Shown here: positions 1 through 64,000 of the stretch, in pieces | Position numbering within the stretch: the stretch's first letter is position 1 | Layout: each line of letters starts with the position of its first letter | From: a virus | DNA: 64,000 bases | Direction: 5' to 3' (one strand) | Virus record (IMG/VR): IMGVR_UViG_3300032271_000867 | Coordinates: 1 to 64,000 of that record | The notes under the pieces: model-generated | What the model was told of the DNA's origin: nothing | Seen by the model: the letters and a program-made list of their open reading frames with translations, nothing else | The model's database searches: none | Position numbers and translations under genes: made by a program

Positions 1-288
1 TGCCGTTAGAGTTACTCGTTTAGGATAGGTTACAGATTCGACGAGCTCGACAGCGGTTTGCTGGTCAAGGCTGGCCGATTCCAACAAGCCCTCGGCTGTG
101 TGATTCAACCAAAGCTCCCTTTCATTGTCATAGGCAAAAAAGCTCGATTCATCGCAACTCAAAACAAAAATAAAAGGCAGCTTGTCGGCGTGTGTTTCGA
201 GCTTGTAGAGTTGGCCAGCTTGCCGGGCTGTCGTTTGAAAGGCATCGAGCGTAATCTCTATGAGTTCGCCGGGCTTGAAGTAGTTCAT
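1..288 (-). CDS. Hypothetical protein, 3' end cut by window edge
   Basis: This reading frame starts with ATG at 288 and stays open for 96 codons to the left edge, so the C-terminus is missing. The protein begins MNYFKPGELIEITLDAF and contains no motif that I recognise. The start codon overlaps the TGA of the upstream gene in an ATGA junction, which indicates translational coupling and supports both the start and the reality of the gene. It is transcribed leftwards, away from the plus-strand arm that begins at 882. Function is unknown. Confidence 0.7.
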   Translation of the reverse strand, partial: MNYFKPGELIEITLDAFQTTARQAGQLYKLETHADKLPFIFVLSCDESSFFAYDNERELWLNHTAEGLLESASLDQQTAVELVESVTYPKRVTLTA

Positions 289-680
289 TTTTTGCCCTGC
301 TGGTAACGCTCAAAGGCTTTGGCTGCTTGTTCGGCAGATTCCCTAGTTTCAGCTTCGACAAGACGGCCAGCGTGTTCGTAGGCATCAAGTCCGAGATTCC
401 CAACAAGGCTAAGAGCTTCGCCCAAATGCCAGAGTTCGAGATAACCGAGGCGAAGTTTTGCAAGGTCGGTTAGGGTTGTGCCTAGTTCTTCATCAGTCCA
501 ACCAATGAGGTCGAGAAACAAAGTAAAAGGGTTTTGCCCGAAGTCGTAGTTTGTGCTTAGTCGGTAAAGGTCGTTTATTGCTTCGAAGCGGTCGTTTTCA
601 AGTAGTTGATCCGTTGTCTTTTCGTTCTCAAGCTCACGCCAGCTTTTCGCAGGCTGTGGGTTGTCTGTGTTCTGTGCCAT
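285..680 (-). CDS. Hypothetical protein (131 aa)
   Basis: The protein of 131 residues begins MAQNTDNPQPAKSW. It is rich in charged and helix-forming residues, and its C-terminal third (ETRESAEQAAKAFERYQQGK) looks like a long amphipathic helix. An in-frame start exists at 740, but the extra 20 residues (MLCFFCRATARFKRR...) look like translated leader and lie over a hairpin. I therefore prefer the ATG at 680, although the ribosome-binding site (GGGGC) is weak. The gene is coupled to the next leftward gene by an ATGA overlap. I recognise no family. Confidence 0.65.
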   Translation of the reverse strand: MAQNTDNPQPAKSWRELENEKTTDQLLENDRFEAINDLYRLSTNYDFGQNPFTLFLDLIGWTDEELGTTLTDLAKLRLGYLELWHLGEALSLVGNLGLDAYEHAGRLVEAETRESAEQAAKAFERYQQGKK

Positions 681-707
681 TAGTTGCCCCAATGTTCGGC
701 GTTTGAA

Positions 708-723
708 TCGGGCGGTTGCCCGA
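708..723 (-). other. Small leader hairpin
   Basis: A perfect 6-bp inverted repeat (TCGGGC and GCCCGA around a 4-nt loop) lies 28 bases upstream of the start at 680 on the minus strand. A long A-rich tract (T-rich on the minus strand) sits upstream of it in the direction of transcription, so it is not a standard terminator for that strand. It may be a 5' leader structure. The sequence shows only the fold potential. Confidence 0.35.
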
Positions 724-881
724 CAAAAAAAACATAACAAAAAACCAAAAAAAAAGCAATAACCAACAAAAAGTGCAACGACACACCGAGCGAAGCGACT
801 TTTTGATTTTGTCGCTAAAGGCTGCTTGACTTGTCGAAGTTGGCCAATCGGCCAGCTAAAAACCGAGTGATTGGATCACCA
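724..881. promoter_or_regulatory. A-rich divergent intergenic region
   Basis: This gene-free stretch separates the leftward pair from the rightward arm, so it should carry divergent promoters. It contains an A-rich tract at 724-765, a 6-bp hairpin (AGCGAC and GTCGCT) near 804-826, and a short TGGCC/GGCCA repeat near 840-853. On the minus strand a TTGCTT and TTATGT pair about 16 bp apart is a possible weak promoter. I could not find a convincing plus-strand -35/-10 pair. Confidence 0.4.
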
Positions 882-1430
882 ATGAACACACAAGAAACCG
901 CACCTGGCAACGCTCCGGCGCTGTTCGACTTGCTCGAGGGCAGCAAAACGCACAGCGAGGTTTACTCCAAAGTATTTAGCAAAATGACAGGCAAGCCAGC
1001 AACCGATTTTCTGCCAAACCCAGGCGATGCGTTTGCGTTGGCGCAGCTCGACTTGGCGTTTGAAAACTTAGAAAAACTCGACGCTTTGCTAATGGAAGTT
1101 GCAGACCTAACTATTTTTGACATTCTGCACATTGACCAGACAGCTATTGCACAAGCGATTTTTGATGAATCAGGCAGAACGCTAGACGAACAAGCTAAAA
1201 ACAAAGAACAAGAGTTCGAGCGTTACGCCTCGATAGCTGAAAAAGCAGAAGCTAAGAAGCTGAAAGTCTTTGAGATTCTAAGTGGAACGCTTTACCAGAC
1301 CGAGGCAACCACAAAAGAGGAAGCTCTAAAGAAGTTTGAAGTCTGGTTCAACAACGAGGCTTGCGAAACTTGCACAGACACCTGTAAGTGCGTTTTTGAA
1401 GTTGAACCGCTAACAACCACGCTCGATTAG
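882..1430 (+). CDS. Hypothetical protein with C-terminal Cys cluster (182 aa)
   Basis: The ATG at 882 gives MNTQETAPGNAPALFDLL and a protein of 182 residues. A TTG start at 831 is also in frame, but its product would begin in a low-quality leader that contains a hairpin. The body is acidic and mostly helical. It ends in a cysteine cluster (EACETCTDTCKC, about residues 164-175) that could bind a metal. It is the first gene of the arm that leads to the AAA+ and vWA genes. I recognise no family. Confidence 0.65.
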   Translation: MNTQETAPGNAPALFDLLEGSKTHSEVYSKVFSKMTGKPATDFLPNPGDAFALAQLDLAFENLEKLDALLMEVADLTIFDILHIDQTAIAQAIFDESGRTLDEQAKNKEQEFERYASIAEKAEAKKLKVFEILSGTLYQTEATTKEEALKKFEVWFNNEACETCTDTCKCVFEVEPLTTTLD

Positions 1431-1530
1431 CCGAGCAGAGCTGGTGCTGGCTGCACTTTTTGAGCGTTCGATTCGTTCACAGCTCACAATCTCAACCGAG
1501 ATTATCCCTAGAAAAAGGAGCGCAGACACA

Positions 1531-1821
1531 ATGTCTGATGAACAGCAGCAACCAGATAAGCCGTATTTTGACTTTTTCACTTTGGGCGAGGCACAAGCCA
1601 TTCTCAAAGGCTTAGAAATGGTCTATCCGATGCTCTCTATGATGCGACTACACGCTGAAGTAAGTGACAAAGACGAAAAGGATTTTGTTGCCGACCGCTT
1701 GCAAGATGTAATCAACCTAATCAAGCGTATGCAAGAATGGCCGGGCTTGATTGGTTCATTCCCAGGCGATAATGACGATGACGATGACGATGATTCTTGT
1801 GACTGTGGACACGATCACTAA
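1531..1821 (+). CDS. Small acidic protein with metal-binding-like tail (96 aa)
   Basis: The start at 1531 (MSDEQQQPDKPYFDFF) follows a strong AAAGGAG ribosome-binding site, so I prefer it to the in-frame start at 1444. The 96-residue protein has a helical core and ends in a run of aspartates followed by SCDCGHDH. Such an Asp-Cys-His tail could bind divalent metal, but that is inference. Its stop overlaps the next start in a TAATG junction. The family is unknown. Its position just before the AAA+/vWA pair suggests a shared role. Confidence 0.75.
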   Translation: MSDEQQQPDKPYFDFFTLGEAQAILKGLEMVYPMLSMMRLHAEVSDKDEKDFVADRLQDVINLIKRMQEWPGLIGSFPGDNDDDDDDDSCDCGHDH

Positions 1822-2357
1822 TGGTCAATGATGCAGACTGGGATTATGCAGAGCTCGGCCGTCTAAACGAGGGCGAGATTGCAGCCCTTTTGCGACAAGA
1901 GCGTGAGGTTGGATTTCGAAACGCAAATACTGTGACAAAAAACATCGTTTTGAAGTTATGTGATGCTGTGGAAAACAATCTAGGCTCAAAAGTAGCAAAC
2001 GAGTGTGTGTCTATGGAAGATTTTGAGTTGGTGCACAACGCCATACGGATTTTGCTCGACCTCAGATCGCCCGATTATCACGAGATGCTAATGGCTTTGA
2101 TTTGGCGCAGAGTTGAAGTTTTTTCGGTTATCCGAGCAACAGAAAGAGTGCGAAGCAAATGTAAAGATTATTTTGTGCTCCGAATCGTTCATAACCCTGC
2201 GAACGAAACACAAAAGCGCTTATCTCAATCCATCAAATGGTCTATTGCGAACGATAACCAAGAGTTTGAAATGTTCGGAAGCCAATCTGATCAAATACCA
2301 CCAGAGGAACGACCTTGTTTGCTCAACGGCAACTACTGTTTTTTTTGCACACCCTAA
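1821..2357 (+). CDS. Hypothetical protein (178 aa)
   Basis: The protein begins MVNDADWDYAELGRLNEGEI and is translationally coupled to the upstream gene by TAATG. The N-terminal 100 residues look all-helical. The C-terminus carries scattered cysteines (ERPCLLNGNYCFFC) that could form a metal site. I recognise no domain. It is the last gene before the AAA+ ATPase and probably belongs to the same transcript. Confidence 0.65.
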   Translation: MVNDADWDYAELGRLNEGEIAALLRQEREVGFRNANTVTKNIVLKLCDAVENNLGSKVANECVSMEDFELVHNAIRILLDLRSPDYHEMLMALIWRRVEVFSVIRATERVRSKCKDYFVLRIVHNPANETQKRLSQSIKWSIANDNQEFEMFGSQSDQIPPEERPCLLNGNYCFFCTP

Positions 2358-2399
2358 CCAACACTAAAAAACCCAAACAATAAGGAATAAATACCAAAA

Positions 2400-3677
2400 A
2401 TGAAAACCACAACACCCAACTCTTTCACTATCTACACAAGTGATGTTCCCCAAACAACTTTTGAGCGACAAGTTTTTGTTGCCAAGTTTGGTGAGATTAC
2501 AAAAATCGCTTCTCGATTGCTTGATCGCAACAGCAATAAGGCGGTTCGCAAAAGCTGGAACTTTGAATCGGCTGCGACTTTTGTTGCTTCGATCTCTGAA
2601 GCCGAACAACTAAAAACAGAACCAATCCAAAGCACTATGCGGGCTAACTTTGTGCAGAACTTCATAGTAGACAACAACCTAAACGCTGCCGGGCTAAAGG
2701 CTGTCAGAGAACTTATGGAAGCAAAACCTATGCTGATTAGCGTTTCTCTAAAAAAAGTTTTGTCTAGCCTTTTCGAGCAAACAAACCTTGAGTTTGAAAC
2801 CGCTGAAATAGCAACACCTGCGCCGGACTTCGCAAACGCTTGGGCGACGCTTTCGATTCCAAAACCTGAGGCACTAACCAATGGCGTTTACTACCCTCGA
2901 ATCGTTGAGAACAAGACGGAACAAGAATGGTATGAAACAGCGCTGGAGTGCAAAATGGCTGTGGCGATTTTTGGCGAAGCTGGAACAGGTAAAACTTCGA
3001 GTGCCGAGGCCGAAGCTGCAAGGCGTAAAGTGCCTTTTGTAGTTATGGAGTGCAACACAATGATCACAGACGAAAAGACCCAGGGGCGCTATGTTCCAAC
3101 GGGTCGTGGCAACGAACTTGAATGGCGTTACAGCGAGTTTGCAACGGCACTAGGGCAAGAATCGGTTATTTTGCTCAACGAAGCCAGTCGTATGTCACCA
3201 AAGGCAAACGCCTTGTTTATGCGTGTGCTTGCCGAGGGTGAGTTGATTATTGACACGCACAAAAACGAGAAAATCACTAAGCACCCACGCTGTTTGATTA
3301 TTGCCGATGCCAACCAAAACTATCGTGGCACGATGAACCCAGACCAAGCGTTCCTAGACCGCTTGCTAGTCAAGCTGGAGTTTCAGTATGACGAGGCGAT
3401 TGAAGCAAAGTTTATCCCTAGCCCTAGTCTGTTAGAGCTGGCTAAAGAGATGCGCCGAGCTGCTGCAACAAACGGCAAGTTTTCGACACCGGTATCAACT
3501 CGCTTGCTAAAAACTTTTGTGTCTATCGCACAGAAACTTAGTTTTAGAGCGGCTGTCTACAACTTCACAAACAACTTCGATCTTGACGAGCGTTCAAGTC
3601 TAAAAATGATGTTTTCAACCTACGCCGAAGCTATTGCTTCTGAACTAGGTGCTGAAACAGAGGATTTTGAGCTATAA
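2400..3677 (+). CDS. CobS/MoxR-like AAA+ ATPase
   Basis: This is a 425-residue protein with a C-terminal AAA+ module. Walker A is GEAGTGKTS at about residues 192-200. The Walker B-like strand is VILLNEASR at about 256-264, and FLDRL near 318-322 fits the arginine-containing segment of MoxR/CobS-type ATPases. The N-terminal 150 residues are helical and not recognised. MoxR-type ATPases work with partner proteins carrying a von Willebrand A domain, and such a gene follows after one base. In CobS-CobT the pair drives cobalt insertion into corrins. Other MoxR pairs mature or remodel metalloenzymes. The substrate here is unknown. The AAG GAA ribosome-binding site lies rather far upstream. Confidence 0.85.
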   Translation: MKTTTPNSFTIYTSDVPQTTFERQVFVAKFGEITKIASRLLDRNSNKAVRKSWNFESAATFVASISEAEQLKTEPIQSTMRANFVQNFIVDNNLNAAGLKAVRELMEAKPMLISVSLKKVLSSLFEQTNLEFETAEIATPAPDFANAWATLSIPKPEALTNGVYYPRIVENKTEQEWYETALECKMAVAIFGEAGTGKTSSAEAEAARRKVPFVVMECNTMITDEKTQGRYVPTGRGNELEWRYSEFATALGQESVILLNEASRMSPKANALFMRVLAEGELIIDTHKNEKITKHPRCLIIADANQNYRGTMNPDQAFLDRLLVKLEFQYDEAIEAKFIPSPSLLELAKEMRRAAATNGKFSTPVSTRLLKTFVSIAQKLSFRAAVYNFTNNFDLDERSSLKMMFSTYAEAIASELGAETEDFEL

Positions 3678-3678
3678 A

Positions 3679-5607
3679 ATGCAACGGATTTCTTTAGATG
3701 ATTTAGACGCAACCGATTTTTTTGATGCAGATGATTTTGACACATTACCTAGCGGTTGGCGTGGTTGCGTTGGTGGCCCGAATCTTTGGTCAGAACAAGA
3801 GCAGCTTCAGCGTGAGATGTTGTCAAAAATGGTGGCTGATGCTGAACGCTACGCAAGCGTTATTTCAAAGCGTGATGTATCTGCACACCTAATCAACAAT
3901 GGTTCTGTTCCTGCTTTCAGCTCGGCGAGCTCGATTACTTTTGTTGCTGAAAAAATCGGACTTTTGACTGAACCCCACGAAGTCGCTGGAGTAAAAGGAC
4001 TAACGCTGCACGAAGTGGCGCACATTATGTTTACCCCACGATCGCAGACACCTTTTGCTCAATGGGCGATCAACAATGCAAAACTTGCCTATCGAGTAGC
4101 GGAAGATGCTCGTATCGAACACTTGTTTTTGGGTCGTTTTGGTAGTTTTGTTTCGCCCTGGCTTATTGCTAGTTGTTTGCGATTTTTGTTGGCAGATGAA
4201 ACCCACATCGTCGTTGCTTACCCTGTGATCGTTGGTCGCAAATACTTGCCTTTGGAAGTTAGACAAGCGGTCAGAAATGCCTACTTGTTTCCGGCAGATG
4301 CTTCGGCTATTCAGTCGCTAATCAACCGCTATCGAGTGCTTGTTTTTGACTCGCAAGAAGCGGTTGATGAAGCTAAGTTGGTTCTTGCAGAACTACAAGT
4401 GCTGCTTGAAAAGTTGCCGTTGATGCAAGACCCAAACGGCCACGAGCAAAGAAGCGATAGCGAACTTGAAACAAGTATCAGCAGACCATTAGCAGCAGAC
4501 GAGCAAAACAAGGCTAAAGCAACGGCTGATAAACGAGGGTTCAAAGATACAACCGACATAAGCGAACAAACTCAAGTTGATAAAGATACAAAACAAAAAC
4601 TTGAGCAGTATGGTCAAAAAGCAGAGTTATTGCCGCCTAATCAAGAGGGTGATGATCCTGCAAATGGCACAGGCGAGAATGACAGCAACAGCGAGGAATC
4701 AAGCAGCGTTAGTGGTCTTACTAAAAATGGTGATGCTAAAAATACTCTTGATCCTGCTGTAAAAGCGGAGTTTGCCAAGTTGTTTGACAGGATTCTTGAC
4801 GAAAATCGAGCTGAAATCGCAAGCGACATAAAGTCGTGGGCAAAGCAGCAAGAGATTCAAGGCGGTATTGTCAAACCTATTGAGAAACACTATTACAGCG
4901 ATAGCGTTCTTGACAACACTACTCACCTAATGGCTAAAAAGTTTGGGCAGCAACTTCAGGAGCTACGCTTACAACACGAACCGGGTTGGGATAAACGAGT
5001 GTCTAGCGGTCGAATCAACGCTGGCCGTTTATTGCGTGGCGCTGATCTTGATGAAGCCTTTGATCGTTTTGACGAGGGCAGAGATGATGCAACCGAGATC
5101 GAGTGCGTTATCTTGTTAGACAAATCGGGTTCTATGGGTGGCGCAAATGCTGATGCAGCTTATCGTGCTATGTATGCTGTCAAAAAAGGACTGCAAGCGT
5201 TACAAGCAAATACTACTGTTGTTCTGTTTGACCATTACACATACCTGCTTTACGAGGCTAAAGACAAAGTAAACAACAGCGTTCGAGATGCTGGTGCAAG
5301 CGGTGGAACAGATGCCACAGGAGCAGTAAATCACGCTCGCAGTCTACTTGCTTCTAGCAGTAAAGCTGTAAAAATGCTGCTAATGATCACAGACGGCGAA
5401 TGGGGTCAGACACCACGCATTGACTTAGAGATTATGGAGTTGCGAAACTCGGGCGTTCTAACGGCGTTCTGTATGATTGGCGATAGCTTTTCAGACAGCA
5501 CTCACAACGCTGAAATCTCTTTGCAAATAAAATCAGCTAAGGACATACTTGCATTAGCAAAGGGTCTAGTGAAGCTGGCTATCAAACGACAACTAACAAA
5601 ATACTAA
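3679..5607 (+). CDS. CobT/NorD-like vWA protein with HExxH motif
   Basis: The ATG at 3679 starts one base after the ATPase stop and gives 642 residues. The N-terminal part has HEVAH at 111-115 and EDARIE at 142-147, a spacing like gluzincin metal sites. An acidic low-complexity linker spans roughly residues 260-370. The C-terminal vWA domain has the MIDAS motif DKSGS at about 481-485, a GGTDATG segment near 541 and ITDGEWG near 571. CobT, NorD and related MoxR partners share the vWA part. The HExxH...EDxRxE combination suggests a bound metal or peptidase activity. The acidic linker recalls CobT. The gene ends at a strong terminator. Function in the phage is unproven. Confidence 0.8.
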   Translation: MQRISLDDLDATDFFDADDFDTLPSGWRGCVGGPNLWSEQEQLQREMLSKMVADAERYASVISKRDVSAHLINNGSVPAFSSASSITFVAEKIGLLTEPHEVAGVKGLTLHEVAHIMFTPRSQTPFAQWAINNAKLAYRVAEDARIEHLFLGRFGSFVSPWLIASCLRFLLADETHIVVAYPVIVGRKYLPLEVRQAVRNAYLFPADASAIQSLINRYRVLVFDSQEAVDEAKLVLAELQVLLEKLPLMQDPNGHEQRSDSELETSISRPLAADEQNKAKATADKRGFKDTTDISEQTQVDKDTKQKLEQYGQKAELLPPNQEGDDPANGTGENDSNSEESSSVSGLTKNGDAKNTLDPAVKAEFAKLFDRILDENRAEIASDIKSWAKQQEIQGGIVKPIEKHYYSDSVLDNTTHLMAKKFGQQLQELRLQHEPGWDKRVSSGRINAGRLLRGADLDEAFDRFDEGRDDATEIECVILLDKSGSMGGANADAAYRAMYAVKKGLQALQANTTVVLFDHYTYLLYEAKDKVNNSVRDAGASGGTDATGAVNHARSLLASSSKAVKMLLMITDGEWGQTPRIDLEIMELRNSGVLTAFCMIGDSFSDSTHNAEISLQIKSAKDILALAKGLVKLAIKRQLTKY

Positions 5608-5614
5608 AAACCTA

Positions 5615-5651
5615 AAGTGCCTAGTGTCGTAATGGCACTAGGCACTTTTTT
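5615..5651 (+). terminator. Intrinsic terminator after vWA gene
   Basis: A perfect 12-bp stem (AAGTGCCTAGTG at 5615-5626 and its complement at 5636-5647) with a 9-nt loop is followed by a T run. It lies 7 bases past the vWA stop codon. It ends the AAA+/vWA transcript at least in part, because the next gene starts only 20 bases later. Confidence 0.9.
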
Positions 5652-5672
5652 ATCAAAAGGAGAAAATAAAAA

Positions 5673-6374
5673 ATGCTAAATCAAGCGTTTCTAAAAGAAC
5701 TAAGTGCATTAGAAAAAACTAACAAAACCGCTGTTTGGGCAGTAGTTAGGTCAGACCAAGCGTGGCGGGTAAACTCAAATGACGCAAAACACAAACAAGT
5801 AAAAGAGCAGCTATGCGAGTTGGCGGTGCTAGTGGACACAATAAAGCGTGATCCTGCTTATCACGCAATCAGAGACTGGAGCAGCAACCCTGATCCTGCA
5901 CACGCCGCTGGTAACGCAAAGTCTTTTGGCTATCTATTCAAGAAAAAAATAAATGGTGTAGATTGCTACCGAGTAGTGCCGGTGCGTGACATTGTGGGTC
6001 AGGAAAGCGATCTTGTTGCTTGGTGGGCAGATACAGCGCTAAGAGATACTTTGGAATCAAGACGCAAAATGAAAATCGAAGTTGCCAGGGTTGATGCCCA
6101 AGCTGAAGTTGAAAACATAAAGAAAAAGATTGAGGCAAACATCAGAGAAATGACCGACAATCTAGTAGACGGATTGGGTGAAAAGTTGATTATCAAACCA
6201 GATGTTAGTATGACTTTTGAAAGCAAAGACACCGCTGATAAAAAAGATGTTGAAATCCAGGTTATCTTTAGTGATCCGAAATGTGACATTACATTGAGCT
6301 ACGAGCAATACCAGCAAATGCTTGAAGTTTTGATGAGATACAAAGACCTAACAGAGCTTGGGTTAGTGGCCTAG
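5673..6374 (+). CDS. Hypothetical protein with central coiled coil (233 aa)
   Basis: The start at 5673 follows an AAAAGGAG site. The protein begins MLNQAFLKELSALEK. Residues about 1-115 contain basic and aromatic segments (GYLFKKKINGVDCYRVVPV). Residues about 128-172 are a charged coiled-coil-like helix (ESRRKMKIEVARVDAQAEV and following), and a beta-rich C-terminus follows. I recognise no family. It lies between two terminators, so it may have its own transcript or arise by read-through of the AAA+/vWA operon. Confidence 0.7.
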   Translation: MLNQAFLKELSALEKTNKTAVWAVVRSDQAWRVNSNDAKHKQVKEQLCELAVLVDTIKRDPAYHAIRDWSSNPDPAHAAGNAKSFGYLFKKKINGVDCYRVVPVRDIVGQESDLVAWWADTALRDTLESRRKMKIEVARVDAQAEVENIKKKIEANIREMTDNLVDGLGEKLIIKPDVSMTFESKDTADKKDVEIQVIFSDPKCDITLSYEQYQQMLEVLMRYKDLTELGLVA

Positions 6375-6400
6375 AGAGGCCGTAGAAGCCCGATAAGAAG

Positions 6401-6431
6401 CCCTTAGCAGCAAGTCTGCTAAGGGTTTTTT
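6401..6431 (+). terminator. Intrinsic terminator
   Basis: A perfect 10-bp stem (CCCTTAGCAG at 6401-6410 and CTGCTAAGGG at 6416-6425) with a 5-nt loop is followed by six T residues. It lies 27 bases after the stop at 6374 and isolates the downstream promoter at 6517. Confidence 0.9.
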
Positions 6432-6516
6432 ATTGCCTGAAATCGGCGCACAGGAAGCTGATTACAGCGACATACCACAAGAATAAAAAAATCTTTGTAA
6501 AGACACGCCAAGATGC

Positions 6517-6552
6517 TTGACAAATACTTACCGAGGTAAGTATTCTATTCGT
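6517..6552 (+). promoter_or_regulatory. Promoter with palindromic operator, leaderless start
   Basis: TTGACA at 6517-6522 and TATTCT at 6541-6546 are separated by 18 bp and resemble a sigma70-type promoter. The spacer is almost filled by a perfect inverted repeat: AATACTTACC (6523-6532) and GGTAAGTATT (6535-6544) around GA. The repeat also covers part of the -10 element, so a bound dimer would block RNA polymerase. The expected transcription start falls at about 6553, the A of the ATG, so the mRNA would be leaderless. No Shine-Dalgarno sequence precedes the ATG. The regulator is unknown. Confidence 0.8.
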
Positions 6553-7044
6553 ATGCAAACATTCCTCACGATCGCAAGCACAGACTATGCAGCAACGGCC
6601 AGGACACTAGACAACAAACGCTTGAATAAGCAAGCTCTGGAAGCGTGGCAAATCCTAATGAACCTAACCAAGCTAGACCCGGCTGGTGATTACCGAGAAC
6701 CTAGAGGCTGGAGCAATCACCCGGCCGTCAAGATGTGGAGAGGTAGCGAGGGTAAGTTACTTGAATACATTTTGGCTATGGTCAAAGAGTGGCAAGATCG
6801 TGGCTATAACAGCACCATAGGAGATAAGGCCATAGCAACCTACGAGAGAGCTGTTCAGCTAGGGCTAGTGGGGCAAGAAGCTGACGAGCTGCCAAAATGG
6901 CAAAGCAACCAAGACAAGTTTGAAGCTATTACAAAGACACACCGACAAGCACTTTTAGTCAAAGACTATGAGTGGTATTCGCAGTTTGTTTGGGAAGAAG
7001 ATCTCGGATACAAGCAAGATTCTTATGAGTATGTTTGGGCATAA
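6553..7044 (+). CDS. Pyrimidine dimer DNA glycosylase-like (Pyr_excise)
   Basis: The 163-residue protein begins MQTFLTIASTDYAATARTLD and continues NKRLNKQALEAWQIL, then HPAVKMWRG. This pattern is characteristic of the actinobacterial branch of the pyrimidine-dimer DNA glycosylase family (Pyr_excise, T4 DenV relatives), whose members start MQTFLP with a D-x-x-RL-x-KQ segment and HPAVKMW. The predicted role is base excision of UV photoproducts. The start at 6553 matches the family N-terminus and excludes the TTG at 6517, which is the -35 element. The gene has its own promoter and operator, so it is probably expressed conditionally. Confidence 0.75.
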   Translation: MQTFLTIASTDYAATARTLDNKRLNKQALEAWQILMNLTKLDPAGDYREPRGWSNHPAVKMWRGSEGKLLEYILAMVKEWQDRGYNSTIGDKAIATYERAVQLGLVGQEADELPKWQSNQDKFEAITKTHRQALLVKDYEWYSQFVWEEDLGYKQDSYEYVWA

Positions 7045-7121
7045 AAGCAAAGCACTACCAAAAGACAACCAAAAATGTCACAGCAGTATGACAAGATAAA
7101 CCAATAGAAAGGAAGCACAAA

Positions 7122-7397
7122 ATGCTAACAGTAGAAGAATACATAAAACAACTAGAAGCCCTACCAAAAGACGAGGTGATTCTTGTTCCAATGATTTGGA
7201 CAAAAGCCATAGCAGAAGAAGAACTACTAAATGCAACAGAACTAGAAGTTGTTCTTACAAATGAACAATGGGAAAAAGCAGTAGAGATCTATGAAGCAAA
7301 TTACTATGCTGATTACGAGTTTATGGTTGAAGCTGTTCAGCAAGTCATTGGTGCAAAATACAACAGTGAAACATACGAGTGGAAAATAGGAGAATAA
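7122..7397 (+). CDS. Small acidic hypothetical protein (91 aa)
   Basis: The start at 7122 follows a GAAAGGAAG ribosome-binding site. The 91-residue protein (MLTVEEYIKQLEALPKDEV...) is strongly acidic and helical with many Tyr and Glu. It contains an LEALPKD segment that recurs in the next gene (SEALPKDKEIEALPKG). It starts the block of nine tiny plus-strand genes that ends in WhiB. No family is recognised. Confidence 0.7.
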   Translation: MLTVEEYIKQLEALPKDEVILVPMIWTKAIAEEELLNATELEVVLTNEQWEKAVEIYEANYYADYEFMVEAVQQVIGAKYNSETYEWKIGE

Positions 7398-7399
7398 AA

Positions 7400-7540
7400 A
7401 TGATCGAACTAACATTTGATAGCTGGGAAGATTTTGACAAAGCAATACCAAAAGTGGTTGCTTTAGCAGAAGCCTTATCAGAAGCCCTACCAAAAGACAA
7501 AGAAATAGAAGCCCTACCAAAAGGATCACTAGATAACTAA
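7400..7540 (+). CDS. Small acidic hypothetical protein (46 aa)
   Basis: ATG at 7400 begins MIELTFDSWEDFDKAIPKVV, and the protein ends KGSLDN after 46 residues. The segment ALPKDKEIEALPKG carries two copies of an EALPK motif, also present near the N-terminus of the preceding protein. The stop overlaps the next start as TAATG. The coupling and the GGAG site upstream make it a likely gene despite its size. Function is unknown. Confidence 0.6.
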   Translation: MIELTFDSWEDFDKAIPKVVALAEALSEALPKDKEIEALPKGSLDN

Positions 7541-7695
7541 TGAACACAGAACTAAACAAAGATCAGATTGCTGAACTAGTAGCAGTAGGTATCAAGCACG
7601 AACGAGAGCGTATCATCAAGTTGATTCAAGAGTGGATCAACAATGACGATGCAGACTTCCAAGAAATGTTTGCTCAAGTAAAGAAAGGAGCATAA
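7540..7695 (+). CDS. Small protein with ERERII motif (51 aa)
   Basis: The 51-residue protein begins MNTELNKDQIAELVAVGI and contains KHERERIIKLIQEW. The same ERERII-type helix appears in the gene at 7959 (LAERERIIKYLM) and in minus-strand genes near 18.2 and 19.5 kb, so this is a small recurring phage family. It is coupled to its upstream neighbour by TAATG. It is acidic at the C-terminal side and probably one or two helices. Function is unknown. Confidence 0.65.
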   Translation: MNTELNKDQIAELVAVGIKHERERIIKLIQEWINNDDADFQEMFAQVKKGA

Positions 7696-7699
7696 TCAA

Positions 7700-7873
7700 A
7701 TGGCTGAAATTGAATGCCCTGAGTGCGGAGAAATCTGCACTCAGGAAGAACTAGATCAGTGGGAAATGTGCCACGACTGCGACAACTCTCAATGTGAAGA
7801 GTGTGGCTTGTTCGAGGGTCACGAAAAGTATTGTGCTGTCGGTCTTTGGGAATACTTAGACAATGCAGAATAA
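7700..7873 (+). CDS. Zinc-ribbon-like microprotein (57 aa)
   Basis: The 57-residue protein begins MAEIECPECGEICTQEEL. It has eight cysteines, arranged as CPECGEIC, CHDC, CEECG and a later YC, plus histidines. This fits one or two structural zinc sites of the zinc-ribbon type. An AAAGGAG site precedes the start. Such small Zn proteins are common in phage early regions and often modify host factors, but no target can be named. Confidence 0.7.
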   Translation: MAEIECPECGEICTQEELDQWEMCHDCDNSQCEECGLFEGHEKYCAVGLWEYLDNAE

Positions 7874-7886
7874 AGGAGACTAACTA

Positions 7887-7958
7887 ATGGATTTATTTTT
7901 AGGAGTATGCCTAATAGTTTTATTTGCTATTTGGTTTATTATAAAAGGAATTAAATAA
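7887..7958 (+). CDS. Single-span membrane microprotein (23 aa)
   Basis: ATG at 7887 encodes only 23 residues: MDLFLGVCLIVLFAIWFIIK, then GIK. Almost the whole product is one hydrophobic segment ending in lysines. A strong AAAGGAG site lies 8 bases upstream, and the stop abuts the next start at 7959 without a gap. The good ribosome-binding site and exact packing support it as a real gene. It would insert in the cytoplasmic membrane. Function is unknown. Confidence 0.55.
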   Translation: MDLFLGVCLIVLFAIWFIIKGIK

Positions 7959-8147
7959 ATGAATAAAAATATGGAAGAATACAACAAAGGTGTATTAGAT
8001 GGAACTCTTGCAGAAAGAGAACGCATTATCAAATACCTTATGGACAAAAATGTTTTGCGTGAAGCTTACTTTTACGAAGGCCTAGTTGCTATGGATATTG
8101 ACGGTAACACCGGCATTGATCTTGATAAAAAGTTAGGTGGGGAATAA
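7959..8147 (+). CDS. Small protein with ERERII motif (62 aa)
   Basis: The 62-residue protein begins MNKNMEEYNKGVLDGTLAER and carries ERERIIKYLMDK, paralogous in its first half to the 51-residue protein at 7540. The C-terminal half (VAMDIDGNTGIDLDKKLG) has a D-x-D-G-N-T-G-x-D run that resembles a calcium-loop pattern, though at this length that may be chance. It directly follows the membrane microprotein. Function is unknown. Confidence 0.65.
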   Translation: MNKNMEEYNKGVLDGTLAERERIIKYLMDKNVLREAYFYEGLVAMDIDGNTGIDLDKKLGGE

Positions 8148-8285
8148 ATGTACACCAAATTTTGGCAAGTAAAAAAACAAGATGAAGTTGTAAATATTTC
8201 TTTTGTTACTAAAAAATCAGCACTTTTATGGATTGCTGACCAATCAAATCCTGAAGAATACGAAATAATGAAAGTGAGTATGTAA
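8148..8285 (+). CDS. Small hypothetical protein (45 aa)
   Basis: ATG at 8148 directly follows the previous stop and encodes 45 residues beginning MYTKFWQVKKQDEVVNISFV. It looks like a small beta-plus-helix protein of the kind found in many phages. The stop overlaps the next start as TAATG. I recognise no family. Support comes from packing within the operon rather than from homology. Confidence 0.55.
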   Translation: MYTKFWQVKKQDEVVNISFVTKKSALLWIADQSNPEEYEIMKVSM

Positions 8286-8509
8286 TGTCTATATACGAAG
8301 ATGGTGGCTCAATAAAAGGATCTGGTGTTGATGCTTTTGAGTTTGAGTATGGTAACTTTACTTGTAAAAATGAAGAATGTTTGCTAGATAACTATGATGC
8401 TGTTGCTTATGGCAATGATTGGGGTTACTGGGAAGTAACCTGTGAAGAGTGCGACGTGCTTCACGACAGTGGAACTCGTAATACGCCGGAAGAGGAGGAG
8501 TGGTGGTAA
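8285..8509 (+). CDS. Small Cys-containing acidic protein (74 aa)
   Basis: The 74-residue protein begins MSIYEDGGSIKGSGVDAFEF. It has two paired-cysteine knuckles, CKNEEC and CEEC, spaced by about 20 residues, so it could bind one zinc ion. It ends with an acidic EEEEWW tail. It is coupled on both sides by TAATG overlaps, and the RBS for the downstream WhiB lies in its last codons. Function is unknown. Confidence 0.65.
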   Translation: MSIYEDGGSIKGSGVDAFEFEYGNFTCKNEECLLDNYDAVAYGNDWGYWEVTCEECDVLHDSGTRNTPEEEEWW

Positions 8510-8817
8510 TGAATCTTCTTATTGATATTTTAGATAGTGAAAAAGCACTGTGCACCCAAGAAAATCCTGATGTTTTCTTTGAAGAAGAAGATGTTGAAAC
8601 TACTCTTTATGCAAAACTTGTTTGTTCAGGATGTTCTCTTGTAGAAACCTGTATTGACAAGGCTATGCAAATTGATGATACTCAAGGAGTATGGGGAGGT
8701 AGCACTACACAGGAAAGATTATTGTTTAGAAAAAAACCTGAATACAAGGAGCTTCATATAGTTATGCTTCGTAAGTATGAGGGCGAAAAAAGTGTTCTAA
8801 ACATTATTCGCAAATAG
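8509..8817 (+). CDS. WhiB-family iron-sulfur regulator
   Basis: The start at 8509 follows AGGAGGAG and overlaps the previous stop as TAATG. The 102-residue protein has the four cluster cysteines of WhiB proteins: C15, then C39-x2-C42-x5-C48. The signature turn GVWGG is at 60-64, followed by a basic segment (TTQERLLFRKK). WhiB proteins bind a 4Fe-4S cluster and act with the host sigma factor. They occur only in Actinobacteria and their phages. It is last in its operon, before a strong terminator, and probably retunes host or phage transcription. Its targets are not visible from sequence. Confidence 0.92.
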   Translation: MNLLIDILDSEKALCTQENPDVFFEEEDVETTLYAKLVCSGCSLVETCIDKAMQIDDTQGVWGGSTTQERLLFRKKPEYKELHIVMLRKYEGEKSVLNIIRK

Positions 8818-8850
8818 AAAAAGCCCCTAGCCATAAACTAGGGGCTTTTT
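8817..8850. terminator. Bidirectional intrinsic terminator
   Basis: AAGCCCCTAG (8821-8830) pairs perfectly with CTAGGGGCTT (8838-8847) around a 7-nt loop. It is flanked by A residues on the left and T residues on the right, so it works in both directions. It sits between the plus-strand WhiB stop (8817) and the minus-strand RNR stop (8859), where the two convergent transcripts meet. Confidence 0.92.
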
Positions 8851-8858
8851 ACTATCTG

Positions 8859-10895
8859 TTACTGATTGTCTTTGATTAGTTTAATTTCACAAGCGTCTGT
8901 AGTGCAATAGGCCTCGCCAACAGCGTCAATAGCCAATCCAGCATATACACCGGCAAAATCAATCGGGAATAGCTGATTGCCATACTCGGTGTATTCTTCT
9001 TCAGTGATTTGTGTATAAGGCATCTGTGGGTAAACAGTATTGCCCATTGGCAAGAATGATACAGTCTTTAGCTGACCATCGTACATATGGAGCACAGTTC
9101 CAACCGCATTTGCTTCTTGAACAGCATCAAAAGTTACTGTTACTGATACAGAGTTGTCTGACCAGTAACGCTGTGCAGTTGCTGCTAGTGCAATTTTTTC
9201 GTAAATACTGACTTCTTTTTCAGATCTACTTGCACCACTTTTGATAGGGAAAAATACAACAGAGGTAGTTTCAGGAGATTCTGAAGCAGGTTCAACACGA
9301 TACTGGGCCATCTTGAAAAGAGGAAGCATAGGATCGTTATTACCAAAACGAATTGCACGAAGGAAATGCTTGCCACCAGCAGTCCAGTGAACACCAGGAC
9401 TTTCTCCAGCAAGAATAGACACAGTTCCTGAAGGTTTTACAGTAGTCATTTTGATAGATTCACGAACACCAAGCCACTCGGAATAGGTTGTGTCATAAGC
9501 TCTAACTACAGCATAACCTTCATCCATCCACTGACGAAGCACTGGTAGGCCTTTTTCATCTGCAAAGTTTGCTACACCTGAAACTGAAGTTCCAATACGG
9601 CGGTTGCGTTGCATAATAGCGTTGGTTTCTTCCCAGTGAGTTGGGAGCAGTGTTACAGTCTTGGCATATAGGTAGGCAAATTTTAGTGTGCGTTTAAAAT
9701 CTTCCAATGATTCGTGACGATTCAAGTAAGTTTCTACTAATGTACACATCTCAAATGATTCTAGCGATTGTTCAGCACAAGGATTGTAACCAACTACTCG
9801 CCAGTCTTTATTGTTTGGAGCATCTGCCAAACGACTATAAGCACGAGAAGTATCCATCCAAATAACACCAGGTTCACCATTACGAACGATACCATCAACA
9901 ATAGGTTCAAAATCAGTTCCAACTGTTACTTCGACAGAGTTGTTTGACATCCAACCCCATCCCGGTGTTTCAGGATCATAGGAGTTACGTTCTGGAAACT
10001 TTTCTGCATTTTTTAGATTTAAGAAGTTTTCATCATCAATACGACCAATCAACAACTCTGCTGAACGACGCACGTTACCTGAAACTACACAACGACCAAT
10101 CAAGTTACCAATATCGGCAATATCTACACCAGTAAGTAGTTGGCCTTTGCGTCCACGAAAAATATCACGAATTTTTGCGTGTAATGCAAACAATGGATCT
10201 GGGCCACTTGCTGTTCCACCAAAAGTAGCAATTGGAGTTCCATATGGCCTAATCTGGTCATAGTTAAATTCCCAAATAGGTTGATCTGGCTTTAGATAGG
10301 AGTTGATTAGTGCAACAGTTGATTCTTGCCAACCTTCACGAGTGTCAGGAATGTCATAGTTTTGAAAACCGTGAGGTTCATAAATCTCAAATCCTTTGTC
10401 TGCACCTTTATCGTCAAAACCTACGCCAACACCCAACATTGATGCTTCCATCAAAAATGCAAATGGTTTACCTGGATTTTGCTTAGTCATTTCATTAGTA
10501 GAAACAAACGCACAGTTCTGCAAAGCAGCTGAGTTTTTTTGAGTATTTACAATGTCTGTACCCATCACCCACAAACCACGACCCGGTGGTGTCCACTTTA
10601 AATTAAACAAACGATCAAATGCTTCTTTTGCACTTGCTGCTGCTTTTGCGTCTGACCAAGGCAATCGGTTTTGTTTAGCGTGGTCTTTTTGTAGTGAATA
10701 CATTCCATTAATAACACGTGCGCAAACATCTACCCAAGTTTCTTTAGTTCCATCTTCTTTTAGACGGGAATATGTGCGAAGAAAAGTAATTTCACCAACT
10801 GAGTTGCCTGCGACATCTGAATAACCAAATGGAGGTTTCTTATCCTTATATCCTGAAACAAAATCATCAGAAAGTTTAAAGGAAAAATTAGTCAT
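8859..10895 (-). CDS. nrdJ: Adenosylcobalamin-dependent ribonucleoside-triphosphate reductase (class II)
   Basis: The 678-residue protein matches the monomeric class II ribonucleotide reductase type (EC 1.17.4.2), which makes dNTPs using adenosylcobalamin and needs no oxygen or radical subunit. Key residues are visible: C128 in NCAF, the NPCAEQSLE active-site segment with C373 and E375, C384 in FEMC, the CVVSGNVRRSAE segment near 269-280, TVKPSGTVS near 486, and a C-terminal CxxxxC pair (C664, C669) for re-reduction. It is slightly shorter than the roughly 740-residue Lactobacillus enzyme. It ends the long minus-strand unit, just before the bidirectional terminator, and depends on cobalamin from the host. 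Confidence 0.95.
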   Translation of the reverse strand: MTNFSFKLSDDFVSGYKDKKPPFGYSDVAGNSVGEITFLRTYSRLKEDGTKETWVDVCARVINGMYSLQKDHAKQNRLPWSDAKAAASAKEAFDRLFNLKWTPPGRGLWVMGTDIVNTQKNSAALQNCAFVSTNEMTKQNPGKPFAFLMEASMLGVGVGFDDKGADKGFEIYEPHGFQNYDIPDTREGWQESTVALINSYLKPDQPIWEFNYDQIRPYGTPIATFGGTASGPDPLFALHAKIRDIFRGRKGQLLTGVDIADIGNLIGRCVVSGNVRRSAELLIGRIDDENFLNLKNAEKFPERNSYDPETPGWGWMSNNSVEVTVGTDFEPIVDGIVRNGEPGVIWMDTSRAYSRLADAPNNKDWRVVGYNPCAEQSLESFEMCTLVETYLNRHESLEDFKRTLKFAYLYAKTVTLLPTHWEETNAIMQRNRRIGTSVSGVANFADEKGLPVLRQWMDEGYAVVRAYDTTYSEWLGVRESIKMTTVKPSGTVSILAGESPGVHWTAGGKHFLRAIRFGNNDPMLPLFKMAQYRVEPASESPETTSVVFFPIKSGASRSEKEVSIYEKIALAATAQRYWSDNSVSVTVTFDAVQEANAVGTVLHMYDGQLKTVSFLPMGNTVYPQMPYTQITEEEYTEYGNQLFPIDFAGVYAGLAIDAVGEAYCTTDACEIKLIKDNQ

Positions 10896-10926
10896 AAATA
10901 GACCAGCTCTTTTCTATTAGATAGGT

Positions 10927-10950
10927 ATGCCCAGTATTTCTACTGGGCAT
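10927..10950 (-). other. Hairpin in leader of the RNR gene
   Basis: A perfect 10-bp stem (ATGCCCAGTA and its complement, 4-nt loop) lies 32 bases upstream of the RNR start, inside a 218-bp gene-free and very AT-rich stretch (10896-11113). No T run follows on the minus strand. It is either a U-less terminator for the upstream gene or a leader element that controls RNR. I saw no cobalamin riboswitch box. No clear promoter was recognised in the rest of the stretch. Confidence 0.6.
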
Positions 10951-11113
10951 AAATTGTTGTTGGAGTTCTACTCTACACTATTTTTTTGTATCTTTTTTTG
11001 AGGCATAAAAAGTATTTTTTGTGGGTATTAATATGAAAAAATTTATAGTATTTTTGGGTAAAAATTGCTAGAGATATATTTCAATATATAAATACTCTTA
11101 TTATCAGATAATA

Positions 11114-12601
11114 TTAGTCAATAGTTTTTTTGATAATCATTGTTGTTTGATCTTCAGAAATGGGTTGTTGTGCGTCTTTTATTGCCTGCACTCTATCCCC
11201 AAATAATCTAGTTAAAACACCTTGACTTGCATCTCTTTGTGCAGTAATTTGAATAAACTCTTTTTGTTCATCTAATGACTTTAATTTCTCTAACATTTTA
11301 AAATATCTGTCCATTTCTTGTGACAAATTTGGATCTGCGTATCCACCATTTAATTCTTCTGAATACCGCATAAATGCTACTCTTTGGGCTTGCATTTCTA
11401 GCAAAGTAGTATTTAATGCACGTAGTTGTTCTGGTGTTTTTACTTCTACTGGAAGGTTAAACGCACAAGTATTATTTTCTTTAAATGCGGGGCAGTTTGA
11501 TGCAATAAAGCACGTATTACACTGCCTTAATGTGACATTATTTGAGTTTACAATTGGGATATCTTTTAATACATCTTGACCATTTTCATTTTCTACAATG
11601 GTCTTCATTTGATACCCAAAAACAGGCATAGAAGTCATTTCTTGAGGGTCTCTTTGAACCACTTCAGTGCGTTCAACTTTCCGCATCTCTGACCCACTGT
11701 TATTAGAACCACCTATGCCAGTTTCCATCAAACTGGTGTATAGGGTATCATCACTGTTATCAGATACTTTGTCACCTTTTATGAGTTTTAGATCTGGTTT
11801 ATCTTTATCCATTTTTGCTTCTAACTGTAGGTATGACCAAATAGCAACTTTTGTTGCTTCTAGGGTGTCATCATTAATAAATTTTTGAAAATCTAATCCT
11901 GCTTTAGTTACTATATTTTGATAACGTTTACGGGCTTGATCTTTCATTGACTTTGGATATCGGACTAACTTAGTGCCATCCCAAATAATAGTTTCACCTC
12001 TACGCATTGGTGATAACCAACTAAGTGTGCTTGTAGTACTAAACGGTATTTGTCGTAAATTATCTGGTTTTACACTTGCTAAGGCGTGAAATTTAACGTC
12101 ATATTTTCTAGATAAATTTTGAGTAATACCGGCTAGTGCTAGTGATGATTCAATTGCATTATTTGGAATTGCAATATTAGAGTATTCCTCTGACCATTTG
12201 TGCAGTAACATTGTGCCGTAAATATCGTGCCATACTACCCACATCTTTGGGTCATCTTGAAACGCTGCACGTTGCTGCATAATCCAGGGTAATCCCAATG
12301 ATTGTGAATCAAACTCTACCCAACCTTCAATACGATCATAGTTTATTGCAATAAACTCTTCGTAATCTGCTGCGTATTCTTCTAATTCTCTTTGTGATAA
12401 TCCTGCTTTATCTGCTTGTAGTGCACCAGAATCTACCCAAATTTTAAAATTATCTTCAAAATGTTCTGAAATGTAATATTCTTTAGTCTTTGGTAGGCCA
12501 CGTTTTTTTAATCCCCAATAACTAACCATTACATTAGTTGCATTACTTTTGTGCAATAATAACCTATTACTAGGTATCTCTGTTCCACCAAATATAATCA
12601 C
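11114..12601 (-). CDS. TGT/DpdA-like TIM-barrel protein with Cys cluster
   Basis: The GTG start at 12601 forms a GTGA overlap with the upstream stop and gives 495 residues. The N-terminal 240 residues look like a TIM barrel related to tRNA-guanine transglycosylases and phage DpdA: WVDSGAL near 55, IEGWVEFDSQSLG near 91-103, WVVWHDIYG near 121, and TSTLSWLSPMRRG near 190-202. The C-terminal half has a cysteine cluster, RQCNTCFIASNCPAF then TCAF, that could bind zinc, followed by a helical region. DpdA enzymes insert 7-deazaguanines into DNA. No preQ biosynthesis genes are in the window, so the substrate is open. The assignment rests on motif resemblance only. Confidence 0.45.
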   Translation of the reverse strand: MIIFGGTEIPSNRLLLHKSNATNVMVSYWGLKKRGLPKTKEYYISEHFEDNFKIWVDSGALQADKAGLSQRELEEYAADYEEFIAINYDRIEGWVEFDSQSLGLPWIMQQRAAFQDDPKMWVVWHDIYGTMLLHKWSEEYSNIAIPNNAIESSLALAGITQNLSRKYDVKFHALASVKPDNLRQIPFSTTSTLSWLSPMRRGETIIWDGTKLVRYPKSMKDQARKRYQNIVTKAGLDFQKFINDDTLEATKVAIWSYLQLEAKMDKDKPDLKLIKGDKVSDNSDDTLYTSLMETGIGGSNNSGSEMRKVERTEVVQRDPQEMTSMPVFGYQMKTIVENENGQDVLKDIPIVNSNNVTLRQCNTCFIASNCPAFKENNTCAFNLPVEVKTPEQLRALNTTLLEMQAQRVAFMRYSEELNGGYADPNLSQEMDRYFKMLEKLKSLDEQKEFIQITAQRDASQGVLTRLFGDRVQAIKDAQQPISEDQTTMIIKKTID

Positions 12602-13083
12602 TCGAACGACACTCCTTCGCTACGAGTTAATCTTGCATCTTGTGTTCTTGCAATATTTTGACGCTCAATTGCTTGTTCAATATCATTCCATGCCCTTAGT
12701 TTTTTAGGTGCATCTGGCCTAAACTCTGGCCTAGTGTATGATGGAACACCAAACATAATTGATGGAATACCTTGCTCAAATGCAAATGCCCATAACTTTG
12801 GATTATTAGTGATGAGTAGGTCTACTCTACCTAAACTTCTAGCGACCATTACTTGGCGTTCTGCTAGTTCTTCGCCTTCTAGGCGGTATGATGAGTCAAT
12901 AATTCCATCATAATCAACAATTTTGTTGATATCTAACCACTGCTCTAATTGTTGCCGGGGATCTGATGACATTAAAAAAATTTGATTAAATGCAGTTAAT
13001 GTTCCTATTAAAACAATACCAGTGGCAATTGGATCTTCATTTGATCCTTTTAGTACTCCGTTTATATCTACTAATATTTTCAT
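12598..13083 (-). CDS. HAD-like phosphohydrolase-type protein (161 aa)
   Basis: The protein begins MKILVDINGVLKG, which fits HAD motif I, but the second catalytic aspartate is replaced by asparagine (D6, N8). FLMSSDPRQQ near residues 35-44 fits the motif II strand with serine, and VDLLITNNP near 108 fits the late acidic strand. HAD enzymes are mostly phosphatases. The N8 change suggests a weakened, altered or purely binding role. The gene lies between the Zn microprotein and the TGT-like gene and overlaps the latter, so it probably works in the same pathway. Confidence 0.55.
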   Translation of the reverse strand: MKILVDINGVLKGSNEDPIATGIVLIGTLTAFNQIFLMSSDPRQQLEQWLDINKIVDYDGIIDSSYRLEGEELAERQVMVARSLGRVDLLITNNPKLWAFAFEQGIPSIMFGVPSYTRPEFRPDAPKKLRAWNDIEQAIERQNIARTQDARLTRSEGVSFE

Positions 13084-13096
13084 TTGTTATTAGCCT

Positions 13097-13192
13097 TTAA
13101 TCCTCATAACAATCGCATTTGCAGTTATCTTCTACGCAAATTCCGTGGTATAGTTCATGGCCACATTTGTGGCAAGTGTCACTAAATGACAT
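13097..13192 (-). CDS. Zinc-binding microprotein (31 aa)
   Basis: ATG at 13192 overlaps the upstream TAA (TAATG), and the frame runs 31 codons: MSFSDTCHKCGHELYHGI, then CVEDNCKCDCYED. Six cysteines and three histidines in 31 residues, starting with C-x2-CGH, suggest a small zinc ribbon. It fills the gap between two larger genes exactly. The coupling supports expression. Function is unknown. Confidence 0.6.
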   Translation of the reverse strand: MSFSDTCHKCGHELYHGICVEDNCKCDCYED

Positions 13193-14079
13193 TAATTATT
13201 CCTATAAGTTGCTGCTCGTCTAATTAGAGTATTTGTATCTGGCAAATTTACTCCATAATTTGGCATTTTATTATCAAAATCTTTTTTGATATTCTTTAAT
13301 AAATCAATAGTTCCTGAGCTTTTACCTGCTTGCCAACGATAATTGTGGAAATCAGAATAACCTTCACCCGTTGGTGAAAATGCTAGGCTACGATTATTAT
13401 GAATCTCATCATATAATGCGGACGCTTGTTGTCCTGCTAAATTTAATTTAGTTTCTGCGTTACGTTTATTTGCATCATTTCTTGACAAACTAATGTCTTG
13501 AAGTGCTTGGCTGTAACGTGCTGATAGTTGCGTTGCAACTGAATTATCGGATGACGATACTGATTCCCATGCCGGGTTACTTGGTGCAGCTCTATTTGGA
13601 TCTGGGTGAACAGTCCATTCATCATATTTTAAATCATATGCTGCATATGGCTTAATGTTACGAATATCTGTTCCAGTTGGGTTTACATAAAATGTGAGTT
13701 CAAACCCATTCCAGTTGGATGTTTGTGGCTGTAGTTCATCTCTAAAATCTGAATTGATTTGTTGACTAATTTCTGCATCAGACAATCCACGATATTCTGG
13801 GTTTGCTTTGCGAAATTGTTCAAAATTTACTCCAACTAAACAATCTAAGTCTTTTGGAGTTCTGTTGGCTGACCATTGATAAGATACCCCACTACCTGCT
13901 AACCAAGGATGTGCCCATAAATCTGCATGACGATAATGTTTATCTAAAAACCCATACAGCAAACTATTGATTCCAGTTTTGATCCCAGAATGCAAAGACC
14001 TACCCTGGAACAACACAGGATCCAGGGTAGGTGCAGGTAGGCTAAAATACGAAGTGGAGTAGCTACCTAAATTATTCAT
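13192..14079 (-). CDS. Nucleotidyltransferase-fold protein (295 aa)
   Basis: The 295-residue protein contains AGSGVSYQWSANRTPKDLD at about residues 61-79. This fits the nucleotidyltransferase signature hG[GS]-x(9-13)-DhD, with G62, S63, D77 and D79 as the metal-site pair. The upstream segment (SGIKTGINSLLYGFLDKHY) is a helix typical before that motif. The C-terminal half is not recognised. Proteins of this fold transfer nucleotides to proteins, RNA, DNA ends or small molecules, including in toxin-antitoxin systems. It heads the cluster with Zn, HAD-like, TGT-like and RNR genes. Confidence 0.5.
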   Translation of the reverse strand: MNNLGSYSTSYFSLPAPTLDPVLFQGRSLHSGIKTGINSLLYGFLDKHYRHADLWAHPWLAGSGVSYQWSANRTPKDLDCLVGVNFEQFRKANPEYRGLSDAEISQQINSDFRDELQPQTSNWNGFELTFYVNPTGTDIRNIKPYAAYDLKYDEWTVHPDPNRAAPSNPAWESVSSSDNSVATQLSARYSQALQDISLSRNDANKRNAETKLNLAGQQASALYDEIHNNRSLAFSPTGEGYSDFHNYRWQAGKSSGTIDLLKNIKKDFDNKMPNYGVNLPDTNTLIRRAATYRNN

Positions 14080-14088
14080 AGGAATAGT

Positions 14089-14403
14089 TTAGGCGGTTTC
14101 AGCACTGCTTTCTGGCTGAATTCCACGCTCTTTTAGGGCATCTGAAACAACACTTGAAGTTGATGGCTGTTGCTGAGAAGCCATTACTTGCAACCAAGTG
14201 CCTACAATACGATCAGTTAATTGTTGGTTTTTAATTTCAGTAATAATATCTTGAGATACTTTGTAAACATCGTTTACATTTGCATTTCTAGACCCTTTTA
14301 GTGGGGTGTCTAGCTGCTCTAGTTCTGCTCGAAAGGTACCGTCTGTGTGAATAACAATTGCAATAACTGTTTCAATTTCTTTTTCGTTTTCGTTATTTTC
14401 CAT
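14089..14403 (-). CDS. Hypothetical protein (104 aa)
   Basis: The protein begins MENNENEKEIETVIAIVIHT and has a short beta-strand N-terminal part, a helical middle and a polar Ser/Gln-rich C-terminal tail. An AGGAAAG site precedes the start. I recognise no family. It is in the small-gene block between the SpoVS-like gene and the nucleotidyltransferase-like gene, where spacing is tight and all genes share one strand. Confidence 0.65.
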   Translation of the reverse strand: MENNENEKEIETVIAIVIHTDGTFRAELEQLDTPLKGSRNANVNDVYKVSQDIITEIKNQQLTDRIVGTWLQVMASQQQPSTSSVVSDALKERGIQPESSAETA

Positions 14404-14412
14404 TTTTCTTTC

Positions 14413-14973
14413 CTAGTTATACATGCCACGCATAGCACGTTGTTTTGTTACTATTACACTTTGCATTGGACAAAAATTACATAGATAAATTTTTGGTAAT
14501 GCTGCATCTTTGGGTGCTTCTAATCCAGCAGATTTGCGTTCTTTTGCAGTTTTTGGAAGTAATCGCTTACTTTCAGTTCTGTAATCTGCGCAATTATCTT
14601 CTGGCCTTAGATGATAAGTATAGCACGACATTGCATCTTCTGCAAATTGCATTTTAGTACTATAAAAATCGCCTTCTTCAGTCATTGCATCAAGGCCGGT
14701 TACTCCTGTGCCTTTTAGTTGATTAATGATTTCTTTACGATTGCTAGTATTTGCCCATACTTTTACAGGCAAAATAAACATTTTACCTTGATGCCTTAAA
14801 CCTGAAGGAAACTCATGTTTTTCTACTGTCATTTCAAGTAGAATATCTGTTTCAGAAGGCCCATCATGTGGAGGTAATTCATCGATGCTATTGCATACAA
14901 AACACAGTAATAGCCTAATTACCGGTCCGCTGTGTTCAAATTCACGTTTACCAATTAATGGTGCTTCCGCCAT
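14413..14973 (-). CDS. Hypothetical Cys-containing protein (186 aa)
   Basis: The 186-residue protein has LLLCFVCNSIDELPPHDG near residues 22-39 and a second pair LCNFCPMQS near 163. The two C-x2-C knuckles could form one zinc site that brings the ends together. Two further cysteines lie in the middle (MSCYTYHLRPEDNC). An AAGGACT site precedes the start. No enzyme motif is recognised. Confidence 0.7.
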   Translation of the reverse strand: MAEAPLIGKREFEHSGPVIRLLLCFVCNSIDELPPHDGPSETDILLEMTVEKHEFPSGLRHQGKMFILPVKVWANTSNRKEIINQLKGTGVTGLDAMTEEGDFYSTKMQFAEDAMSCYTYHLRPEDNCADYRTESKRLLPKTAKERKSAGLEAPKDAALPKIYLCNFCPMQSVIVTKQRAMRGMYN

Positions 14974-15002
14974 TTAGTAGTCCTTATTATTATTATTTGT
15001 TA

Positions 15003-15215
15003 TTATTTTCCTGGGTTAACTGATGCTGTTACTGGGTAATCGCTAGTAATAAACCCATATCCATAAAATGGGTGTAGTGACTGACGATTGTCTACGGTCT
15101 TTTCGTGACCATTAAAGTCTAGTACTTCAGTGTCTGGGCGTACTTTACGGTATTTGCCGTCAGTAGCACCTTCATCAAGGCTTGCGTTCATTGAACGACT
15201 AGTATTTACTGCCAT
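15003..15215 (-). CDS. Hypothetical protein (70 aa)
   Basis: This 70-residue protein begins MAVNTSRSMNASLDEGATDG and is rich in Gly, Asp, Ser and Tyr, with little predicted helix. The GAAGGAAA site upstream is strong. Low hydrophobicity and composition resemble the neighbouring unordered proteins of 15.4-17.0 kb, some of which could be virion accessory proteins. No family is recognised. Confidence 0.65.
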   Translation of the reverse strand: MAVNTSRSMNASLDEGATDGKYRKVRPDTEVLDFNGHEKTVDNRQSLHPFYGYGFITSDYPVTASVNPGK

Positions 15216-15217
15216 GG

Positions 15218-15403
15218 TTATTTCCTTCTTGACAATTTATTTGTATAACAAGGGTAACATAATCCTTTGTAATACAAATATTCTACTGGATTAGTAATAA
15301 TTCCGCATTGTGGACATGGATGTGATCCACTATTATTTGCGATATTTTGTGCAATTTGCCAGGCTTGTAACTCTAGCGTTTCTCCGCCATCACCATCAAA
15401 CAT
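15218..15403 (-). CDS. Zinc-ribbon microprotein (61 aa)
   Basis: The 61-residue protein begins MFDGDGGETLELQAWQIAQN. It has CPQCG near residue 30 and CYPCYTNKLSRRK at the C-terminus, the two knuckles of a zinc ribbon, and a basic tail that could touch nucleic acid. It overlaps the upstream gene by one base (TAATG). Function is unknown. Confidence 0.7.
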   Translation of the reverse strand: MFDGDGGETLELQAWQIAQNIANNSGSHPCPQCGIITNPVEYLYYKGLCYPCYTNKLSRRK

Positions 15404-15765
15404 TAGTTAGCTCCTAGATCATTTCTACTACTACCAGAATAACCTGCTGGGCTACCGCTGTACCAACTAACTCGTGGTTCTGTGTAAACTCTATCTACTG
15501 AAACTATATCATCAATAGTAGGTTGTAATCGTTCTCCCCACCCAAATCGTGGTGGAAATAAACGAATTTGAGGAAGTGGTGGTCTAACCATTTCTTGTAA
15601 CTGAGCACCGGGAATAGTTGCTGCCATCAACGCTTGTTGGGTTAAACGTTCCATATTAGTTGCCCATGGGCCGGTGTATGATTGTGGTGGTAAACCTGTA
15701 GCATTAAATCCATTACTACGCCAAGGTTTTGTGTAATCATAGTTACCATCAACAGCAGCTCTCAC
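15403..15765 (-). CDS. Hypothetical Gly/Pro/Tyr-rich protein (120 aa)
   Basis: The GTG start at 15765 follows GGAG by five bases. The 120-residue protein is rich in Pro, Gly, Trp, Tyr and Arg (for example PQSYTGPWATNMERLTQ and RVSWYSGSPAGYSGSS). It has no enzyme motif and looks structural or unordered. It sits in a block of four such proteins that share composition, suggesting virion-associated or scaffolding roles, but this is inference. Confidence 0.6.
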   Translation of the reverse strand: MRAAVDGNYDYTKPWRSNGFNATGLPPQSYTGPWATNMERLTQQALMAATIPGAQLQEMVRPPLPQIRLFPPRFGWGERLQPTIDDIVSVDRVYTEPRVSWYSGSPAGYSGSSRNDLGAN

Positions 15766-15766
15766 G

Positions 15767-16300
15767 TTATCTCCAAACTGGTTTTAGATAAGAAAGTGCG
15801 TTTGCTCTTTGCACGTTAATAGTAGTGGGTGAATTTGCAACAGTGTTTGCTTTACCATCATTTACTAAATGAGGTGCTGGTACTAATGCAATATTTAATC
15901 CTGCTTTAGGTGTCATATACACACGAACACCATCATCATTTATTAATTTAGCTTTTTCTTGTCGTCTAATACCCATCATCGCATTAAACTCTGGTGACCA
16001 GTAATATGCATTTGGCTCAATACGTTCACCTTTGTGAACACCACGTTGATATGATTTTTGATTTACACGATTTTTAATGGAATCTAATAAACGGTCATCT
16101 CTACGAGATCTAATTGTTCCAAGATAGCCGTCAGGATATTCTGCAGATGGAACACGTCCTGTACCAATACGGATAGCATCCAAATCACCACGAGCAACTG
16201 GTACTCCTTGGCCACCTTGGTTATTATACCCATAAAACCCATTACCACCAAGAGATTGCCAGTTTTGGTTGGGAGTAAAGTTATTTACTGCACCTGCCAT
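15767..16300 (-). CDS. Hypothetical protein (177 aa)
   Basis: The 177-residue protein begins MAGAVNNFTPNQNWQSLGG and has a Gly/Asn/Tyr-rich first 40 residues, a basic middle (RSRRDDRLLDSIKNRVNQKS) and a C-terminal beta-rich part (GVRVYMTPKAGLNIALVPAP). No family is recognised. It shares the phrase KAGLxIxxxP with its neighbour at 16611 (VKAGLGASIDPSAG), hinting that these proteins are distantly related or bind a common partner. Confidence 0.65.
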   Translation of the reverse strand: MAGAVNNFTPNQNWQSLGGNGFYGYNNQGGQGVPVARGDLDAIRIGTGRVPSAEYPDGYLGTIRSRRDDRLLDSIKNRVNQKSYQRGVHKGERIEPNAYYWSPEFNAMMGIRRQEKAKLINDDGVRVYMTPKAGLNIALVPAPHLVNDGKANTVANSPTTINVQRANALSYLKPVWR

Positions 16301-16309
16301 TTTATTGCC

Positions 16310-16597
16310 TTAACCTTGTGGTTGTTCAGAATCTGGAACACCAATTGCTGATGGAGGTGCCATTCTTATAGTACCTCCACCAAACTGCATGAATGAACCT
16401 ACTTGAGCACCGGCAGTATTTAGCGTGTTTCTCCAAGTCATGGCTTTGCCGGGACTTGTGCGGTTTACTTCACTATATGGGTCAACTTCTGTAGTTGGGC
16501 TATTAGTGCGATTAAGCGCAAACTCTGATCCTGGATCAGGATTAGGTGTGCCATATTTACTGGCTGATTGACTATCAGTAAGTAGGTTTCCACTCAT
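16310..16597 (-). CDS. Hypothetical Gly/Ser/Thr-rich protein (95 aa)
   Basis: The 95-residue protein begins MSGNLLTDSQSASKYGTPNP and is polar and proline-rich, with a short hydrophobic stretch (QVGSFMQFGGGTIRMAP) near residues 65-81. It lacks predicted helices or a known motif. It belongs to the block of low-complexity small proteins. Function is unknown. Confidence 0.6.
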   Translation of the reverse strand: MSGNLLTDSQSASKYGTPNPDPGSEFALNRTNSPTTEVDPYSEVNRTSPGKAMTWRNTLNTAGAQVGSFMQFGGGTIRMAPPSAIGVPDSEQPQG

Positions 16598-16610
16598 AGG
16601 TGTTACCTAC

Positions 16611-17048
16611 TTAAAACATGCTTGCTTGTTCACCTGCATAGAAGTTAGGGGCCTGACGACCCATAACACTAGGAACAATTTTGGCATTTGCCATTGTTGC
16701 ACCTGCAGATGGGTCAATACTTGCACCTAAACCAGCTTTTACAGTGTATGCTGCCCCTAAACGTTCTCCACCAACATTTAGTACTGGGGTACGTCTAGGT
16801 CCTTTACTACCTGGGTCAACAGGATCTCCAGATTGAGTGTTCTTTTTTGGCATTAAATTACCGGCAAAAGTTGAAGGAGTAAGTGCACCTAGTGGAATAC
16901 GTGCACTACCTGCACTAATTGCGTTTTGGTAGGCTTCATCTGAAGTTTGGTGATTACGAGTCATGCTTTTACCTGCTGCTTCTAGTGAGTTTGATGGGGT
17001 ACCGTTACGACGTCTCATGCCGTGACCAATACTATATGGTGTTGCCAT
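16611..17048 (-). CDS. Hypothetical basic protein (145 aa)
   Basis: I chose the ATG at 17048 because it follows AAAGGAG. A longer frame to 17156 would overlap the SpoVS-like gene. The 145-residue product begins MATPYSIGHGMRRRNGTPSN and is rich in Gly, Ala, Pro and Lys with little predicted secondary structure. Segments such as GKSMTRNHQTSDEAYQNAI and GERLGAAYTVKAGLGAS are not recognised. It may be a DNA- or virion-associated protein. Confidence 0.65.
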   Translation of the reverse strand: MATPYSIGHGMRRRNGTPSNSLEAAGKSMTRNHQTSDEAYQNAISAGSARIPLGALTPSTFAGNLMPKKNTQSGDPVDPGSKGPRRTPVLNVGGERLGAAYTVKAGLGASIDPSAGATMANAKIVPSVMGRQAPNFYAGEQASMF

Positions 17049-17085
17049 TTTGGCTCCTTTATCTCTATATAAGAGTAAATCTTTT

Positions 17086-17382
17086 TTAGCTTGCAGACAC
17101 TGCAAACACAATTGCAGAAATTTCACCATCTCGTGATTCAATAGTTGCAAATCCAACTTTAAATACTAAATCCATTCCACGAGGTGCTACATACCCACGA
17201 GAAATTGCCAATGCTTTTACTGCTTGGTTTACTGCTCCTGCACCAACTGCTCGTAGTTTTACTTGTTTATTATCATAAATTGCATGTGCAATTGCTGATG
17301 CTACGGATTGGGGGTTTGAACTTGCCGATACTCGTAAAAATGGTTCTTCATTTGAGGATGGCAAAATGTTTTCTTCGGTCAT
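17086..17382 (-). CDS. SpoVS-like protein
   Basis: The 98-residue protein matches the SpoVS family almost over its full length: LRVSASSNPQSVASAIAHAI, then VKLRAVGAGAVNQAVKALAI and SRGYVAPRGMDLVFKVGFAT. SpoVS proteins have an Alba/IF3-C-like fold and are thought to bind nucleic acid. In Bacillus they affect septation and spore development. The residues conserved in the family (GAGAxNQAVKAxAIxRG) are intact. The gene lies just downstream of the RuvC-like gene. A phage copy could bind DNA or alter host cell division. The direct role is unknown. Confidence 0.88.
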   Translation of the reverse strand: MTEENILPSSNEEPFLRVSASSNPQSVASAIAHAIYDNKQVKLRAVGAGAVNQAVKALAISRGYVAPRGMDLVFKVGFATIESRDGEISAIVFAVSAS

Positions 17383-17386
17383 TGTG

Positions 17387-17429
17387 ATCCTTATTATCGA
17401 TATTGTAAAACATCCTCAACAATAAGGAT
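17387..17429 (-). promoter_or_regulatory. Leader inverted repeat overlapping the SpoVS ribosome-binding site
   Basis: ATCCTTATT and AATAAGGAT (17387-17395 and 17421-17429) are a perfect 9-bp inverted repeat with a 25-nt loop. On the minus strand the downstream arm contains AAGGAT, the ribosome-binding site, four bases before the ATG at 17382. Pairing would mask that site, so this could be a translational control element. The fold is inferred from sequence only. Confidence 0.5.
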
Positions 17430-17436
17430 AAACGCA

Positions 17437-18003
17437 TTAATGCATTGTGTCTCGGTATTTAACGTCTTTTATTTGTTCTATAATTGTTTTTTCTGTAGAA
17501 TCAATCGCAATACCGGCAGCTAATCTTGCTAATGCATACGCATCTGCTGCGTTGTCATCTGCAAACTCTACTCCCCATCGTTTGTAGATTTGTAGCAACA
17601 TTTCTTGTTTTTTAGAGGTGCCTTTACCTGATGCATATTTCTTTAGGGTCATTGGTGGGACTTGTAATGGGAGTATACTTTGTTTTAATAATGCTAGTTT
17701 TACTGTGGCAGATAACTCTCCCATAACTAAGGCAGAATGAGAAGCTAAAACTGTACCTTCCATGGCAACGTCTTTAACTTTCCATCCACGAATGCCACAC
17801 TCAGTAAACTTGCCATCTATAAACATTGTTATGTCTAATAGTCTTTGGACACCTTTATAAACAGATTTATACACCCAAGTAATATGTTCTGTTGGGTTTC
17901 TAACGGACACAATAGAAAATGCAAACCCTGTAAGTGATTGGTCTATGCCTATTGCTACTTCTTGTGGGTCTACTAGTCCATTAAAAAATTCTTTAATTGG
18001 CAT
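17437..18003 (-). CDS. RuvC-like Holliday junction resolvase
   Basis: The 188-residue protein has the RNase H-fold layout of RuvC. AIGIDQSLTGFAF (D21) is the first strand, VAMEGTVL (E82) the second acidic residue, and EFADDNAADAYALARLA (D149, D150, D154) the C-terminal acidic cluster. The predicted role is cleaving four-way junctions during phage recombination and before packaging. The gene overlaps its upstream neighbour by 11 bases. It is one of several junction or PD-(D/E)XK nucleases in the region. Confidence 0.85.
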   Translation of the reverse strand: MPIKEFFNGLVDPQEVAIGIDQSLTGFAFSIVSVRNPTEHITWVYKSVYKGVQRLLDITMFIDGKFTECGIRGWKVKDVAMEGTVLASHSALVMGELSATVKLALLKQSILPLQVPPMTLKKYASGKGTSKKQEMLLQIYKRWGVEFADDNAADAYALARLAAGIAIDSTEKTIIEQIKDVKYRDTMH

Positions 18004-18328
18004 CGCTTAACTTTTGAACAATGTGTATTGCAGCACTAATACCGTCAAGGTATTCTTTGTCGACCATCATAGGCTCACTTACACGTTTAATCTCTTCACT
18101 AAGAAGATTTAAAATTATAATACGTTCCGTCCTGCGCCCACGAGCAATACCTTGAGCAAAGTCACTGGTCTCGTATACACGGTTTAGTGGTTCTTGGTTA
18201 CGAACATACTCCATTGACTGTTCCCAAGCTGCTTGACGTTCTTCTGGGGTTAGTTGAGAGTCAGTTATTTCACCGATGGTGCCAATTGGTTTTGGCTGTG
18301 TGTAGTTAGTTGTTTCTTCTTGGTTCAT
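17993..18328 (-). CDS. Hypothetical protein with ERII-type helix (111 aa)
   Basis: The 111-residue acidic protein begins MNQEETTNYTQPKPIGTIGE. It contains ARGRRTERIIILNLLSEEIK in its middle, similar to the ERERII helices at 7540, 7959 and 19385. It overlaps the RuvC-like gene at its 3' end and its own upstream neighbour at the start (ATGA). Function is unknown. Confidence 0.7.
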   Translation of the reverse strand: MNQEETTNYTQPKPIGTIGEITDSQLTPEERQAAWEQSMEYVRNQEPLNRVYETSDFAQGIARGRRTERIIILNLLSEEIKRVSEPMMVDKEYLDGISAAIHIVQKLSDAN

Positions 18329-18708
18329 TTATTTTCTCCATTTTCAATCTTTTTCCTGCGAGCAACTGACTTGTTTTTTGGTTTTTCTGTATTAACCCAT
18401 GGCTCTGAGTGAAGAACTTCTTGCCATTTCTTTTTTCTCAAATAAATTGTAAAAATGTGTTTAGTAGTTCCCAAATCAATCCTAAACCAGAGTGGGCTCA
18501 TGTACGACTTTATGTTTGTTCGCTCATCAATTTCCCATCTGACTGGGTGAATATCTAAACTAATCTTGTATTTAGAACCTTTCCAGTTAACCCAAACGGC
18601 GTCTTGACGGTTCACTACAAAACGACCAATAACTACCTGCCGTAATCCGTCACTACGTAGGTAGCTTACGCCAGGAAATGGCTTGCGTAGTAAATAATTG
18701 TCGGTCAT
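18325..18708 (-). CDS. Hypothetical protein with KSVARRKKI tail (127 aa)
   Basis: The 127-residue protein is beta-rich and basic (RQVVIGRFVVNRQDAVWVNW, then GTTKHIFTIYLRKKKW). It ends with KNKSVARRKKIENGENK. The same tail (TKSVARRKKIQKGEQL) ends the otherwise different protein encoded at 18851-19189. The leader is GGAGAAAACAAATG, shared with neighbouring genes. No family is recognised. The tail could be a nucleic-acid or protein interaction tag. Confidence 0.7.
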   Translation of the reverse strand: MTDNYLLRKPFPGVSYLRSDGLRQVVIGRFVVNRQDAVWVNWKGSKYKISLDIHPVRWEIDERTNIKSYMSPLWFRIDLGTTKHIFTIYLRKKKWQEVLHSEPWVNTEKPKNKSVARRKKIENGENK

Positions 18709-18854
18709 TTGTTTTCTCCTAGGGTTTTAGCGTGTTTAACAAATACTGGGTATAGGTCAGGGTTAATAGCACAAGCTAACATTAGCAGAGCTGTGCTTAC
18801 CCAAAAGATAGGCAGTGAAATTACTAGTTGAATAACTTTCAACAATGTCTTCAT
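18705..18854 (-). CDS. Single-span membrane protein (49 aa)
   Basis: ATG at 18854 overlaps the upstream TGA (ATGA), and the frame ends with a TGA that overlaps the next ATG in the same way. The 49-residue product begins MKTLLKVIQLVISLPIFWVS and continues TALLMLACAIN, giving one hydrophobic segment of about 25 residues with a basic start. It could also be a signal-like anchor. The exact packing between genes supports it. Function is unknown. Confidence 0.65.
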   Translation of the reverse strand: MKTLLKVIQLVISLPIFWVSTALLMLACAINPDLYPVFVKHAKTLGENK

Positions 18855-19189
18855 AGCTGTTCACCTTTTTGAATTTTTTTCCTACGAGCAACTGATTTAG
18901 TTTGAGGCTCGTCTTTCAAAGACAAAAAGTGCTGAAGGCGCTGACGGTTGTATTCAGACCATGGGTCGTTTAGAGCCATAAGGTCTAACTTCATTTTCAT
19001 GTACTTGATAGCGTCTTTGCTATAGAACTCTCCCTCTTTTGCAGGGCGTAGAGGACCTTTTCTGTCAAACCAACTCCACTTGATTACAAACAGCCATTGT
19101 TTCACTGTTTTTGGTTGAATGAACTCTCGTAGGGTGTGGCGAGATTTTGTCATGCGAGTTAGGTACTTGTTTGTTTCATCGTTGTTCAT
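18851..19189 (-). CDS. Hypothetical protein with KSVARRKKI tail (112 aa)
   Basis: I chose the start at 19189 (MNNDETNKYLTRMTKSRH) because it follows GGAGAAAACAA and overlaps the upstream stop as ATGA. The 112-residue protein is basic and has many aromatic residues (KQWLFVIKWSWFDRKG). Its C-terminus, TKSVARRKKIQKGEQL, repeats that of the gene at 18325. Function is unknown. Confidence 0.68.
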   Translation of the reverse strand: MNNDETNKYLTRMTKSRHTLREFIQPKTVKQWLFVIKWSWFDRKGPLRPAKEGEFYSKDAIKYMKMKLDLMALNDPWSEYNRQRLQHFLSLKDEPQTKSVARRKKIQKGEQL

Positions 19190-19401
19190 TTGTTTTCTCC
19201 TTTGATAAGTTTGGTGTGGTGGCGAACAGCCTTGCATCCTGTGTGAGATTGCATCAGTTTAAATTTACGACAATAAGGGTTTTGACAAGCCAAGTTGTCT
19301 AGCAGTTTGATAATGCGTTCTTCAACTTTTTCAACCCAACGACAAATGCACTGGTCTTTGTCATATTTCCATTTTTCATCACACTCAGGCTTGTGGTTCA
19401 T
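19186..19401 (-). CDS. Small Cys-rich protein (71 aa)
   Basis: The 71-residue protein begins MNHKPECDEKWKYDKDQCIC and has six cysteines and several histidines that could form one zinc site: CDEK, CIC, CQNPYC and GCK. A helix with VEERIIKLLDNLA resembles the ERERII helices of other small genes. The C-terminus is basic. It overlaps both neighbours. Function is unknown. Confidence 0.65.
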   Translation of the reverse strand: MNHKPECDEKWKYDKDQCICRWVEKVEERIIKLLDNLACQNPYCRKFKLMQSHTGCKAVRHHTKLIKGENK

Positions 19402-19642
19402 TTGTTCCCTCGTCTTGTTTAGCTACACGAGCTGCTACTTCTTCGTCAGTCATACGAAGGTCTGAGTACAAAAGCCACATAATGTTTGCTGGTGTGCAGC
19501 TTGGCTTGTAGTAGTAAACATCTAGAATCTGTTGAACAGCGTCTAGAATCCGCTCACGTTCTTGTTGCACTGCTGGCTTAGGCTCTGCAGCGTGAGGTTT
19601 ATCCCAGTAGTGCTTGATGATATCGAAGTAATCTTTACTCAT
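19385..19642 (-). CDS. Small protein with ERERIL motif (85 aa)
   Basis: The 85-residue protein begins MSKDYFDIIKHYWDKPHAAE and carries QQERERILDAVQQIL, again an ERERII-type helix. The C-terminal part (SDLRMTDEEVAARVAKQ) is a second helix. It overlaps the gene on either side. These recurrent helices in four to five small proteins suggest a paralogous family. Function is unknown. Confidence 0.65.
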   Translation of the reverse strand: MSKDYFDIIKHYWDKPHAAEPKPAVQQERERILDAVQQILDVYYYKPSCTPANIMWLLYSDLRMTDEEVAARVAKQDEGTNEPQA

Positions 19643-19976
19643 TAGGCCACTGACCGTCTAGCACCATCATCGCAATGATTGCATAGTTAGCGAGGTCTAG
19701 GAAAGAATCCTTGAGACTTTCATTTTCTGGGTTAGCCCCTGAGTCAACTAGGTTATTAATACGAGCCAGTTTATCCCACATACGAACACGAAGGCCGTTA
19801 AGCGGTCCGCCTGGGCTTAGTGAGATGTTTTTTGGTCCGTAGTCAGCGTGTTTTTTTAGTAGTACGTGTTCAGCTTGAGCAAACTGTTGAGCAAGGTCAT
19901 CTTTAAACTGTAGGTGGGGGATAATTTCATCAGGTAAAGTTGTTTGCTCTGTGTATAGTGATGCCATTTGTGCCAT
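19635..19976 (-). CDS. Nucleotide modification associated domain 1 (DUF1599) protein
   Basis: The 113-residue protein has HADYGPKNISLSP, LRVRMWDKLARINNL, and SLKDSFLDLANYAIIAMMV in order. This is the hallmark of the family called DUF1599 or nucleotide modification associated domain 1, an all-helical MazG/dUTPase-related group found in phages. The KLxRxxxL and D-x-x-NY-x-I-I motifs are typical. It likely acts on nucleotides or base-modification intermediates. It is near the recombination genes and in the same operon as the class II RNR. Confidence 0.8.
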   Translation of the reverse strand: MAQMASLYTEQTTLPDEIIPHLQFKDDLAQQFAQAEHVLLKKHADYGPKNISLSPGGPLNGLRVRMWDKLARINNLVDSGANPENESLKDSFLDLANYAIIAMMVLDGQWPNE

Positions 19977-20422
19977 TATATATTCCTTTTAAAATCGTTT
20001 GATCTACGAGTAATTTCTCTTGAAACTAGTAATAAATCACGCTCATGATTATTTAGTAGCATCTCTACTAATTTACGATAAGCATATTTTTCTTCATACT
20101 GGTTATCAAGTTCAATAATTTCTGGACTAATTGCTACTTCAGCTTTAATAGCAGTTACACGTTCACCTTTTGCTTGAGCTCCCATACGGCGAATTAACAT
20201 CGTACTTTCTAAGAATTCTTTCTTTTTTAAAGATGCACGTTCTTCTAACTGAGCCATTGTAAGCTGTGAGTTAATGTAATCAGTCCATGCAGTTAGTTGA
20301 GTAAATAATCTTCCCAGCTCTTCTGATCCAATATCAGTAATATCTGAAGGCAAAGTTACTTGATCTTCTGATGGTTTGTAGAAGTGTATTCCCCATTCAT
20401 TAAATTTTTCTAATGCACTCAT
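19976..20422 (-). CDS. Hypothetical helical protein (148 aa)
   Basis: The 148-residue protein begins MSALEKFNEWGIHFYKPSED and is nearly all helical, with QLEERASLKKKEFLESTMLI and LLLVSREITRRSNDFKRNI as long charged helices. It directly precedes DUF1599 and follows the Cas4-like exonuclease gene, leaving four bases between. It may be a partner in recombination or end processing, but no family is recognised. Confidence 0.65.
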   Translation of the reverse strand: MSALEKFNEWGIHFYKPSEDQVTLPSDITDIGSEELGRLFTQLTAWTDYINSQLTMAQLEERASLKKKEFLESTMLIRRMGAQAKGERVTAIKAEVAISPEIIELDNQYEEKYAYRKLVEMLLNNHERDLLLVSREITRRSNDFKRNI

Positions 20423-20425
20423 TTA

Positions 20426-21268
20426 CTACTCCTTATATGGGTCACATTGTTTGCAAGTACCACTTGGGTTGTTGGTACATTCTGGAACAACTCCTGCATT
20501 TACTGAGTCTACCACAACTTTTGCTTTGTCAAAAATGTGTTCTACTAAACCAAAGTCAGCTTTTACTGGCTCAAATTCACGGTAATCTTGGTCTGCTTTT
20601 AGTTCATAAAGGAAAATAATTTCAGTAACTTCTTCGTGACCCATACGTTTCATAAGTTCTAAGTACATTTGACCTTGAAGAATGTGACTTGAAAATGGAC
20701 GTTTAATTGCTTTCCATGCCTTCATAAAGTCACCATCAGCTTCTTTCATTAGTTCTGGAGCTTCAAAACGTAATGTACCGGGACCCACTGATTTAATTTC
20801 AATTAGTGCATCACCTTGTGAATCTTTAATCCATCCATCAGTATGGCCTTTAATTCGTAAAGAATCATCTGAGAGAGTTACCTCTGCATAAATAAGGTCT
20901 GGTTTTCCGCATCGATCGCAGGACTCTGGAGAAGTTCCCCAAGTAATCCAATGACAGGCTTGGCATTTAAATTGACCATGCAAAATGCCCATTTCTTGAA
21001 AATATCCTTGCCATTTAGAGTGAACAGCATGGCCGGTATCAAATACAGACTGTAATTTTAACGGAGGTTTTTCTGCAATTTTTGTTTCTCCATTTAGTAA
21101 AAAGTAAGATCCTCGCATACACCAATCTTTTTTTATAATTTCTGAAGGATGTAGTACAGTAGTACTTCGATTACCCGGAGGTCGTTGTAGCAAGTGTCGT
21201 TCTAAATTTCCAATAAGTCTGGTGTTAGTTTTTTTAGCGTCTAAAAAACGCTTTAGTTCTGAGCTCAT
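20426..21268 (-). CDS. Cas4/RecB-like PD-(D/E)XK exonuclease
   Basis: The 280-residue protein has the RecB-type core: GHTDGW (D144), ALIEIKS (E157, K159) and HILQGQMYLEL (the QxxxY motif at 198-202). Cysteines C50 and C264, C272, C275 match the arrangement of an iron-sulfur cluster in Cas4 and AddB-type nucleases. A separate C102-x2-C105...C117-x2-C120 knuckle is inserted before the core and suggests zinc. The predicted role is DNA end resection for recombination with the RecA gene 1 kb downstream. Confidence 0.85.
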   Translation of the reverse strand: MSSELKRFLDAKKTNTRLIGNLERHLLQRPPGNRSTTVLHPSEIIKKDWCMRGSYFLLNGETKIAEKPPLKLQSVFDTGHAVHSKWQGYFQEMGILHGQFKCQACHWITWGTSPESCDRCGKPDLIYAEVTLSDDSLRIKGHTDGWIKDSQGDALIEIKSVGPGTLRFEAPELMKEADGDFMKAWKAIKRPFSSHILQGQMYLELMKRMGHEEVTEIIFLYELKADQDYREFEPVKADFGLVEHIFDKAKVVVDSVNAGVVPECTNNPSGTCKQCDPYKE

Positions 21269-21600
21269 TTATTCCTTATGTTTAGTGTTAGTACAAATTC
21301 TTCTAAAGACATTTTGCCTTTTTTGGTTTTTTGCCATTTTCTTATTAAAGCATTTCTTTCTCTGTGGGACATTCCTCCCCAAATTCCATGCTGTGTGTCA
21401 GTTTCAATTGCTTCCCATAAACAAATATTTTTTACAGGACATGGGGTTGTGCCATTTTCTCCAAAACAATACTTTTTAGCTTGTGTTGCTATTTTTTTAT
21501 ATAAAGACTTATCTCTTGGTGGAAAAAATAGCTCAGTGTCTGCTCCTTCACAAGCAGCTTTGTGCCACCACCTCAGATCGTCATCAGAGTCTTTGTTCAT
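21265..21600 (-). CDS. WhiB-family iron-sulfur regulator with unusual Cys spacing
   Basis: The 111-residue protein has the WhiB layout: WWHKAACEGADTELFFPP (C17), a cysteine region near 45-60, then GIWGG at 72-76 and a basic tail (SHRERNALIRKWQKTKK). The cluster cysteines are C17, C45, C54 and C60. The usual C-x2-C pair is stretched to C45-x8-C54. The FFPP segment and the basic C-terminus otherwise match WhiB. It is a second WhiB in the window, in the nuclease operon. It may bind DNA with a sigma factor. Confidence 0.9.
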   Translation of the reverse strand: MNKDSDDDLRWWHKAACEGADTELFFPPRDKSLYKKIATQAKKYCFGENGTTPCPVKNICLWEAIETDTQHGIWGGMSHRERNALIRKWQKTKKGKMSLEEFVLTLNIRNK

Positions 21601-21907
21601 TTAACTCATTCCATAATTCTAAAAAGTCTGTTTCTAATAGTATAACGTAATCTTCGCCGTCAAGATGAATGCCAAATATAGGCAATCTTCCATCCATAAT
21701 TGCTTCTAAAGTTATTTTTTTGAGTTCAACAGACTGAATGGTTTTGGATTTTTTTCCCGTCCATTTATGCTCGACCAGGAGCCCTTCTGAGCGTACATCT
21801 CCTTTTCCTGACCAAAAAGCACCACTTGCTGCTTGTGTTCTTCCTCCAATTGCTTTTGCAATTCGTTTTTCGTGTTTTTGACTTTGTTTTTGTCCTTCAC
21901 TCTTCAT
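21584..21907 (-). CDS. Holliday junction resolvase-like PD-(D/E)XK nuclease
   Basis: The 107-residue protein has KHEKRIAKAIGGR at the N-terminus (E13), then GAFWSGKGDVRSEGLLVEHK, where D37, E46 and K48 form the PD-(D/E)XK catalytic set. Size and layout fit phage Holliday junction resolvases of the Hjc/VRR-like type that are common in actinophages. It overlaps the WhiB gene by 17 bases. With RuvC-like and two further nucleases it is part of a redundant set for branched DNA. Confidence 0.72.
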   Translation of the reverse strand: MKSEGQKQSQKHEKRIAKAIGGRTQAASGAFWSGKGDVRSEGLLVEHKWTGKKSKTIQSVELKKITLEAIMDGRLPIFGIHLDGEDYVILLETDFLELWNELNEQRL

Positions 21908-22229
21908 TTGGCTCTTTTTTAAAATCTTCTGTCAAAGTAATTTTTCCTTCTTTATATGCCTTTATAATTCGTGGAACTAAAAAGTAAAGTTGCTCTCTTG
22001 TGTAACAAGTGTCACATCCACAAAAAGGTTGACCTGAAAGAGTTTCAAAATTAGTAGATAAAGTGATAGTAAATGAGTCTTTAATCCATTCATTATCTTC
22101 ATCAAATTCAATTTGATTTAAAATGTCTTCTTCTAATGATTCTTCACAATTGGCCATATAGATATTAAAATCATGTTCTAAAATCATTCCCCATTCAAAA
22201 TCTAAAATTTGAAATTCAGGATCACTCAT
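21897..22229 (-). CDS. Hypothetical acidic protein with CGCDTC motif (110 aa)
   Basis: The 110-residue protein begins MSDPEFQILDFEWGMILEHD and is strongly acidic. It contains FCGCDTCYTREQLYFLVPRI near residues 69-88, a close cysteine cluster that could bind metal. It overlaps both the resolvase-like gene and recA. Acidic phage proteins of this size often mimic DNA or bind a host enzyme, which is speculation here. No family is recognised. Confidence 0.68.
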   Translation of the reverse strand: MSDPEFQILDFEWGMILEHDFNIYMANCEESLEEDILNQIEFDEDNEWIKDSFTITLSTNFETLSGQPFCGCDTCYTREQLYFLVPRIIKAYKEGKITLTEDFKKEPNEE

Positions 22230-23274
22230 CTTCTTCTACTCCTGCAAAAGTATCTGGGGTTGAAAGCACTAATTCTCTAAGTTCTTCAAATAGATCTAAA
22301 TCTTCTCGCACTGAGTTAGCAAATGCTGCTAGGCCATTCCATTTATTATCTTTGTAATAAACCCAACCACCTTTACGTTCAACAATACTTTTTACAATTG
22401 CCATTGAAGCAACTTCTTTTGCAGTATCATAATCACCAGCTTCAAATACACTATGATCTGCAAAATAATAGTCAACGTACGCAACACGACCTGGTGGTGC
22501 AGTTTTATTTTTTAGAATGCGAATCTTAATTTGTTGACCTACTTTCTTTTTGTTATCGCCATTTCCTACTTCCAAATATTCAGAACGGCGTATTTCTGCA
22601 CGAGTAAAGAAAGCATAGTTTTTACCTTCACCTCCCGGTGTGGTACGAGGATCTCCGTGCATTACGCCAATTTTCATACGATATTGGTTGATTATGATGC
22701 CTAAAATAGGACGTTCGCTTTCTATAAGGCTTCTTTTCATAGCTGCTCCAGCTTTACGAAAAAACTTGTTAGTAATAAGTGCTCCACGACCAACAGTCAT
22801 TTCATCCATATTTTTTTCGTCTTCTGGACCGGGCACTAATGCAGGAAGGGAGTCAATAACAATAGCATCTACTGATTTTGATTCGGCAAATGCGAGTACG
22901 GCGTCGTAGGCTTCTTCCATGATGTTGGTTTCGACAACAATGACTCGTTCACTGTCAACTCCACAGATTTTAGCGTATTCTGGGACCCATTGTTCTGCTG
23001 CAACCCAGACTGTTGTAAAATTTGGGTCCTTAGCTTGATTAGCTGCAATTGTCTTAAGCGCAATCGCCGTTTTTCCGTGACTAGCTTCACCAATAAGCTC
23101 ATTCCACTGATTAGCAGGAAAGCCACCGCCCAAAACATAGTCGAAAGTAGTAGACCCAGTAGTGAATCTGGTAATGAGGTCTGCACGAATATCTTCTCCT
23201 ATAACTACTGCATCATGTCCTAATTTTTTGTTAATTTGAGCCATGATCTTTTTTGCTTCGGCATTAATTGTCAT
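22222..23274 (-). CDS. recA: RecA-like recombinase
   Basis: The 350-residue protein has Walker A GEASHGKT at 62-69, VDAIVIDSLPALVPG (Walker B), a MDEMTVGRGALITNKF segment, and NQYRMKIGVMHGDPRTTPGG with the RecA loop 2 pattern. These are core RecA features, although the Walker A is variant (S-H in place of S-S). The start follows the upstream nuclease gene with an 11-base overlap. It should bind single-stranded DNA and exchange strands during phage recombination and repair. The C-terminus is acidic, as in bacterial RecA. Confidence 0.92.
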   Translation of the reverse strand: MTINAEAKKIMAQINKKLGHDAVVIGEDIRADLITRFTTGSTTFDYVLGGGFPANQWNELIGEASHGKTAIALKTIAANQAKDPNFTTVWVAAEQWVPEYAKICGVDSERVIVVETNIMEEAYDAVLAFAESKSVDAIVIDSLPALVPGPEDEKNMDEMTVGRGALITNKFFRKAGAAMKRSLIESERPILGIIINQYRMKIGVMHGDPRTTPGGEGKNYAFFTRAEIRRSEYLEVGNGDNKKKVGQQIKIRILKNKTAPPGRVAYVDYYFADHSVFEAGDYDTAKEVASMAIVKSIVERKGGWVYYKDNKWNGLAAFANSVREDLDLFEELRELVLSTPDTFAGVEEDE

Positions 23275-23710
23275 TTGTTACTTCCAATACAATAAGGGTA
23301 CAATCTTTTGATTTAACCTCAATAAATTGTTCATTTTTTGTGTAAATAGTATTTTTAACAATAATTGGTGCGTTTGTTAAAATGATTCCCGGTGCTATTA
23401 GAGCATGTGTACGATTGTGGTTAATGGTTACAAAAGATGTATTTGTGGGATTATTTAAAAATTTTTGTTTACGGCCTGAGTAGTGAAGTGTGTCATACTG
23501 AAATTTAGGACCTTTCCAGTTATGTTTTACCTCTACTTCAAACTGATGAAAAGTTCCTTTTAAATCAGTAGCAAGTACATCAATTCCATATTTATCTGGA
23601 TTAACGTAAGCATTCCATCCTTTTGCTTCCAGCCATCTTATAAACAGTTCTTTTGCATTATCGTCATTGTTATAGTGTGACTCATTAAAAGTTTTTTTAG
23701 TTAACGTCAT
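23264..23710 (-). CDS. PD-(D/E)XK nuclease-like protein (148 aa)
   Basis: The 148-residue protein has NPDKYGIDVLATD (D44) followed by QFEVEVKHNW (E60, K62), the PD-(D/E)XK pattern, with E21 in the preceding helix. The downstream segment (SGRKQKFL, then TSFVTINHNRTHALIAPG) fits the remainder of the fold. Such proteins are restriction-like endonucleases or resolvases. It lies directly upstream of recA. The name is based on the motif; the exact substrate is unknown. Confidence 0.7.
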   Translation of the reverse strand: MTLTKKTFNESHYNNDDNAKELFIRWLEAKGWNAYVNPDKYGIDVLATDLKGTFHQFEVEVKHNWKGPKFQYDTLHYSGRKQKFLNNPTNTSFVTINHNRTHALIAPGIILTNAPIIVKNTIYTKNEQFIEVKSKDCTLIVLEVTNDN

Positions 23711-23972
23711 TATTTTCCAAACGTAAACTATTTAGGTGATCTGTAATCAAAGTTTTTAGTCCGGAAATAAAATCTACTAATTGATCAGAAGTCCAAAAAA
23801 ATGCATCTCCTGTTCCTTCTTGTTGCATTAGCTCTATGGCTGATTCTAAAATTACATCTACACGAGTATTAGCTGTACCAATTCCTGTATCAAATAACTC
23901 TAATTTTGATTTTAAAGATTGCAAAGTTTTTACTGCTTGTAGTGTATTTCCTAGTTCTGTTGTATTATCCAT
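23697..23972 (-). CDS. Hypothetical protein (91 aa)
   Basis: The 91-residue acidic, helical protein begins MDNTTELGNTLQAVKTLQSL. It contains SAIELMQQEGTGDAFFWTSD and ends LRLENNDVN. It overlaps both flanking genes, as is usual in this operon. No known motif is visible. Confidence 0.65.
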   Translation of the reverse strand: MDNTTELGNTLQAVKTLQSLKSKLELFDTGIGTANTRVDVILESAIELMQQEGTGDAFFWTSDQLVDFISGLKTLITDHLNSLRLENNDVN

Positions 23973-24339
23973 TTATTCTTCCAATTATTTCTTGAGGATT
24001 GTAGTTACTTTGTAGATTATTTCCTATTGCTTGTTTAGCCGATCCTTGAACACTTGAACCAGCCAACGAACCGTAGCGAGAACCAGATTGTTCGATGGGA
24101 TACCCGCAGTCAAGGCAACGTGCTTTTGTATTTTGAACAGCCATATAGTTGCTCGACCCGCAGTCAGGACACGTAGCAGTCTGCGAAGATGAGGGTAGTC
24201 CTCTTTGTGCTTGTGGTTGAAAGGAAGGCATCGGAGCCATTGGTTTTTGTGATGGAGGAATTAATGAAGGAAGTTGCTGTGAAGATTGTTGGGGAACTTG
24301 ATTGCCAAGTTTTTTTGCGTACCAATCTGAATTACTCAA
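23965..24339 (-). CDS. Zinc-ribbon protein with disordered flanks (124 aa)
   Basis: This gene starts with TTG at 24339, 8 bases after an AAAGGAA site; no ATG occurs before residue 34. The 124-residue protein has a long Pro/Ser/Gln-rich N-terminus, then CPDCGSSNYMAVQNTKARC, LDCGYP near residues 58-80, the paired knuckles of a zinc ribbon, and an unordered tail. It may bind nucleic acid or another replication protein. Function is unknown. Confidence 0.7.
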   Translation of the reverse strand: MSNSDWYAKKLGNQVPQQSSQQLPSLIPPSQKPMAPMPSFQPQAQRGLPSSSQTATCPDCGSSNYMAVQNTKARCLDCGYPIEQSGSRYGSLAGSSVQGSAKQAIGNNLQSNYNPQEIIGRING

Positions 24340-24398
24340 AATATGTTTCCTTTTGTATAAATAAAAACTATATATATATAATTATATACTTTTTTTAA
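24340..24398 (-). promoter_or_regulatory. AT-rich gap downstream of polA
   Basis: The 59-bp gap between polA and the zinc-ribbon gene is almost pure A/T and holds a TATAAT on the minus strand at 24381-24386. A good -35 box at the right distance is not visible. It may be a promoter that boosts the recombination genes, or just a flexible spacer. Confidence is low. Confidence 0.25.
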
Positions 24399-26399
24399 CT
24401 ACTTCGCTTCTCCCCATTTATCCACAATGTGAATGTCAGCAATTAAAGGCACTGTAATTTCAGTAAGTTTAATTCCTTCCATTGAAATACGGATGGCTTC
24501 AGCTGTTTCTTCTGCACGGTCTTCTGGAGTAATTGTCACAAGTTCATCGTGTACTGTAAGAATTACATTAATGTTAGGTTCATCTACAAAACATGAGTGA
24601 GCACGAACAATAGCCAACTTCATTAAATCAGCTGCAGATCCTTGAATAACAGTATTAAATGCCTGACGTTCAGCTCTTGCAAGTAGTCCAACCTCTTTAC
24701 TTAGAAGGTCCGGAATGTAACGTCTACGTCCTAATACAGTCTCTACATAGGGAATAGCTCCACTACGTTTCGCATCACGAACAACTTGACCTTTATAACG
24801 ATTAATTGAAGAAAACTTTTGTTCAAAATCACTTAATAGTTTTTTAGCATCTTGAACACTGCACCCAATAGAAGCTGCAATTTTGTCAGGGCCAACGCCG
24901 TATGAAATAGCAAGAACAAGAACTTTACCTGCTTTGCGATCTACTCCCATAGTATTACCAATAGTAGTGTAAATATCTCCGCCAGTAATATAGTTGTTTA
25001 TTAAAACTTCATCTTTAGAAAAAGCAGCAATAATACGAGGCTCAATTTGAGAGTAATCAGCTACTACTAATTTATAACCTGGAGGAGCTACAAATAAATT
25101 ACGTACTAATTTTCCATAATCACCTGATGATGGAATATTTTGTAGGTTAGGTTCACTGGATGAAAAACGACCAGTTTCTGCGCCATGAGCTTTAAAATTA
25201 GTATGAACACGTCCATTAATTAACAATGAGCGTTTATTATGAATTTTTTCAATACCTTTGCTAGTACGTTTTACTTCTCCACCAGTATAGGGAACTACGT
25301 AAGTAGTCATTAATTTATTTAAATCTTGATATTCCAAAATACTATCTACTAGCTCATCTTTATTTCTGTAAAACTCTAGGGCGTCTGCACTTACTGAAAA
25401 ATGAGAAGCATTAAGTGGTTGTTTTGCTTTAAATGCTTCTGTACCTTTAGGAGTAAGTGCTACTTTAAGTCTAGTGTTTGGGGTAATCCTAGGTTTTTTT
25501 CCTTCTTCTGCAGTAAACAATAATTTTTGTTTTTCTGGAATTGAATTTATTGGAAATGCTTTGCCTGCAATTTTATACACCTTAGCTTCTGCTTTTAATT
25601 TATCGGCATTAATTTGCTCTGCCAATACTTTAAGAGCGTTTTGATCCATATATGCACCAGTTAATTCCATATCACAAAGTGCAGACAAAACATCCATTTC
25701 TAATTTCCATATTCGTTTTAAATTGCCTGTAATTTTGGCGTTTAAAACTTTATACAATTTCCAGGTGAGATCAGAATCAATTCCTGAGTAATTCGCTACA
25801 TCAGAAAATGAATGTAGTGCAACATTTTCTCCAATACCTTTTTCCATGTTAACGCCAAGCTCACGTTCAACACACGCTTTCAGATTTAACCCATTTTTAT
25901 TTTGATTATTTATTATAAATGCAGCTGTAAGAGTATCAAAATAAGGTTTACTTGGCACACGTCCTTTGTAATATTTTGCTACGGATTTAAGGTCAAATTT
26001 TGCGTTATGCGCTACTTTTAAAGCAGGTCCAAACATAATTGGTTCAATTGTTTTAAAAACTTCTGCTGGAGTTAATTGTGCAGGTGGTTCTGCAAAAATA
26101 GGCTCCCATTTTTTTTGATCTTTAGAAAAGTGAGACTCTAGAAGTTCTTTTCCCTCTGCAATGCGTTTTTTACCTGAAAGTAATACGGGTTTATTCCAAT
26201 ATTCAAATTCACCATTAGGGTGTCCCATAGGAATAACATCTATTCGATTATCAGTAGCAAATGAAATCCAGCAAACATCATTAATGACTGGATATAAACG
26301 GTTTTCACCAATGGTCTCTACGTCAAATGCAAATGCATCTACGTTTTTGTAATATTCTACAAATTCTTGTAGTTGTTCTTGTGTAGTAATAATATTCAT
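24399..26399 (-). CDS. polA: DNA polymerase I (family A) with 3'-5' exonuclease
   Basis: The 666-residue protein has a proofreading domain starting FAFDVETIG (D26, E28) and a family A polymerase domain. Motif A is DYSQIEPR near residue 450, where the usual leucine after E is a proline. Motif B is RQAFNTVIQGSAADLMK near 576, and motif C is VHDE near 615. There is no 5'-3' exonuclease domain, so it is a replicative phage polymerase. It lies with SSB, helicases and primase in one transcription unit. Confidence 0.95.
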   Translation of the reverse strand: MNIITTQEQLQEFVEYYKNVDAFAFDVETIGENRLYPVINDVCWISFATDNRIDVIPMGHPNGEFEYWNKPVLLSGKKRIAEGKELLESHFSKDQKKWEPIFAEPPAQLTPAEVFKTIEPIMFGPALKVAHNAKFDLKSVAKYYKGRVPSKPYFDTLTAAFIINNQNKNGLNLKACVERELGVNMEKGIGENVALHSFSDVANYSGIDSDLTWKLYKVLNAKITGNLKRIWKLEMDVLSALCDMELTGAYMDQNALKVLAEQINADKLKAEAKVYKIAGKAFPINSIPEKQKLLFTAEEGKKPRITPNTRLKVALTPKGTEAFKAKQPLNASHFSVSADALEFYRNKDELVDSILEYQDLNKLMTTYVVPYTGGEVKRTSKGIEKIHNKRSLLINGRVHTNFKAHGAETGRFSSSEPNLQNIPSSGDYGKLVRNLFVAPPGYKLVVADYSQIEPRIIAAFSKDEVLINNYITGGDIYTTIGNTMGVDRKAGKVLVLAISYGVGPDKIAASIGCSVQDAKKLLSDFEQKFSSINRYKGQVVRDAKRSGAIPYVETVLGRRRYIPDLLSKEVGLLARAERQAFNTVIQGSAADLMKLAIVRAHSCFVDEPNINVILTVHDELVTITPEDRAEETAEAIRISMEGIKLTEITVPLIADIHIVDKWGEAK

Positions 26400-26421
26400 A
26401 ATTCCCTCAAAGATAAGTATA

Positions 26422-26459
26422 GGGGGCTAAGATACCAACCAAAAAATATCTTAGCCCCC
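26422..26459 (-). terminator. Strong hairpin between SSB and polA
   Basis: GGGGGCTAAGATA (26422-26434) pairs perfectly with TATCTTAGCCCCC (26447-26459) around a 12-nt loop. The 13-bp stem lies in the 82-bp gap between the SSB stop and polA start. On the minus strand no T run follows. It could be a partial terminator or attenuator that keeps SSB expression above polymerase expression, or an RNA stability element. Confidence 0.6.
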
Positions 26460-26481
26460 ATGGGGTGGAGTGAGAAGTAAG

Positions 26482-27132
26482 TTATGCTACAGCTTTAGCA
26501 ACATCCATCAGCTCTTGACGAGTTGACATACGAACTACTGAGGAATCATACGGAATTGCGTTAGCAACCATTTCATTAACATCATCAATGTCAATGTCCC
26601 ACTCTTCGGCAAGGTCGGTTGCACGGACACGTTCGAGGGTATACGTTGTCTGTGGGCCGGTACCTTGACGAGAAATTGACCAGCAGTGCTTTGTTAGCGG
26701 ACCACGACGTGGGTCGTCATTTGCTGCACGAAGCTGACGGGCCAAAGTTGAAGAAGCAGTCAATACTTGTACAGTAGGAGTTTCATCCGAAATTACAATA
26801 ATATTGAACGCAAACTTACCACGTGGTTTGAGGTAAGCTATGTGGCATAGAGGGCACTCTACGCCTAAACAAACAAATGATTTTTTACCCTCACGCTCTA
26901 CCCAGTGCGACTCATACGACATAAATGGCGCATCTTCTAGGAAGCGGATAAGTTGAGTTTCCTCACTGATCTTAAAGTCAGTAGGATAATCACCTGATTG
27001 AGCCTTTGGTTTGAGAAGAGCATCAGCTGCTCCCCAACCTGCTTGAACGGTGGTTCCATGTTTTGGCGTTACGTCTGCATCATCGTCTACTAGGTAGTCG
27101 TTGACATTGACAGTTGGATTGGCAATTGCCAT
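26482..27132 (-). CDS. Candidate single-stranded DNA-binding protein (216 aa)
   Basis: I prefer the ATG at 27132 (MAIANPTVNVNDYLVDDD), which follows AAAGGAA, to the upstream in-frame start at 27168. The 216-residue protein has an OB-like central region with GVECPLCHIAYLKPRGKFAF near residues 98-117, and an acidic-hydrophobic C-terminal region. The CPLC knuckle and the KFAFN strand recall T4 gp32-like proteins, which carry zinc. The location next to polA and the short spacing support a replication role. The assignment is tentative. Confidence 0.58.
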   Translation of the reverse strand: MAIANPTVNVNDYLVDDDADVTPKHGTTVQAGWGAADALLKPKAQSGDYPTDFKISEETQLIRFLEDAPFMSYESHWVEREGKKSFVCLGVECPLCHIAYLKPRGKFAFNIIVISDETPTVQVLTASSTLARQLRAANDDPRRGPLTKHCWSISRQGTGPQTTYTLERVRATDLAEEWDIDIDDVNEMVANAIPYDSSVVRMSTRQELMDVAKAVA

Positions 27133-27199
27133 TGTATCGTTTCCTTTTATATAGTCAGAGATTAACACTCTGTATTGGCATGAGGCTTTTCAGCTCTCG

Positions 27200-27679
27200 T
27201 TATTTATTATACACTACTTCTGACCATTGTTTTTCAATGGCTTTAGTCAGATCTTCGTGTTTTTTCCACTCTACACGAGCAGAACCTAATAAATTACGTT
27301 TTTCAAATTCTTCAATTGCAATTTCAATTAGTTCTCGTGTATAAACACGATTTCCACTAACTTTTTTTTCATTTAAAATTTTTGAACGTAATCTATAGGG
27401 AGAAGCAGGAATATAACCTTTTTTCTCCCATAAACGGATAGTAACTATTTGTTTTTCTAATGCTAATGCTAATGCACTAATTGTAAACATTTCGGTTTCT
27501 ACACCATTTAGAATTTTTTTGATTGGATTTTCATCCCAACCATTTGATTCATTTAGAATTTTAGCACGTCTTTTTTTAGATAAATCTGTTGGATCTTTGC
27601 GTTTTTGCTTAGATCCTGGAACGTATTCTAAATCTTCAAATGCTTTTAAAATTTCTTCTTGACTTCTAATTCCAGTCAA
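27200..27679 (-). CDS. MerR-like HTH DNA-binding protein (159 aa)
   Basis: The frame starts with TTG at 27679 behind an AAGAAG site. It has a basic N-terminus, and then TISALALALEKQIVTIRLWE, KKGYIPAS near residues 65-92, which matches the MerR-type helix-turn-helix and the tyrosine-containing wing. The effector-binding part of MerR regulators is missing, so it may be a small recombination- or regulation-related binder. It lies between a coiled-coil protein and the SSB candidate. Confidence 0.65.
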   Translation of the reverse strand: MTGIRSQEEILKAFEDLEYVPGSKQKRKDPTDLSKKRRAKILNESNGWDENPIKKILNGVETEMFTISALALALEKQIVTIRLWEKKGYIPASPYRLRSKILNEKKVSGNRVYTRELIEIAIEEFEKRNLLGSARVEWKKHEDLTKAIEKQWSEVVYNK

Positions 27680-27680
27680 T

Positions 27681-28118
27681 TTATTTCTTCTTAGTTACTA
27701 GTGCCCAAGTTTCTTTAATAGGGAACATCCTATCAACTTCAGTTTCAGTGAGCTTATCTTCATATAATGCAGACATAATTGCTTGTTCGTCAATTACCCG
27801 GATTGTTTTGTATAGAAGATCTTCTAATCCTTTTTCAGCAATTAATTCATCAGCAACAGTCTCATCAATTTTACGGCTAACTCTACGTTGCTTTTCAATA
27901 CGAACAATTCCAGCTACTGCACTTGGAAGTTGATATTTCCAACCACTTAGATCTTCTTCGCCTTCATTTTCAATTTGTTCAATAATTTTATCACGAAGAA
28001 GTTTGGCCCTTTCTTCTAGGGCATCAATTGAAGTTTTCAATTTAGCAAATTCTGCAACTTGACTATTAAAATCATTTGGATTTGAAATGCGTGGTTCTTC
28101 ATCGGCTATTCTTGCCAT
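27681..28118 (-). CDS. Hypothetical coiled-coil protein (145 aa)
   Basis: The 145-residue protein begins MARIADEEPRISNPNDFNSQ. Residues about 20-55 form a charged coiled coil (LKTSIDALEERAKLLRDKII). The C-terminal part is a mixed region with many Val/Ile/Arg. Its position next to the SNF2-type helicase suggests a partner role in DNA metabolism. No family is recognised. Confidence 0.7.
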   Translation of the reverse strand: MARIADEEPRISNPNDFNSQVAEFAKLKTSIDALEERAKLLRDKIIEQIENEGEEDLSGWKYQLPSAVAGIVRIEKQRRVSRKIDETVADELIAEKGLEDLLYKTIRVIDEQAIMSALYEDKLTETEVDRMFPIKETWALVTKKK

Positions 28119-28128
28119 TTTGTACTCC

Positions 28129-29703
28129 TTATTGTTGGTTTAAATTGTTGCTCAAAAAGTCTATCAGACTTCCTGCAGTAAAATCAATTCCGCCTTTGTC
28201 GTTAATTCCGACTCCATCAAGTATTGCTCCTGCAACTATTTTCTTTTGATTAAGCATATCATATTGTCTTTGCTCTATTGAATTTTTGATCAGTATGTCT
28301 TGAATGGTAATTGTTGGCCATTCACTTGATGTTCTGTTAATCCTACCATTACGTTGAACAGCAAGTCCGGCAGACCAAGGTTGGTCATAATTTATTAAAA
28401 GGTTAGCTTGGGGTAGATCAACACCATATCCACCAGCATCACTACTAATAAGAACACGAGTATCAATATTAGATTGAAAATCAAGTTTTGCAACTTCTTT
28501 TTCTTTGGCATTCATTTCCCCTGTGTACATTACTGAACTAATACTACTGTCTTTAAACTCCATAAATAATTGAGTTACACTCCACAAATAAGAAGAAAAA
28601 ATAACTACCTTATATTTTGGATCAATGCTTAAATGATCTTTAACATATTGTACTACTGCATCTTGCTTTACTTTTTTAGTTATGTCTTCTAATTTATCAC
28701 CTAAAGAAGAGATATAGGCACTTCCTTTTCCCGTATGATTGTCAAACATTTTTTTACTAACTTGTAAAATTGCCGGGTTACTGCACAGCATCCGTAAGGC
28801 TGTAATTCTTGACATTATTTGTCCCCGCATCTCGTTAGCCGGGTCATTTAGGTCTCTAGATTGGCCGTAATGGGCAGCAATGCTAAAGTTTGTTCCGAAT
28901 GTATCTCTGGCTTCTATTAGCAGCTCTATAAGGTCAGAGACAATAAAGTTGTATAGTTTTTGACTCTTTGAATCTAATGAGATTAATAGTGGTTCACGAT
29001 AAACTGCATCCGGTAAGTAAGGTTTTACATCTTCATCATTTTGAGATTTGCGTACTGAGTACGAAGAAACTTTAGAATGTAAAGTTGGAAGATTAACATA
29101 TCTATCTACTCCTCCAAATTGATTACGAATAATAAATGCTTTATCAAATAGATCAAATCTACCTAAAATTTTTGGATCTACAAACTGCATGATTGAGTAG
29201 ATTTCTTCAGGTCTGCCATTCTCAACTGGTGTGCCGGTCAGTGCAAATCTTACTGGAATCTTTTTAGAAAGTTCTTTTACTTTTTTAGCACGTTTGGCTT
29301 TGAATCCTTTAATAGCAGTTGCTTCATCACAAATGATGGCATCAAAGTCATGTTGTTTAATTATGTCCCAATCATTTACTATCTGTTCGTAGTTCATGAT
29401 TACATAATCATTTGATATAAGTTGTTGATATTGTTCTTTACGTTGCTTTGGATTTCCATCTATAACAATTGATGACGAATCACTGAATTTAACAATTTCT
29501 TTTTGCCATTGATATTTAAGTGAAGAAAGGCATAGGACAAGGACCGTTTTGGTCATCTTGCCTATGCCTCTTAGTTCTTCAATAGCTGCAATTGTCATAG
29601 GTGTTTTACCTAAACCCATTTCATATGCAACCAAAATATTCTTTTGTTTTACCATTTTTTCAACGGCTTCAACTTGGTAAGGTTTCAACGTTCCTTTGAA
29701 CAT
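28129..29703 (-). CDS. SNF2/DEAD-like helicase
   Basis: I chose ATG at 29703 (MFKGTLKPYQVEAV) because it has a GGAG site 9-10 bases upstream. A longer start at 29763 would overlap the primase gene further. The 524-residue protein has Walker A EMGLGKT at 28-34, CDEATAIKG near 125-133 (motif II), ALTGTPVENGRP (motif III), and C-terminal SSDAGGYGVDLPQA and QRNGRINRT (motifs V and VI). It is an SF2 SNF2-type translocase. The likely role is remodelling DNA or recombination intermediates in the replication module. Confidence 0.9.
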   Translation of the reverse strand: MFKGTLKPYQVEAVEKMVKQKNILVAYEMGLGKTPMTIAAIEELRGIGKMTKTVLVLCLSSLKYQWQKEIVKFSDSSSIVIDGNPKQRKEQYQQLISNDYVIMNYEQIVNDWDIIKQHDFDAIICDEATAIKGFKAKRAKKVKELSKKIPVRFALTGTPVENGRPEEIYSIMQFVDPKILGRFDLFDKAFIIRNQFGGVDRYVNLPTLHSKVSSYSVRKSQNDEDVKPYLPDAVYREPLLISLDSKSQKLYNFIVSDLIELLIEARDTFGTNFSIAAHYGQSRDLNDPANEMRGQIMSRITALRMLCSNPAILQVSKKMFDNHTGKGSAYISSLGDKLEDITKKVKQDAVVQYVKDHLSIDPKYKVVIFSSYLWSVTQLFMEFKDSSISSVMYTGEMNAKEKEVAKLDFQSNIDTRVLISSDAGGYGVDLPQANLLINYDQPWSAGLAVQRNGRINRTSSEWPTITIQDILIKNSIEQRQYDMLNQKKIVAGAILDGVGINDKGGIDFTAGSLIDFLSNNLNQQ

Positions 29704-30670
29704 AGGCAGGTTCTCCGAGTAGTGAGGATTGAGAGTTTTCAATGCCCCAACGGATCTCTTCACTTGTCATTTCGCCAGGGTCTTTTGCACTACTACTACC
29801 ATAATTGAAAAAGAATAGATTTAAATTGTATTTACGTGCTAATTTTAGTATTTCTTTACTAGCTTTATTACCGGCTGCATCATTGTCAAAAGCTACGATT
29901 ACTTTTTGTGAGTATCGGAGAAGTCTGATCTGTTCTTCACTAACACTACTGCCACAAATAGCAACAGCACCGACCACGCCGACAGAATACAAGCGAAGGC
30001 AATCCAAAGGGGATTCCACGACAATAGTGCACAATTCATTTTGATTCTCGATTCCAAATAGTGTTTTTGATTTTTGTAGTCCAGCTGGGCGGTTCATAAA
30101 GGTACGGTTTATTGTACCTTTTTCTTGCCAACCCATTAGGTTATTAAAGTGAGGTTCTCTAAGAGGTAGGATCCAATTTTTCTTTACTGAATCCCATAGT
30201 ACTCCATAAACCTGTGCAGATTCTAAAGTTATGTTTCTTTTGTCTAGTTCATCTTGTGAAGGATCAACAAATATTGCAAGTCTAGCTTCTGACATAGGAA
30301 CTGGTTTTGGTAACTCATGTATGTACGTAGGAATGTTTGCTAATCTTTCAGCCAATACTTCCATAGAAACTTCTGCTACAGTTTTTAGCCATTCTTCCGC
30401 TGTCTTGTAATCATAGTCGTAACTATCATTCCAAGATGGCAGATAAAATCCTTGTACATCACAAATTAAATGTAAAAGATTTCCCTTGTAACCACAAGAA
30501 AAACATATATGCATTCCTGTATCAAGATTAATCCACCAGGATGGTGAATGGTCTTGTTTTCCTACATTTTTAATGTGTCCGGGACAGAGTGCATTTGCTT
30601 CATGGCCATTTGTTTGAAATAATACCCCTAATGCTTCAAGTACTAGTTCAATATCTGAGTCAAACATCAT
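29669..30670 (-). CDS. DnaG-like primase
   Basis: The start at 30670 overlaps the DnaB-like gene stop as ATGA. The 333-residue protein has a zinc knuckle (CPGH near 29-32, CFSC near 56-59) and a Toprim core: TIVVESPLDCLRLYS with the glutamate, and KVIVAFDNDAAG with the DxD pair. Phage primases of this kind make RNA primers for the lagging strand and act with the DnaB helicase encoded just upstream. It is shorter than bacterial DnaG and lacks a clear helicase-binding domain. Confidence 0.88.
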   Translation of the reverse strand: MMFDSDIELVLEALGVLFQTNGHEANALCPGHIKNVGKQDHSPSWWINLDTGMHICFSCGYKGNLLHLICDVQGFYLPSWNDSYDYDYKTAEEWLKTVAEVSMEVLAERLANIPTYIHELPKPVPMSEARLAIFVDPSQDELDKRNITLESAQVYGVLWDSVKKNWILPLREPHFNNLMGWQEKGTINRTFMNRPAGLQKSKTLFGIENQNELCTIVVESPLDCLRLYSVGVVGAVAICGSSVSEEQIRLLRYSQKVIVAFDNDAAGNKASKEILKLARKYNLNLFFFNYGSSSAKDPGEMTSEEIRWGIENSQSSLLGEPAYVQRNVETLPS

Positions 30671-31914
30671 ACACTCCAGGGAGTGCAATATTTGCAAGAG
30701 TTACGCTCTGAATCATCATGAAAACATCCTAGATCCCATCGCCAAGTAATTTGTGTTTCAGTTGGTTGACAGTTTCGTGATTGAACAATCTTTAGCACTC
30801 GTAATTGATCATCTTCTTCAATTGGTTCTAGACCAAGAATTACATCAGAATCTTGGAAAAATGATGATGAATAACCAATAGAGTCTGCTGTTACTTTTCC
30901 ACCTTTCATCTTCCACAAAAGAGTTTGGGTAGTAATAACGACAGGAATATTTAAGCGTTGTGCAACACGTTTTAGTCCACGAGTAATATTTGTAATAGCT
31001 TGTGGAGTATTAGCATCACCAGTTTGTTGGTCAATCATTAAATACACACCATCAATAAATAGTATGTCTGGTTTTAATTGGTCTGCTTTAGCTACTAATG
31101 CGTCAATTGTCAATCCATTTACAGCATCTACAAAATGAAATGGTTTGCGTTCTTTTAATTTGTCAATAAATTCAAGAAGTCTATCTTCTTCTGTACCTTT
31201 TAATGTTCCTAGCCTAAGACGTTGTGCAGATAGATTAGCGCCCATAGACATAAAACGCTGGGTTTGTTCGTGGTTATTCATCTCAAATGACTGAAACATT
31301 GGAACTAATCCGGCTTCATGTACGTTAGCTGCAATTCGCAAAGCAATCTGTGATTTTCCAGTTTTAGGGGGAGCAATGAGAGTAATCAACTGACCACCTT
31401 GTAAACCTGCAGTTGCATCATCAATTACTTTAAATCCAGTAGGTACTCCTAGCAAAACTGAGTTTTGTCGTTGCTCGTACTCTACAAAAAATGCATCAGG
31501 ATCTTTTGTAATATCAATGTGGGTAGTGCCAATTACACCTTGCTCATTTACTGTTGAAACTACTTTAGACATTTCAACTAGAGCAGATTCATGATCATTG
31601 TCAGTCATTAATTTGACTACATCTTGTACACCGTTACGAGTAATTCGATTGCGGGTATACTCAACCATTTTATCAAGAAGATAATCAAGTGAATCTTCTA
31701 CATTAATAATTTTAAAATTAGGAAAGTTATCTTTAACTGCCGCTGAAGATGGGACTTCTTGATATTTAATATTGTGTTCACGAATAAATTTCCAAACACG
31801 ACGTAGATCATCATCAATGATCCAGTCATCTTTGACACCTCGTTCAATTACGGTGTTAATGTTTTTGTCAGTAATTACTTTACTAACTAGTCTGTGTTCG
31901 TTATCGTAGGCCAT
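30667..31914 (-). CDS. DnaB-like replicative helicase
   Basis: The 415-residue protein has a RecA-like ATPase core: GVPTGFKVIDDATAGLQGGQ, Walker A APPKTGKS at about 181-188, PDILFIDGVYLMIDQQT (Walker B) and NIPVVITTQTLLWK. The N-terminal helical part is short. The C-terminus has cysteines (NCQPTETQ, then GCF and CKYCTPWSV) that could form a zinc site, unusual in DnaB. It should unwind DNA at the phage fork and is loaded by the DnaC-like protein encoded upstream. Confidence 0.9.
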   Translation of the reverse strand: MAYDNEHRLVSKVITDKNINTVIERGVKDDWIIDDDLRRVWKFIREHNIKYQEVPSSAAVKDNFPNFKIINVEDSLDYLLDKMVEYTRNRITRNGVQDVVKLMTDNDHESALVEMSKVVSTVNEQGVIGTTHIDITKDPDAFFVEYEQRQNSVLLGVPTGFKVIDDATAGLQGGQLITLIAPPKTGKSQIALRIAANVHEAGLVPMFQSFEMNNHEQTQRFMSMGANLSAQRLRLGTLKGTEEDRLLEFIDKLKERKPFHFVDAVNGLTIDALVAKADQLKPDILFIDGVYLMIDQQTGDANTPQAITNITRGLKRVAQRLNIPVVITTQTLLWKMKGGKVTADSIGYSSSFFQDSDVILGLEPIEEDDQLRVLKIVQSRNCQPTETQITWRWDLGCFHDDSERNSCKYCTPWSV

Positions 31915-31935
31915 TTGGTTTTCCTCTAATTTGGT

Positions 31936-32355
31936 TTAAAAGGTTGTGTGCAGTTCTTTTCCGTAAGAACCATATCTAGTAATTCTTTTTGGAGTATCTA
32001 CTATACACAAAAGGTTTATTCTATATGGTAATTCAAAAACTAGATCATCTACACTATCGTATATTTCTGTGTAGTTAACAGGGTTTCCCCCTTTACGTTC
32101 TAGCTTGTCCATTATTTCATCTAGTAATTCCTGCGTCCATTGATCATTTGCAAAAGCAACTAGTTCTACTGATAATCCAAATCGGTTTGCCTGTCTCCAA
32201 AGTTCAGAAATAGCAACACTATTTGGTGTTTTTAATTTTCTTTGTTCAGTTTTTTTAAATAAAGTTTTTTTTATTTCAATTTCAGAATTCCAGATAACAT
32301 CTGCATGAATAATTAATCTTCTTGGTGTTTCATTTGAAATATCTCCATTTTTCAT
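31936..32355 (-). CDS. Hypothetical protein (139 aa)
   Basis: The 139-residue protein begins MKNGDISNETPRRLIIHADV and has a beta-strand RRLIIHADVIW followed by basic and helical regions and RFGLSVELVAFANDQW. The strand-plus-acid arrangement could be a small alpha/beta fold, but nothing conclusive is visible. It lies between the DnaB-like gene and a SWIM-type gene and probably serves DNA metabolism. It overlaps its upstream neighbour. Confidence 0.68.
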   Translation of the reverse strand: MKNGDISNETPRRLIIHADVIWNSEIEIKKTLFKKTEQRKLKTPNSVAISELWRQANRFGLSVELVAFANDQWTQELLDEIMDKLERKGGNPVNYTEIYDSVDDLVFELPYRINLLCIVDTPKRITRYGSYGKELHTTF

Positions 32356-32645
32356 TCTATTACTTCTACAATTCCATATTTTAAAATTAATTGTCTAAAT
32401 GCTTTTGAATTAGTTTGTGCTTGAAAAATTTCATCATTAGGAACATCTTCTGGTAAAATGACTGTCAAACTTCCATTTTGTCTTTTTATTTGATTTTTCA
32501 TAAAAGTAATATGAGAACAATTTCCTTCATTAGAAAATATTTTACAAGTACATCTCATATAACTTTTGTTTCCAGCATTTACCTCTATTTCTGAAACGCC
32601 TTTTGGTCCTAGAAAAAATTGAATGGTACGCCAATCATCCTCCAT
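32352..32645 (-). CDS. SWIM-type zinc-finger protein (97 aa)
   Basis: I prefer the ATG at 32645 (MEDDWRTIQFFLGPKG), which has GGAAGG seven bases upstream; a further ATG at 32660 adds five residues. The protein has CTCKIFSNEGNCSH near residues 32-45, the C-x-C...C-x-H pattern of SWIM zinc fingers. SWIM fingers bind DNA or proteins and are common beside SNF2-type helicases and recombination factors. The C-terminal part is helical. The gene lies in the replication unit. Confidence 0.62.
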   Translation of the reverse strand: MEDDWRTIQFFLGPKGVSEIEVNAGNKSYMRCTCKIFSNEGNCSHITFMKNQIKRQNGSLTVILPEDVPNDEIFQAQTNSKAFRQLILKYGIVEVIE

Positions 32646-32661
32646 AGTGAATCCTTCCATA

Positions 32662-33384
32662 TCAACGTTTTCTCAAATCGGCTGTATCTAATTGTACACG
32701 AGTAAATGCTTCACGAACAAAACTTCCCATCGCATCTCCGTACTGTGCTGCCCAGCGATCTCTTGGAACGTTAGTTGTAACAATTGTGGGAAGTGCACGG
32801 TCATAACGAGCTCTTAGTAGTTCATCAAATGATGTGTCATCATACTTTGAACCATACTCTTTTCCTAGATCATCTAATATAAGAACACGAACATTTAGAG
32901 TATCATCTTTAGCACGTCCGTGTAACCCTTCAAGTTCATGATGTAGTCGATATCTTTCATCTCCATCGGCACTCATTAGTGCTTTTTTCTTAGAAAGAAA
33001 ATCAGGAAATGTTTGATAATAAATTGGTCGAAAATGTGACCCAAAATCTTGTGCTTTAATTTTTAGAATATCACGAGTTTGCTCCACATCGTCAGGAAGC
33101 TGTCGAACAAATTCCATAGCAGCTACTACTGCGTGAGTTGTTTTACCCCGTCCCGGTGCACCATCAAACAATAGCCCTACTCCGGTGTCTTTAAGTCCAC
33201 CAATTCTTTTGATGATTTTTCCATCAAGTGCATCAGCAATCCATTCACTAATTTCATCGGCCCATTCACCAATGTCATCAATAATGTCTTGTGGTTCATA
33301 TCCCATAAATCTACTAGGGATATTTGAGTTATGAAGTAGCCAGGTTCTCTTAATTGCGGAAAGTGTTTGGATGTTGTATGTCAT
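32662..33384 (-). CDS. DnaC-like AAA+ helicase loader
   Basis: ATG at 33384 follows GGAG by six bases and gives 240 residues starting MTYNIQTLSAIKRTWLLHN. Walker A is GAPGRGKT at 75-82, and VRVLILDDLGKEYGS is Walker B, in the pattern of DnaC and IstB. The segment LPTIVTTNVPRDRW (sensor 1 area) and the C-terminal arginines fit. It should load the DnaB-like helicase encoded downstream. It is overlapped by the DnaD-like gene upstream. Confidence 0.85.
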   Translation of the reverse strand: MTYNIQTLSAIKRTWLLHNSNIPSRFMGYEPQDIIDDIGEWADEISEWIADALDGKIIKRIGGLKDTGVGLLFDGAPGRGKTTHAVVAAMEFVRQLPDDVEQTRDILKIKAQDFGSHFRPIYYQTFPDFLSKKKALMSADGDERYRLHHELEGLHGRAKDDTLNVRVLILDDLGKEYGSKYDDTSFDELLRARYDRALPTIVTTNVPRDRWAAQYGDAMGSFVREAFTRVQLDTADLRKR

Positions 33385-34339
33385 TTTTTTCTCCGATTGA
33401 TTTTTCATATATCTTTAGTTTTTCACGGCCACGCATTGAGTTATCAAACTTTTTTCCATCTGATGCAAATACGTAATCCAGTGGGATTGATTCTTCTGAG
33501 CTTACATCATCAAGTTTTAGATCTTCAACAACTTGAGTAACATTCTCAGTGATTGCTCTAAGAAATATACCATGAGCTTTTAATGGCATTTTTCTGATGG
33601 CATTTAGGTTTCTTTCATCAGAAAAAAACTTATCCATGATCTCTACTTCAATCAAAGCAGTGATTCCAAACTTAGCTCTATTTGCAGCTAATGCACCTCT
33701 GAGGTTTTTGGTATTAATTAACCCTGGAATGCCACGAATACGATCATAGGCTCTATAAGCAAACTCTGAGGCCGTGTCTGCTGCTGTCCATTCTTCGTGG
33801 GGCCGTTGATGTCTAGTTTTTGGGTCTCTTTTGCTTAGAGGTTTTTGTTTTTTAATTTTTTCTTCATCGAACAAACGTCCAAAACCACCCTCGTCCTCAT
33901 CCTCAGACCATCGATTAACCATGTGTTTTTCCTCTCTCGGGGCGGTAGCCCCCAATAAATACGAAGTATTTATTGCTTTAGTACTAATAGTAATAACTGT
34001 AGTATCAGTAATATTAGTAACTATATCAGTAGTACTTAGTACTTGGTTACTAGTAGATACATAGTCATGTGTTGATCGCTCATTAGTAAGCGTAATTAAA
34101 ACTTTGTAAATGTTGTAAGAATATTTTGCAAGATTGCGACGAGTACGGGTAGTTTGAAGATAGCCTTTTTGTTCTAGGCCCCTAAATCCTCTACGAAGAG
34201 AGGCAGTGCTATACCCAGTAAGTTTTGCTAATTCTTTGGTTGTAAGTTTTACGATGCCATTAGCATCCATTTTGCTCTGTAAAGCAAGAAGCGTCTTTAG
34301 CTCAACTGCAGCCAAAGACGCTAATATTGATTGATCCAT
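33350..34339 (-). CDS. DnaD-like replication initiation protein (329 aa)
   Basis: The 329-residue protein starts with a winged-helix domain: MDQSILASLAAVELKTLLAL, KLTTKELAKLTGYSTASLRR and GLEQKGYLQTTRTRRNLAKY near residues 30-75. This looks like a replisome-organiser or DnaD/initiator N-terminus. A variable, Thr/Ser-rich linker and a mixed C-terminal region follow. The gene is first in the replication set and overlaps the helicase loader by 35 bases, as initiator and loader often do. It probably binds the phage origin. Confidence 0.65.
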   Translation of the reverse strand: MDQSILASLAAVELKTLLALQSKMDANGIVKLTTKELAKLTGYSTASLRRGFRGLEQKGYLQTTRTRRNLAKYSYNIYKVLITLTNERSTHDYVSTSNQVLSTTDIVTNITDTTVITISTKAINTSYLLGATAPREEKHMVNRWSEDEDEGGFGRLFDEEKIKKQKPLSKRDPKTRHQRPHEEWTAADTASEFAYRAYDRIRGIPGLINTKNLRGALAANRAKFGITALIEVEIMDKFFSDERNLNAIRKMPLKAHGIFLRAITENVTQVVEDLKLDDVSSEESIPLDYVFASDGKKFDNSMRGREKLKIYEKSIGEKNDIQHPNTFRN

Positions 34340-34347
34340 AAGTAGTC

Positions 34348-34617
34348 CTAATAATATCTACGCTCCCTCGGTGAGGGAGTTGTAACTGTGATTGGTTTAT
34401 CCAATAGTAGCATAAGTGCAAGAGCTACAAAAGAAGAGGCAAATGGCAAAACAAAATCTAGGTGATATAGTAGAAAAATGCCAAGAAAAGAAAGTGGAAG
34501 GGTAAAAATTAATTTAACAATTTTTTTGCGAACAACTCTCTCTAATAAAGATACGAGTAACTCAGTAGTATACGCTACACCCATTCCAACTATGATTATA
34601 TAAATAATTAAATCCAT
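34348..34617 (-). CDS. Small membrane protein, about three spans (89 aa)
   Basis: The 89-residue protein begins MDLIIYIIIVGMGVAYTTEL. Hydrophobic stretches near residues 2-24, 37-54 and 57-74 suggest three membrane segments, with a basic C-terminal tail (PSPRERRYY). It sits between the tail genes and the replication genes. It could be a holin-like or superinfection-exclusion protein, but no lysin lies next to it, so the role is open. Confidence 0.65.
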   Translation of the reverse strand: MDLIIYIIIVGMGVAYTTELLVSLLERVVRKKIVKLIFTLPLSFLGIFLLYHLDFVLPFASSFVALALMLLLDKPITVTTPSPRERRYY

Positions 34618-34629
34618 AATTTAAGTATA

Positions 34630-37038
34630 TTACACTATGCCCTTGCTATATACTCCAGACACAAGTTTAATGACATACGGAGTATTTGCAGGAAGTTGAT
34701 CTTTTAAATTAGCATTTAATCTAGAAAGTTTTATGTCCCTTGTTGTGTACAACATACTTGGAGAGTTTCCGGCAACTCCTGTAGTCCATACTCCGCCATA
34801 AGTAGACGCAATTGTTCCATCAAAATAATCTGTAGGAAAATTGCCGTATTCCATTTGTGCCATATCCAAATACAGAACTTGAGAAGCAGAAGTAGGATTA
34901 TTTAGTAAAGTAGATACTCCTACAGTAATTGTCGTATTTGCTGGGTCTATGTTTTCTGGAGTAGTAATTGACGAAAATTGTCTAGACCAAATATTGGTAA
35001 ATTTTCTTGTTCCATTTAAAGTGTCAATTGTTGTCCAAGTAGCAGAAACAGTTCCGCCAGTAGTTGCTGCAATTGTGCTTGAAGCTGTATTGTCAACGTA
35101 AGTAAGTGAGTTAGAAGCTGCTGTTGCTACTGTTGCAGTAGTGCTATATCCTGATCCAAATGATTGTATAGATATATTATCTCCAATTTTAAATGGGTGA
35201 GGATTTAAAAATCTAACAGTTACAATGTTATTTATTTTTTGTTTAGTTAAAACTGTAGATTGAGAACTTATACTAAAATAAATACTGTTATAGCTAACAT
35301 TAGTTACTGATCTACCATAGATAGAAAATGTATAAGTCTGAGTAGGAAGTACGTTTGAAATGCTAGTTTGTACTCTTGTTGCATAAGTTGTAGGAGATGC
35401 ATCACAAGTAACTGTAAGCATTTTAGTTCCTGAAATTGCTTGACCTAAAGTGGTATCTACTGCAGCATTTGAGATAGATACTGAAGTAGTTGCACCAGAA
35501 CTATTTATTTTATAACCATTCCAACTATTTGTGTTTAGTTCAAATGAAGGATTATAAAGAAAATTATTTTTATTTCCAAGTAATGTAATTATGATACCAT
35601 TTGCTTCATTAAAAGGCTGTAATGATGCTCCATTACTTACTTGAATCATATCTAAGTAAAATGTGCCAGTAACTAAAAATTTAAATCCTACTACGCAAAA
35701 TACGGCATTAGACGGAGAAGTAAAACTACTATTAGATCTGGTCCAACCAGTTGCTAATGAACTAACCGCAGTTCCTGTAACAGCACTTCCAATAATAACA
35801 CCGTATTGGTCATACCACTCTATAGATAATTGGATAGTATTTCCTGAAGGAGTGGTAGAATTTTTATGAAAAAAACTAAAATTATAAGCAGTACTTCCTG
35901 CAACAGGAATACCTTTTGTTTTTGGGCTGCTAGCGCCATTTTTTATGTAAGTATTGCTAGTTTTTACTGTTACTTTTCCACAATATTGAAGATCAACAGC
36001 CAAAGAAACATCTGACGGAAAACTTACAATAGTTGGAGTTACTACTGAGTTTTCAATATTAATTCCAATGTTACCTATAGCTTCCCAAAAACCAATAGAT
36101 TTGTTAAATGTACTATCCTGATTAGTAAGCATTAAATTAGGGCTATCAGATAATGTGGTTAAATATCCAGTTAAAGACTCTATATATGTTTGTAAAGCTG
36201 TATATGTACCTTTACGTTGGTAAATATACACAGCTTCTCTAATTAACGCTTTTCTATTTTTAAAAGGAAGAGTATTTTCAACGGGTAAACCCAAGCTTAA
36301 TTCAGCTGCATTAATTGAAAATGGATTAATATTTTTTTGTTCATAATTTGGAGCAATAAAATCCATATAAGTCATAAACTCGTCGTAAGTTAATGAAAAT
36401 CCTTTAAGAAATTTATATAGAGTTGACGTAGTATCAATTGGTTCTAAAGAACTTTGACCTGAAGTTGTAAATACTTTGGGAATACTCTCCATAAGTTTAT
36501 CTTGAGTAGAGATAGCTTGAATACCAGGTTGAACTCTATCAATAAGCCCGCTTAGTTCGTTTACACTTTGTGGAGTAGCTGATGCAGACACAGCATGACT
36601 TACCACAATGCTTTTATAATTTTTTGGAATTAATGTAAAAGTTTGTCCAGTAATTATCCAATTATTTGAAGAAGAACTTCTTGACCAAAGAGTGTAAAAA
36701 GCAAACTTACCAGGAATTAAAGAAACTTGATTAAAATCTGTAGGATATAAATAAAAGTTATCTAATCCATCTATAAACGAATTAATACTTGGTATTAAAG
36801 AATACTCTTCGTATAAAATAACTCCATCATCCTGTGTTTCTGAAAAATATTCTTGATTTCTAACTAGTCTAAAAGCATTAGATGCACCAGATGGTATATT
36901 CCAAGTAATTTTAACAAGTTCATACTCAATACACTCTGAAGTAACGGGGTTAGAGTTAAGTGGGCTAACAGTTAATTGGCCGTATTGTTGGCCCCCATTA
37001 ACTTGTGGGTTATATTTAAAACTACTGTATATTGGCAC
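34630..37038 (-). CDS. Tail protein, gpI-like baseplate domain with carbohydrate-binding-like region
   Basis: I chose the GTG at 37038, which forms TAGTG with the upstream stop and has GGAG seven bases before it. The 802-residue protein has a central region with TLYKFLKGFSLTYDEFMTYM and KNRKALIREAVYIYQRKGTY, TALQTYIESLTGY, which matches P2 gpI-like tail proteins that sit at the baseplate. The C-terminal half is beta-rich with two jelly-roll-like modules, likely binding sugars or lining the fibre. It ends the baseplate operon. Confidence 0.75.
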   Translation of the reverse strand: MPIYSSFKYNPQVNGGQQYGQLTVSPLNSNPVTSECIEYELVKITWNIPSGASNAFRLVRNQEYFSETQDDGVILYEEYSLIPSINSFIDGLDNFYLYPTDFNQVSLIPGKFAFYTLWSRSSSSNNWIITGQTFTLIPKNYKSIVVSHAVSASATPQSVNELSGLIDRVQPGIQAISTQDKLMESIPKVFTTSGQSSLEPIDTTSTLYKFLKGFSLTYDEFMTYMDFIAPNYEQKNINPFSINAAELSLGLPVENTLPFKNRKALIREAVYIYQRKGTYTALQTYIESLTGYLTTLSDSPNLMLTNQDSTFNKSIGFWEAIGNIGINIENSVVTPTIVSFPSDVSLAVDLQYCGKVTVKTSNTYIKNGASSPKTKGIPVAGSTAYNFSFFHKNSTTPSGNTIQLSIEWYDQYGVIIGSAVTGTAVSSLATGWTRSNSSFTSPSNAVFCVVGFKFLVTGTFYLDMIQVSNGASLQPFNEANGIIITLLGNKNNFLYNPSFELNTNSWNGYKINSSGATTSVSISNAAVDTTLGQAISGTKMLTVTCDASPTTYATRVQTSISNVLPTQTYTFSIYGRSVTNVSYNSIYFSISSQSTVLTKQKINNIVTVRFLNPHPFKIGDNISIQSFGSGYSTTATVATAASNSLTYVDNTASSTIAATTGGTVSATWTTIDTLNGTRKFTNIWSRQFSSITTPENIDPANTTITVGVSTLLNNPTSASQVLYLDMAQMEYGNFPTDYFDGTIASTYGGVWTTGVAGNSPSMLYTTRDIKLSRLNANLKDQLPANTPYVIKLVSGVYSKGIV

Positions 37039-37298
37039 TAAATAGCTCCGCCACAATCAATGATATAAATACCATTTTCTATATTTGTAATTCGATCACT
37101 TAAACTAGTCCAGGTAGTTGTAGCTGTACTAAAATTGCCCACATTCCATGCAGAAGTTCTGCTGTGAGGGTTAGTTCCAATGATTGATTGAATAGCATAA
37201 ATTTCTGCAAACAAAGCGTTTACATCATTAGCAATTACATAATCTACGTTGTCTACACGAGTAGCGTATGAAGCAAGTTGGTTTGGGTAATATGACAT
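37038..37298 (-). CDS. Hypothetical tail/baseplate protein (86 aa)
   Basis: The 86-residue protein begins MSYYPNQLASYATRVDNVDY and contains NDVNALFAEIYAIQSIIGTN, which resembles the N-terminal adaptor phrase of many phage fibre and baseplate proteins. A GGAG site lies upstream in the short gap. It is coupled to the next gene by TAGTG. The function is probably structural in the baseplate. Confidence 0.65.
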   Translation of the reverse strand: MSYYPNQLASYATRVDNVDYVIANDVNALFAEIYAIQSIIGTNPHSRTSAWNVGNFSTATTTWTSLSDRITNIENGIYIIDCGGAI

Positions 37299-37356
37299 TA
37301 AATCTCCTATAATCTATTACAATTTTTACTTATTAAGTAAGTTTTATCAAGGTAAG

Positions 37357-37623
37357 CTACGGAGTTCCACCGTCAATTGAGTTAGATGTTGTTAACCATA
37401 CTGGAAAAGATGGGTCTCCACCTTCAAACATTGCCCACACGGTAGATCCAATAACTGGAATAAAAAATACTGAACTACCAGGCCAGGACCAACCAGTTAT
37501 TTCTGTTAAAAATATTTGAGGTATTTGTAACTTTAATCTTTTTTTATCTAAAGGATCTTTATTGTCAATTACAATAGCTCGATATACTCCATAAAACCTT
37601 TTGTAGTTAGTAGTTTCATGCAT
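37357..37623 (-). CDS. Baseplate OB-fold protein (gp5/gpV-like, small)
   Basis: The 88-residue protein contains YGVYRAIVIDNKDPLDKKRL, LQIPQIF and GWSWPGSSVFFIPVIGSTVW, AMFEGGDPSFPVW. This is the OB-fold pattern of gp5 and gpV baseplate proteins: V-x-N-x-D-P-xxx-R, then P-x-x-G-x-x-V-W-x-x-F-E-x-G-D. It is a short version without lysozyme or spike domains. It lies next to gpJ and the gp25 gene, so it belongs to the baseplate. Confidence 0.78.
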   Translation of the reverse strand: MHETTNYKRFYGVYRAIVIDNKDPLDKKRLKLQIPQIFLTEITGWSWPGSSVFFIPVIGSTVWAMFEGGDPSFPVWLTTSNSIDGGTP

Positions 37624-37624
37624 T

Positions 37625-39523
37625 TTATCCTCTAGTAACTACTAAAGTGTATGTTTGTGAGTGAATTTTATCACTAGCAGTTACTTTAATAGAAATGCTA
37701 TTAAATCCAGAACTTAAACTAATAGCACTACTAGTAACACCAGAAGCAACAGTAAGTGGACTACCAGAAGGTGGAGTGATTACTATTGTGGCATTTATAT
37801 CAGTACTAGTTGGTGTTAAAGTAATTGTAGATACACCACTAGCTACTGCTAGTCCATAGTTAACAATGTTGCTTGAAAGAGTAATAGAACCAGAAGAAGT
37901 AGTTAGCAAACTTAAAGTTGTGACTGATGATCGTTCAGTAACTGTAATAGCAGAATCTTGTAAAGTGAAAATTTCATTTACTGCACCATTTAAAATTTTT
38001 CTTGATGTGCCGGAGTTAGTGTCTAAAATAGTTACATATGCATTTGTCACACCAGGTGCAGCACGTAATGCAGCTTCAATTACTTCCGGAGTTACAATCG
38101 CATTAAAATCTGTGCCTTGGTAAGAAAATCCTGCTCGTAAAATAGTTTTTATATTATTACTTACTTGGTCATTTGTAAATCGTAAATCTCTAGTATATTC
38201 AACTGTTATTTTTACAGGTACATAGGTAGGAGGAAGAAGAGTTACAGCTACTCCTATTTGAGTGTAAGGTTGAATTACAGGGTAAACACTGCTTGTTAAA
38301 GTCGTCCATTTATCTGTAAGTAATCCAATATTTCCGGAATCATATAGAGGATAAGGATCATAAGCAGATCCAGTAGAAATTGGTGCAATGTATAAGTTTA
38401 CTGAATTCCATACATCTGCAGATGCTTTTGCTTTTCCTACAAAAGATGAATTCATTACTAATTTTTCGTAATCCGAGAGTGTAATAGCTCTATAAAAAGG
38501 AGATAATGCATTTGCAGCATTTACTCTAATACTAGAGTTAGTTTCAGGATCACTGCCTCCGGTACCTAATCCAGTTACTGTTGCAGTTATAGTATTATTA
38601 ATTGTTAAATTAGAATTAATAATGGCTAAATCAGAAGAAGAATAAGGAGTATATGTAGAGTCAAAACCATAATAAAGTGTGTTTAAAGTATTATTAGGAA
38701 TATTGCCTATTACTCCTCCTCCAATTGAGTATTGCACTTTAATTGCCGCATTAACTTGAGGAATACTTCCTGATAAACCATTTCCAAATTGAATATACAA
38801 TTGGTCAAACTCATCAAAATAAATTTGATAAACAGTAGAGTTTTGATTTGCATCGACAATGTGGTCAATTTTTGACCATTGCTCATACGTAGTACCATTT
38901 AGTACATATACAACTACACTGTCCTCTAAAACATTGTCTGAGTTAATTGGAAAAATTTGATTTGAAGTTCCATCTGAATACCCGATAATTTTTCCAGCAA
39001 TATCTGTAGAATTTTGTGCAGGATAGTCAAGTATACTTGGTCGTCCATGAGTCGCAGTAACAGTTGTCGGTGTATTTGGAGCAAGCATTACTTGAGAATC
39101 TAAAGTAAAATAAATAGTAGAAAATACTCCATTATTATTTATTTCACCAGAAATTACTGATCCGTCAGATATAGTATACGTATTATTACTATTATTAGTA
39201 ATTGTAATATCTACAGAAGCTGCTTTATATCCTGTAGGAGAATATCCATAAATACGTGAAAGATTTAAAAGACTTTGCCGTTGATTAGCTGTGTAAATAA
39301 AACTTTCATTTGCAATTCTGTCAATATAATAATTTATAAGATCACCCATATACGCAAATGTTTCTACAAGAGCCACACCAAAGTCAGCAGGGTCAGTACC
39401 TTGCCATTCAGGAATAGATTGTTGAACTCTAGCTATAAGAGCACTTCTTAAAGAATTAAAATCTCTGTTAGTGTAATCAATTGATACAGGTAAAGTTGTA
39501 TCTGTAGTATTTTTTATTGCCAT
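37625..39523 (-). CDS. Baseplate J-like protein
   Basis: The 632-residue protein starts with YTNRDFNSLRSALIARV and has PADFGVALVETFAYMGDLIN and a YIDRIANESFIYTANQRQSL segment, the signature of baseplate wedge protein gpJ/gp6. The middle region continues this domain. The C-terminal 80 residues (VASGVTSSAISLSSGFN, then QTYTLVVTRG) resemble a cadherin-like beta-sandwich. The start overlaps the gp25 gene stop by one base. It forms the baseplate wedge with the gp25 protein. Confidence 0.88.
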   Translation of the reverse strand: MAIKNTTDTTLPVSIDYTNRDFNSLRSALIARVQQSIPEWQGTDPADFGVALVETFAYMGDLINYYIDRIANESFIYTANQRQSLLNLSRIYGYSPTGYKAASVDITITNNSNNTYTISDGSVISGEINNNGVFSTIYFTLDSQVMLAPNTPTTVTATHGRPSILDYPAQNSTDIAGKIIGYSDGTSNQIFPINSDNVLEDSVVVYVLNGTTYEQWSKIDHIVDANQNSTVYQIYFDEFDQLYIQFGNGLSGSIPQVNAAIKVQYSIGGGVIGNIPNNTLNTLYYGFDSTYTPYSSSDLAIINSNLTINNTITATVTGLGTGGSDPETNSSIRVNAANALSPFYRAITLSDYEKLVMNSSFVGKAKASADVWNSVNLYIAPISTGSAYDPYPLYDSGNIGLLTDKWTTLTSSVYPVIQPYTQIGVAVTLLPPTYVPVKITVEYTRDLRFTNDQVSNNIKTILRAGFSYQGTDFNAIVTPEVIEAALRAAPGVTNAYVTILDTNSGTSRKILNGAVNEIFTLQDSAITVTERSSVTTLSLLTTSSGSITLSSNIVNYGLAVASGVSTITLTPTSTDINATIVITPPSGSPLTVASGVTSSAISLSSGFNSISIKVTASDKIHSQTYTLVVTRG

Positions 39524-39936
39524 TAGTATCTCTTTTCAGAAATGATTCCAGAGTTATCTACTGTAGATAGTCCAACTATCAAAGAAGAAGTAGACTCATT
39601 AGGTAGGGTGTAGGTAACATTCACGTTGATAGTTGACCCATCTGCACTATAAGTTACATCTACGCTATTTAATCTCAATAATCTAAAATATAAAGAAAAA
39701 ATTCTATTAATTTCTGTTTCAATAGTAGAACTTAAAGAGTCTCTTGTATCTAAAATAGTGAGACCAATTGTAGTCCCAAATGCGGGATACATAACACGTT
39801 CACCAAGATTAGTATTTATAGCTGATATAATTCTATCATTCCATATTTTTTTAGGGTCTGTAGTAACATTTATTTTTCCGTAACTATCTATAGAAAACGG
39901 TAAAGTAATTGTTTTTTCAGTTAATCTTTGAGCCAT
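39523..39936 (-). CDS. gp25/gpW-like baseplate wedge protein
   Basis: The 137-residue protein has NVTTDPKKIWNDRIISAINT, LGERVMYPAFGTTI and an IETEINRIFSLYF stretch, matching the GPW/gp25 family of baseplate wedge proteins. The order gp25, gpJ, OB protein is the usual baseplate arrangement of contractile tails. The protein forms part of the inner baseplate next to the hub. Confidence 0.85.
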   Translation of the reverse strand: MAQRLTEKTITLPFSIDSYGKINVTTDPKKIWNDRIISAINTNLGERVMYPAFGTTIGLTILDTRDSLSSTIETEINRIFSLYFRLLRLNSVDVTYSADGSTINVNVTYTLPNESTSSLIVGLSTVDNSGIISEKRY

Positions 39937-39938
39937 AA

Positions 39939-41204
39939 TTATCTACTGTTCCATCTCATAGGAGTTCTTAAGTATCCTTGATTACCCATACTAATTAACA
40001 TAGTCTGAGAATCTAATACTGAGGTATTTTGTTTTACAGGTTTATTTAAATTATTAAGTAAATTTGCTTCAAGATCAACAGTTCCAATACGTCCAAAATT
40101 TGTATCTCTAAAAGCAGTAGATTTAGTTGAGTTTAACCCATCTGTTACTACATTCATTTCTACTTGATATTGCCCAAGTTTAAAAAATCTATGAGTTACT
40201 TGTTTGATAATCCAATGACCATCTGTACTGTTACCTGTTCCGTCTACATATATAACACCGTATGGTTTAAATCTAGGATCCCCTTGACAAAGAATTTTTG
40301 CAGGAATATTAAAACGAGACATGTGTGCATGTCCTTTAGTTACTGACTCTACATCTGTAATATTATGAGTTACTTGTGAATTAATAGGTTCATTAAATAA
40401 TGAGTCACTAACACTAGACCTAAGTGATTCACCGATAGTTGTTGAAGACTGAGAAGTAGTAATAAGTTTTTCTGTATAAGGATTTATACCAGCAACTTGT
40501 TTATTTGTGTGAAGGTATTCAGTTCCTTCAATGTGTTCACCATTTAATACTTTAAAATAATCTAAAGTTCTATCAAAAAAATCTTGACCAGTAGGTCCTA
40601 CACTAGTTCTTTGAGAAAGAACCGGAACATCAGAAAAATTAGAGTCAATAAGTTTGTCTATACTTCTAAAAATTAAATGAGTATTATCTATGACCATAGC
40701 AAACCCAATTCGTTTTGCTTGTTCCTGCAGCCACTCCCAGTATGAATGTCCTGCTATTGTTAACTGTTCAAATCTTCTTGAATCTGAATCACCAGTAAAT
40801 TTAAAACCATTTTCTATAGCAATTATTTCTGCAATTTCAGGAATGGTTTTATTATTAAATACACGGGTTATTTTTTCTTTTAAAGGATAAGAAGCAGAAA
40901 CACAATGTATTTGCATTAATTGTTGAGTAGCAGGAGTAAGTTCTTTAGAAATATAGGAAACATATCCTACCCATATTTTATTTTTATTTCCCTGTTTCCA
41001 TTCAAATTTAATTGGAATACCAGTTTTTATAATAGAAAAATATAAAGGACTAATTGTTGTGTATTCAATAATTAAAATATCATGTCGATATTGTTCTTGA
41101 ATTAAATCAACTCTACTTGGTTGAACACTTATTCCAGGTAAAGAAGGCCATGAAATTCTATAATCTGTACCAAATCTATATTTTCTAAATGTTTGATCAG
41201 ACAT
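39939..41204 (-). CDS. Tail hub protein (gpD-like)
   Basis: The 421-residue protein has the layout of late-control/hub proteins: an N-terminal beta-rich part (PSLPGISVQPSRVDLIQEQY) with LYFSIIKTGIPIKFEW, and KTIPEIAEIIAIENGFKF, then HSYWEWLQEQAKRIGFAMVI, where a helix-turn of this type is found in gpD and gp27 proteins. The C-terminal region is beta-rich. It probably makes the trimeric hub between tube and spike. The family call is from pattern, not from an alignment. Confidence 0.72.
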   Translation of the reverse strand: MSDQTFRKYRFGTDYRISWPSLPGISVQPSRVDLIQEQYRHDILIIEYTTISPLYFSIIKTGIPIKFEWKQGNKNKIWVGYVSYISKELTPATQQLMQIHCVSASYPLKEKITRVFNNKTIPEIAEIIAIENGFKFTGDSDSRRFEQLTIAGHSYWEWLQEQAKRIGFAMVIDNTHLIFRSIDKLIDSNFSDVPVLSQRTSVGPTGQDFFDRTLDYFKVLNGEHIEGTEYLHTNKQVAGINPYTEKLITTSQSSTTIGESLRSSVSDSLFNEPINSQVTHNITDVESVTKGHAHMSRFNIPAKILCQGDPRFKPYGVIYVDGTGNSTDGHWIIKQVTHRFFKLGQYQVEMNVVTDGLNSTKSTAFRDTNFGRIGTVDLEANLLNNLNKPVKQNTSVLDSQTMLISMGNQGYLRTPMRWNSR

Positions 41205-41472
41205 TAGGAATCCTAACTAATGTTCCTACAGGAATATTAAATGCATTACTTATTTCAGGATTTATATCCATAATTTTCCACCACATTTCTGGTGCTCCAA
41301 AATAATCATTTGCCACTGAATCAATTCGATCACTATCTGACCATGTGTAATAAAAGAAAGAGTTATTAGAGGGTAAAAATGTTCTTAGTACAGTAATAGG
41401 GTAGTTACCTGTCCTACTATCATTGGCTTTAAATATTCTGCCATTTGCATATCTACTATCAGAATAAATCAT
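41197..41472 (-). CDS. LysM-like baseplate protein (gp53/tail X-like)
   Basis: The 91-residue protein contains DRIDSVANDYFGAPEMWWKI, MDINPEIS and IPVGTLVRIPNV, a LysM-like core seen in tail protein X and gp53-like baseplate proteins. There is no signal peptide. LysM-like modules in tails bind other baseplate parts rather than peptidoglycan. It overlaps the hub gene by eight bases, consistent with a joint complex. Confidence 0.8.
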   Translation of the reverse strand: MIYSDSRYANGRIFKANDSRTGNYPITVLRTFLPSNNSFFYYTWSDSDRIDSVANDYFGAPEMWWKIMDINPEISNAFNIPVGTLVRIPNV

Positions 41473-42858
41473 TTAAAATCCTGTATCTGGAATTCTATTG
41501 GCACTAAATGTTACAGAAGAAAGTAATGGAACCATTCTGTGATCAAAAATAATGTGTTTAACTGTTATACCTGAAATTTGAACTAAGTAACGTAATGATT
41601 TTCCTAAATGAAGTTCTAGTGGTCTAACTTGAATAAACCCAATATCTGCAGTCAATCCATCTGCACTATTTCTTTCAACAAATTTACTTTTTAAACCAAA
41701 ACCTAACAACGTTCTTAATAGCGACTCTAGATCATACATCGTGCCTTTATTAAAAATTTCTTTTTGCTCTGCAGCACTTGGAGGAATTGGGTAAATATCC
41801 TGAGCATTAATACCCGTTAATACTTGTTGAGTTGTTGGATCATAGTAGGCAAAATCAGCCATCCTATTTAAAATTAAATCAAATTGGATAGTACTTTGAG
41901 ATAAACTAGAAGAAATTGGATTGAAATAGTCTAAACCAGCAGTAAAAATTGATGGATCACTTTTTAAAACTCCTTGATAAGACATAGTAATAGTAGTTGG
42001 ATTATACAAAAATTGGTATGCATAACGTTCTGTTATCTCAGGAAAAAGTCCAGGATCATTAATTTGATTTTGAATATCATTAATACCATTTTTTACATTT
42101 GAAGGAGTTGAACTTGTAGAATTAGGTTTTGGTATATATAGAACAATCATTCCTTTATGGCCAGCAGAATTTGACCAAAGATCATGCGCTTCTTTAATTT
42201 TTGCAGGTTCAGTAATCTTTTTACCGTAAATTTTACTAAACTCTCCAGAATAAGCAGCAGGAGAAAGATACGCATCATGAACCGCACTAGCATTAAATCT
42301 TAATGGTTTTTTAAAAAGTTGTGCTGCACTTGTTGAGGCAGGTGTAGGAGTTACAGAATTAGAAGAAGCTACGTACCCTTTATCTCCAGGTAAAAAACGG
42401 TGTGAGTTTACTTGAGGTATATAACCAGAATCTCCGGGTAAAAAGTGGTGTGATCCACCTCCAGTTAAATTAGCTATCTGTAGTAATAACGCTTTTTCTC
42501 TATCTTTGTATTGTTGCCAATGACTATGTTGTTGCTTATATTTAGCATAAATTACATCTCTTTGACTTTGTAAAGTACTGGGATCACTTAATGCAGCTAT
42601 TCCTGCATCTAGTTCATTTAATTGGGCTTTAAGATTTTTCCAACCCTCTACACCAGCATTTGTGTCCCCATCTTTTTGTTGTTTTTCTAGTATTTTAAGA
42701 TAACTTATTTCAGCTTGGCATTTAGCAATTGTCGTAGGCAAAATAGGTACACTATTAATTTTAGGATCTGCAGTTAAAAATCCACCAGAAATAGAGGCAA
42801 CTGCATTTGACCCCCCATTTATTATACTATCTATAAAATCATAAAAAGGATCACTCAT
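41473..42858 (-). CDS. Tail-tube-adjacent hub/CIS-tube-like protein (461 aa)
   Basis: The 461-residue protein has a coiled-coil N-terminal part (residues 40-130), then two copies of an HxFLPGDxGY motif at 137-146 and 153-162. A later YAYQFLYNPTTITMSY stretch near 285 matches the F-x-YNP pattern of contractile-injection-system tube-initiator proteins. The C-terminal part is beta-rich (LRYLVQISGITVKHIIFDHR). It lies between the LysM-like protein and the tape measure, exactly where tube-initiator or hub genes sit. The LPGD repeat is not known to me. Confidence 0.6.
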   Translation of the reverse strand: MSDPFYDFIDSIINGGSNAVASISGGFLTADPKINSVPILPTTIAKCQAEISYLKILEKQQKDGDTNAGVEGWKNLKAQLNELDAGIAALSDPSTLQSQRDVIYAKYKQQHSHWQQYKDREKALLLQIANLTGGGSHHFLPGDSGYIPQVNSHRFLPGDKGYVASSNSVTPTPASTSAAQLFKKPLRFNASAVHDAYLSPAAYSGEFSKIYGKKITEPAKIKEAHDLWSNSAGHKGMIVLYIPKPNSTSSTPSNVKNGINDIQNQINDPGLFPEITERYAYQFLYNPTTITMSYQGVLKSDPSIFTAGLDYFNPISSSLSQSTIQFDLILNRMADFAYYDPTTQQVLTGINAQDIYPIPPSAAEQKEIFNKGTMYDLESLLRTLLGFGLKSKFVERNSADGLTADIGFIQVRPLELHLGKSLRYLVQISGITVKHIIFDHRMVPLLSSVTFSANRIPDTGF

Positions 42859-42860
42859 TA

Positions 42861-45152
42861 TTAGAACCTTCCCATGCTAGACATTTGTAAATCTTGTTCT
42901 AAATAAGATTTAACTAAACTTGCAAATTTACGTGCTTCAGACTCAGACGCATTAGCAATACTTAAATTAATTTCTACTTTAGGACTTCCAGAAGATCCAG
43001 AAGAGCCTGACCCATACCCACTAAACCCACCAAGAGTCATAGTACTAGCAGGACCACCAGAACCTGCGTCAGAACCCCCTGAAGAAGCATTAGAGGATGC
43101 AAAACTTAATCCTACGGAAGGAGAGGTAGCAGATACTCCCGTAGCTCCTACAGACAAAATAGAAGATGCAGCAGGAACATAAGCAGTAAATGCAGTAGGA
43201 TCTAATTGAGTAACTCCGGGAACAATATTGTTAATAGAGTGAGGGTCAGTTGTAATAGCTGAACTAGTTCCAGAACTAGACTTAGCATTTTTTGGGTTAA
43301 TACCAATAGCGCCACTCATAAATGCTGAAGGATTAACTGCTGCACCATCTTTTTGAACTTCAAAGTGCAAGTGAGGCCCAGTCACATAACCTGAATGTCC
43401 GGATTTAGCAATTTGTTGTCCAGCAGTTACTTTATCTCCAGGATAAACATTTGCTTGACTTAAGTGTGCGTATAAAGTTTTGTAACCATTACCGTGGTTA
43501 AGTACTACATATTTACCATAAGAATAAGGACCACTACCAACAGTAGATGAGTCTACGACACCATCAGCTGCAGCAACAACGGATGTACCATCGGCAACTC
43601 CATAGTCTGTGCCATGGTGAACACCTTTGCCCCACGGACCACCTGTTGCACCGAAAGGCGCAGTAACCGCCCCTGAAGTTGGTACTACGTGCTTGTAATT
43701 ACCCTGTAAACCATTATCAGGCATGGTAGTTCCACCAATAGTACTAGTTGGTCCACCTATAACCTTTCCTGTATTTCCTGTAAATGGATTTAAATAATTG
43801 CCCATTTGATTTGCAGTATTGGCTGCCGGTGCAAGATTACTTACAAGAGCAGAAATACCCGAAACAGCTAATGCAGGCACTGCAACTTCAAATTGTCCAG
43901 CTAATGCAGCAGCTCCAGCAACAGCTAATGAACCTCCAGTAACTGCATTTGCTGTATCTTTAATAAAGTTATTAGTTCCTTGGACTTGCTGCAGTTTACC
44001 TTGAAAACCAGCACTTGATCCTAACACTTGTAAGTAAGCGTTAGTTACCTTAAGAATGCTGCTCATATTAGCAAATTCATCATTGAGAGCTTTAATTTTT
44101 CCAATAGCACTGCTCATGCCTGAAATGTAGTCAGATTCTACCTTTGAGGCATTTTGAGCTTGATTACTATTTAAGTCGTACATCCCAGCCAATGGATTTG
44201 CATTTCCTCCAGCAGCAGATCCACCCAAAAGTTTATTCATAGCAGCATTATTTGAAAGATCCATTTTTGTACCTTTGGATCTTTCAATCATGTATTGTGC
44301 AAACATAGCTTGTTGAGCAGGATCTTGAAAAGCATCGTTAATTATTTGACCAAGGTAACCCTGACGTAATTGTTTTTGTGTTATAGCAAGGCTAGCTTTA
44401 GGATGACCTGCAGTAAGACGTTGTGCTAATTGTTCAAAAATTTGACCTTGTGTTAACGGATTTGCAGTTCTAGGGTCTGAAGTGCGAATACCAAATTGCG
44501 CCATTAAACTAGCAGAAGTAGAGCCAGAAGTAAGATTTTCAATTGCAGCGACTGCTTGCTGATTAGGCATGTTTAAATATTTAGCAGCATTAGCCACAGA
44601 TCTAAGTGATTGTTGATATGTGCTATTAGGATCTTGGCTAAATGCCATACCTGCACCAGTTAAATACTGAGCAGTGTATGCATCGCTACCATTAGAAGTA
44701 ATGCCACCTCGCATTGTACCAAAAGTGGCGGCTTCCATTACACTACGGTTTACGCCACCCGCACTAATGCCCGCATTGTAATAAGTTGCCGCTCTATTTA
44801 ATACGTCACCTACACCAGGCATACCTGTAGCATTAGCAGAAAGTTGAGCTAATCCAAAATTAATTCCTGCTTGGCCTACTCTAATTCCCGTAGATATTGC
44901 TGCTCCAGCTATTCCCGGAATAAAACCAGTAGCCATACTAGCCATACTAGATGCAGAACCAGTAACTGAAGATACTGCAGCTAACGCACCTGCCATAGAA
45001 TTATTAGAGCCAGATGCCCCCATACCACTAGCAGCAGTGCTAGGCGCTCGCCAAGATTTAAAGCCACCAGAAATATCTTGGACTAAACTTTTAATGCTGA
45101 CTAATTGGGATTTGACATTAGCCAAATCTCCAATAATGTTTTCATCAGTCAT
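42861..45152 (-). CDS. Tape measure protein with M23 peptidase domain
   Basis: The 763-residue protein is hydrophobic and Ala/Gly-rich in its first 460 residues, as in tape measure proteins. A LytM/M23 peptidase follows: APFGATGGPWGKGVHHGTDY with the HxxxD pair near 510, and GPHLHFEVQKDG with HxH near 591. The domain cuts peptidoglycan cross-links to let the tail through. The rest is Ser/Gly-rich. At roughly 1.5 angstrom per residue the tail would be around 115 nm, an estimate from length only. The start overlaps the chaperone gene. Confidence 0.9.
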   Translation of the reverse strand: MTDENIIGDLANVKSQLVSIKSLVQDISGGFKSWRAPSTAASGMGASGSNNSMAGALAAVSSVTGSASSMASMATGFIPGIAGAAISTGIRVGQAGINFGLAQLSANATGMPGVGDVLNRAATYYNAGISAGGVNRSVMEAATFGTMRGGITSNGSDAYTAQYLTGAGMAFSQDPNSTYQQSLRSVANAAKYLNMPNQQAVAAIENLTSGSTSASLMAQFGIRTSDPRTANPLTQGQIFEQLAQRLTAGHPKASLAITQKQLRQGYLGQIINDAFQDPAQQAMFAQYMIERSKGTKMDLSNNAAMNKLLGGSAAGGNANPLAGMYDLNSNQAQNASKVESDYISGMSSAIGKIKALNDEFANMSSILKVTNAYLQVLGSSAGFQGKLQQVQGTNNFIKDTANAVTGGSLAVAGAAALAGQFEVAVPALAVSGISALVSNLAPAANTANQMGNYLNPFTGNTGKVIGGPTSTIGGTTMPDNGLQGNYKHVVPTSGAVTAPFGATGGPWGKGVHHGTDYGVADGTSVVAAADGVVDSSTVGSGPYSYGKYVVLNHGNGYKTLYAHLSQANVYPGDKVTAGQQIAKSGHSGYVTGPHLHFEVQKDGAAVNPSAFMSGAIGINPKNAKSSSGTSSAITTDPHSINNIVPGVTQLDPTAFTAYVPAASSILSVGATGVSATSPSVGLSFASSNASSGGSDAGSGGPASTMTLGGFSGYGSGSSGSSGSPKVEINLSIANASESEARKFASLVKSYLEQDLQMSSMGRF

Positions 45153-45345
45153 TCTTAATCACCACTTTGCCGTATTCTCTGGCTATCTCTAACCAATTCA
45201 TTCGTTCTCTTGGAGTCAACTCTTTTATTTCTGTGAGTGTCCATCCAGGAAAACTAGATGTTAGTGCAACCCAGTGTGATAATAATTCTGGATAAGACAC
45301 TTTTCTAGAACTGAAATAAAGCCCCAAGGTTAATTGGGACCACAA
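45145..45345 (-). CDS. Tail assembly chaperone-like downstream frame (possible +1 frameshift product)
   Basis: The frame runs from a TTG at 45345 to 45145. Its only in-frame ATG lies near the end, so it has no ATG that could give a useful product. The product contains SHWVALTSSFPGWTLTEIKE and LTPRERMNWLEIAREYGKV, the phrase seen in small tail assembly chaperones (W-x-L-x-E-I-x-x-L-x-x-x-E-R-x-x-x-L-x-I-A). It overlaps the upstream gene by 41 bases in the +1 frame, so it may be made as a frameshifted C-terminal extension at the upstream UAG. It lies immediately before the tape measure, as such chaperones do. Confidence 0.55.
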   Translation of the reverse strand: MWSQLTLGLYFSSRKVSYPELLSHWVALTSSFPGWTLTEIKELTPRERMNWLEIAREYGKVVIKND

Positions 45346-46117
45346 CCTCTCCTGTACAATCAGGACAGGTCACAGTTACTGAATCAAATAGTGGGCCAGG
45401 TGATCGTTTTGATATTTCAAGTGTAATATTTTTTCTATCAACAATACCCATATTCTGCACTTGAAATTTTCCAAGTACTGGGGAATCATCAATCTGAATT
45501 ACAGTTCTCTCTAAAAGAAGAGTGGTTAGTTCTGCGTATGTTTTATCTGCTTGAACTGCCATTTCTTTTTGAGTTTTGCCATTGGGCAATAAAACCTTAT
45601 ATTCTTTAGTTGTGCCTTTATAAGTAAAGCCACGATCATTAATTGGATCAACTAGCTCTTTAATATTGATATCTGTATCAATATCTACTTCTACTGTTTT
45701 AAATTCTTTACATCCATTACAGTATGAAGGAATAGGAGCAGTATTACCAAATGTTGCTCTATAAATTCCCAGCATGAGAGCATCTCTGTCACCGGCAAGA
45801 AGTTCATCTAGAAGTTCTTCAGTAGCAGGAGTTTCTCCAATTTTTACTACTCCTCTGTTTAAAACAGTAGTAAAAACTTTACCCATATTATCGGCCTTAG
45901 AGATAAGTTCCTCATCTCTACCATTAAGTTCTCGAACTTCAGCTACTTTGATAACCTCCCCACTGGGTGTAATATACCCAGCAGGAAGGTTAACCAAAGT
46001 GTCATAAGGTTCTTTGATGTTTGCTTTTTCAATAGGTTGTTCTTCATTTAATACATTATCCAAGATGCTATTTGCAAGTGTTGGATTAGTAGTTGCTTTT
46101 ACCGTATTATTTACCAT
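45305..46117 (-). CDS. Tail/baseplate assembly chaperone (gp51/gp26-like, 270 aa)
   Basis: The 270-residue protein has a helical and beta-mixed body with ELNGRDEELISKA near residue 63 and two zinc knuckles, YCNGCKEFKTVEVDIDTD near 132 and TCPDCTGEVVVPINLGALFQ near 250. C-terminal knuckles followed by V-x-V-P-I-x-L-x-x-LF occur in the T4 gp51/gp26-like assembly factor group. The stop (45305-45307) is where a +1 slip would fuse it to the chaperone-like frame. It is likely an assembly factor and not a virion part. Confidence 0.65.
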   Translation of the reverse strand: MVNNTVKATTNPTLANSILDNVLNEEQPIEKANIKEPYDTLVNLPAGYITPSGEVIKVAEVRELNGRDEELISKADNMGKVFTTVLNRGVVKIGETPATEELLDELLAGDRDALMLGIYRATFGNTAPIPSYCNGCKEFKTVEVDIDTDINIKELVDPINDRGFTYKGTTKEYKVLLPNGKTQKEMAVQADKTYAELTTLLLERTVIQIDDSPVLGKFQVQNMGIVDRKNITLEISKRSPGPLFDSVTVTCPDCTGEVVVPINLGALFQF

Positions 46118-46133
46118 TTATTATTCTTTCTAA

Positions 46134-46781
46134 TTAAAATGCTGCAGCCTGACCACCAGTTGCATAACTTGTACCTGACCAGTGAAGGTCAAACCCTTCG
46201 TGAACAAGAGTCATCTGTTCAACAAAGATAGCGTTGTCACCAGCGTTTAGGTCTGAGTAAGCAAGAGAAGTAATCCAAGCATTGTAAACGTTAAAACGAA
46301 GAACTACAAAGTCACTAGTGTCCCCAGCAACACTTGGAATAATTCCTGTTCCTGTGGCACTTGCACCACTACCGGCAATTGGGTGAGCCAAAACTTGGAT
46401 TTCAATATCGCAACGGAAGTTGTCAGTAATTTTTCCAGTATTGGTGCCTTCTACCGTAGCGAATAGTTTTTTCATCCACTTCCAGTTTTGGTCGGTACCA
46501 AGAATTACACCACGCTGTAAAGTTAGTGGAGCAAAAGTTGTTTGACCTGGAATCTGGTGAACAGTAGTGTTGTAACCACCTTCACGGTAAGGGATGCTGT
46601 CAGTAGTTACTGACATACCTGATACTGAAGTAAACCCAAGAGTAGCTCCAGTATTTAGCCAATCAGATCCGCCACTTCCTGCAGTACCAGAAGAAGCTAG
46701 AGGCTTAAAGGTAACTAGGAACCTAAAGTTTCTTAATGGGTCAGTTTCTAGTGTTGAACGGTTATTAATAATAGTAGCCAT
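46134..46781 (-). CDS. Tail tube protein (gp19-like)
   Basis: The 215-residue protein has DPLRNFRFLVTFKPLA near residues 14-29 and GFTSVSGMSVTTDSIPYREG, then APLTLQRGVILGTD, the typical features of T4 gp19-like tail tube proteins. VLRFNVYNAWITSLAYSDLN and EQMTLVHEGFDL fit the C-terminal strands. Many copies stack to form the tube inside the sheath. The gene lies directly after the sheath gene, the usual order. Confidence 0.9.
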   Translation of the reverse strand: MATIINNRSTLETDPLRNFRFLVTFKPLASSGTAGSGGSDWLNTGATLGFTSVSGMSVTTDSIPYREGGYNTTVHQIPGQTTFAPLTLQRGVILGTDQNWKWMKKLFATVEGTNTGKITDNFRCDIEIQVLAHPIAGSGASATGTGIIPSVAGDTSDFVVLRFNVYNAWITSLAYSDLNAGDNAIFVEQMTLVHEGFDLHWSGTSYATGGQAAAF

Positions 46782-46799
46782 TAGTCAAACTCTCCTTAA

Positions 46800-48341
46800 T
46801 TATTGTGAGACAAGCTGGTTGAGGTTAATAACAACAAACTCTGCAGGATACTCAAGAGCAACACCGACTTCGATGTGGACTTCACCACTTGCAATAGTTT
46901 GAGGAGTGTTGTTTTCAGCGTCAATCTTTACGTAAAAAGCGTCAGCAGGAGTAGCTCCAACTAGTCCACCTTGGTTACGATACTGATTTAGGAATACTGA
47001 AATAGAAGTACGAAGTCGTGACCATAGAACTGAGTCGTTGTTTTCAAACAAAGCTGAGTTACCAATGTCTTTAAGATTTTTCTTAATGTAGATCAAACTT
47101 CTACGCATTGAGATGTAACGGTTAGCAGTACCATCCTGAAGAAGAGTACGTGCACCCATAACCACTACACCAGAACCAGGAATGCTACGAATAGCATTTA
47201 CTGAAGAACCATTAGTTCCTCCATTACCAGTGTTTAGGTTATCAAGATCAGTATTAGTAAACTGACGTTCAGTAGCTAATGCGCCCTTAATCTGGGTACG
47301 CAATCCTGCAGGAGATTTAAATGGACCATACTGCTTGTCATTAGCAATAAACAAACCAGCAATTGGACCAGCAGGACCAATCTTACGAAGGTTTCTGCTT
47401 AGTGGATCTTGAATATAAATGTATGGGTAGTAAACTGCAGCTTGACTTGATTTGTAGTTAGTACTATTAGCATAAGTAATTGCATCTGACACTGACAAGT
47501 TAGCAGCAGTATCAAGGACAACAAACACGTCTTTACCACTAGCCCAAGTAATCATGTTTAATTGAACAGCAGCAGGAATACTAGTAGTACTAAATGAATT
47601 AAATAGTTCTGGTGAAAATAGAACTAATGGTTGGTTGATAACTTCAAAATCAGATAGTGCAGTGTTATAGTCAGTAGCTGCAATTGCGCTTCCATCTAAA
47701 CCACTTCCAGTAAATGGAAAAATAGTATTAAGAACAGGAGTTTTTCCTGGATTAGCAGTGCTTACTACTGTAATAAACCTAGAAGTACTGTTGATTACAG
47801 ATTGAATATACGAAGGTGATGTAGGGTCAAAACTTACGTTGTAGTATTGCTCTACAATAACGTCATCTGAAGAACCGGCGGTAACTACTCCTGTAGTAAT
47901 AGTATCTGCAATGCCAGCTTCTTTAGTAAGTGTTACGTTATATTTACCTGCAATAGATCCAGTAGTAAAAGTAATTCTAAAATTAGTACCATCACTACCA
48001 TAACTTAGTGAGTTAATAGTGGCCATTGTAACTGGGGTAGTATCAGTAGATGGAATTGTAATTGATGCTTGACCTGCACCTGAACCAAGTACTCGGCGCA
48101 CGTAAAGGTCTCCACCACCATTTGCAAAGTACTGAGCTACACCAAAAGTTGCAGGGTATGATGGGTTGTATGAACCATACAAGTTAGTAAAGTCATACCA
48201 TGAGTTAATTTTAGTTACTGTTAATGGGCCCTGAGCAAATTGAGCAATTACTGCACCAGTAGCATTAGCAGAAGATGTGTCCGCAATTGGAACACTAGAA
48301 AGAGTTTCATTAATATAAACTCCCGGACGATTGTACGTCAT
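46800..48341 (-). CDS. Tail sheath protein
   Basis: The 513-residue protein starts MTYNRPGVYINETLSSVPIA, the canonical P-G-V-Y-I-x-E phrase of contractile tail sheath proteins. The central region has LFSPELFNSFSTTSIP and SSQAAVYYPYIYIQDPLSRN, and the C-terminal part has ALATERQFTNTDLDNLNTG and RRSLIYIKKNLKDIGNSALF. It is the protein that contracts to drive the tube. It proves a myovirus-like tail for this genome. Confidence 0.95.
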   Translation of the reverse strand: MTYNRPGVYINETLSSVPIADTSSANATGAVIAQFAQGPLTVTKINSWYDFTNLYGSYNPSYPATFGVAQYFANGGGDLYVRRVLGSGAGQASITIPSTDTTPVTMATINSLSYGSDGTNFRITFTTGSIAGKYNVTLTKEAGIADTITTGVVTAGSSDDVIVEQYYNVSFDPTSPSYIQSVINSTSRFITVVSTANPGKTPVLNTIFPFTGSGLDGSAIAATDYNTALSDFEVINQPLVLFSPELFNSFSTTSIPAAVQLNMITWASGKDVFVVLDTAANLSVSDAITYANSTNYKSSQAAVYYPYIYIQDPLSRNLRKIGPAGPIAGLFIANDKQYGPFKSPAGLRTQIKGALATERQFTNTDLDNLNTGNGGTNGSSVNAIRSIPGSGVVVMGARTLLQDGTANRYISMRRSLIYIKKNLKDIGNSALFENNDSVLWSRLRTSISVFLNQYRNQGGLVGATPADAFYVKIDAENNTPQTIASGEVHIEVGVALEYPAEFVVINLNQLVSQ

Positions 48342-48382
48342 ATTTTCTCCTTAAATAGGTTTGTTATTCTGAAGGTTCCGTA

Positions 48383-49030
48383 TTATGCACTGAGGGTAAA
48401 AGAACCAATACTTGTGTATTTATTACTTACAAGTTGATCTAGTTTTACTTTATTTACTTTTTGAACAGCTATATAGGTTTCTACAGGAAGTTCGCTTGAA
48501 ATTCTTACTGTAATTGCATTTACAAATAAGCGCTTTGCCTGTTCTGTAATATCTCTTTTTGAGATAGCCATGACATCTAGTCTTCGCATAGTAGAAGTAA
48601 CTAAAGTGTCTGAACCAGATACTGTAGTTTTTTCTACTACTTCTAGAGTGCCAAATCTAATTGGTAATTTATACCCCATTAATTGAGAAATAATTTCACG
48701 GTCATGTCTTGGATGACGAGCGTATGAAGTTACTTGGTAATCAATAAATACTGGAATAGGTAGATGGTGGTTATAGTTTTGAGGAGATGCAAGGTTAGTG
48801 TATCCAGGAGCAGTTCCATAGCCACGCATCTCTCGTGTATTATCCCGTTGAATATCGATCATGTCGATTGTTATGTATGGATAATTTTGAGTTCTTAGTT
48901 CTTGGTCTGGTTGACCAAACCAAACACCTACTTGACGAGAAACTGAATCTGCATCTGATTTTTGATCAGTAACAATAATTCCTTGAAGTTGCTCACGAAG
49001 AGCTTTATCTTCTGACAATAAAAAAGTCAT
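48383..49030 (-). CDS. Tail terminator/completion-like protein (215 aa)
   Basis: The 215-residue protein begins MTFLLSEDKALREQLQGIIV. It has PYITIDMIDIQRDNTREMRG and LPIPVFIDYQVTSYARHPRH, DREIISQLMG, features reminiscent of tail terminator proteins that cap the tube. It precedes the sheath gene in transcription order, where tail terminators commonly lie. The start forms an ATGA overlap with the upstream gene. The family call is by context and pattern. Confidence 0.6.
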   Translation of the reverse strand: MTFLLSEDKALREQLQGIIVTDQKSDADSVSRQVGVWFGQPDQELRTQNYPYITIDMIDIQRDNTREMRGYGTAPGYTNLASPQNYNHHLPIPVFIDYQVTSYARHPRHDREIISQLMGYKLPIRFGTLEVVEKTTVSGSDTLVTSTMRRLDVMAISKRDITEQAKRLFVNAITVRISSELPVETYIAVQKVNKVKLDQLVSNKYTSIGSFTLSA

Positions 49031-49329
49031 AAATGTCCTTTCATATGTCTAGAAATATTAGCTACAAAAACATTTCCTGCACTATGTGGGCTATTGTCAT
49101 ATTTACGAATAACACCAGTAGGTTGAGATGTTTCGCTACCATACTCATGCTTAAATGCAGCAGAGCCATGCCTTGAAGGAACAGTGACTTTAAAGTCATC
49201 ATTTACTGAAATATGCTGAACTACTTTTGGGTCCCAACCATGCAACAAAGCTTTGCCACGTAGATCATTAGTAATGAAATTTAACGTGTCATTGGTTGCG
49301 TGGTCTATGGCATCAAGTAGTTTTTTCAC
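49027..49329 (-). CDS. Neck/tail completion protein (HK97 gp10-like, 100 aa)
   Basis: The GTG start at 49329 overlaps the upstream TGA (GTGA). The 100-residue basic protein contains AIDHATNDTLNFITNDLRGK and HGSAAFKHEYGSETSQPTGV, where the K-x-x-E-Y-G-x-x-x-Q-P phrase is typical of neck or head-tail joining proteins of the HK97 gp10 type. It sits next to the terminator-like gene. A structural role at the head-tail joint is likely. Confidence 0.6.
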   Translation of the reverse strand: MKKLLDAIDHATNDTLNFITNDLRGKALLHGWDPKVVQHISVNDDFKVTVPSRHGSAAFKHEYGSETSQPTGVIRKYDNSPHSAGNVFVANISRHMKGHL

Positions 49330-49526
49330 TGCGATTTCTTGCCTGTGTATGGGTTTACTTTTGCAAAATTGCTATTTACATATCCTGAGTTAATCATCGA
49401 CATCATAATATTTTGTCTATTAGCAGGATTGTAAACTACTGCACCCTGAACAAAGTTTTGTTGTTCATTAAATAATAGGAACTCATTGGGTTTTTCCCAC
49501 CAAGGTTTCCAGTCAGTATTTAGCAT
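49326..49526 (-). CDS. Hypothetical small protein in neck region (66 aa)
   Basis: I place the start at 49526 (MLNTDWKPWWEKPNEFLLFN), behind GGGGA; a start at 49541 adds five residues without a visible ribosome-binding site. The 66-residue product has a YVNSNFAKVNPYTGKKSQ tail and no known motif. It is the first gene after the 49602-49627 terminator, so it probably starts a new transcript. Its own promoter was not found with certainty. Confidence 0.55.
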   Translation of the reverse strand: MLNTDWKPWWEKPNEFLLFNEQQNFVQGAVVYNPANRQNIMMSMINSGYVNSNFAKVNPYTGKKSQ

Positions 49527-49601
49527 TTCGCAAATCCCCATTCGAGGCGGCAGTGTTTAGCAATAATGTAGGATCCGCACAGATGCCTACATCTATAGGG
49601 T

Positions 49602-49628
49602 AAAAGAAAAGGCAGCTAAAAGCTGCCT
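49602..49628 (-). terminator. Intrinsic terminator after the Lys-rich gene block
   Basis: On the minus strand AGGCAGCT and AGCTGCCT (8 bp, 3-nt loop) are followed by TTTTCTTTT. It lies a few bases past the stop at 49634. It ends the transcript of the small basic gene block and separates it from the tail operon that starts at 49526. Confidence 0.85.
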
Positions 49629-49633
49629 AAACT

Positions 49634-49831
49634 TTACTTACCTTTTTTAACTTTTTTAGCTAATGCTTTGTCTTTCTTTATATCTTCAGATTTAGACATC
49701 TTTTTATTTTTGTCCATCTTGTCATCAGCTTTTTCAAACTTCTTTTTTTGAGCAGGGGTCATACCTTTTTCAAGTTTCTTATCTGCTTTTTCATCTGCCT
49801 TTGATCCAGGCCATGGCTTTTTACTTGTCAT
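49634..49831 (-). CDS. Lysine-rich small protein (65 aa)
   Basis: The 65-residue protein begins MTSKKPWPGSKADEKADKKL, with about a third lysine, and includes EKGMTPAQKKKFEKADDKMD. It resembles small basic helical phage proteins that associate with packaged DNA or RNA. It overlaps the next gene. Function is unknown, but composition and size match a cluster of similar genes. Confidence 0.65.
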   Translation of the reverse strand: MTSKKPWPGSKADEKADKKLEKGMTPAQKKKFEKADDKMDKNKKMSKSEDIKKDKALAKKVKKGK

Positions 49832-49994
49832 TCTTTTTACCTTTATTCATTTTGGCTGCAGTAATAACATCGCCACGAGTAATTTTATTTTTGTCACCAT
49901 ACATCGCTGCAAGTTTTGCATTTTTTGGTGAAAGTTTTTTTGATCTAGACTTACACTCAGAACATTTGCCACATGTGCATTTTTTACTTGCCAT
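49821..49994 (-). CDS. Lys-rich small protein with CxCxxCxxC motif (57 aa)
   Basis: ATG at 49994 (MASKKCTCGKCSECKSRSKK) leads to a 57-residue basic protein. Four cysteines in C-x-C-x-x-C-x-x-C suggest a zinc knuckle. The rest has KNAKLAAMYGDKNKITRGDV. It overlaps both neighbours, which supports it as a gene that escaped longer frame criteria. Function is unknown; it may be nucleic-acid binding. Confidence 0.68.
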   Translation of the reverse strand: MASKKCTCGKCSECKSRSKKLSPKNAKLAAMYGDKNKITRGDVITAAKMNKGKKNDK

Positions 49995-50124
49995 TTTTAC
50001 TTCCTTTTTTCTTTACTTTTTTAGGTAATGGTTTATTTTTGGGAGTATGTTCTTCCCATTTTGCAGCCATTTCTGGATCATTTGCATACATCCATTTACG
50101 TTGTTGTTTTGATACAAAAGGCAT
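49984..50124 (-). CDS. Conserved small basic phage protein (46 aa)
   Basis: The 46-residue protein is MPFVSKQQRKWMYANDPEMA and AKWEEHTPKNKPLPKKVKKK followed by GSKNGK. The phrase MPF-x-SK-x-QR-x-x-MYA-x-x-PE-x-A-x-x-WE-x-x-TP occurs in small proteins of many phages. These are found near structural genes, but their role is not established to my knowledge. The gene is coupled on both sides. Confidence 0.75.
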   Translation of the reverse strand: MPFVSKQQRKWMYANDPEMAAKWEEHTPKNKPLPKKVKKKGSKNGK

Positions 50125-50126
50125 TT

Positions 50127-50432
50127 TTACTTCTTTTTAGAATCAAGTCGTTTTGAAATAGCAGCTGCTTTTTTCCTAGCATCGGCTTTTGAGGAAGCTC
50201 CCCAAGCCTGTAATGATAGTAGCAGACGAGTTGGCTCACCGTTGGGTTTACGCTCAGGACCTGGATTACCTGCCATACGAGCAAGAAATGAAGCACGGCG
50301 AGGGTTATCGCCAGATTTAACAGGTGGTTTTAGGTCATGACCTTGAGCCTTTGCAGAAGCACGACCTTTGGCATTTAGGCCACCTTTAGGATTCTTGCCT
50401 TCTTTACGCTCCCAAGCTGGAGTTTTAGCCAT
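50127..50432 (-). CDS. Conserved basic phage protein (DUF6321-like, 101 aa)
   Basis: The start at 50432 gives MAKTPAWERKEGKNPKGGLN. It continues with AKGRASAKAQGHDLKPPVKS, GDNPRRASFLARMAGNPGPE and RLLLSLQAWGASSKADARKK. This is a very widely conserved small phage protein, listed as DUF6321 in my memory. A Gly/Lys/Pro-rich N-terminal half and a helical C-terminus suggest nucleic-acid contact. The exact function is not known. Confidence 0.75.
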   Translation of the reverse strand: MAKTPAWERKEGKNPKGGLNAKGRASAKAQGHDLKPPVKSGDNPRRASFLARMAGNPGPERKPNGEPTRLLLSLQAWGASSKADARKKAAAISKRLDSKKK

Positions 50433-50595
50433 TTTTCTTTTTCTTCTTTCTAGCAATTGCCATATTATCTACTAGATTAGGATAAGGACGACCGGCTGCT
50501 TGAGCACGTGCTTTAGCAGCAGATTCTTGTTTAGAAGTAAGATCTTTGTGTTTTTTCTTTGGGTTCTTTTTATCCCAAACTGGTTTATCTGCCAT
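50425..50595 (-). CDS. Conserved small Lys/Ala-rich protein (56 aa)
   Basis: ATG at 50595 gives MADKPVWDKKNPKKKHKDLT and SKQESAAKARAQAAGRPYPN, then LVDNMAIARKKKKKNG. The KKKHK-x-LT-x-KQ-x-x-AKARA-x-AAGRPYPNLVDN phrase is shared by many phages and bacteria. It overlaps the neighbours by a few bases, which supports it. The function is unknown. The six basic genes of this block probably share a common theme. Confidence 0.72.
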   Translation of the reverse strand: MADKPVWDKKNPKKKHKDLTSKQESAAKARAQAAGRPYPNLVDNMAIARKKKKKNG

Positions 50596-50824
50596 TATTT
50601 TTCTTTACTGGTTTAGGTGTTTCTATTTTTCTTTTTGATGGTTTTAAAGTTTTAGATTCAACATCTTTAGGTTTAAAACCGTCTCCCGTAATTCCATATT
50701 TATTATGAACAGTACGGGAGTTTTCTGGATTAGCACTTTTGTTTATTGTGCCAGAATGATATTCTTTAATTTTTTTACCAGCAGTTCCAGTACCTTTAAT
50801 TTTTACTTTTTTATGATTTTGCAT
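50585..50824 (-). CDS. Basic hypothetical protein (79 aa)
   Basis: The 79-residue protein begins MQNHKKVKIKGTGTAGKKIK and continues with HSGTINKSANPENSRTVHNK, YGITGDGFKPKDVES and a basic tail. It is highly basic and largely disordered in appearance. It belongs to the Lys-rich block. Function is unknown. Confidence 0.65.
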   Translation of the reverse strand: MQNHKKVKIKGTGTAGKKIKEYHSGTINKSANPENSRTVHNKYGITGDGFKPKDVESKTLKPSKRKIETPKPVKKNNGR

Positions 50825-50831
50825 TTTATCC

Positions 50832-50957
50832 TTACCAAGTAGACAAAGTAGTTCTTGCCCAAGTATTAGTTGCTACACATACATATAGAAACCCAGATAC
50901 ACCTGCTCGAACTAGGCGTGGGTCTTTTTTACTTGCTGCTTTTTTCTTTTCAGTCAT
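50832..50957 (-). CDS. Small hypothetical protein, basic N-terminus (41 aa)
   Basis: ATG at 50957 overlaps the upstream TAA (TAATG). The 41-residue product begins MTEKKKAASKKDPRLVRAGV and ends SGFLYVCVATNTWARTTLST, then W. The second half looks like a short beta hairpin with hydrophobic residues. The exact fit between neighbours supports it. It may be a small virion-associated protein. Confidence 0.62.
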   Translation of the reverse strand: MTEKKKAASKKDPRLVRAGVSGFLYVCVATNTWARTTLSTW

Positions 50958-52006
50958 TATGCGTTTCCTAACGTAGTTACTGTTCCTGATGAGCCTCGGT
51001 ACTTGAGAGCACCAGCCTCAACGAAAAGGATTCCTCCACCTGTTAAGTTAGCAGAAGGTGCTGTTCCATTTTGCATAAGAAGTCTATCTGCGTTTACATA
51101 TTGGAAGTAGTCAACAGACCCTGTAGAACCACCAGTTCCTGATAGTGCTACTAGAGTTGAGTTTGGCTTATCGAACACGCAGTTAAATATTGAGTAAAAA
51201 CCATTTAGTACAACTGGGGCAACACCATTTAGTGTTGACGTCAAAAACTGGCAGTTTGCTAGTGTGATAATGCTAGAGGCAGCAGATGTAACGGCATTGG
51301 TAACGGTAGCAGCAACTACAGAGTCCACAAGGCTTAGTGTTCCAGCAGTTAGAACAGGGGCAACGGTGACAGCACTTTTTACAATTACATTGGCACTAGC
51401 GTTGTTGACGGTTATGAAGTTTGGGTTACCACCAAAGATAGCGACTAAACCAGACCCAGTGATGCTTGCAGCGTTAATGTCACATAGGCGAGCAACAACG
51501 TAAGTAGCATTGCTGGTTTTTGTAAAAGTTCCAGAGACCTCGCAGTTTAGGATGTTAACGTTTCCCGTACCAGTCGGCGTATTCACAGTTAAGTTTGTCA
51601 TTTTTATGCCAGAAATAGTGCACCCAGTATTTGTGCTCAAAGTTCCATAAAGTACAATGTTTCCACCAATAAGACCAGGTCCAGTTATGGTCGTGTACTG
51701 AGTAGTTATTGATGGGCTTTCAGTGTAACCTCCTGGGTGAACAATAATTGTTTTACGGCTTGAAGTAACTAAAGTCAACGCTTTAGTAATAGTAGCAACT
51801 GGCTTTAGAATGTCACCATTACCAGTAGTGTCATTTCCGTCTACTCCACTGACATGGATTTCTTGGTCATACCCGTTAAAGGTTGTTTGTTTTCCATTGA
51901 CAGTTGTAGATAGGGCTGTAGTTGTCACATCTAAATAAGTTAACCAGTTATTTAAAGTTACATCCCAATTATTGTCGCCTTTAACGGGCAAATTTGGTGC
52001 AGTCAT
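50957..52006 (-). CDS. Beta-helix tail appendage protein (349 aa)
   Basis: The 349-residue protein begins MTAPNLPVKGDNNWDVTLNN, and residues 50-300 are repeats of short beta-strands rich in Thr/Val/Ile/Gly/Asn (VSGVDGNDTTGNGDILKPVA and TIIVHPGGYTESPSI), as in right-handed beta-helix tailspikes. The C-terminus (GGGILFVEAGALKYRGSSGT) carries the same end motif as the fibre at 55564 (GGGVLYVSAGALNYIGTSGS). It probably forms a side fibre or tailspike. No catalytic residues are evident. Confidence 0.7.
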   Translation of the reverse strand: MTAPNLPVKGDNNWDVTLNNWLTYLDVTTTALSTTVNGKQTTFNGYDQEIHVSGVDGNDTTGNGDILKPVATITKALTLVTSSRKTIIVHPGGYTESPSITTQYTTITGPGLIGGNIVLYGTLSTNTGCTISGIKMTNLTVNTPTGTGNVNILNCEVSGTFTKTSNATYVVARLCDINAASITGSGLVAIFGGNPNFITVNNASANVIVKSAVTVAPVLTAGTLSLVDSVVAATVTNAVTSAASSIITLANCQFLTSTLNGVAPVVLNGFYSIFNCVFDKPNSTLVALSGTGGSTGSVDYFQYVNADRLLMQNGTAPSANLTGGGILFVEAGALKYRGSSGTVTTLGNA

Positions 52007-52615
52007 TTAATCTCCGTAAGGTGTTGTGCCATAACCATTTAAGCCATAGCCATATTTGTCATTTCTAGGATCCCGCAATGCAGGACTAGCATATTTAGTA
52101 AATTGTGGATCATTTACAAGTTCTTCTAGGTTTACCTGGTTGCAGTCAATAGTTACTACTGCATATCTAAGACCAAAAGCACCTCTAGGCAAAACTCTTG
52201 TAGGAGTAAAAATTTCACCTTTATATAAAATTCTATCTTTAATATGCGAACTTGGATCGGCTAACATACTAGGAATTAATCGTTGTACATCACCAACATT
52301 TACAACTAGTCGTAGTGTATCTGTGGTATAAAAACCACGCTCATTCATAATGTTTGTTGATCGAATAAGTTGGGCCATCACCACAGGAAGTTTAAATGGC
52401 AAAACCCATCTACGACCATTACCTTGTTCGTAGCTAGATACATCGTAAATTTCATCTACAATGTCCCTATATTTATCCTCTAGATAAGTTGTACTCCATT
52501 TAAACCAACTTACATCAGTACCAACTGTAGCTCCAAGATCCTCGCCAATTCCTTCATAAATCGACTTAGCTTCATAATCAATATTAAATCTTCCTTGAAG
52601 TTTGGTACCACGCAT
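52007..52615 (-). CDS. Head-tail connector/neck-like protein (202 aa)
   Basis: The 202-residue protein begins MRGTKLQGRFNIDYEAKSIY and has SWFKWSTTYLEDKYRDIVDE, WVLPFKLPVVMAQLIRSTNI and RGAFGLRYAVVTIDCNQVNL. It is mixed alpha/beta with a Gly/Tyr-rich tail (KYGYGLNGYGTTPYGD). Such proteins are found near tail appendages and may be neck or head-completion proteins. It sits between the beta-helix protein and the S74 fibre. The call is tentative. Confidence 0.45.
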   Translation of the reverse strand: MRGTKLQGRFNIDYEAKSIYEGIGEDLGATVGTDVSWFKWSTTYLEDKYRDIVDEIYDVSSYEQGNGRRWVLPFKLPVVMAQLIRSTNIMNERGFYTTDTLRLVVNVGDVQRLIPSMLADPSSHIKDRILYKGEIFTPTRVLPRGAFGLRYAVVTIDCNQVNLEELVNDPQFTKYASPALRDPRNDKYGYGLNGYGTTPYGD

Positions 52616-53751
52616 TATTTAGCCTCTAAAATCTCAATACGTTTTAGAGCGTCCTGCAAAGCAGACACAAGGTAAGGAATAATTTTGCTTTGGTCTACCA
52701 TTTGATAGTTAGGGTCACCATTTTCATTTACAGCGTCTTTATCTCCTGTAACTGCTTCTGGAACTACCGACTGTAGTTCGTGAGCAAGAAACCCATAAGA
52801 AAGTTCTTTAGAATCACGCCAGTTAAACTCAACAGGATTCAACGCAAGGATTTGAGAAGAACCAGTTGTAAACTTTTTTACATTATTTTTTAATCGGTAG
52901 TCTGACAAGTTGCTAAACCCAGTTACAGGGTTACCACCGTTAGCGCTAACTGTAATAGCTCCACCGATACCGTACGAAGAACTAGAAAAAATCATTGCGT
53001 ATCTAGCAGTAGCACTATTATTTGCAGTAGTAACAATTTCAATACCCGCATAATTAGAATTAGTGCCACTAGTTGCAGTTGCACTTGCTGGGATAGTTAA
53101 ATATGCACTAGCCATTTTTGGACTGAGAGATAAGGTAAGTGTGTTTAAGTCAACGTAAGTAGCATACGTAGTACTACGTAAATAAGTAGTAGCAGCAATG
53201 TCTAAAGAGTTAAATGAAGCTAATCCCTGATAAGTCACTGCAGCTAAAATAGCATTACTTTGATCCACCCATGTAGTTAAATTAGTTGGTCCGCTACCTG
53301 TATACTTAAAAATTACTGAAGGTTGACCAGAATTAGGATTTGTAAATGTTTTAGCATTTACAAATGTTTGGGTTCCTTCTAAGTATGCCACGGTACCACC
53401 AGTACCAAATGCCACTGAGGATGCATCAGTTCCACTAAAAGTTAATGTATTATTTAAAGTTAAAGCTTTGCCATCAATTCCATTAAATGTCAATGTATTA
53501 TTTACAGTTAAACTTTTTAAATTAGCAACAGTTAATGTAGAACCAGTTGCAGGGGCTGTAATCGTAACTTTGTTAAAAGTAGTAGTGTCACTTTTTAAAA
53601 AATAAGGCAAACTTTGAAAAGCAGTTGAGTTATTACCCATTTTAATTTGGTTAAGAGTAGTATCATACCCAAATTCACCCGAACCAAGTACGACACCATT
53701 CCAGTTAGTAGTAGTATCTCGTCTTTGGTAAATACGGTGGTTGACTGTCAT
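52615..53751 (-). CDS. Tail fibre with S74 intramolecular chaperone
   Basis: The 378-residue protein begins MTVNHRIYQRRDTTTNWNGV, a phage fibre adaptor start. The C-terminal 100 residues have SDYRLKNNVKKFTTGSSQIL, ALNPVEFNWRDS and GFLAHELQSVVPEAV, which match the chaperone of endosialidase family (Peptidase S74) that trimerises fibres and then cleaves itself off at a serine near the SDxRLKxNV motif. It is a receptor-binding fibre candidate. Confidence 0.88.
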   Translation of the reverse strand: MTVNHRIYQRRDTTTNWNGVVLGSGEFGYDTTLNQIKMGNNSTAFQSLPYFLKSDTTTFNKVTITAPATGSTLTVANLKSLTVNNTLTFNGIDGKALTLNNTLTFSGTDASSVAFGTGGTVAYLEGTQTFVNAKTFTNPNSGQPSVIFKYTGSGPTNLTTWVDQSNAILAAVTYQGLASFNSLDIAATTYLRSTTYATYVDLNTLTLSLSPKMASAYLTIPASATATSGTNSNYAGIEIVTTANNSATARYAMIFSSSSYGIGGAITVSANGGNPVTGFSNLSDYRLKNNVKKFTTGSSQILALNPVEFNWRDSKELSYGFLAHELQSVVPEAVTGDKDAVNENGDPNYQMVDQSKIIPYLVSALQDALKRIEILEAK

Positions 53752-53811
53752 TATGGCTCCTAGGATTATTTATCAACTTATAGTTTGCCTGATTTAGTTA
53801 AATTTTACAGG

Positions 53812-54939
53812 TTATGCAGTTAAGTAACTACCTGAAAGGTACATGTATCCTGCAGTAGTTAAAGTAACTGGATTTGTTCCAGTAAATGGATCATCATATA
53901 CATAACTATTTGAACCATTAGTATTTTGAAAATGATATAAGTTTAAAGTGGTAGTTCCCGCAGCTGCATCTCCTGTTATGGCATAGTGAACACTTCCTTG
54001 ATGCAGACCGCCATCTCGAAAAACATAATCTCCATCAGGTGCCCAAGGAAGAGTTAAACGGTATTGTGCAGTACCAAAAGTATTTACAGTAGTAAATATA
54101 ACTTTTATTTTAAAAAATACTAATTTACCAATTTTTACATAAGAACCTGTTGTAGGAGTTCCCGTATAACTAAGTCCTGTTCCTGACGAAGTAGACCATG
54201 TAGGAGTGTAAGAAGTAGGAGAGTTTACATTTGCTGCATCACCTGAGACAGAAAATGAAACGTTAATTGGAGAAGGAGCCCCATTAGCATCATTATATAT
54301 ATTTGGATTTGAAGCTATGTTTAAAGCAGCATCAGAAGCAACTAAAAATGTAACTGGAATTTCATAAACATTTGCACTATATCCGGGAGTCGGTGAAGAT
54401 GGAGTATGTATAGTAGGTGCTCCAGTAATGGCTAATATAATCCAAAATTTTGGGTCAACTAAAGAAGTTATTTTTATATGACCTTTAATATTTGATGTAG
54501 AAGACGTTGCATAATTTAAAATTTTTGTTACATCAACGATGCCTTCAACAGTTGATTGTTGAGGAAAATTATACAAAAAAGAACTGTAAGCATTTGCACT
54601 TACATAAACTTTTGAAACTGGAGTTAAATTAGTAAGAAAATCAGAAGGGTTGGGATTTATTCCCCAATCTCCATATAGAGAAAATGATCCATCAAGCATT
54701 CCCGCATCATACGCATAAGGGCCACTTAATAAATCATTATAAGTTAATCCTTCTCCACCAAAAGCACCTTGCTCACCACTTTGGTATTTAAGCAAGTTCC
54801 AAGGAGTAACACCATCGCCAATTTTAAATTTATTGGTATCAAGTTCAAATCCAGGTTCACCGGCATCAAGAATAGGATTTACTGAAATCCATTCCGTAGC
54901 TGTTCCTCTACGTAGTTGTATATCTGTTAATCTAGGCAT
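53812..54939 (-). CDS. Tail fibre/receptor-binding protein (375 aa)
   Basis: The 375-residue protein begins MPRLTDIQLRRGTATEWISV and continues NPILDAGEPGFELDTNKFKI and GDGVTPWN. This is the N-terminal adaptor motif of many phage fibres (LRRGT-x-x-EW-x-x-xNP-x-L-x-x-GE-x-G-x-E-x-D-T-x-x-x-K-I-GDG). The remainder is beta-rich with a TPTTGSYVKIGKLVFFKIKV segment. It may attach to the baseplate and bind a host surface sugar. Confidence 0.78.
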   Translation of the reverse strand: MPRLTDIQLRRGTATEWISVNPILDAGEPGFELDTNKFKIGDGVTPWNLLKYQSGEQGAFGGEGLTYNDLLSGPYAYDAGMLDGSFSLYGDWGINPNPSDFLTNLTPVSKVYVSANAYSSFLYNFPQQSTVEGIVDVTKILNYATSSTSNIKGHIKITSLVDPKFWIILAITGAPTIHTPSSPTPGYSANVYEIPVTFLVASDAALNIASNPNIYNDANGAPSPINVSFSVSGDAANVNSPTSYTPTWSTSSGTGLSYTGTPTTGSYVKIGKLVFFKIKVIFTTVNTFGTAQYRLTLPWAPDGDYVFRDGGLHQGSVHYAITGDAAAGTTTLNLYHFQNTNGSNSYVYDDPFTGTNPVTLTTAGYMYLSGSYLTA

Positions 54940-55054
54940 TGTTCTCTAACTGTTAAAAAAGTTTAATAATAACTAAGTATTACTGCGGGTTAACCATACC
55001 TTGTCGGGTATTTTTGTTCCTACCTACACTGCGAGGTAAGTTTTTATACTAGTT
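54940..55054 (-). promoter_or_regulatory. Intergenic gap between fibre genes
   Basis: The 115-bp gap holds AT-rich sequence and, on the plus strand, an imperfect TACCT/AGGTA repeat at 55021-55038 with a GAGGTAAGT stretch like the half-site of the operator at 6533. No convincing minus-strand promoter or terminator with a T run was found. It could hold weak regulatory elements for the fibres. Confidence 0.25.
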
Positions 55055-55564
55055 TTAGTATGGGGTTGCTCCAGAAACTACATAAACATCATCTATGTAA
55101 AAATTTCCACTAGATGTAAATCCTGCCATTTGAAAGTCTAAGTTTAAATAGTCAGCACCTCCAGGCAAAACATTGGAGTATGTAAATTTGTACCAAGTGT
55201 TTATTGAAGGCAGAGTCCAATAACCGCTGAACCCATTTCCACCTAAATCAACTGAATAGTTAATAGTGTTGTACGTAATGTTAGTAGTTAAAAACCAAAC
55301 TGAAAATGAGAATCTACCTCCAGAAACACCAGCTCCAGAATAGCCAGCAGACATTGTGCCGTTATATGCATCATACACAAATTTACCAGAATATGTGCCA
55401 GAATGAGCGTAAGAAGTGCTTCTAGTCATTGTAGTAGCGTCGCTCTGAGTATACCATTGATTCATTGTGGCTGACTCAAATGTGCCGTTAGTAATGTAGT
55501 TGGTAGGAAGAGCGACTCCTGCTTTTTTTACGCTTCCAACTAACCCTGCAAAACTACCAGTCAT
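55055..55564 (-). CDS. Carbohydrate-binding-like fibre-associated protein (169 aa)
   Basis: The 169-residue protein begins MTGSFAGLVGSVKKAGVALP and has a jelly-roll module: YITNGTFESATMNQWYTQSD, TYSGKFVYD, and FYIDDVYVVSGATPY at the end. This pattern is typical of CBM4/9-like modules. It overlaps the next fibre gene by one base. It probably assists sugar binding by the fibre. Confidence 0.75.
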   Translation of the reverse strand: MTGSFAGLVGSVKKAGVALPTNYITNGTFESATMNQWYTQSDATTMTRSTSYAHSGTYSGKFVYDAYNGTMSAGYSGAGVSGGRFSFSVWFLTTNITYNTINYSVDLGGNGFSGYWTLPSINTWYKFTYSNVLPGGADYLNLDFQMAGFTSSGNFYIDDVYVVSGATPY

Positions 55565-58290
55565 TACGTTAACCCGTTTCCACTAATCATCCAAGATGTT
55601 GAAGTAATCTTTACAGCTGTAGCCATACCGTAAGCAGCAAGTGTGCGAGAACCTGTTGTTCCTGCACCAGCTAAGTACAAAGTATCTGTATTAATTGAAA
55701 TAGTCATAGTTGCGCCTGTACCAGCGATAAAAGTCAAAGTTGTTCCAATAGGAAACGCCACCGAGCTGTTAGCAGGGATTGTGACTGTGCGGGTAGCCGA
55801 AGCATAAACATGCGTTCCTGCATCACCAACAACAATTGTGTAAGCGCCTATGGTTGTTGCATTTTGTGGAAGTCCCATATAGCCAACACCAGTAGCAGCA
55901 TTATTTGTATTTGCTGAATTTATAATGACAGTGTTACCTGAGTATAAAGTGGCAGAGCTTGGTATAGGAGTATTATTTACGCTACTTAAATTTGATAAAG
56001 AAGTAGTTGAAGTAGTTACTAAAGTGGCACTAGATGGAATAGTAGTTCCGTTAATAGTAGTGGCTGTTGCTATACCCAAAGAGAGCGTTCCATCAGCATT
56101 TACTAGTGTTCGAGCAGAACCTGAAGTCCCAATGTAGTTGAGCGCACCTGCTGAAACGTAAAGAACACCGCCACCTGTTGGGTTTGAGCTTGGGGCAACT
56201 GAAGCATTTGAAATACCAATGACACCAGAACCGCCACCAAATGACGGGCTTGCAGAAGCAAACCCAACATTTCGACCAGTTTGTAAAGTTATACCAGTTA
56301 GACCGTCATTTAAAGCTTGGATACTTGCAATTCGCACACCACCAGTTGTGCCAAATGCAGCTAACAAACCGCCGCTTGAGTCTTGAATTTCAAACGGACT
56401 AGCGCTACCCGATGTTGCTAGTTTGATTACTAAACCTTTTGTGCCTGCACTTCGTGCCGTGATGCTTGCCTGTGCAGGTGCAGTAACTGAAGCTGGAAGA
56501 CTAGAAGCAGTAGTAGTTGCAGCAGTAACTGTTGCACCAACAAGAGCAAATTGAATGTAAGAAGCATTTGCAGTAGCACTGTTTAGCACTCCAGTAACTA
56601 TGTAAGTTGCAGCAGGAATAATAGAAGTTCCAGAAGCAGCAGCTACAACAACTAAATCATTTACAGCAAGGTTTGTAGCAGAAACAAAGTTAATTTGTCC
56701 TTGAGTTGTCGTATTAATTTGAACGCTATAAACAATTCCTACTGAAGAGTAGATAGGAGTTGTTGAGCCTGTGTAAGTTTGGCCAACAGCGTTAGTGCCA
56801 GAGTTGGCTGTACCCGCTGAAGTTTGTGTTTGCAACAAGTCGGCAGTTTGAGAAGTTACGCCTTTGATAACTAATCCAGAAGTAGACAAGTTTCTAGGTG
56901 TAATGCTTGCTTGTGCAACTACTGCTACTTTTGCGCTAGCATATCCCGTAATTACTGGGTTAGTTGCAAGTTGGTATTGAATAAATAAAGTTCCAGAGTT
57001 AGATACGTTAGTGATAACAAACGTTCCATTGGGGTTTGTTCCTGTATACGTAAGACCAGAGACAGTAACACTGTCTCCAATTGCTAAGGCTGTAGCTTGT
57101 GAGAAGTTTACTTGAACAGTGTAGTATGAGGTGGTTACTGTAGGAGTGCCACCAAAATTACCTATGGCACCTCCAACGGTATACCCAATTGCATATGGAG
57201 ACGTGTTGCTAACGTAATTAACAAACCACTGTCCATTTGGATTAGTACCACTAGTATAGGTTAATCCTGAAACAGTAACCACAGTTCCAATTGCAATGTT
57301 TGGAGCATAAGTAAGGTTTATGGTTACCCTACCAATACCAGACGAATAAGTAGCTCCAGTTATAGGTGAACCTGGCACTGAGTTACTAGCGGTTACAGAA
57401 GTAAGCCCAGGTAATACAGTAGTTAGAGGAGTTCCAACATACATTTGTCCATAGGTTGTTACGCCAACAGCATTTCCTAAATAGTTAGTAGCTGTAAATA
57501 AGTCGGTAGTAGATTGTAGTAATGAACCAGTAATGTTTAAATAGGCAGCTCCGTTGCTATTGCTCATACTCATGTTAGAAGCATTAAACCCACCACTGCT
57601 AGTAATTACGTTTTTTCCACCAATTGTTAAACCATCAGATGCTCTCCAATAACTTGTCGGGGTAGTTCCTGTATTGTTATACGCTCCTAAATAAAATCCA
57701 TACCCAGAGGATACTCCAGAATAAGAGGTAGTACCTTTATATGCGTACCATTCTTGAGCTATATTTTGTACACCATAATTTGAATCAAAATAAGAAGGTT
57801 CATAAACTTTTAAAGAAGCATAATTCCAATTTTTAGCTGGAGCAATGCTAACGTTACTAACGTATCCATTAGTTTTTATTGAAAAAAGTGGATTTTCTGA
57901 AGAGTTATTTGTTATTGAATTTCCATTAGCAACTAAAAGTACGTTTCCAATTGCTCTAACAGTTCCCCCTGATACATAAGTTAAAGTACTATCAATTTGG
58001 TAAATAGTAATAGTAGTTGAGTCAACTCCACCTACTAACCATGTGCCATTAAATCCCGTTGGATTTACTCCAGCAATAGTTACGTATCCACCCCATTGAG
58101 CATTATGCCCAGGAGCAGTGATTACCCACTGGTCTGTAGACACAGAGCTAACAGAAATTCCTGTAATAGATACTGGAGAAGAAGTTCCATTTGAATTAGA
58201 AACTATTCTTACAGCATCTAAATCTGGTCTATTTTGAAAAAGATTTATAGAACCATTTACTGCCACATCATCTAAAAAGTTTTTAGCCAT
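55564..58290 (-). CDS. Large tail fibre protein (908 aa)
   Basis: The 908-residue protein has a short coupling segment, then a module (QNRPDLDAVRIVSNSNGTSS through YWRASDGLTIGGKNVI, about residues 19-230) shared with the fibre at 58290. A beta-rich Ser/Thr/Ala/Gly middle and C-terminal GGGVLYVSAGALNYIGTSGS and VVGDAGTHVYASATRTVTIP follow. The module structure indicates recombination between fibres. It is probably a trimeric fibre of the tail tip. Confidence 0.78.
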   Translation of the reverse strand: MAKNFLDDVAVNGSINLFQNRPDLDAVRIVSNSNGTSSPVSITGISVSSVSTDQWVITAPGHNAQWGGYVTIAGVNPTGFNGTWLVGGVDSTTITIYQIDSTLTYVSGGTVRAIGNVLLVANGNSITNNSSENPLFSIKTNGYVSNVSIAPAKNWNYASLKVYEPSYFDSNYGVQNIAQEWYAYKGTTSYSGVSSGYGFYLGAYNNTGTTPTSYWRASDGLTIGGKNVITSSGGFNASNMSMSNSNGAAYLNITGSLLQSTTDLFTATNYLGNAVGVTTYGQMYVGTPLTTVLPGLTSVTASNSVPGSPITGATYSSGIGRVTINLTYAPNIAIGTVVTVSGLTYTSGTNPNGQWFVNYVSNTSPYAIGYTVGGAIGNFGGTPTVTTSYYTVQVNFSQATALAIGDSVTVSGLTYTGTNPNGTFVITNVSNSGTLFIQYQLATNPVITGYASAKVAVVAQASITPRNLSTSGLVIKGVTSQTADLLQTQTSAGTANSGTNAVGQTYTGSTTPIYSSVGIVYSVQINTTTQGQINFVSATNLAVNDLVVVAAASGTSIIPAATYIVTGVLNSATANASYIQFALVGATVTAATTTASSLPASVTAPAQASITARSAGTKGLVIKLATSGSASPFEIQDSSGGLLAAFGTTGGVRIASIQALNDGLTGITLQTGRNVGFASASPSFGGGSGVIGISNASVAPSSNPTGGGVLYVSAGALNYIGTSGSARTLVNADGTLSLGIATATTINGTTIPSSATLVTTSTTSLSNLSSVNNTPIPSSATLYSGNTVIINSANTNNAATGVGYMGLPQNATTIGAYTIVVGDAGTHVYASATRTVTIPANSSVAFPIGTTLTFIAGTGATMTISINTDTLYLAGAGTTGSRTLAAYGMATAVKITSTSWMISGNGLT

Positions 58291-61200
58291 TATCCAACCA
58301 TCATTACTCTGTATTTACCTGCTGCAACGGTAGTTGCAGCGTTCCAAGAAAGGGTAACGTTACCCGTAGTTTCATCAATTACAATATCTGTAACAACAAT
58401 AGCAGCTGCAGTATTTGTTGTTATATCTCTAACTTGAACTAAAAACAGACCAGCAGTTCCTAGACCATGGGTAGCAGCACTAATTGTCCAAGTTACTACA
58501 CCTGATGTAGGCGTCAAAGAAGGGTTAGTAGCAGTGTATTTATTTACAGTGCTTGCAGACAAAGTTCCATCTGCAGTTACAGATAACCCAGTTCCTACTT
58601 TAATTCCACCTAATGCAGAAGCAGTAGCAGCTGGAAGAACATACGTATTAGCGCCAGAAATAACACCAGAACCATTAATTGTAATAGTGGTTCCATCTAC
58701 TTTTACACCACCAAGTGTTGTAGTAGAAGCAGTTGGCAATGTATAAGAATAAGTACCACTCAGTACTCCAGAGCCATCAATAACAAGGTTTGAACCAACT
58801 TTAACACCACCAAGAACTGTGCTAGAAGCTGTAGGTAAAGTGTAGGTATACGGTGCGCTAATTACTCCAGAGCCGTTAATAGTAACGGTAGTACCATCAA
58901 TTTTTACACCACCCAAAACTGTGGTAGAAGCAGTAGGCAAAGAGAACGATGGGCTACCACTAATTACGCCATTATTGATAGTAATGGTATTTCCATCAAC
59001 AGTTAGTGTAGAACCATTAGCAGCAAGAATTTGACTTGAAGTTCCGTCATTGATCTTAAATGAACCAGCAAGGAGCGTGTCGTAAGTTACCGAGGTTAAA
59101 TCTACTGTTTGACCAGCAGGCTCTACACCATTAGAAAACAGTGTCCAAACACCATTTGTATGATTTCTTACAAGACCAGCATGTTTGTGGTTTGAAACAT
59201 CCCCACCAGTTGTGCCGTATGCACCATAGAACCCAATGTCCAAGGCATCAGTTGAATACTGGTTGTTAGACAAATAAATTACAGAGTCACTAACAGATAA
59301 GTTAGTGCTAGTGATTATGTTGTAAGTGCCGACTGTTAAAGTTCCAGAGACATTCATATCAGCAGCATTTACGGTACCTGTAAATGTAGGACTAGCTAGA
59401 GGAGCTTTTAATGCTAAATCTGAAGTTAAGTTAGTTACTTGAGATTCTGCAATATTTGGAATATCACTAGCTAAAAGAGTTGTTCCAGAAGTAACACGTC
59501 CTTTAGAATCTGTGGTTACTTTTGTGTAAGTTCCAGCCGTACCAACTGCAGATAAAGTAGGGTTTGGGTAGTTACCCGTCAAGTCTCCACCAGCAGTGGC
59601 TGTAGCTGAAAGTCTTGAAGTATCAGTAGGGTGAGTATGGTCTTGACGAGCAAACCTAGTAGAAGTTCCTACAGATGCAGTACCGTCCATATTTGGAGTA
59701 GCAGTTCCAGCTTGACCTAAAACAAACGCTGTGCTTGCTGCTTGCGTAGTGTTTGTGTCGGCAGTTGCTGTTGGTACTGTTGGAGTACCTGTTAATGCAG
59801 GACTAGCTAGGGGGGCTCTAGTTGTGTCTGTAGGGTGAACGTGATCTGCCCTGGCGTATGAAATAGATGTTCCAACTGCAGCTGTTCCATCAACAGTAGG
59901 GGTAGTAGTAGACGGAGTAGTTGTAGGAGTAAAAGCAATTGAATCAGTATTAATTTTTACAACGGTATTAGTGGCAGTTCCAGAAGAGGATAGCACCCAA
60001 CTAGTGCCAGTGTTTACTGTTCCATTTGTAACTTGTACTCGTTTATTGGTAAACAGTTGACCAAAAGTCGAGTTATTAGCATCTGTCGCTCTAGTAAAGT
60101 AAAGATTTCCAGTAAAACCAGAGCAATAATAAATTCCGTTTTGTTTAGGGTCTGCCTGGTCTTTTATAAGAACTCTAGTGCCATTAGTTACATCAGTAGA
60201 GCTAAATGATTTGCCATCAATAACAGTGCCAGTTGAGGTATAGAAATAAGAACCTACTCCCGTACCACCATTAGCGTCTGAAAATACATAAGAACCCGAT
60301 GCAGCAGCAGTTAAACTAGATGACAAAGTAACTGCATATGGGCTACTTCCAGATACAGCAGTAACAGTAGTTCCTGATGGTATTCCTGTACCAGTAACAG
60401 TTTGTCCTACAATAGGTACAACACCTGTATACGTTACTGTTATTTGATTAGTTCCACTAGTTCCAGATACGTTAGTAGCGGTTCCCCCACCTGTAAAATA
60501 AGTAGCACTAAGTGGACCAGTAGTGGCATATGCCACTGTAATGTTAGTATTTGAAGGAGTAACTGGGCCTGTGACATTTCCAAAACCATTAATAACATTT
60601 GTTCCATTAATGGTTAATCCGTCAGAAATTCTCCAGTAGTTTGTGGGCGTAGCTGTTGAAGAGTATTCTCCTAAATAGTTTCCATAGATAGAAGAAACTC
60701 CCCCAATACTTTTACTAGAATAGTCGTACCAAATTTGAGCTGGACGTTGAAGTGGAGTTCCTGACTCATATACTGCTAAAGAAGTTAGCGAGTTAACTGC
60801 GGAGTCAACCGTAAATGGAGATATTCCTCCAGTTGTTGATATAGAAAAACTACTACCAGTATTAGAGCGGATGCTAACTGCGGTAGGAACTACTGTAACC
60901 GTTCCCCCAGAAACATAAGTAAAATTAGAAACATAATAAATAGTGATTATATTAGTAACACTATTTACGGCACCAACTAAATATTTTCCATTAAACGAAC
61001 TTGGAGTTACTCCATCAATAGTTATGTATTGTCCCTGTACAATGTTGTGCCCTGGAGCAGTAATTCTCCAATAACCAGTGCCAGTAGCACTAGAAATGTT
61101 AGTAATTGCAAAGGCATTTGGGCTAATGGCAGTATTTGATACAACGTTTAATGCTGAAAGGTCTGGTCTATTTTTATTAGTAATAGTCAACGTGCCATCA

Positions 61201-62885
61201 GAAGTAGCTGCTACAGCCGTATTTCCAGAGGCGTCAATGACGTTAAAAATTGAGTTATTTTGATAAACAGATGCAGTTATAGTGCTTCCACTGTAGCTGA
61301 AGTATGACCTAAGCCCTACAGTAAAAGTGTAAGTAGTAACTGAAATAATCGGCAAAGGGGCACCAAAACCAGTTTGAAGACCATAAACACCACCACCCCC
61401 AGTAGGAAAAGTAACAAATTGACCTACAGAAAATGAGTGAGCAACGGAGCCCGTAGAAAATGTTGTGTCGTTAGTATTAGCCGTAGCGCTAACTACTGTA
61501 GCTGTTAAAACTTTTCCGTACACATTTACTGCAGAGCTAGTAATGTTTACTGGGTAAAACCTTTGAATGTTAGTCCAAGTATTATCTGTACTTAACAAGT
61601 CTGAAGTAAGCAGAGTACCACTAGTAGGAATGCTAGTTCCATTAATAGACGTAATATTACTTAATAGGGGATTTAAACCTAAAGTAATGCTAGAGGTTCC
61701 ACCATCCCAAGTAGTCCCAGAACTAAATGTAAGGTTAGAGTTAGTTAACCCTAAAGTATAAGTAGTGCTAGATTTAACGGTAATAGCTGCAGAACCGTCA
61801 AAGTTAACTCCGTTTATAGCACGGGGAGTAGCTAGGGTAGTAGCGGTAGAGGCGTTTCCAGTAAGTGCTCCAGTAAAAGTAGTTGCAGTTACTGATGTTA
61901 ATCCAGATAAAAAAGTGCTACTATTTCCTAAAGAAATTGGGGTAGTACCTATAGTAATAGCACTATTTGTCAATCCAGTATTAGGTATAGTGGCAACTGT
62001 GCCCAAAGTTCCATTACTAGTGTTAGTTACATAACCAGAGGTAGTAAGGCCACTGTCTTTAATAATTGGAGCTGTAAGAGTTCCCGTAAAAGTAGGGTTA
62101 TTAATTGGGGAAAAAGTGCTTGCTGCAGTTGAAGTAGTTAAATAACTACTACTATCTAATGAGCCATCTGCCTTTAAAAACTGTGTTGAAAGTCCACCAT
62201 TAATTACTACAGAGCCAAGCTTAAGGGTATCGTAATTAACTGATGACAAATCTACTGTTTGGTCTGCTGGCTCTACTCCATTTGAAAATAGATACCAAGT
62301 GCCATTAATATGATTACGAACAAGCCCAGTGTGCTTGTGGTTGCTGATTGTTCCACCAGTAGTTCCATAAGCACCATAGAATCCAATGTCTACAGCATCG
62401 AGAGCATACTGATTTTGTGAAAGGTAAATTACTGAGTCATTAACTGCCAAGTTAGTGGTGTTAATGATTGTTTGAGTGCCACTAACAGTAAAGTTACCTG
62501 ATACAGATAAATCACCAGAAAAACTAGCAGTAGTTCCTGTAATTCCTCCAGTAAAAGCAGCTCCTGAAAGATTAGCTTTGGTAGCTAAAGCCGTGTTTAA
62601 CCCAGTGACTTGGGAAGTAGTAATCTGCAATAAAGTTTGGTCAATTCCTAAAATGTATTGACCAATAGATGCATTACCTGCATTTGTAATTGGGGAAACT
62701 ACAGTTAAAGATGTTGGGTTAATCCAACTTCTAACTCCTGCAGTAGTTGACGATAAAACTTTACCAGAAGTATCGGGAACACCTAAGTCAGGCTCTACCT
62801 GGTCTAGGCTAATAAAATTGTAACGGTCTGCAGAAACTTGAGTAGGTGGAGTTTTCTTGACCTTACCTGAAACAAGTTTAGCCAT
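58290..62885 (-). CDS. Very large tail fibre protein with repeats (1531 aa)
   Basis: The ATG at 62885 is preceded by GGAG at seven bases; a GTG at 62891 is the alternative. The 1531-residue protein begins MAKLVSGKVKKTPPTQVSAD. It has a duplicated segment of about 110 residues near 129-247 and 1177-1295 (VIYLSQNQYALDAVDIGFYG versus VIYLSNNQYSTDALDIGFYG). It shares another module with the 55564 fibre, and has four tandem LPTAS-x-T-x-LGGVKV repeats near residues 1310-1435. The end (IVVTDIVIDETTGNVTLSWN) resembles fibre caps. It probably forms long flexible tail fibres. Confidence 0.82.
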   Translation of the reverse strand: MAKLVSGKVKKTPPTQVSADRYNFISLDQVEPDLGVPDTSGKVLSSTTAGVRSWINPTSLTVVSPITNAGNASIGQYILGIDQTLLQITTSQVTGLNTALATKANLSGAAFTGGITGTTASFSGDLSVSGNFTVSGTQTIINTTNLAVNDSVIYLSQNQYALDAVDIGFYGAYGTTGGTISNHKHTGLVRNHINGTWYLFSNGVEPADQTVDLSSVNYDTLKLGSVVINGGLSTQFLKADGSLDSSSYLTTSTAASTFSPINNPTFTGTLTAPIIKDSGLTTSGYVTNTSNGTLGTVATIPNTGLTNSAITIGTTPISLGNSSTFLSGLTSVTATTFTGALTGNASTATTLATPRAINGVNFDGSAAITVKSSTTYTLGLTNSNLTFSSGTTWDGGTSSITLGLNPLLSNITSINGTSIPTSGTLLTSDLLSTDNTWTNIQRFYPVNITSSAVNVYGKVLTATVVSATANTNDTTFSTGSVAHSFSVGQFVTFPTGGGGVYGLQTGFGAPLPIISVTTYTFTVGLRSYFSYSGSTITASVYQNNSIFNVIDASGNTAVAATSDGTLTITNKNRPDLSALNVVSNTAISPNAFAITNISSATGTGYWRITAPGHNIVQGQYITIDGVTPSSFNGKYLVGAVNSVTNIITIYYVSNFTYVSGGTVTVVPTAVSIRSNTGSSFSISTTGGISPFTVDSAVNSLTSLAVYESGTPLQRPAQIWYDYSSKSIGGVSSIYGNYLGEYSSTATPTNYWRISDGLTINGTNVINGFGNVTGPVTPSNTNITVAYATTGPLSATYFTGGGTATNVSGTSGTNQITVTYTGVVPIVGQTVTGTGIPSGTTVTAVSGSSPYAVTLSSSLTAAASGSYVFSDANGGTGVGSYFYTSTGTVIDGKSFSSTDVTNGTRVLIKDQADPKQNGIYYCSGFTGNLYFTRATDANNSTFGQLFTNKRVQVTNGTVNTGTSWVLSSSGTATNTVVKINTDSIAFTPTTTPSTTTPTVDGTAAVGTSISYARADHVHPTDTTRAPLASPALTGTPTVPTATADTNTTQAASTAFVLGQAGTATPNMDGTASVGTSTRFARQDHTHPTDTSRLSATATAGGDLTGNYPNPTLSAVGTAGTYTKVTTDSKGRVTSGTTLLASDIPNIAESQVTNLTSDLALKAPLASPTFTGTVNAADMNVSGTLTVGTYNIITSTNLSVSDSVIYLSNNQYSTDALDIGFYGAYGTTGGDVSNHKHAGLVRNHTNGVWTLFSNGVEPAGQTVDLTSVTYDTLLAGSFKINDGTSSQILAANGSTLTVDGNTITINNGVISGSPSFSLPTASTTVLGGVKIDGTTVTINGSGVISAPYTYTLPTASSTVLGGVKVGSNLVIDGSGVLSGTYSYTLPTASTTTLGGVKVDGTTITINGSGVISGANTYVLPAATASALGGIKVGTGLSVTADGTLSASTVNKYTATNPSLTPTSGVVTWTISAATHGLGTAGLFLVQVRDITTNTAAAIVVTDIVIDETTGNVTLSWNAATTVAAGKYRVMMVG
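58590..58960 (-). repeat. Four tandem fibre repeats (about 30 codons each)
   Basis: Within the fibre gene, units start with LPTAS or LPAAT and then have an LGGVKV or LGGIKV core followed by TITINGSGVIS-like text. The DNA copies are similar but not identical. This is a typical tail-fibre repeat track that allows length change by recombination. Confidence 0.75.
59020..59375 (-). repeat. Second copy of a 110-codon fibre duplication
   Basis: This segment encodes NVSGTLTVGTYNIITSTNLS and onwards to the TVDLTSVTYDTLLAGSFKI region, and is paralogous to 62151-62507 in the same gene. Both contain IGFYGAYGTTGG, NHKH and LVRNH. The duplication may give two adjacent similar fibre domains. Confidence 0.75.
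62151..62507 (-). repeat. First copy of a 110-codon fibre duplication
   Basis: This segment encodes VSGNFTVSGTQTIINTTNLA through LSSVNYDTLKLGSVVINGG, paralogous to 59020-59375. Shared words include DSVIYLS, DIGFYGAYGTTGG, SNHKH and GLVRNH. Identity by eye exceeds half of the residues. Confidence 0.75.
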
Positions 62886-63207
62886 TAGCACTCTCCAAAA
62901 TAGAAAGAGTTAGCTTCAAAGCATTATTAGTATCAGAAACAATTTGCAAAGAGTTGCCCGTCTCTAAAACCAGTTTACCTGTGGTAACAGACGAAGCGTC
63001 ATTTGCTGGAATTGAAAACCCGTTTACAAGTTCGGTAGCAACACCGTTTCTAAAAAGTGAGACAGTAGCTTTTGCAGTAGTAGCTCCTACATTAGAGATT
63101 TGAGCCATCAAAACAATTCCAGTGTAACCATCAGGAGCAGTATAAACAGTTTGAGTAGTAGTAGTAATAACTAAAGTAACTGTTCTAAATATATTTAATG
63201 CAGCCAT
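62878..63207 (-). CDS. Virion-associated beta-sandwich protein (109 aa)
   Basis: The 109-residue protein begins MAALNIFRTVTLVITTTTQT and has VYTAPDGYTGIVLMAQISNV and NGFSIPANDASSVTTGKLVL. The repeated hydrophobic-polar pattern suggests an all-beta sandwich, as in small tail or capsid decoration proteins. It overlaps the fibre gene by eight bases and the next gene by one. A structural role in the tail fibre or tip is likely. Confidence 0.68.
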   Translation of the reverse strand: MAALNIFRTVTLVITTTTQTVYTAPDGYTGIVLMAQISNVGATTAKATVSLFRNGVATELVNGFSIPANDASSVTTGKLVLETGNSLQIVSDTNNALKLTLSILESANG

Positions 63208-63476
63208 TATTTAACCTCAAGTGCAAATAAAGTTTGGATAGCGTCATCAAACGCAGTGGGATTTGCTAGCGCAATTTTGTGGACTTCAGGATTACTATGA
63301 AAAATAGAAGTAGTTACAGAGCGCAAAGAATTTTTAACTACTTCAGCTACTTCTGCACCGTGAACTTCAGTAACTTTGTTTATTTCATCAATCATTAAAT
63401 TTTCTACAAAAGCACGTAAAGTTTTAACAGTTAATGACGTGTTACCTGGCATAGTTGATGCATTAAATTTTTCCAT
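63207..63476 (-). CDS. Hypothetical tail-region protein (89 aa)
   Basis: I prefer the ATG at 63476 (MEKFNASTMPGNTSLTVKTL), which follows GAAGG, over the TTG at 63488. The 89-residue protein is helical (AFVENLMIDEINKVTEVHGA). It overlaps the following gene by one base. Function is unknown. It may be a fibre chaperone. Confidence 0.65.
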   Translation of the reverse strand: MEKFNASTMPGNTSLTVKTLRAFVENLMIDEINKVTEVHGAEVAEVVKNSLRSVTTSIFHSNPEVHKIALANPTAFDDAIQTLFALEVK

Positions 63477-63477
63477 G

Positions 63478-64000
63478 TTAACCTTCAATGGCTAGTAGGT
63501 ACGGGGTCATAACTGCAAAAAGACTCTTATTAAAAGCATCGCCTTCAATAGTTCCAGAGGCACGGTTAATAGTTAGCCCGCTACCAATACGGAAGTCACC
63601 TCGTTGATCAGTACTAGTATAGAAAACTTTGCCACCATTTAACTCCCTAACTTCCTTAGTTTGGTCAGGAATACCGCCAAGTTGTGGAAGTGCAGTAGCC
63701 AATTCTGTTCCAGCACCTGCATACTCAAAAGTATGTCCAGAAGCTGTAATAAGACTTCTTTGATAAAAGTTAACTGCTCCACTAGGAATATCATTTAATA
63801 ATGGTTCAAGTAAAGTTACTGTGCAAGTATTGCTTATAGAAGAATAGTTAGTAACATTAGCAACAGTATAAAATTGACTTGATGGGTCATTTGAAAATCT
63901 AACAGTGTTATTAATTCGTGGTCTTGCAGTTAAATTAGTTAAAGAAATAGTGGTGCTTCTTTTGCTTAAACTTGCGGTAGATCCTGTGTAAAGCGATGGG
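63478..64000 (-). CDS. Virion structural/tail fibre-like protein, C-terminal part (window edge)
   Basis: The frame is open from the stop at 63478 to the window edge, so only the last 173 residues are seen. An internal TTG at 63702 is not the true start. Residues near the end read TASGHTFEYAGAGTEL, then ELNGGKVFYTSTDQRGDFRI and AFNKSLFAVMTPYLLAIEG. This C-terminus resembles structural proteins of T4-like cyanophages and other aquatic myoviruses (YTSTDQ-x-GxF-x-x-G). The complete gene lies to the right. Confidence 0.72.
   Translation of the reverse strand, partial: PSLYTGSTASLSKRSTTISLTNLTARPRINNTVRFSNDPSSQFYTVANVTNYSSISNTCTVTLLEPLLNDIPSGAVNFYQRSLITASGHTFEYAGAGTELATALPQLGGIPDQTKEVRELNGGKVFYTSTDQRGDFRIGSGLTINRASGTIEGDAFNKSLFAVMTPYLLAIEG

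Follow-up and report, generated by a model that had tools for sequence, protein, structure and literature searches.

A phage MoxR-class ATPase and its CobT-like partner with a putative zincin-type metal site: more likely a protein remodeller than a vitamin B12 helper

Described ATPase-vWA systems and the layout of the locus

Data from the literature indicate that NorQD acts through a finger of the vWA domain, placed in the pore of the ATPase, and through the twist and stretch of the linker between the vWA and N-terminal domains of NorD (PMC13036017). For viruses, a 'cobST' cluster was proposed to chelate cobalt, and the peptidase label of the cyanophage CobT was called a mistake (PMC8651126, Liu et al. 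2021); in addition, the group 2.2 jumbo phages were found to encode a MoxR AAA+ ATPase along with an N-terminal metallopeptidase-vWA protein, for which pair a participation in virion assembly was proposed (PMC7824862, Iyer et al. 2021). On the timing of cobS expression, or on tests, the cyanophage papers contain speculation only.

The window that we analysed, a stretch of 64,000 bases, is part of an 88,412-base IMG/VR virus record (G000). The phage carries a tail sheath gene (46800-48341), which indicates a contractile tail, and a WhiB gene (8500-8817), so that its host is probably an actinobacterium; a second WhiB-like, small Cys-rich ORF was recognised by eye at 21265-21600 on the minus strand. 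The initial annotation had described two ORFs separated by one base, taken them for a CobS/MoxR-like and a CobT/NorD-like protein, and pointed out in the latter a HEVAH...EDARIE site and a vWA domain. The ORF pair is as described, with the ATPase upstream, the partner downstream, and both intact; the site and the domain are present and conserved in the relatives; and both identities were borne out by profile and structure comparisons. The features of the pair are the following:

2400..3677, plus strand: MoxR-class AAA+ ATPase (NorQ/CbbQ/CobS-like), an intact ORF of 425 aa
3679..5607, plus strand: CobT-like partner with an N-terminal zincin-motif domain and a C-terminal vWA, 642 aa from the ATG
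3790..4428, plus strand: N-terminal domain of the partner (residues 38-250), AlphaFold2 pLDDT 96.3 and pTM 0.92
4009..4023, plus strand: HEVAH of the partner (residues 111-115), with HExxH in 50/50 viral relatives
4102..4119, plus strand: EDARIE of the partner (residues 142-147), Glu142 being a putative third metal ligand and invariant together with Arg145
5119..5133, plus strand: DKSGS of the partner MIDAS (residues 481-485), the rest of the MIDAS being T544 and D572

Sequence, conservation, and models of the two proteins

The ATPase matched AAA_5 (1.6e-11) and PHROG 249, named 'porphyrin biosynthesis' (3.7e-28), and possesses the conserved motifs of a MoxR-class enzyme: Walker A (GEAGTGKT), Walker B (LLNE), and sensor 1 (N305). 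Its invariant residues are K198 in Walker A, E261 in Walker B, N305 in sensor 1, and the arginines R321 and R352. When the ATPase profile was compared with structures, the best match was Midasin (1e-146), followed by CbbQ/NorQ (1e-44 to 2e-44) and CobS (8e-36), and the single sequence had CbbQ/NirQ/NorQ as its best matches (1e-5). By these comparisons, the ATPase is closer to NorQ/CbbQ than to CobS. A scan of IMG/VR with the ATPase alone through short exact peptide patterns, an insensitive method, returned no relatives.

The partner matched VWA (4.6e-9), and its MIDAS is complete (DxSxS...T...D). Taken alone, the window sequence reached CobT_C at just E=0.13 and did not match PF06213; its profile could be aligned with cellular CobT from end to end (hhalign 99.6%, E=6e-24), and it matched the solved CobT structure (PDB 9uka) at E 4e-22. 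The 50 viral relatives share only 17-36% identity with the window partner, and the sole residues that are invariant among them are H111, E112, H115, P120, E142, and R145, so that the HExxH together with the downstream glutamate and arginine is steadier than the MIDAS itself. Conservation of the metal site at such a low identity lies far beyond chance. Among the 81 cellular CobT sequences compared, all of them alphaproteobacterial, none has HExxH, and HDxxxH...ExxRxE is read at the matching place; the phage partner thus departs from a CobT-type N-terminal domain, in which the HExxH is lacking. On this contrast, CobT would seem to be related to a metallopeptidase-vWA protein and to have lost the catalytic site.

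The model of the N-terminal domain yielded nothing significant in a Foldseek search against the PDB, the best match being selecase, a minigluzincin (E 1.4, probability 0.57), and the leading weak matches (E>1) were minigluzincins and other zincins. The zincin identity is therefore strongly indicated by the motif, and the fold is suggested. The full-length model was obtained at a pLDDT of 81.7, with a long, low-confidence acidic linker, disordered over about residues 255-350, between the N-terminal domain and the vWA. Its best Foldseek matches were the NorD vWA in NorQD complexes and the MIDAS domain of Midasin, and the vWA of ORF892 from the Acidianus two-tailed virus (ATV) was also among the structural matches.

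Distribution of the pair, its neighbours, and the class II ribonucleotide reductase

A profile search of IMG/VR resulted in 80 loci, and in 76 of the 78 where both genes were found these were adjacent with the ATPase first. The two exceptions, L002 and L003, have the reverse order with one gene in between; the intervening protein, of about 215 aa, is conserved (11726-12379, plus strand, in L003). Strict pairs in isolates belong to Gordonia and Brevibacterium phages, where they are annotated as 'AAA-ATPase' or 'porphyrin biosynthesis' and 'CobT-like'. Remoter pairs occur in T4-like cyanophages; in phages of Rhizobium, Pseudomonas, Salmonella, Vibrio, Tsukamurella, and Roseobacter; in phage DSL-LC01, toward whose type of partner the A3 profile is less sensitive; and in an IncC plasmid. 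Most of the remoter CobT-like proteins checked keep the HExxH (those of the cyanophages syn9 and P-SSM2, of DSL-LC01, RHEph10, SSU5, and the IncC plasmid, along with CRP-810, Forza, TIN4, Nimi13, and Mae-Yong1326-1, and in ICP2 as HECYH); the third-ligand glutamate is less constant, a downstream EDxRIE being clear only in some. The HExxH is absent from three CobT-like viral proteins, those of Pseudomonas phage Nican01, Stenotrophomonas phage ANB28, and Thermus phage P23-45 (a weak match), and the site is accordingly dispensable in some lineages. When GTDB genomes were scanned with the viral profile, again by the insensitive method of short exact peptide patterns, no cellular relative emerged.

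The IncC plasmid NZ_CP095603 (L088, 2681-10674) bears a cluster composed of an AAA ATPase, ssb, bet, an exonuclease, a DUF3150 protein, and the HExxH-vWA protein, and vWA proteins of this type are present in many plasmids. We found no literature that tied the IncC/SXT operon to the ATPase/vWA pair.

As to the neighbouring genes, the initial annotation had stated that the ORFs before and after the pair (882-2357 and 5673-6374) were of no recognised family and might complete the system. The first part of that statement stands; the second does not, since none of the 80 loci has in its flanks a homologue of the ORFs at 882-1430, 1531-1821, 1821-2357, or 5673-6374. Farther downstream are the following genes:

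6517..7044, plus strand: pyrimidine-dimer DNA glycosylase (Pyr_excise), a neighbour outside the system
8859..10895, minus strand: class II ribonucleotide reductase (RNR) gene nrdJ (TIGR02505, 1.3e-100; PHROG 367, 2e-136)
11114-12601, minus strand: queuine tRNA-ribosyltransferase-like gene (TGT; PHROG 887, 1.8e-57)
12598-13083, minus strand: small gene that belongs to no named family, given the label HAD by its look

Matches to Pyr_excise flank the pair in 38 of the related loci, and in the Roseobacter phage CRP-810, which has an unrelated backbone, the pair is also followed by a gene named pyrimidine-dimer glycosylase. The genes at 11114-12601 and 12598-13083, together with nrdJ and 13192-14973, make up a block conserved in about 40 related loci; the product of 11114-12601 is a possible DpdA-like enzyme for 7-deazaguanine modification of DNA. 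In other lineages most of the neighbours that bear a name encode DNA polymerase, primase/helicase, SSB, ligase, nucleases, and RecA, and none of the 25 neighbour families shown is structural.

The adenosylcobalamin-dependent RNR reported at 8859-10895 is real, and the absence of CobN, also reported for this phage, extends to all 50 pair-bearing viral records, the 88412 bases of G000 included; the host may have a CobN of its own. In contrast, the working idea of the initial annotation that the pair supports cobalamin chemistry for that RNR was not upheld. At first the figures looked favourable: 35 of the 50 records have a class II RNR, three a class I, and in 12, which may be fragments, none was found, and in most of the 33 cases where it was located nrdJ lies 2-9 kb downstream of the pair and convergent with it, two further contigs being split at their ends. 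Block synteny and the partner tree overturned that impression. The proximity of nrdJ is explained by the synteny of one block within a single phage lineage, namely ATPase-vWA-(glycosylase)-nrdJ-TGT-HAD-13192-14413. On the tree of the partner, the class II, class I, and none labels require only two changes, which is the minimum, and one of these is a shift to class I within the sister group of the window (L051/L052), where the pair is retained; in L052 the pair and the TGT block are kept and nrdJ is gone. The grouping of L051 with L052 (95/94) is drawn as sister to window plus L009 (92/93), within a five-member group that also contains L045 (99/97).

Outside the lineage, 15 phage isolate records and the IncC plasmid (a tally from which other Gordonia isolates with a strict pair are left out) comprised two with a class II RNR, six with a class I, and eight with none. 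The two class II cases are DSL-LC01 and P23-45, the latter with a weak vWA match (1e-4), and one of the eight, cr10_1, matched with the ATPase and not with the partner. Conversely, nrdJ is common where the pair is missing: its relatives were detected in 1146 phage records, mostly of Mycobacterium and Streptomyces phages, which are absent from the tblastn matches of the pair. In 28 of 33 nrdJ loci that extend a full 10 kb downstream the pair was missing from that stretch, in 27 of them along with the TGT block, and of 33 whole nrdJ records 14 have a relative of the partner and 19 have none, four of the latter being longer than 100 kb. The survey of phages thus revealed no recurrent independent association between the pair and class II RNR, and there is no consistent link with CobN; nrdJ is a syntenic neighbour of the pair.

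With respect to nrdJ itself, the window NrdJ shares 77% identity with its counterpart in the Actinomycetia phage DSL-LC01. Since the two backbones look different, aquatic actinophages may have exchanged nrdJ horizontally. In L033, which also bears the pair, a class II RNR at the same place (19023-20960, minus strand) is distant from the nrdJ of the lineage (200 versus about 1200 bits).

Proposed function, alternatives, and comparison with known systems

Since all the parts of NorQD, namely ring ATPase, vWA with MIDAS, linker, and N-terminal domain, have their counterpart here, we infer an ATP-driven remodeller that brings a target to a metal site and is probably a peptidase, and we judge it somewhat probable that the two proteins form a remodelling machine of the MoxR-class AAA+/vWA type, with a zincin-type metal site preserved intact on the vWA subunit. 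The reading as a peptidase or a remodeller of a host complex, which the initial annotation had held as its alternative, is the one that the results favour. The ring assembly, metal binding, proteolysis, and target class that we infer would operate as follows: the ATPase would form a hexamer, on which ring the vWA of the partner would dock as NorD does on NorQ, and the MIDAS would bind a target protein; ATP-driven twisting would then be passed through the acidic linker to the N-terminal domain, where zinc would be bound at the HExxH...E site and the remodelled target would be either cut or, in a non-proteolytic machine, gripped through the metal. Likely targets would be proteins handled during phage DNA replication or repair, or a host complex that is being taken over, which class we propose because the pair sits among genes of DNA metabolism. 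A narrower version of this machine, which we regard as a long shot, would be a protease for clearing viral nucleoprotein, in which the MoxR ring would drive a vWA-tethered zincin to strip or cleave proteins stuck on DNA in replication and recombination; such a protease would be the analogue in mobile elements of Cdc48/p97-Spartan, and CobT would have arisen from it, or alongside it, by loss of the catalytic site.

Among the alternatives, a chaperone of virion assembly that processes structural proteins by proteolysis (PMC7824862, by analogy with the MoxR-vWA of the Acidianus two-tailed virus) is the one that survives best, though we still find it unlikely. The domain architecture is that of the published MoxR AAA+ and metallopeptidase-vWA proteins, and the ORF892 vWA speaks in the same sense; nevertheless, the pair lies beside replication and repair genes and not beside head or tail genes, and the IncC plasmid, which is conjugative and makes no virions, carries the homologous pair within its ssb-bet-exo cluster, so that virion assembly is unlikely as the general role. 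A second possibility, that the HExxH holds a metal for delivery to a metal centre as NorQD does with iron for NO reductase, would agree with the circumstance that NorQD and CobST, to which the pair is structurally closest, both serve to insert metals; but no single metalloenzyme tracks the pair across lineages when the RNR classes, the only ones tested, are considered, and the HExxH with a glutamate in the next helix is the pattern of a catalytic zincin rather than of a known delivery site, so that we give this possibility little credence. Even less probable, in our estimation, is that the pair attacks a defence or regulatory complex of the host by ATP-driven unfolding and cleavage. Its rapid divergence (25-37% identity, against 66-80% for nrdJ in the same genomes) would be expected under conflict, and its presence on a conjugative plasmid fits; still, no defence system or host target is linked to it, and divergence alone is no proof. 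Finally, that the pair and a host CobN insert cobalt and thus raise the adenosylcobalamin available to class II RNR, as proposed in general terms (PMC8651126), appears the least credible of all in view of the synteny, the class I sister group, the isolates, the many phages with a close nrdJ and no pair, the absence of CobN from the 50 records, the closeness of the ATPase to NorQ/CbbQ, and the intact HExxH, despite the full-length homology to CobT, the proximity and frequency of nrdJ in the lineage, and the presence of both pair and nrdJ in DSL-LC01.

The preferred reading, a remodeller that perhaps cuts proteins, is thus more likely than a vitamin B12 helper, which distinction has consequences because 'CobS/CobT' genes are tallied in many virus surveys as auxiliary metabolic genes for vitamin B12. 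If the viral partner were a remodeller of the protease type, those gene counts and the ecological inferences derived from them would be wrong, and the pair would represent a widespread machine of phages and plasmids.

With regard to the known systems, the pair is related to the NorQD/CobST group and would work like it. With CobS-CobT it shares the homology of the partner over the full length, and differs in that CobT reads HDxxxH, in that the viral pair lacks CobN, and in that the ATPase is nearer to NorQ/CbbQ, which apart from Midasin is its best sequence match. NorQ-NorD and Midasin/Rea1 provide the best structural match of the partner vWA; in the phage the N-terminal domain carries the HExxH, and no NO reductase is present here. 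The viral 'cobST' genes of PMC8651126 (Gordonia, Brevibacterium, and cyanobacterial phages) are direct homologues with the same adjacent ATPase and vWA partner; the HExxH and glutamate kept in the viruses and gone from cellular CobT argue against regarding the peptidase label as a mistake, and the link to class II RNR does not hold across lineages. The pairs of the group 2.2 jumbo phages, as judged from their description in the text rather than from sequences, have the same two-gene, three-domain architecture, whereas the setting here and on the IncC plasmid points to modules of DNA metabolism instead of virion assembly. Viral CobST pairs and MoxR-vWA-metallopeptidase pairs have been published already, and the window pair joins them; what is new is that its metal site is set against that of cellular CobT, and that the RNR link is refuted for the lineage of the window.

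Follow-up and report, generated by a model that had tools for sequence, protein, structure and literature searches.

The question raised by this locus is how a phage controls the expression of a DNA repair gene that stands directly behind its promoter, and whether a perfect palindrome in that promoter takes part in the control. The stretch of DNA analysed here, termed the window, comprises the first 64,000 bases of a viral record of 88,412 bases, and the virus is an actinobacteriophage, with water-dwelling actinobacteria as its host group. The promoter can be read directly from the + strand: a TTGACA −35 hexamer (6517–6522) is followed, after a spacer of 18 nt, by a TATTCT −10 hexamer (6541–6546), then by six bases, and then by the ATG at 6553, so the boxes and the spacing proposed from the sequence alone are indeed there. 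Since the ATG lies six bases past the −10, the A of this codon is the predicted +1. Over 20% of actinobacterial genes are leaderless, and such genes are recognised by a TANNNT core that stands 12 nt ahead of the start codon (PMC3160421); the first T of the −10 hexamer is at this very position, 12 nt 5′ of the ATG. Neither a Shine–Dalgarno nor a purine-rich site was found before ATG 6553, and the pair 6541/6553 thus has the actinobacterial leaderless arrangement. This site (6517–6546) is the sole perfect TTGACA/TANNNT promoter between genes across the whole 88,412-base record, and no second promoter-like site was found on the + strand from 5000 to 8650.

The gene that follows (6553–7044, + strand, 163 aa) encodes, to judge from profile and fold, a T4-endonuclease-V-like enzyme with a predicted pyrimidine-dimer DNA glycosylase activity. 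The attribution to UV repair made in the sequence-only reading was borne out by Pfam family PF03013 (E 7e-19; 68.3 bits against a gathering cut-off of 23) and by a fold match to 2end. The AF2 model, built with 27 sequences in the alignment, has a mean pLDDT of 95. Foldseek found no significant match to this model in the PDB, and a second structural look (VIA) placed 2end, T4 endonuclease V (DenV), at the top (Z 8.4, 119 residues, rmsd 3.5), with the unrelated row after it at only Z 4.3. The two proteins thus share family and fold, but they are only 13% identical over the aligned residues, the window protein is longer, its N terminus is Met-Gln-Thr rather than Met-Thr (hence Gln at residue 2, where the T4 enzyme has Thr), and its gene has a leaderless promoter of its own. 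In the homologue alignment, Q2, T3, F4, R23, and E30 are invariant or nearly so. Enzymes of the T4-endonuclease-V class use the N-terminal amine for catalysis, and the exact start codon is therefore important. A TTG at 6517 was considered and rejected, being merely in frame, while the homologues begin at the position of ATG 6553 (MQTF); because nearly all of them begin in this way, ATG 6553 is taken as the start.

Is this arrangement peculiar to one virus? A comparison set of 80 loci in viral contigs, with glycosylase relatives at 49–62% identity, shows otherwise. The strict pattern TTGACA-N17/18-TANNNT-N6-ATG, with the same −35 hexamer at the same distance as in the window, falls exactly at the glycosylase start in 27 of the 80 loci; of the 1108 other genes in these loci, 4 have it (Fisher p about 6e-30, shared descent ignored). 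These leaderless glycosylase promoters represent 14 clearly different upstream sequences, with the window counted in; the relatives have N17 spacers of other sequences, and the window has N18. Most of the other relatives have a Shine–Dalgarno site, often with a TATAAT-like box around 30 nt upstream. In the glycosylase tree, most of the leaderless loci fall within one weakly supported set of 21, and some, including the window on a long branch, fall outside it. The four control genes with the pattern all belong to two near-identical loci, L029 (at 2593 and 4788) and L031 (at 2668 and 4863), each of which has the strict leaderless promoter at two genes other than the glycosylase. In seven loci (L015, L023, L024, L032–L034, and L044), GTAAGCGGTACANT is kept up to and over the −10 upstream of the glycosylase match, the remaining spacer being variable, and this conservation exceeds what a plain promoter needs.

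A start of transcription further upstream, with a leader whose RNA would fold at the palindrome into a hairpin across the start, would give a different meaning to the same sequence. The palindrome RNA would in fact fold (−8 kcal/mol), but an intrinsic terminator of the upstream gene (5673–6374) lies just ahead, at 6401–6431 on the + strand (stem 6401–6410/6416–6425, then T6; −26.1 kcal/mol, z −7.0), which agrees with the earlier claim that a terminator isolates the promoter; moreover, no promoter-like site was found between 6425 and 6517, the ATG has no ribosome-binding site before it, and 27 relatives repeat the leaderless geometry. An upstream start is accordingly very unlikely. The placing of the ATG at the predicted start of transcription, another point of the sequence-only reading, is strongly backed by this recurrence in related phages as a leaderless sigma-A-type layout, and the leaderless promoter of the repair operon is very probably both real and conserved. 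No description of this promoter, or of the operon behind it, was found in the literature, and the promoters of uncultured freshwater actinophages are, in the literature found, apparently undescribed so far. A strict leaderless promoter that recurs at one gene could help to recognise early expression and to fix exact start codons across a large group of phages.

The same reading had described the promoter as a stand-alone switch for the repair gene. It instead heads an operon with some 9–10 small genes and with a WhiB gene and a terminator at its end. After a gap of 77 nt behind the glycosylase gene come small, overlapping or closely spaced genes on the + strand (7122–8509, by gene calls: 7122–7397, 7400–7540, 7540–7695, 7700–7873, about 7887–7959, 7959–8147, 8148–8285, and 8285–8509), probably all of the same operon, no promoter-like site being found from 6553 to 8500. 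Those tested gave no Pfam or PHROGs family. The last gene (8509–8817, +) encodes a WhiB-like regulator (PF02467, E 1.6e-16), and an intrinsic terminator at 8818–8850 on the same strand (−23.1 kcal/mol, z −6.9) closes the operon. Phage WhiB proteins have been described as a marker of actinobacterial hosts, and the freshwater actinophages and phage TM4 have such a regulator in common with the window (PMC6802176, PMC10202952); the texts of these two papers, searched for these terms, mention neither a glycosylase nor a promoter, and contain no operon of the kind described below.

Where related loci extend far enough, most have a WhiB gene on the same strand, 0.85–1.06 kb downstream of the glycosylase gene, with a single conserved gene, X (about 113 residues, for which no Pfam or PHROGs family was found), between the two; this order is also that of the isolate DSL-LC01. 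This glycosylase–X–WhiB operon recurs among freshwater actinophages (L002–L081), where the WhiB protein has a C-terminal Cys-rich extension; in the window, small genes of no known function stand in place of X. Such a module links DNA repair with the control of host transcription. Of 18 records that have a related capsid gene, some of them fragments, only 1 contains the glycosylase. Because the capsid-related phages thus mostly lack it, the stretch from glycosylase to WhiB resembles an accessory cassette equipped with a promoter and a terminator of its own; this, together with the patchy occurrence in sister phages, is what characterizes a moron-type element.

The palindrome is perfect, as had been noted from the sequence alone. 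It consists of two 10-bp arms around a 2-bp centre (AATACTTACC-GA-GGTAAGTATT, 6523–6544, by direct reading), and it fills the spacer completely and reaches four bases into the −10 hexamer, leaving the −35 free. It is a putative operator. Another possibility is that the conserved leaderless promoter has no operator at all and that the palindrome, which would then bind nothing, arose by chance or by template switching (a quasi-palindrome product). Chance does yield about one perfect 10-bp-arm inverted repeat per 88 kb: with loops of up to 8, the record has 6 such repeats, of which 3 resemble terminators, as against around 1.1 per shuffle, so one somewhere in the record is unremarkable. Yet the chance of such a palindrome inside this particular promoter is about 4.5e-4, and none of 3000 shuffles of the 60-nt promoter region produced one.

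Phage operators are mostly repeated. The present palindrome has a single copy in the window (search with up to 3 mismatches), its core occurs once in all 88,412 bases of the record when up to 2 mismatches are allowed, and no homologue carries the palindrome, which counts against an operator. Conservation in homologous phages, the absence of which the sequence-only reading had named as evidence against it, was looked for and not found: besides the window's own, 0 of 82 glycosylase upstream regions and 0 of 79 loci of a second, overlapping search contained the palindrome. The nearest glycosylase homologue is just 62% identical, and loss or replacement of an operator is for this reason indistinguishable from its absence; nor is synteny a source of nearer relatives, since viral contigs contain no close relatives of the neighbouring genes at 5673 and 3649. 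The 20-base form of the palindrome was not found in other viral contigs, and its 16-base form occurs there in seven places, unrelated or coding. By these comparisons, the palindrome is private to this virus.

Several partial or exact matches elsewhere were set aside. The other exact ones, whether in genomes (of Amphritea, Moranbacteria, and others) or in viral contigs, are in coding sequence or in unrelated surroundings. A near-copy, CCTTACCGAGGTAAGG, in a phage with a related capsid (G116) is coding sequence (codons YLGK), and one contig (L348) has TTGACG-N17-TAAGAT with the dyad but belongs to an unrelated phage and is a doubtful case. The core, CTTACCGAGGTAAG, has at least 119 occurrences in viral contigs, mostly with no link to a promoter.

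What, then, might bind the palindrome? A search of prokaryote genomes (257 billion bases, 84,980 species) found its 18-base form in eight places, 0 of them actinobacterial. One of these, in Kluyvera, stands ahead of a MarR-family gene (PF01047), around 35 bp from its start codon. The site is present, with at most 1 change, in 6 of 10 genomes of the genus, and it also occurs upstream of MarR orthologues of 68–88% identity, with the consensus ATACTTAYC-N2-GRTAASTAT. This recurrence, in the genus and before the orthologues, marks palindromes of this class as a conserved regulatory site beside the MarR gene. Across the Enterobacteriaceae loci concerned (L182–L198), the consensus palindrome precedes the MarR-family gene, and in Kluyvera a HlyD-like gene adjoins. 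The phage palindrome has the same arm and the same 2-bp centre and fits every specified base of the consensus; the bacteria are distant, though, and there the site precedes the regulator's own gene, whereas the phage record has no such regulator. The likeness points to a kind of protein but is no evidence of kinship. Since a nearly identical site is kept in front of a MarR-family gene, the most plausible candidate for the putative binder is, by sequence likeness, a dimeric repressor resembling MarR.

In the record, no MarR, TetR, or XRE-type repressor was found above cut-off, the helix-turn-helix of an HNH endonuclease aside, and a MarR_2 match in a replication-initiation-like protein is below threshold. 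Since the closest match is of the MarR type and the record contains none, the repressor would be a MarR-like protein of the host or the product of a phage gene beyond the record; a host regulator is unproven, because the exact 18-base match is absent from the actinobacterial genomes searched. The lack of a repressor gene in the record, like the lack of the palindrome in any homologue, would suit a promoter with no operator. The match to a conserved MarR-type site, on the other hand, argues against a meaningless palindrome, as does an enrichment of dyads at the glycosylase promoters of other phages (see below). On this evidence, a palindrome that binds nothing is possible but the less probable case, and we lean slightly towards regarding the private palindrome as an operator.

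A phage protein had also been put forward as a candidate regulator, namely the MerR-like product of the gene at 27200, which might bind the palindrome and activate transcription across the 18-bp spacer in the manner of MerR. This protein matches a PHROGs "transcriptional regulator" family, and the dyad is located in the spacer. However, the dyad is displaced towards the −10, and a spacer of 18 bp is nothing unusual. The protein is, moreover, 60–76% identical in nine related phage records, mostly devoid of the glycosylase, where its gene lies in the replication region; a search for the palindrome core in eight of these records gave no match resembling the window's promoter site, and the closest match (in G116) is the coding one. 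The candidacy is thus not supported: the 27200 gene belongs to the core of phages in which this palindrome is missing and is unlikely to encode a private regulator, and MerR-style activation by its product is most improbable.

The predicted function of the gene, the repair of UV damage, invites the idea of SOS-type control, the palindrome being a damage-response box of the LexA or PafBC class through which repair would be induced by UV. The actinobacterial LexA box (GAAC-N4-GTTC) is absent from the promoter, as the sequence-only reading had correctly stated, and its only copies in the window are at 1206 and 27045. Likewise, the PafBC (RecA-NDp) motif TTGTCRGTG-N8-TANNNT has no match at 6517–6546. 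To our knowledge, the palindrome is unlike any other LexA box, and damage-dependent control of this kind is very unlikely.

Dyads occur at the glycosylase promoters of other phages too. Among distinct promoters of this gene with a recognisable −35 and −10, 6 of 23 have a dyad with arms of at least 7, as against 3 of 126 promoter-like controls in the same loci (p 4e-4; with the window excluded, p 2e-3), a modest enrichment that is suggestive only, because the controls are mostly coding sequence. The dyads are of different sequence and position: in L051 and L028, AACCCTTTCT/AGAAAGGGTT flanks the −10, while those of L065 (TTAGGTT/AACCTAA) and L020 (GTTCTAT/ATAGAAC) are centred on it; in L021, which is outside the set of 23 promoters, CCTAAAC/GTTTAGG extends from the −10 to +1. 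The arms around the −10 lie upstream of 1938 in L051, of 3034 in L028, and of 1501 in L105; the dyad is largely kept in the close pair L028/L105, and L051 has the same arms with another loop. In L028 and L105, T5 follows the dyad, which could there also act as a terminator that overlaps the promoter.

These dyads raise the possibility of a general scheme, in which one conserved leaderless or short-leader promoter for an early glycosylase–X–WhiB operon would carry an unrelated operator dyad in each actinophage lineage. This scheme is unlikely. If true, it would imply that repressor specificity changes rapidly while the promoter stays fixed, and it might reflect host repressors that silence incoming phage, or else the exclusion of one phage by another. 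Private dyads, if they are operators, would be pointers to new repressors of the first-expressed phage genes.

Promoter geometry and recurrence, gene identities, operon layout, terminators, and the palindrome were computed directly. From these, a self-contained early-expression cassette may be pictured, with a leaderless promoter and a putative operator. The host RNA polymerase, with its housekeeping sigma factor, would use the near-consensus promoter at 6517–6546, and the transcript would begin at the A of the ATG, so that the glycosylase would be translated from a leaderless mRNA, presumably early, upon entry of the phage DNA. Transcription would continue through the small genes to WhiB and stop at 8818–8850; the task of the glycosylase would be to repair UV dimers in phage DNA as it enters or replicates, and that of WhiB to adjust transcription in the host. 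A dimeric repressor on the palindrome, over the spacer and the −10, would block RNA polymerase. For this explanation taken whole, the balance is even.

The promoter has the design of known actinophage systems without their defining repeats. In the extended start-associated sequences (ESAS) of cluster K mycobacteriophages, SigA-like −35 and −10 boxes 17–18 bp apart are overlapped by an inverted repeat, as in the window; their regulator is not known, and repression was proposed by the authors (PMC3203893, PMC11373665). The ESAS repeats, by contrast, are imperfect, 15–17 bp long with 12–14 bp between them, present several times per genome and beside a start-associated sequence (SAS), whereas the window has perfect 10-bp arms, a 2-bp gap, a single copy, and a leaderless gene, and thus lacks what defines an ESAS. 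The PL1, PR2, and PL2 promoters of cluster O mycobacteriophages are leaderless SigA promoters, a design common with the window, but the 17-bp dyad repeats of these phages number over 30 per genome and lie mostly away from promoters, as opposed to one dyad over the promoter here (PMC4351075).

The left end of the window has peculiarities of its own. AAA ATPase and VWA-domain genes stand side by side at 2400–5607 (a MoxR/VWA-like pair) and have almost no relatives in viral contigs. The G+C content is 43–46% in 1–8000 as against 32–41% in the rest, and the direction of the genes is also different; this left arm may be of separate origin. A second WhiB gene of the record lies at 21265–21600 of the window, in a leftward gene block.

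Follow-up and report, generated by a model that had tools for sequence, protein, structure and literature searches.

The window, a stretch of 64,000 nucleotides from an 88 kb virus record, carries a block of genes around a 495-aa protein of the TGT/DpdA type. As read from its sequences, the family of this protein has lost the residues of its annotated chemistry, although the gene is under strong selection. Since the nucleophile is gone, and yet selection is strong and the block constant, the protein probably does a different job. Rather than a 7-deazaguanine pathway, we infer a repurposed DpdA that is widespread and whose function would be a new one. The database name "queuine tRNA-ribosyltransferase" is thus probably wrong for this actinophage clade.

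Composition and conservation of the gene block

The initial annotation listed five ORFs between positions 8859 and 14079, and all five proved to be real, conserved genes on the minus strand. They encode a class II (B12) ribonucleotide reductase (RNR, 8859-10895), the DpdA/TGT-like protein of 495 aa with a GTG start (11114-12601), a HAD-like protein of 161 aa (12598-13083), a Cys-rich, Zn-type protein of 31 aa (13097-13192), and a nucleotidyltransferase-like (NTase-like) protein of 295 aa (13192-14079). The upstream four overlap or nearly touch: the NTase-like and 31-aa ORFs share 1 base, and the HAD-like and TGT-like ORFs overlap by 4. A sixth gene on the same strand (14413-14973), overlooked in the initial annotation, encodes a 186-aa Cys-rich protein (C24, C27, C117, C128, C165, C168). 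It is a constant member of the block, found in 146 of 147 syntenic loci, many of which come from contigs represented more than once, so that the total is not a count of independent phages. Across these loci the order of this gene, NTase, HAD-like, and TGT-like is constant. The HAD-like gene is syntenic in 146/147, a 104-aa protein (14089-14403, minus strand) is a frequent member (88/147), and the 31-aa protein is an optional one (45/147). No Pfam match was obtained for the TGT-like, HAD-like, NTase-like, and 186-aa proteins. The first three of these genes have dN/dS of 0.04-0.14 and are under strong purifying selection.

The Streptomyces phages BRock, GiJojo, pSt2308, LuckySocke, and Alone3 belong to the same family and all encode homologues of the NTase, HAD-like, and TGT-like proteins, in the order of the window wherever the order was read. 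They differ from the window phage in being ~32% identical, in lacking an adjacent RNR, and in carrying one more gene, of low complexity, that separates the HAD gene from the TGT gene. The 186-aa protein is also kept in Streptomyces phages, and it occurs in actinobacterial genomes as well. When records of at least 80 kb were found via the terminase (TerL) instead of via the TGT-like gene, 4/4 carried the family gene, which suggests a core role.

The RNR is indeed of the adenosylcobalamin-dependent type, as first annotated, but its membership of the cluster in which it had been placed was not confirmed. It lies 218 bp away, is near the block in 109/147 loci, and does not adjoin it in several of the IMG/VR phages or in those of Streptomyces; it is a frequent neighbour only, outside the conserved block. 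The hairpin at 10926-10951, in the gap between the TGT-like gene and the RNR, lacks a T-run on the strand of the operon, so the RNR may still be part of the operon. Rfam gave nothing above gathering scores in 8000-15000, hence no known riboswitch ahead of the RNR.

The other proteins of the block differ in how well their motifs are kept. In the NTase-like protein, G62, S63, D77, D79, and E127 are invariant in 68/68 sequences. They make up a Pol beta-type motif, hG[GS]x(9-13)Dh[DE]h (GS...DLD...E in the window), plus a third acidic residue (E127), which agrees with the initial assignment, and the protein may be active. Its model has a pLDDT of 90; the PDB matches listed came from the helical half, and the matches in BFVD are phage relatives, one of them named nucleotidyl transferase domain protein. 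The NTase gene is missing in one IMG/VR phage (L123) and at a Saccharothrix locus, so it is not an obligate partner everywhere. The HAD-like protein of the window has Asp at the first catalytic position and Asn at the second. The latter substitution had been pointed out before and is correct for this sequence, but it does not describe the 64 relatives, in which the first Asp varies: the column of the nucleophile D6 holds 28 Glu, 18 Ser, 14 Asp, 3 Val, and 1 Gln. The family thus lacks a conserved nucleophile Asp in the DxD motif I. Streptomyces homologues are annotated as hydrolase/phosphatase; for the window protein itself there is neither a library nor a fold match. By these residues the HAD-like protein is probably a pseudo-enzyme. 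The 31-aa protein, already described as a Zn protein, has Cys/His positions invariant in 26 sequences, among them C7, C10, C19, C24, C26, and C28.

Fold and active site of the 495-aa protein

The 495-aa protein (phrog_887, E 1.8e-57) consists of a barrel (residues ~1-270), a linker, and a C-terminal helical domain with four Cys (~359-470). The initial annotation had proposed a TGT/DpdA-like barrel with a Cys cluster and a fold comparison with TGT and DpdA. Structural alignment of the predicted model, whose C-terminal half is of low confidence, confirms this proposal: VIA-align gives a TGT-type TIM barrel, with Z scores of 16.0 for archaeosine TGT, 15.6 for Z. mobilis TGT, and 15.5 for DpdA 7ui4. 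The rows listed for the model are TGT, ArcTGT, and DpdA, over 255-262 residues with an rmsd of 3.5-4.0. Foldseek alone put generic TIM barrels on top, and it was this second-look alignment that resolved the match to TGT. The family also matches canonical phage DpdAs by hhalign (93.5%, E 2.2e-7). Sequence searches of the PDB returned no TGT with the protein, its family profile, or the canonical DpdA profile, so the link to TGT relies on structure and profile-profile comparison.

In Z. mobilis TGT the nucleophile is Asp280 and the base is Asp102 (PMC6165067). We took D215 of the DpdA of phage 9g as the nucleophile column and D72 as that of the general acid/base; hhalign pairs the nucleophile column of the 495-aa family and DpdA alike. 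The family shares with the DNA 7-deazaguanine insertase of Enterobacteria phage 9g the barrel fold and the motif frame (DSG, H, PW..S). However, none of its 130 distinct sequences has the nucleophile Asp: the position, codon 191 in the window (12029-12031, minus strand), is Ser in 123 of them, Ala in 6, and Thr in 1. The acid/base position, codon 57 (12431-12433, minus strand), retains the Asp of DSGA in the window protein, but is Asp in only 64/130 members, with 58 Glu, 5 His, and 3 Ser. In contrast, both catalytic Asp are kept in 16/16 DpdAs of diverse phages (9g and 15 others). With the residue of the covalent sugar-enzyme bond lost, base swapping by the known mechanism should, on criteria of sequence and structure, not occur in this family.

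Deazaguanine genes and origin of the family

The initial annotation found no preQ0 genes in the window. This holds for QueC, QueD, and FolE not only in the rest of the 88 kb record, which was read as loci L023 and L024 and where a search for queuosine genes had been advised, but in all 27 family genomes searched (the whole record and 26 relatives). Control phages with DpdA, on the other hand, carry all three genes in 4/4 cases.

The C-terminal domain of the 495-aa protein (11192-11527, minus strand; invariant C361, C364, C370, and C379) gives an indication of its origin. In Bacteroides phages the 4-Cys domain is a stand-alone gene adjoining a canonical DpdA, together with preQ0 genes. Three anchor genes on the minus strand of the window are collinear with these phages: the exonuclease-like gene (20426-21268; phrog_2506, E 1.4e-28; BLAST to the Bacteroides phage, E 2.6e-5), that of a 148-aa protein (19976-20422; BLAST, E 1e-11), and the SpoVS-like gene (17086-17382; PF04232, E 5e-27; BLAST to BS162P1, E 3e-11). 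In BS162P1, genes 00086-00088 and 00091 encode a QueC-like protein, DpdA, the Cys-domain protein, and a QueE-like protein. The barrel and the Cys domain are detectably homologous to those of the window phage, and the anchor genes have the same order, whereas BS162P1 encodes barrel and Cys domain in two genes, has an intact Asp motif and preQ0 genes, and gave no NTase match. Given these shared collinear genes, the 495-aa protein is most likely the descendant of a working phage DpdA.

Next to its recombination genes, an ancestral phage would have encoded DpdA, acting as a DNA preQ0 insertase, along with the 4-Cys partner as a gene of its own; Bacteroides phages retain this layout together with the genes for preQ0 synthesis. 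In the actinophage lineage, barrel and 4-Cys domain form one protein, the preQ0 genes are absent from the genomes searched, and the Asp of the covalent intermediate is lost.

Possible functions

We slightly favour, over all other readings together, exaptation of a phage DpdA: the 495-aa protein would be kept for a different job as a non-catalytic platform in core phage DNA metabolism. Barrel and Cys domain would now bind nucleic acid or a base, and the NTase, where present, would provide the catalysis for a core step in this metabolism. A comparable case may be eukaryotic QTRT2, a non-catalytic TGT paralogue (PMC6165067) whose active site is likewise degenerate. QTRT2 pairs with an active TGT, whereas the actinophage family genomes each yielded at most one TGT-like gene, which led us to reject a heterodimer with another phage TGT.

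What counts against a pure platform is the mouth of the barrel, where more positions are near-invariant than a scaffold needs: among the 130 members, E96 is kept in 129, D98 in 123, and W124, H172, K178, and D180 in 127 each. In the model these lie at or just past the C-terminal ends of predicted barrel strands (ends near 94, 122, and 175). They might form a rebuilt site that catalyses another nucleobase, nucleotide, or nucleic-acid reaction, feeding or fed by the NTase. The absence of E96, K178, and P179 from the canonical DpdAs aligned and the low dN/dS fit such a retooled enzyme. However, D98 and H172 also occur in DpdA, so part of the conserved set is simply ancestral, and our searches turned up neither a substrate or cofactor nor a known enzyme that matches. 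We therefore regard it as a possible but clearly less probable alternative that the rebuilt barrel, its fused 4-Cys domain, and the NTase perform a new nucleic-acid or nucleotide chemistry as part of core DNA metabolism in many actinophages.

Base exchange of the DpdA/TGT type could also persist by an altered mechanism that uses a base scavenged or taken from the host, as has been assumed for phages with a singleton DpdA. These resemble the actinophage family in gene content (a DpdA-like gene without preQ0 genes). Salmonella phage 7-11, with DpdA only, shows traces of dADG, and the DNA of mycobacteriophage Orion is unmodified (Hutinet et al. 2019, PMC6884629); Eaglehorse, a Rosebushvirus relative, and Saguaro served as our stand-ins for Orion and Rosebush. 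Among the actinobacterial carriers of the family, the Saccharothrix genome has a strong QueC match. Yet TGT is absent in 4/4 carrier genomes, two Nonomuraea carriers have neither TGT nor QueC, the phages searched lack QueC, QueD, and FolE, the nucleophile is missing in 130/130 members, and the first Asp is replaced in half of them. These observations speak against the base-modification path by TGT chemistry considered in the initial annotation, and make exchange by an altered mechanism unlikely.

Still less probable is the other earlier suggestion, an anti-defence or DNA hypermodification module. The ancestral DpdA is an anti-restriction enzyme and the NTase motif appears intact, but PADLOC-DB gave 0 matches for four block proteins and NCBIfam none above cut-off. 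Anti-defence genes are usually patchy in distribution, whereas the core role suggested by the terminase-found records argues otherwise. An equally improbable role in packaging, with the Cys domain as a DNA recogniser like the terminase small subunit, draws on phrog_6902, touched by 8/11 C-domain sequences with a best E of 0.0095, a similarity too weak to adopt for a gene that lies beyond the replication/recombination genes, far from the TerL-like gene (7451-9052 in locus L023), and whose Cys domain is elsewhere a separate gene next to canonical DpdA.

A gene widespread in freshwater and soil actinophages and annotated as a queuine/DpdA transglycosylase invites predictions of modified DNA, and the apparent loss of this chemistry is a warning for such predictions. 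The family may exemplify how a phage enzyme is exapted to a new function, with its likely ancestral layout surviving in Bacteroides phages, and it raises directly testable questions on "singleton DpdA" genes.

A TGT fold without the TGT nucleophile

The 495-aa protein encoded at 11114-12601 (minus strand), a barrel with a C-terminal 4-Cys domain, falls in phrog_887, 'queuine tRNA-ribosyltransferase' (PHROGs, E 1.8e-57). Its AlphaFold2 model is confident over most of residues 1-260 and poor in the C-terminal half. Structural alignment of this model bears out the TGT fold suggested by the initial annotation: the solved structures listed in a second-look alignment belong to the TGT superfamily, among them archaeosine TGT (Z 16.0), Z. 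mobilis TGT (Z 15.6), and DpdA (7ui4, Z 15.5), the DNA preQ0 insertase.

Z. mobilis TGT uses Asp280 for the attack on the sugar and Asp102 to take the proton from the incoming base (PMC6165067). Both catalytic Asp are kept in 16 DpdAs of diverse phages, as are D114, H141, and H196 (9g numbering). We take 9g D215, set in an HGFG strand followed by VDSSSW, to be the equivalent of Asp280, on the basis of motif position and established knowledge of TGT and DpdA rather than coordinate superposition. The window family has lost this nucleophile: among 130 distinct members, the column holds Ser in 123, Ala in 6, and Thr in 1, while the first Asp column holds Asp (64), Glu (58), His (5), or Ser (3). 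MAFFT and hhalign were concordant in pairing these columns with those of DpdA. The active site may have been rebuilt, because the barrel mouth is lined by the near-invariant residues E96, D98, W124, H172, K178, and D180 (130-member tally, strand positions from the model).

Two observations concern other DpdA genes. Active sites are frequent intein locations, and in a faecal phage (L027, MT835482.1, 3521-5719) a long intein-like insert splits the DpdA ORF exactly at the catalytic D-S-T-T-W motif. In Microbacterium phage Megan (L284, 134-2007), DpdA is present as a tandem pair ahead of a QueC-like gene. Each copy keeps its Asp motifs intact, and the pair possibly reflects two base or site specificities.

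Relation to phage DpdA and the 7-deazaguanine pathway

The TGT-like protein is related to, and collinear with, a real DpdA system. In Bacteroides phage BS162P1, a gene of its own (BS162P1_00088) encodes the 4-Cys domain, right after the canonical DpdA (00087), with a QueC-like gene (00086) beside DpdA and a QueE-like gene near; an IMG/VR phage (L114) and the faecal phage L027 have the same gene set. The window phage and BS162P1 share collinear flanks, namely exonuclease-like (E 2.6e-5), 148-aa (E 1e-11), and SpoVS-like (E 3e-11) genes; next in line come the barrel (E 7e-7) and the Cys domain (E 2e-14). Given these flanks, and given that hhalign connects the family with canonical phage DpdAs at the profile level (probability 93.5%, E 2.2e-7), the best explanation is one ancestral gene arrangement inherited by both phage groups. 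The catalytic form was presumably ancestral, since it is found in all DpdAs examined and in TGT. The SpoVS-like gene of the window (17086-17382, minus strand; PF04232, E 5e-27) adjoins a RuvC-like resolvase, a position also kept in Bacteroides phages.

QueC, QueD, and FolE are absent from the 27 family genomes searched with profiles that match in 4/4 DpdA control phages, and the canonical DpdA profile revealed no second TGT-like gene in family genomes beyond the degenerate one. No TGT was found in the four actinobacterial genomes with relatives of the TGT-like protein, nor QueC in two Nonomuraea genomes among them; the carrier Saccharothrix sp. ST-888 gave a strong QueC match. Phages with DpdA but without preQ0 genes have already been described, and the DNA of Orion, one of these, was found to be unmodified (Hutinet et al., PMC6884629).

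A fixed gene block under strong selection

The five ORFs of the nucleotide-chemistry cluster proposed initially are all present where they had been placed. On the minus strand, the genes for the NTase-like (295 aa, 13192-14079), 31-aa (13097-13192), HAD-like (161 aa, 12598-13083), and TGT-like proteins overlap, touch, or nearly touch. The class II RNR (8859-10895) comes next across a 218-bp gap, and a symmetric hairpin with T-runs (8818-8850) separates it from a convergent WhiB gene. A first IMG/VR scan gave 18 close relatives of the 495-aa protein, and its alignment as query gave hundreds. Relatives occur in six records of Streptomyces phages (about 32% identity) and in Nonomuraea, Saccharothrix, and Streptomyces genomes. 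In Streptomyces sp. ISL-96 (L196, 10028-10480) only the C-terminal part is found, apparently a remnant.

Across 147 loci that extend 3 kb or more upstream (certain contigs counted more than once), the HAD-like gene and a 186-aa Cys-rich gene (14413-14973, minus strand) are each present in 146, the NTase in 143, a 104-aa gene (14089-14403, minus strand) in 88, and the 31-aa gene in 45. The TGT-like gene also occurs in 4/4 records of at least 80 kb retrieved via terminase rather than via the TGT-like gene itself. Nei-Gojobori dN/dS, computed on related pairs, lies at 0.04-0.14 in the TGT-like protein; the other block proteins give 0.03-0.09. These counts and ratios define a constant unit of the 186-aa, NTase, HAD-like, and TGT-like genes. 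The RNR is a common neighbour (109/147 loci).

The HAD-like family is unlikely to work as a HAD phosphatase, judging from its sequences, because the nucleophile position varies between Glu, Ser, Asp, Val, and Gln. The NTase-like protein has a confident structure model and keeps GS, DxD, and the third Glu in 68/68 sequences; one of its viral structural relatives is named nucleotidyl transferase. The NTase is missing from a 100-kb phage (L123). It is also missing in Saccharothrix sp. ST-888, its usual place there being taken by an ORF (L194, 8071-8928) that carries an HNH-like motif. Four Streptomyces-type phages (G020-G023; loci L117, L118, L119, and L121) have one internal stop codon within the NTase profile match, which may reflect a match overrunning the gene end or a broken gene.

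The phage and a possible role of the TGT-like protein

The full virus record (88,412 bp, with the window as bases 1-64000) is a contractile-tail phage, with identifiable tail sheath, baseplate, DNA polymerase, DnaB-like helicase, primase, and RecA-like genes. The remainder of the record carries ORFs that on inspection resemble portal, capsid, and terminase genes, and a search with the terminase-like ORF returned hundreds of homologues. The WhiB gene and the relatives of the TGT-like protein point to actinobacterial hosts. This probable actinophage also encodes a pyrimidine dimer DNA glycosylase (6517-7044, plus strand; Pyr_excise, E 9.3e-19). A CobS-like AAA ATPase (2400-3677, plus strand; phrog_249 'porphyrin biosynthesis', E 3.7e-28) adjoins a 652-aa protein that is vWA/CobT-like by eye (3649-5607, plus strand); the RNR of this phage is B12-dependent.

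We infer that the TGT-like protein does not exchange bases any more. It would bind nucleic acid or a base, and would serve the NTase or phage DNA metabolism.
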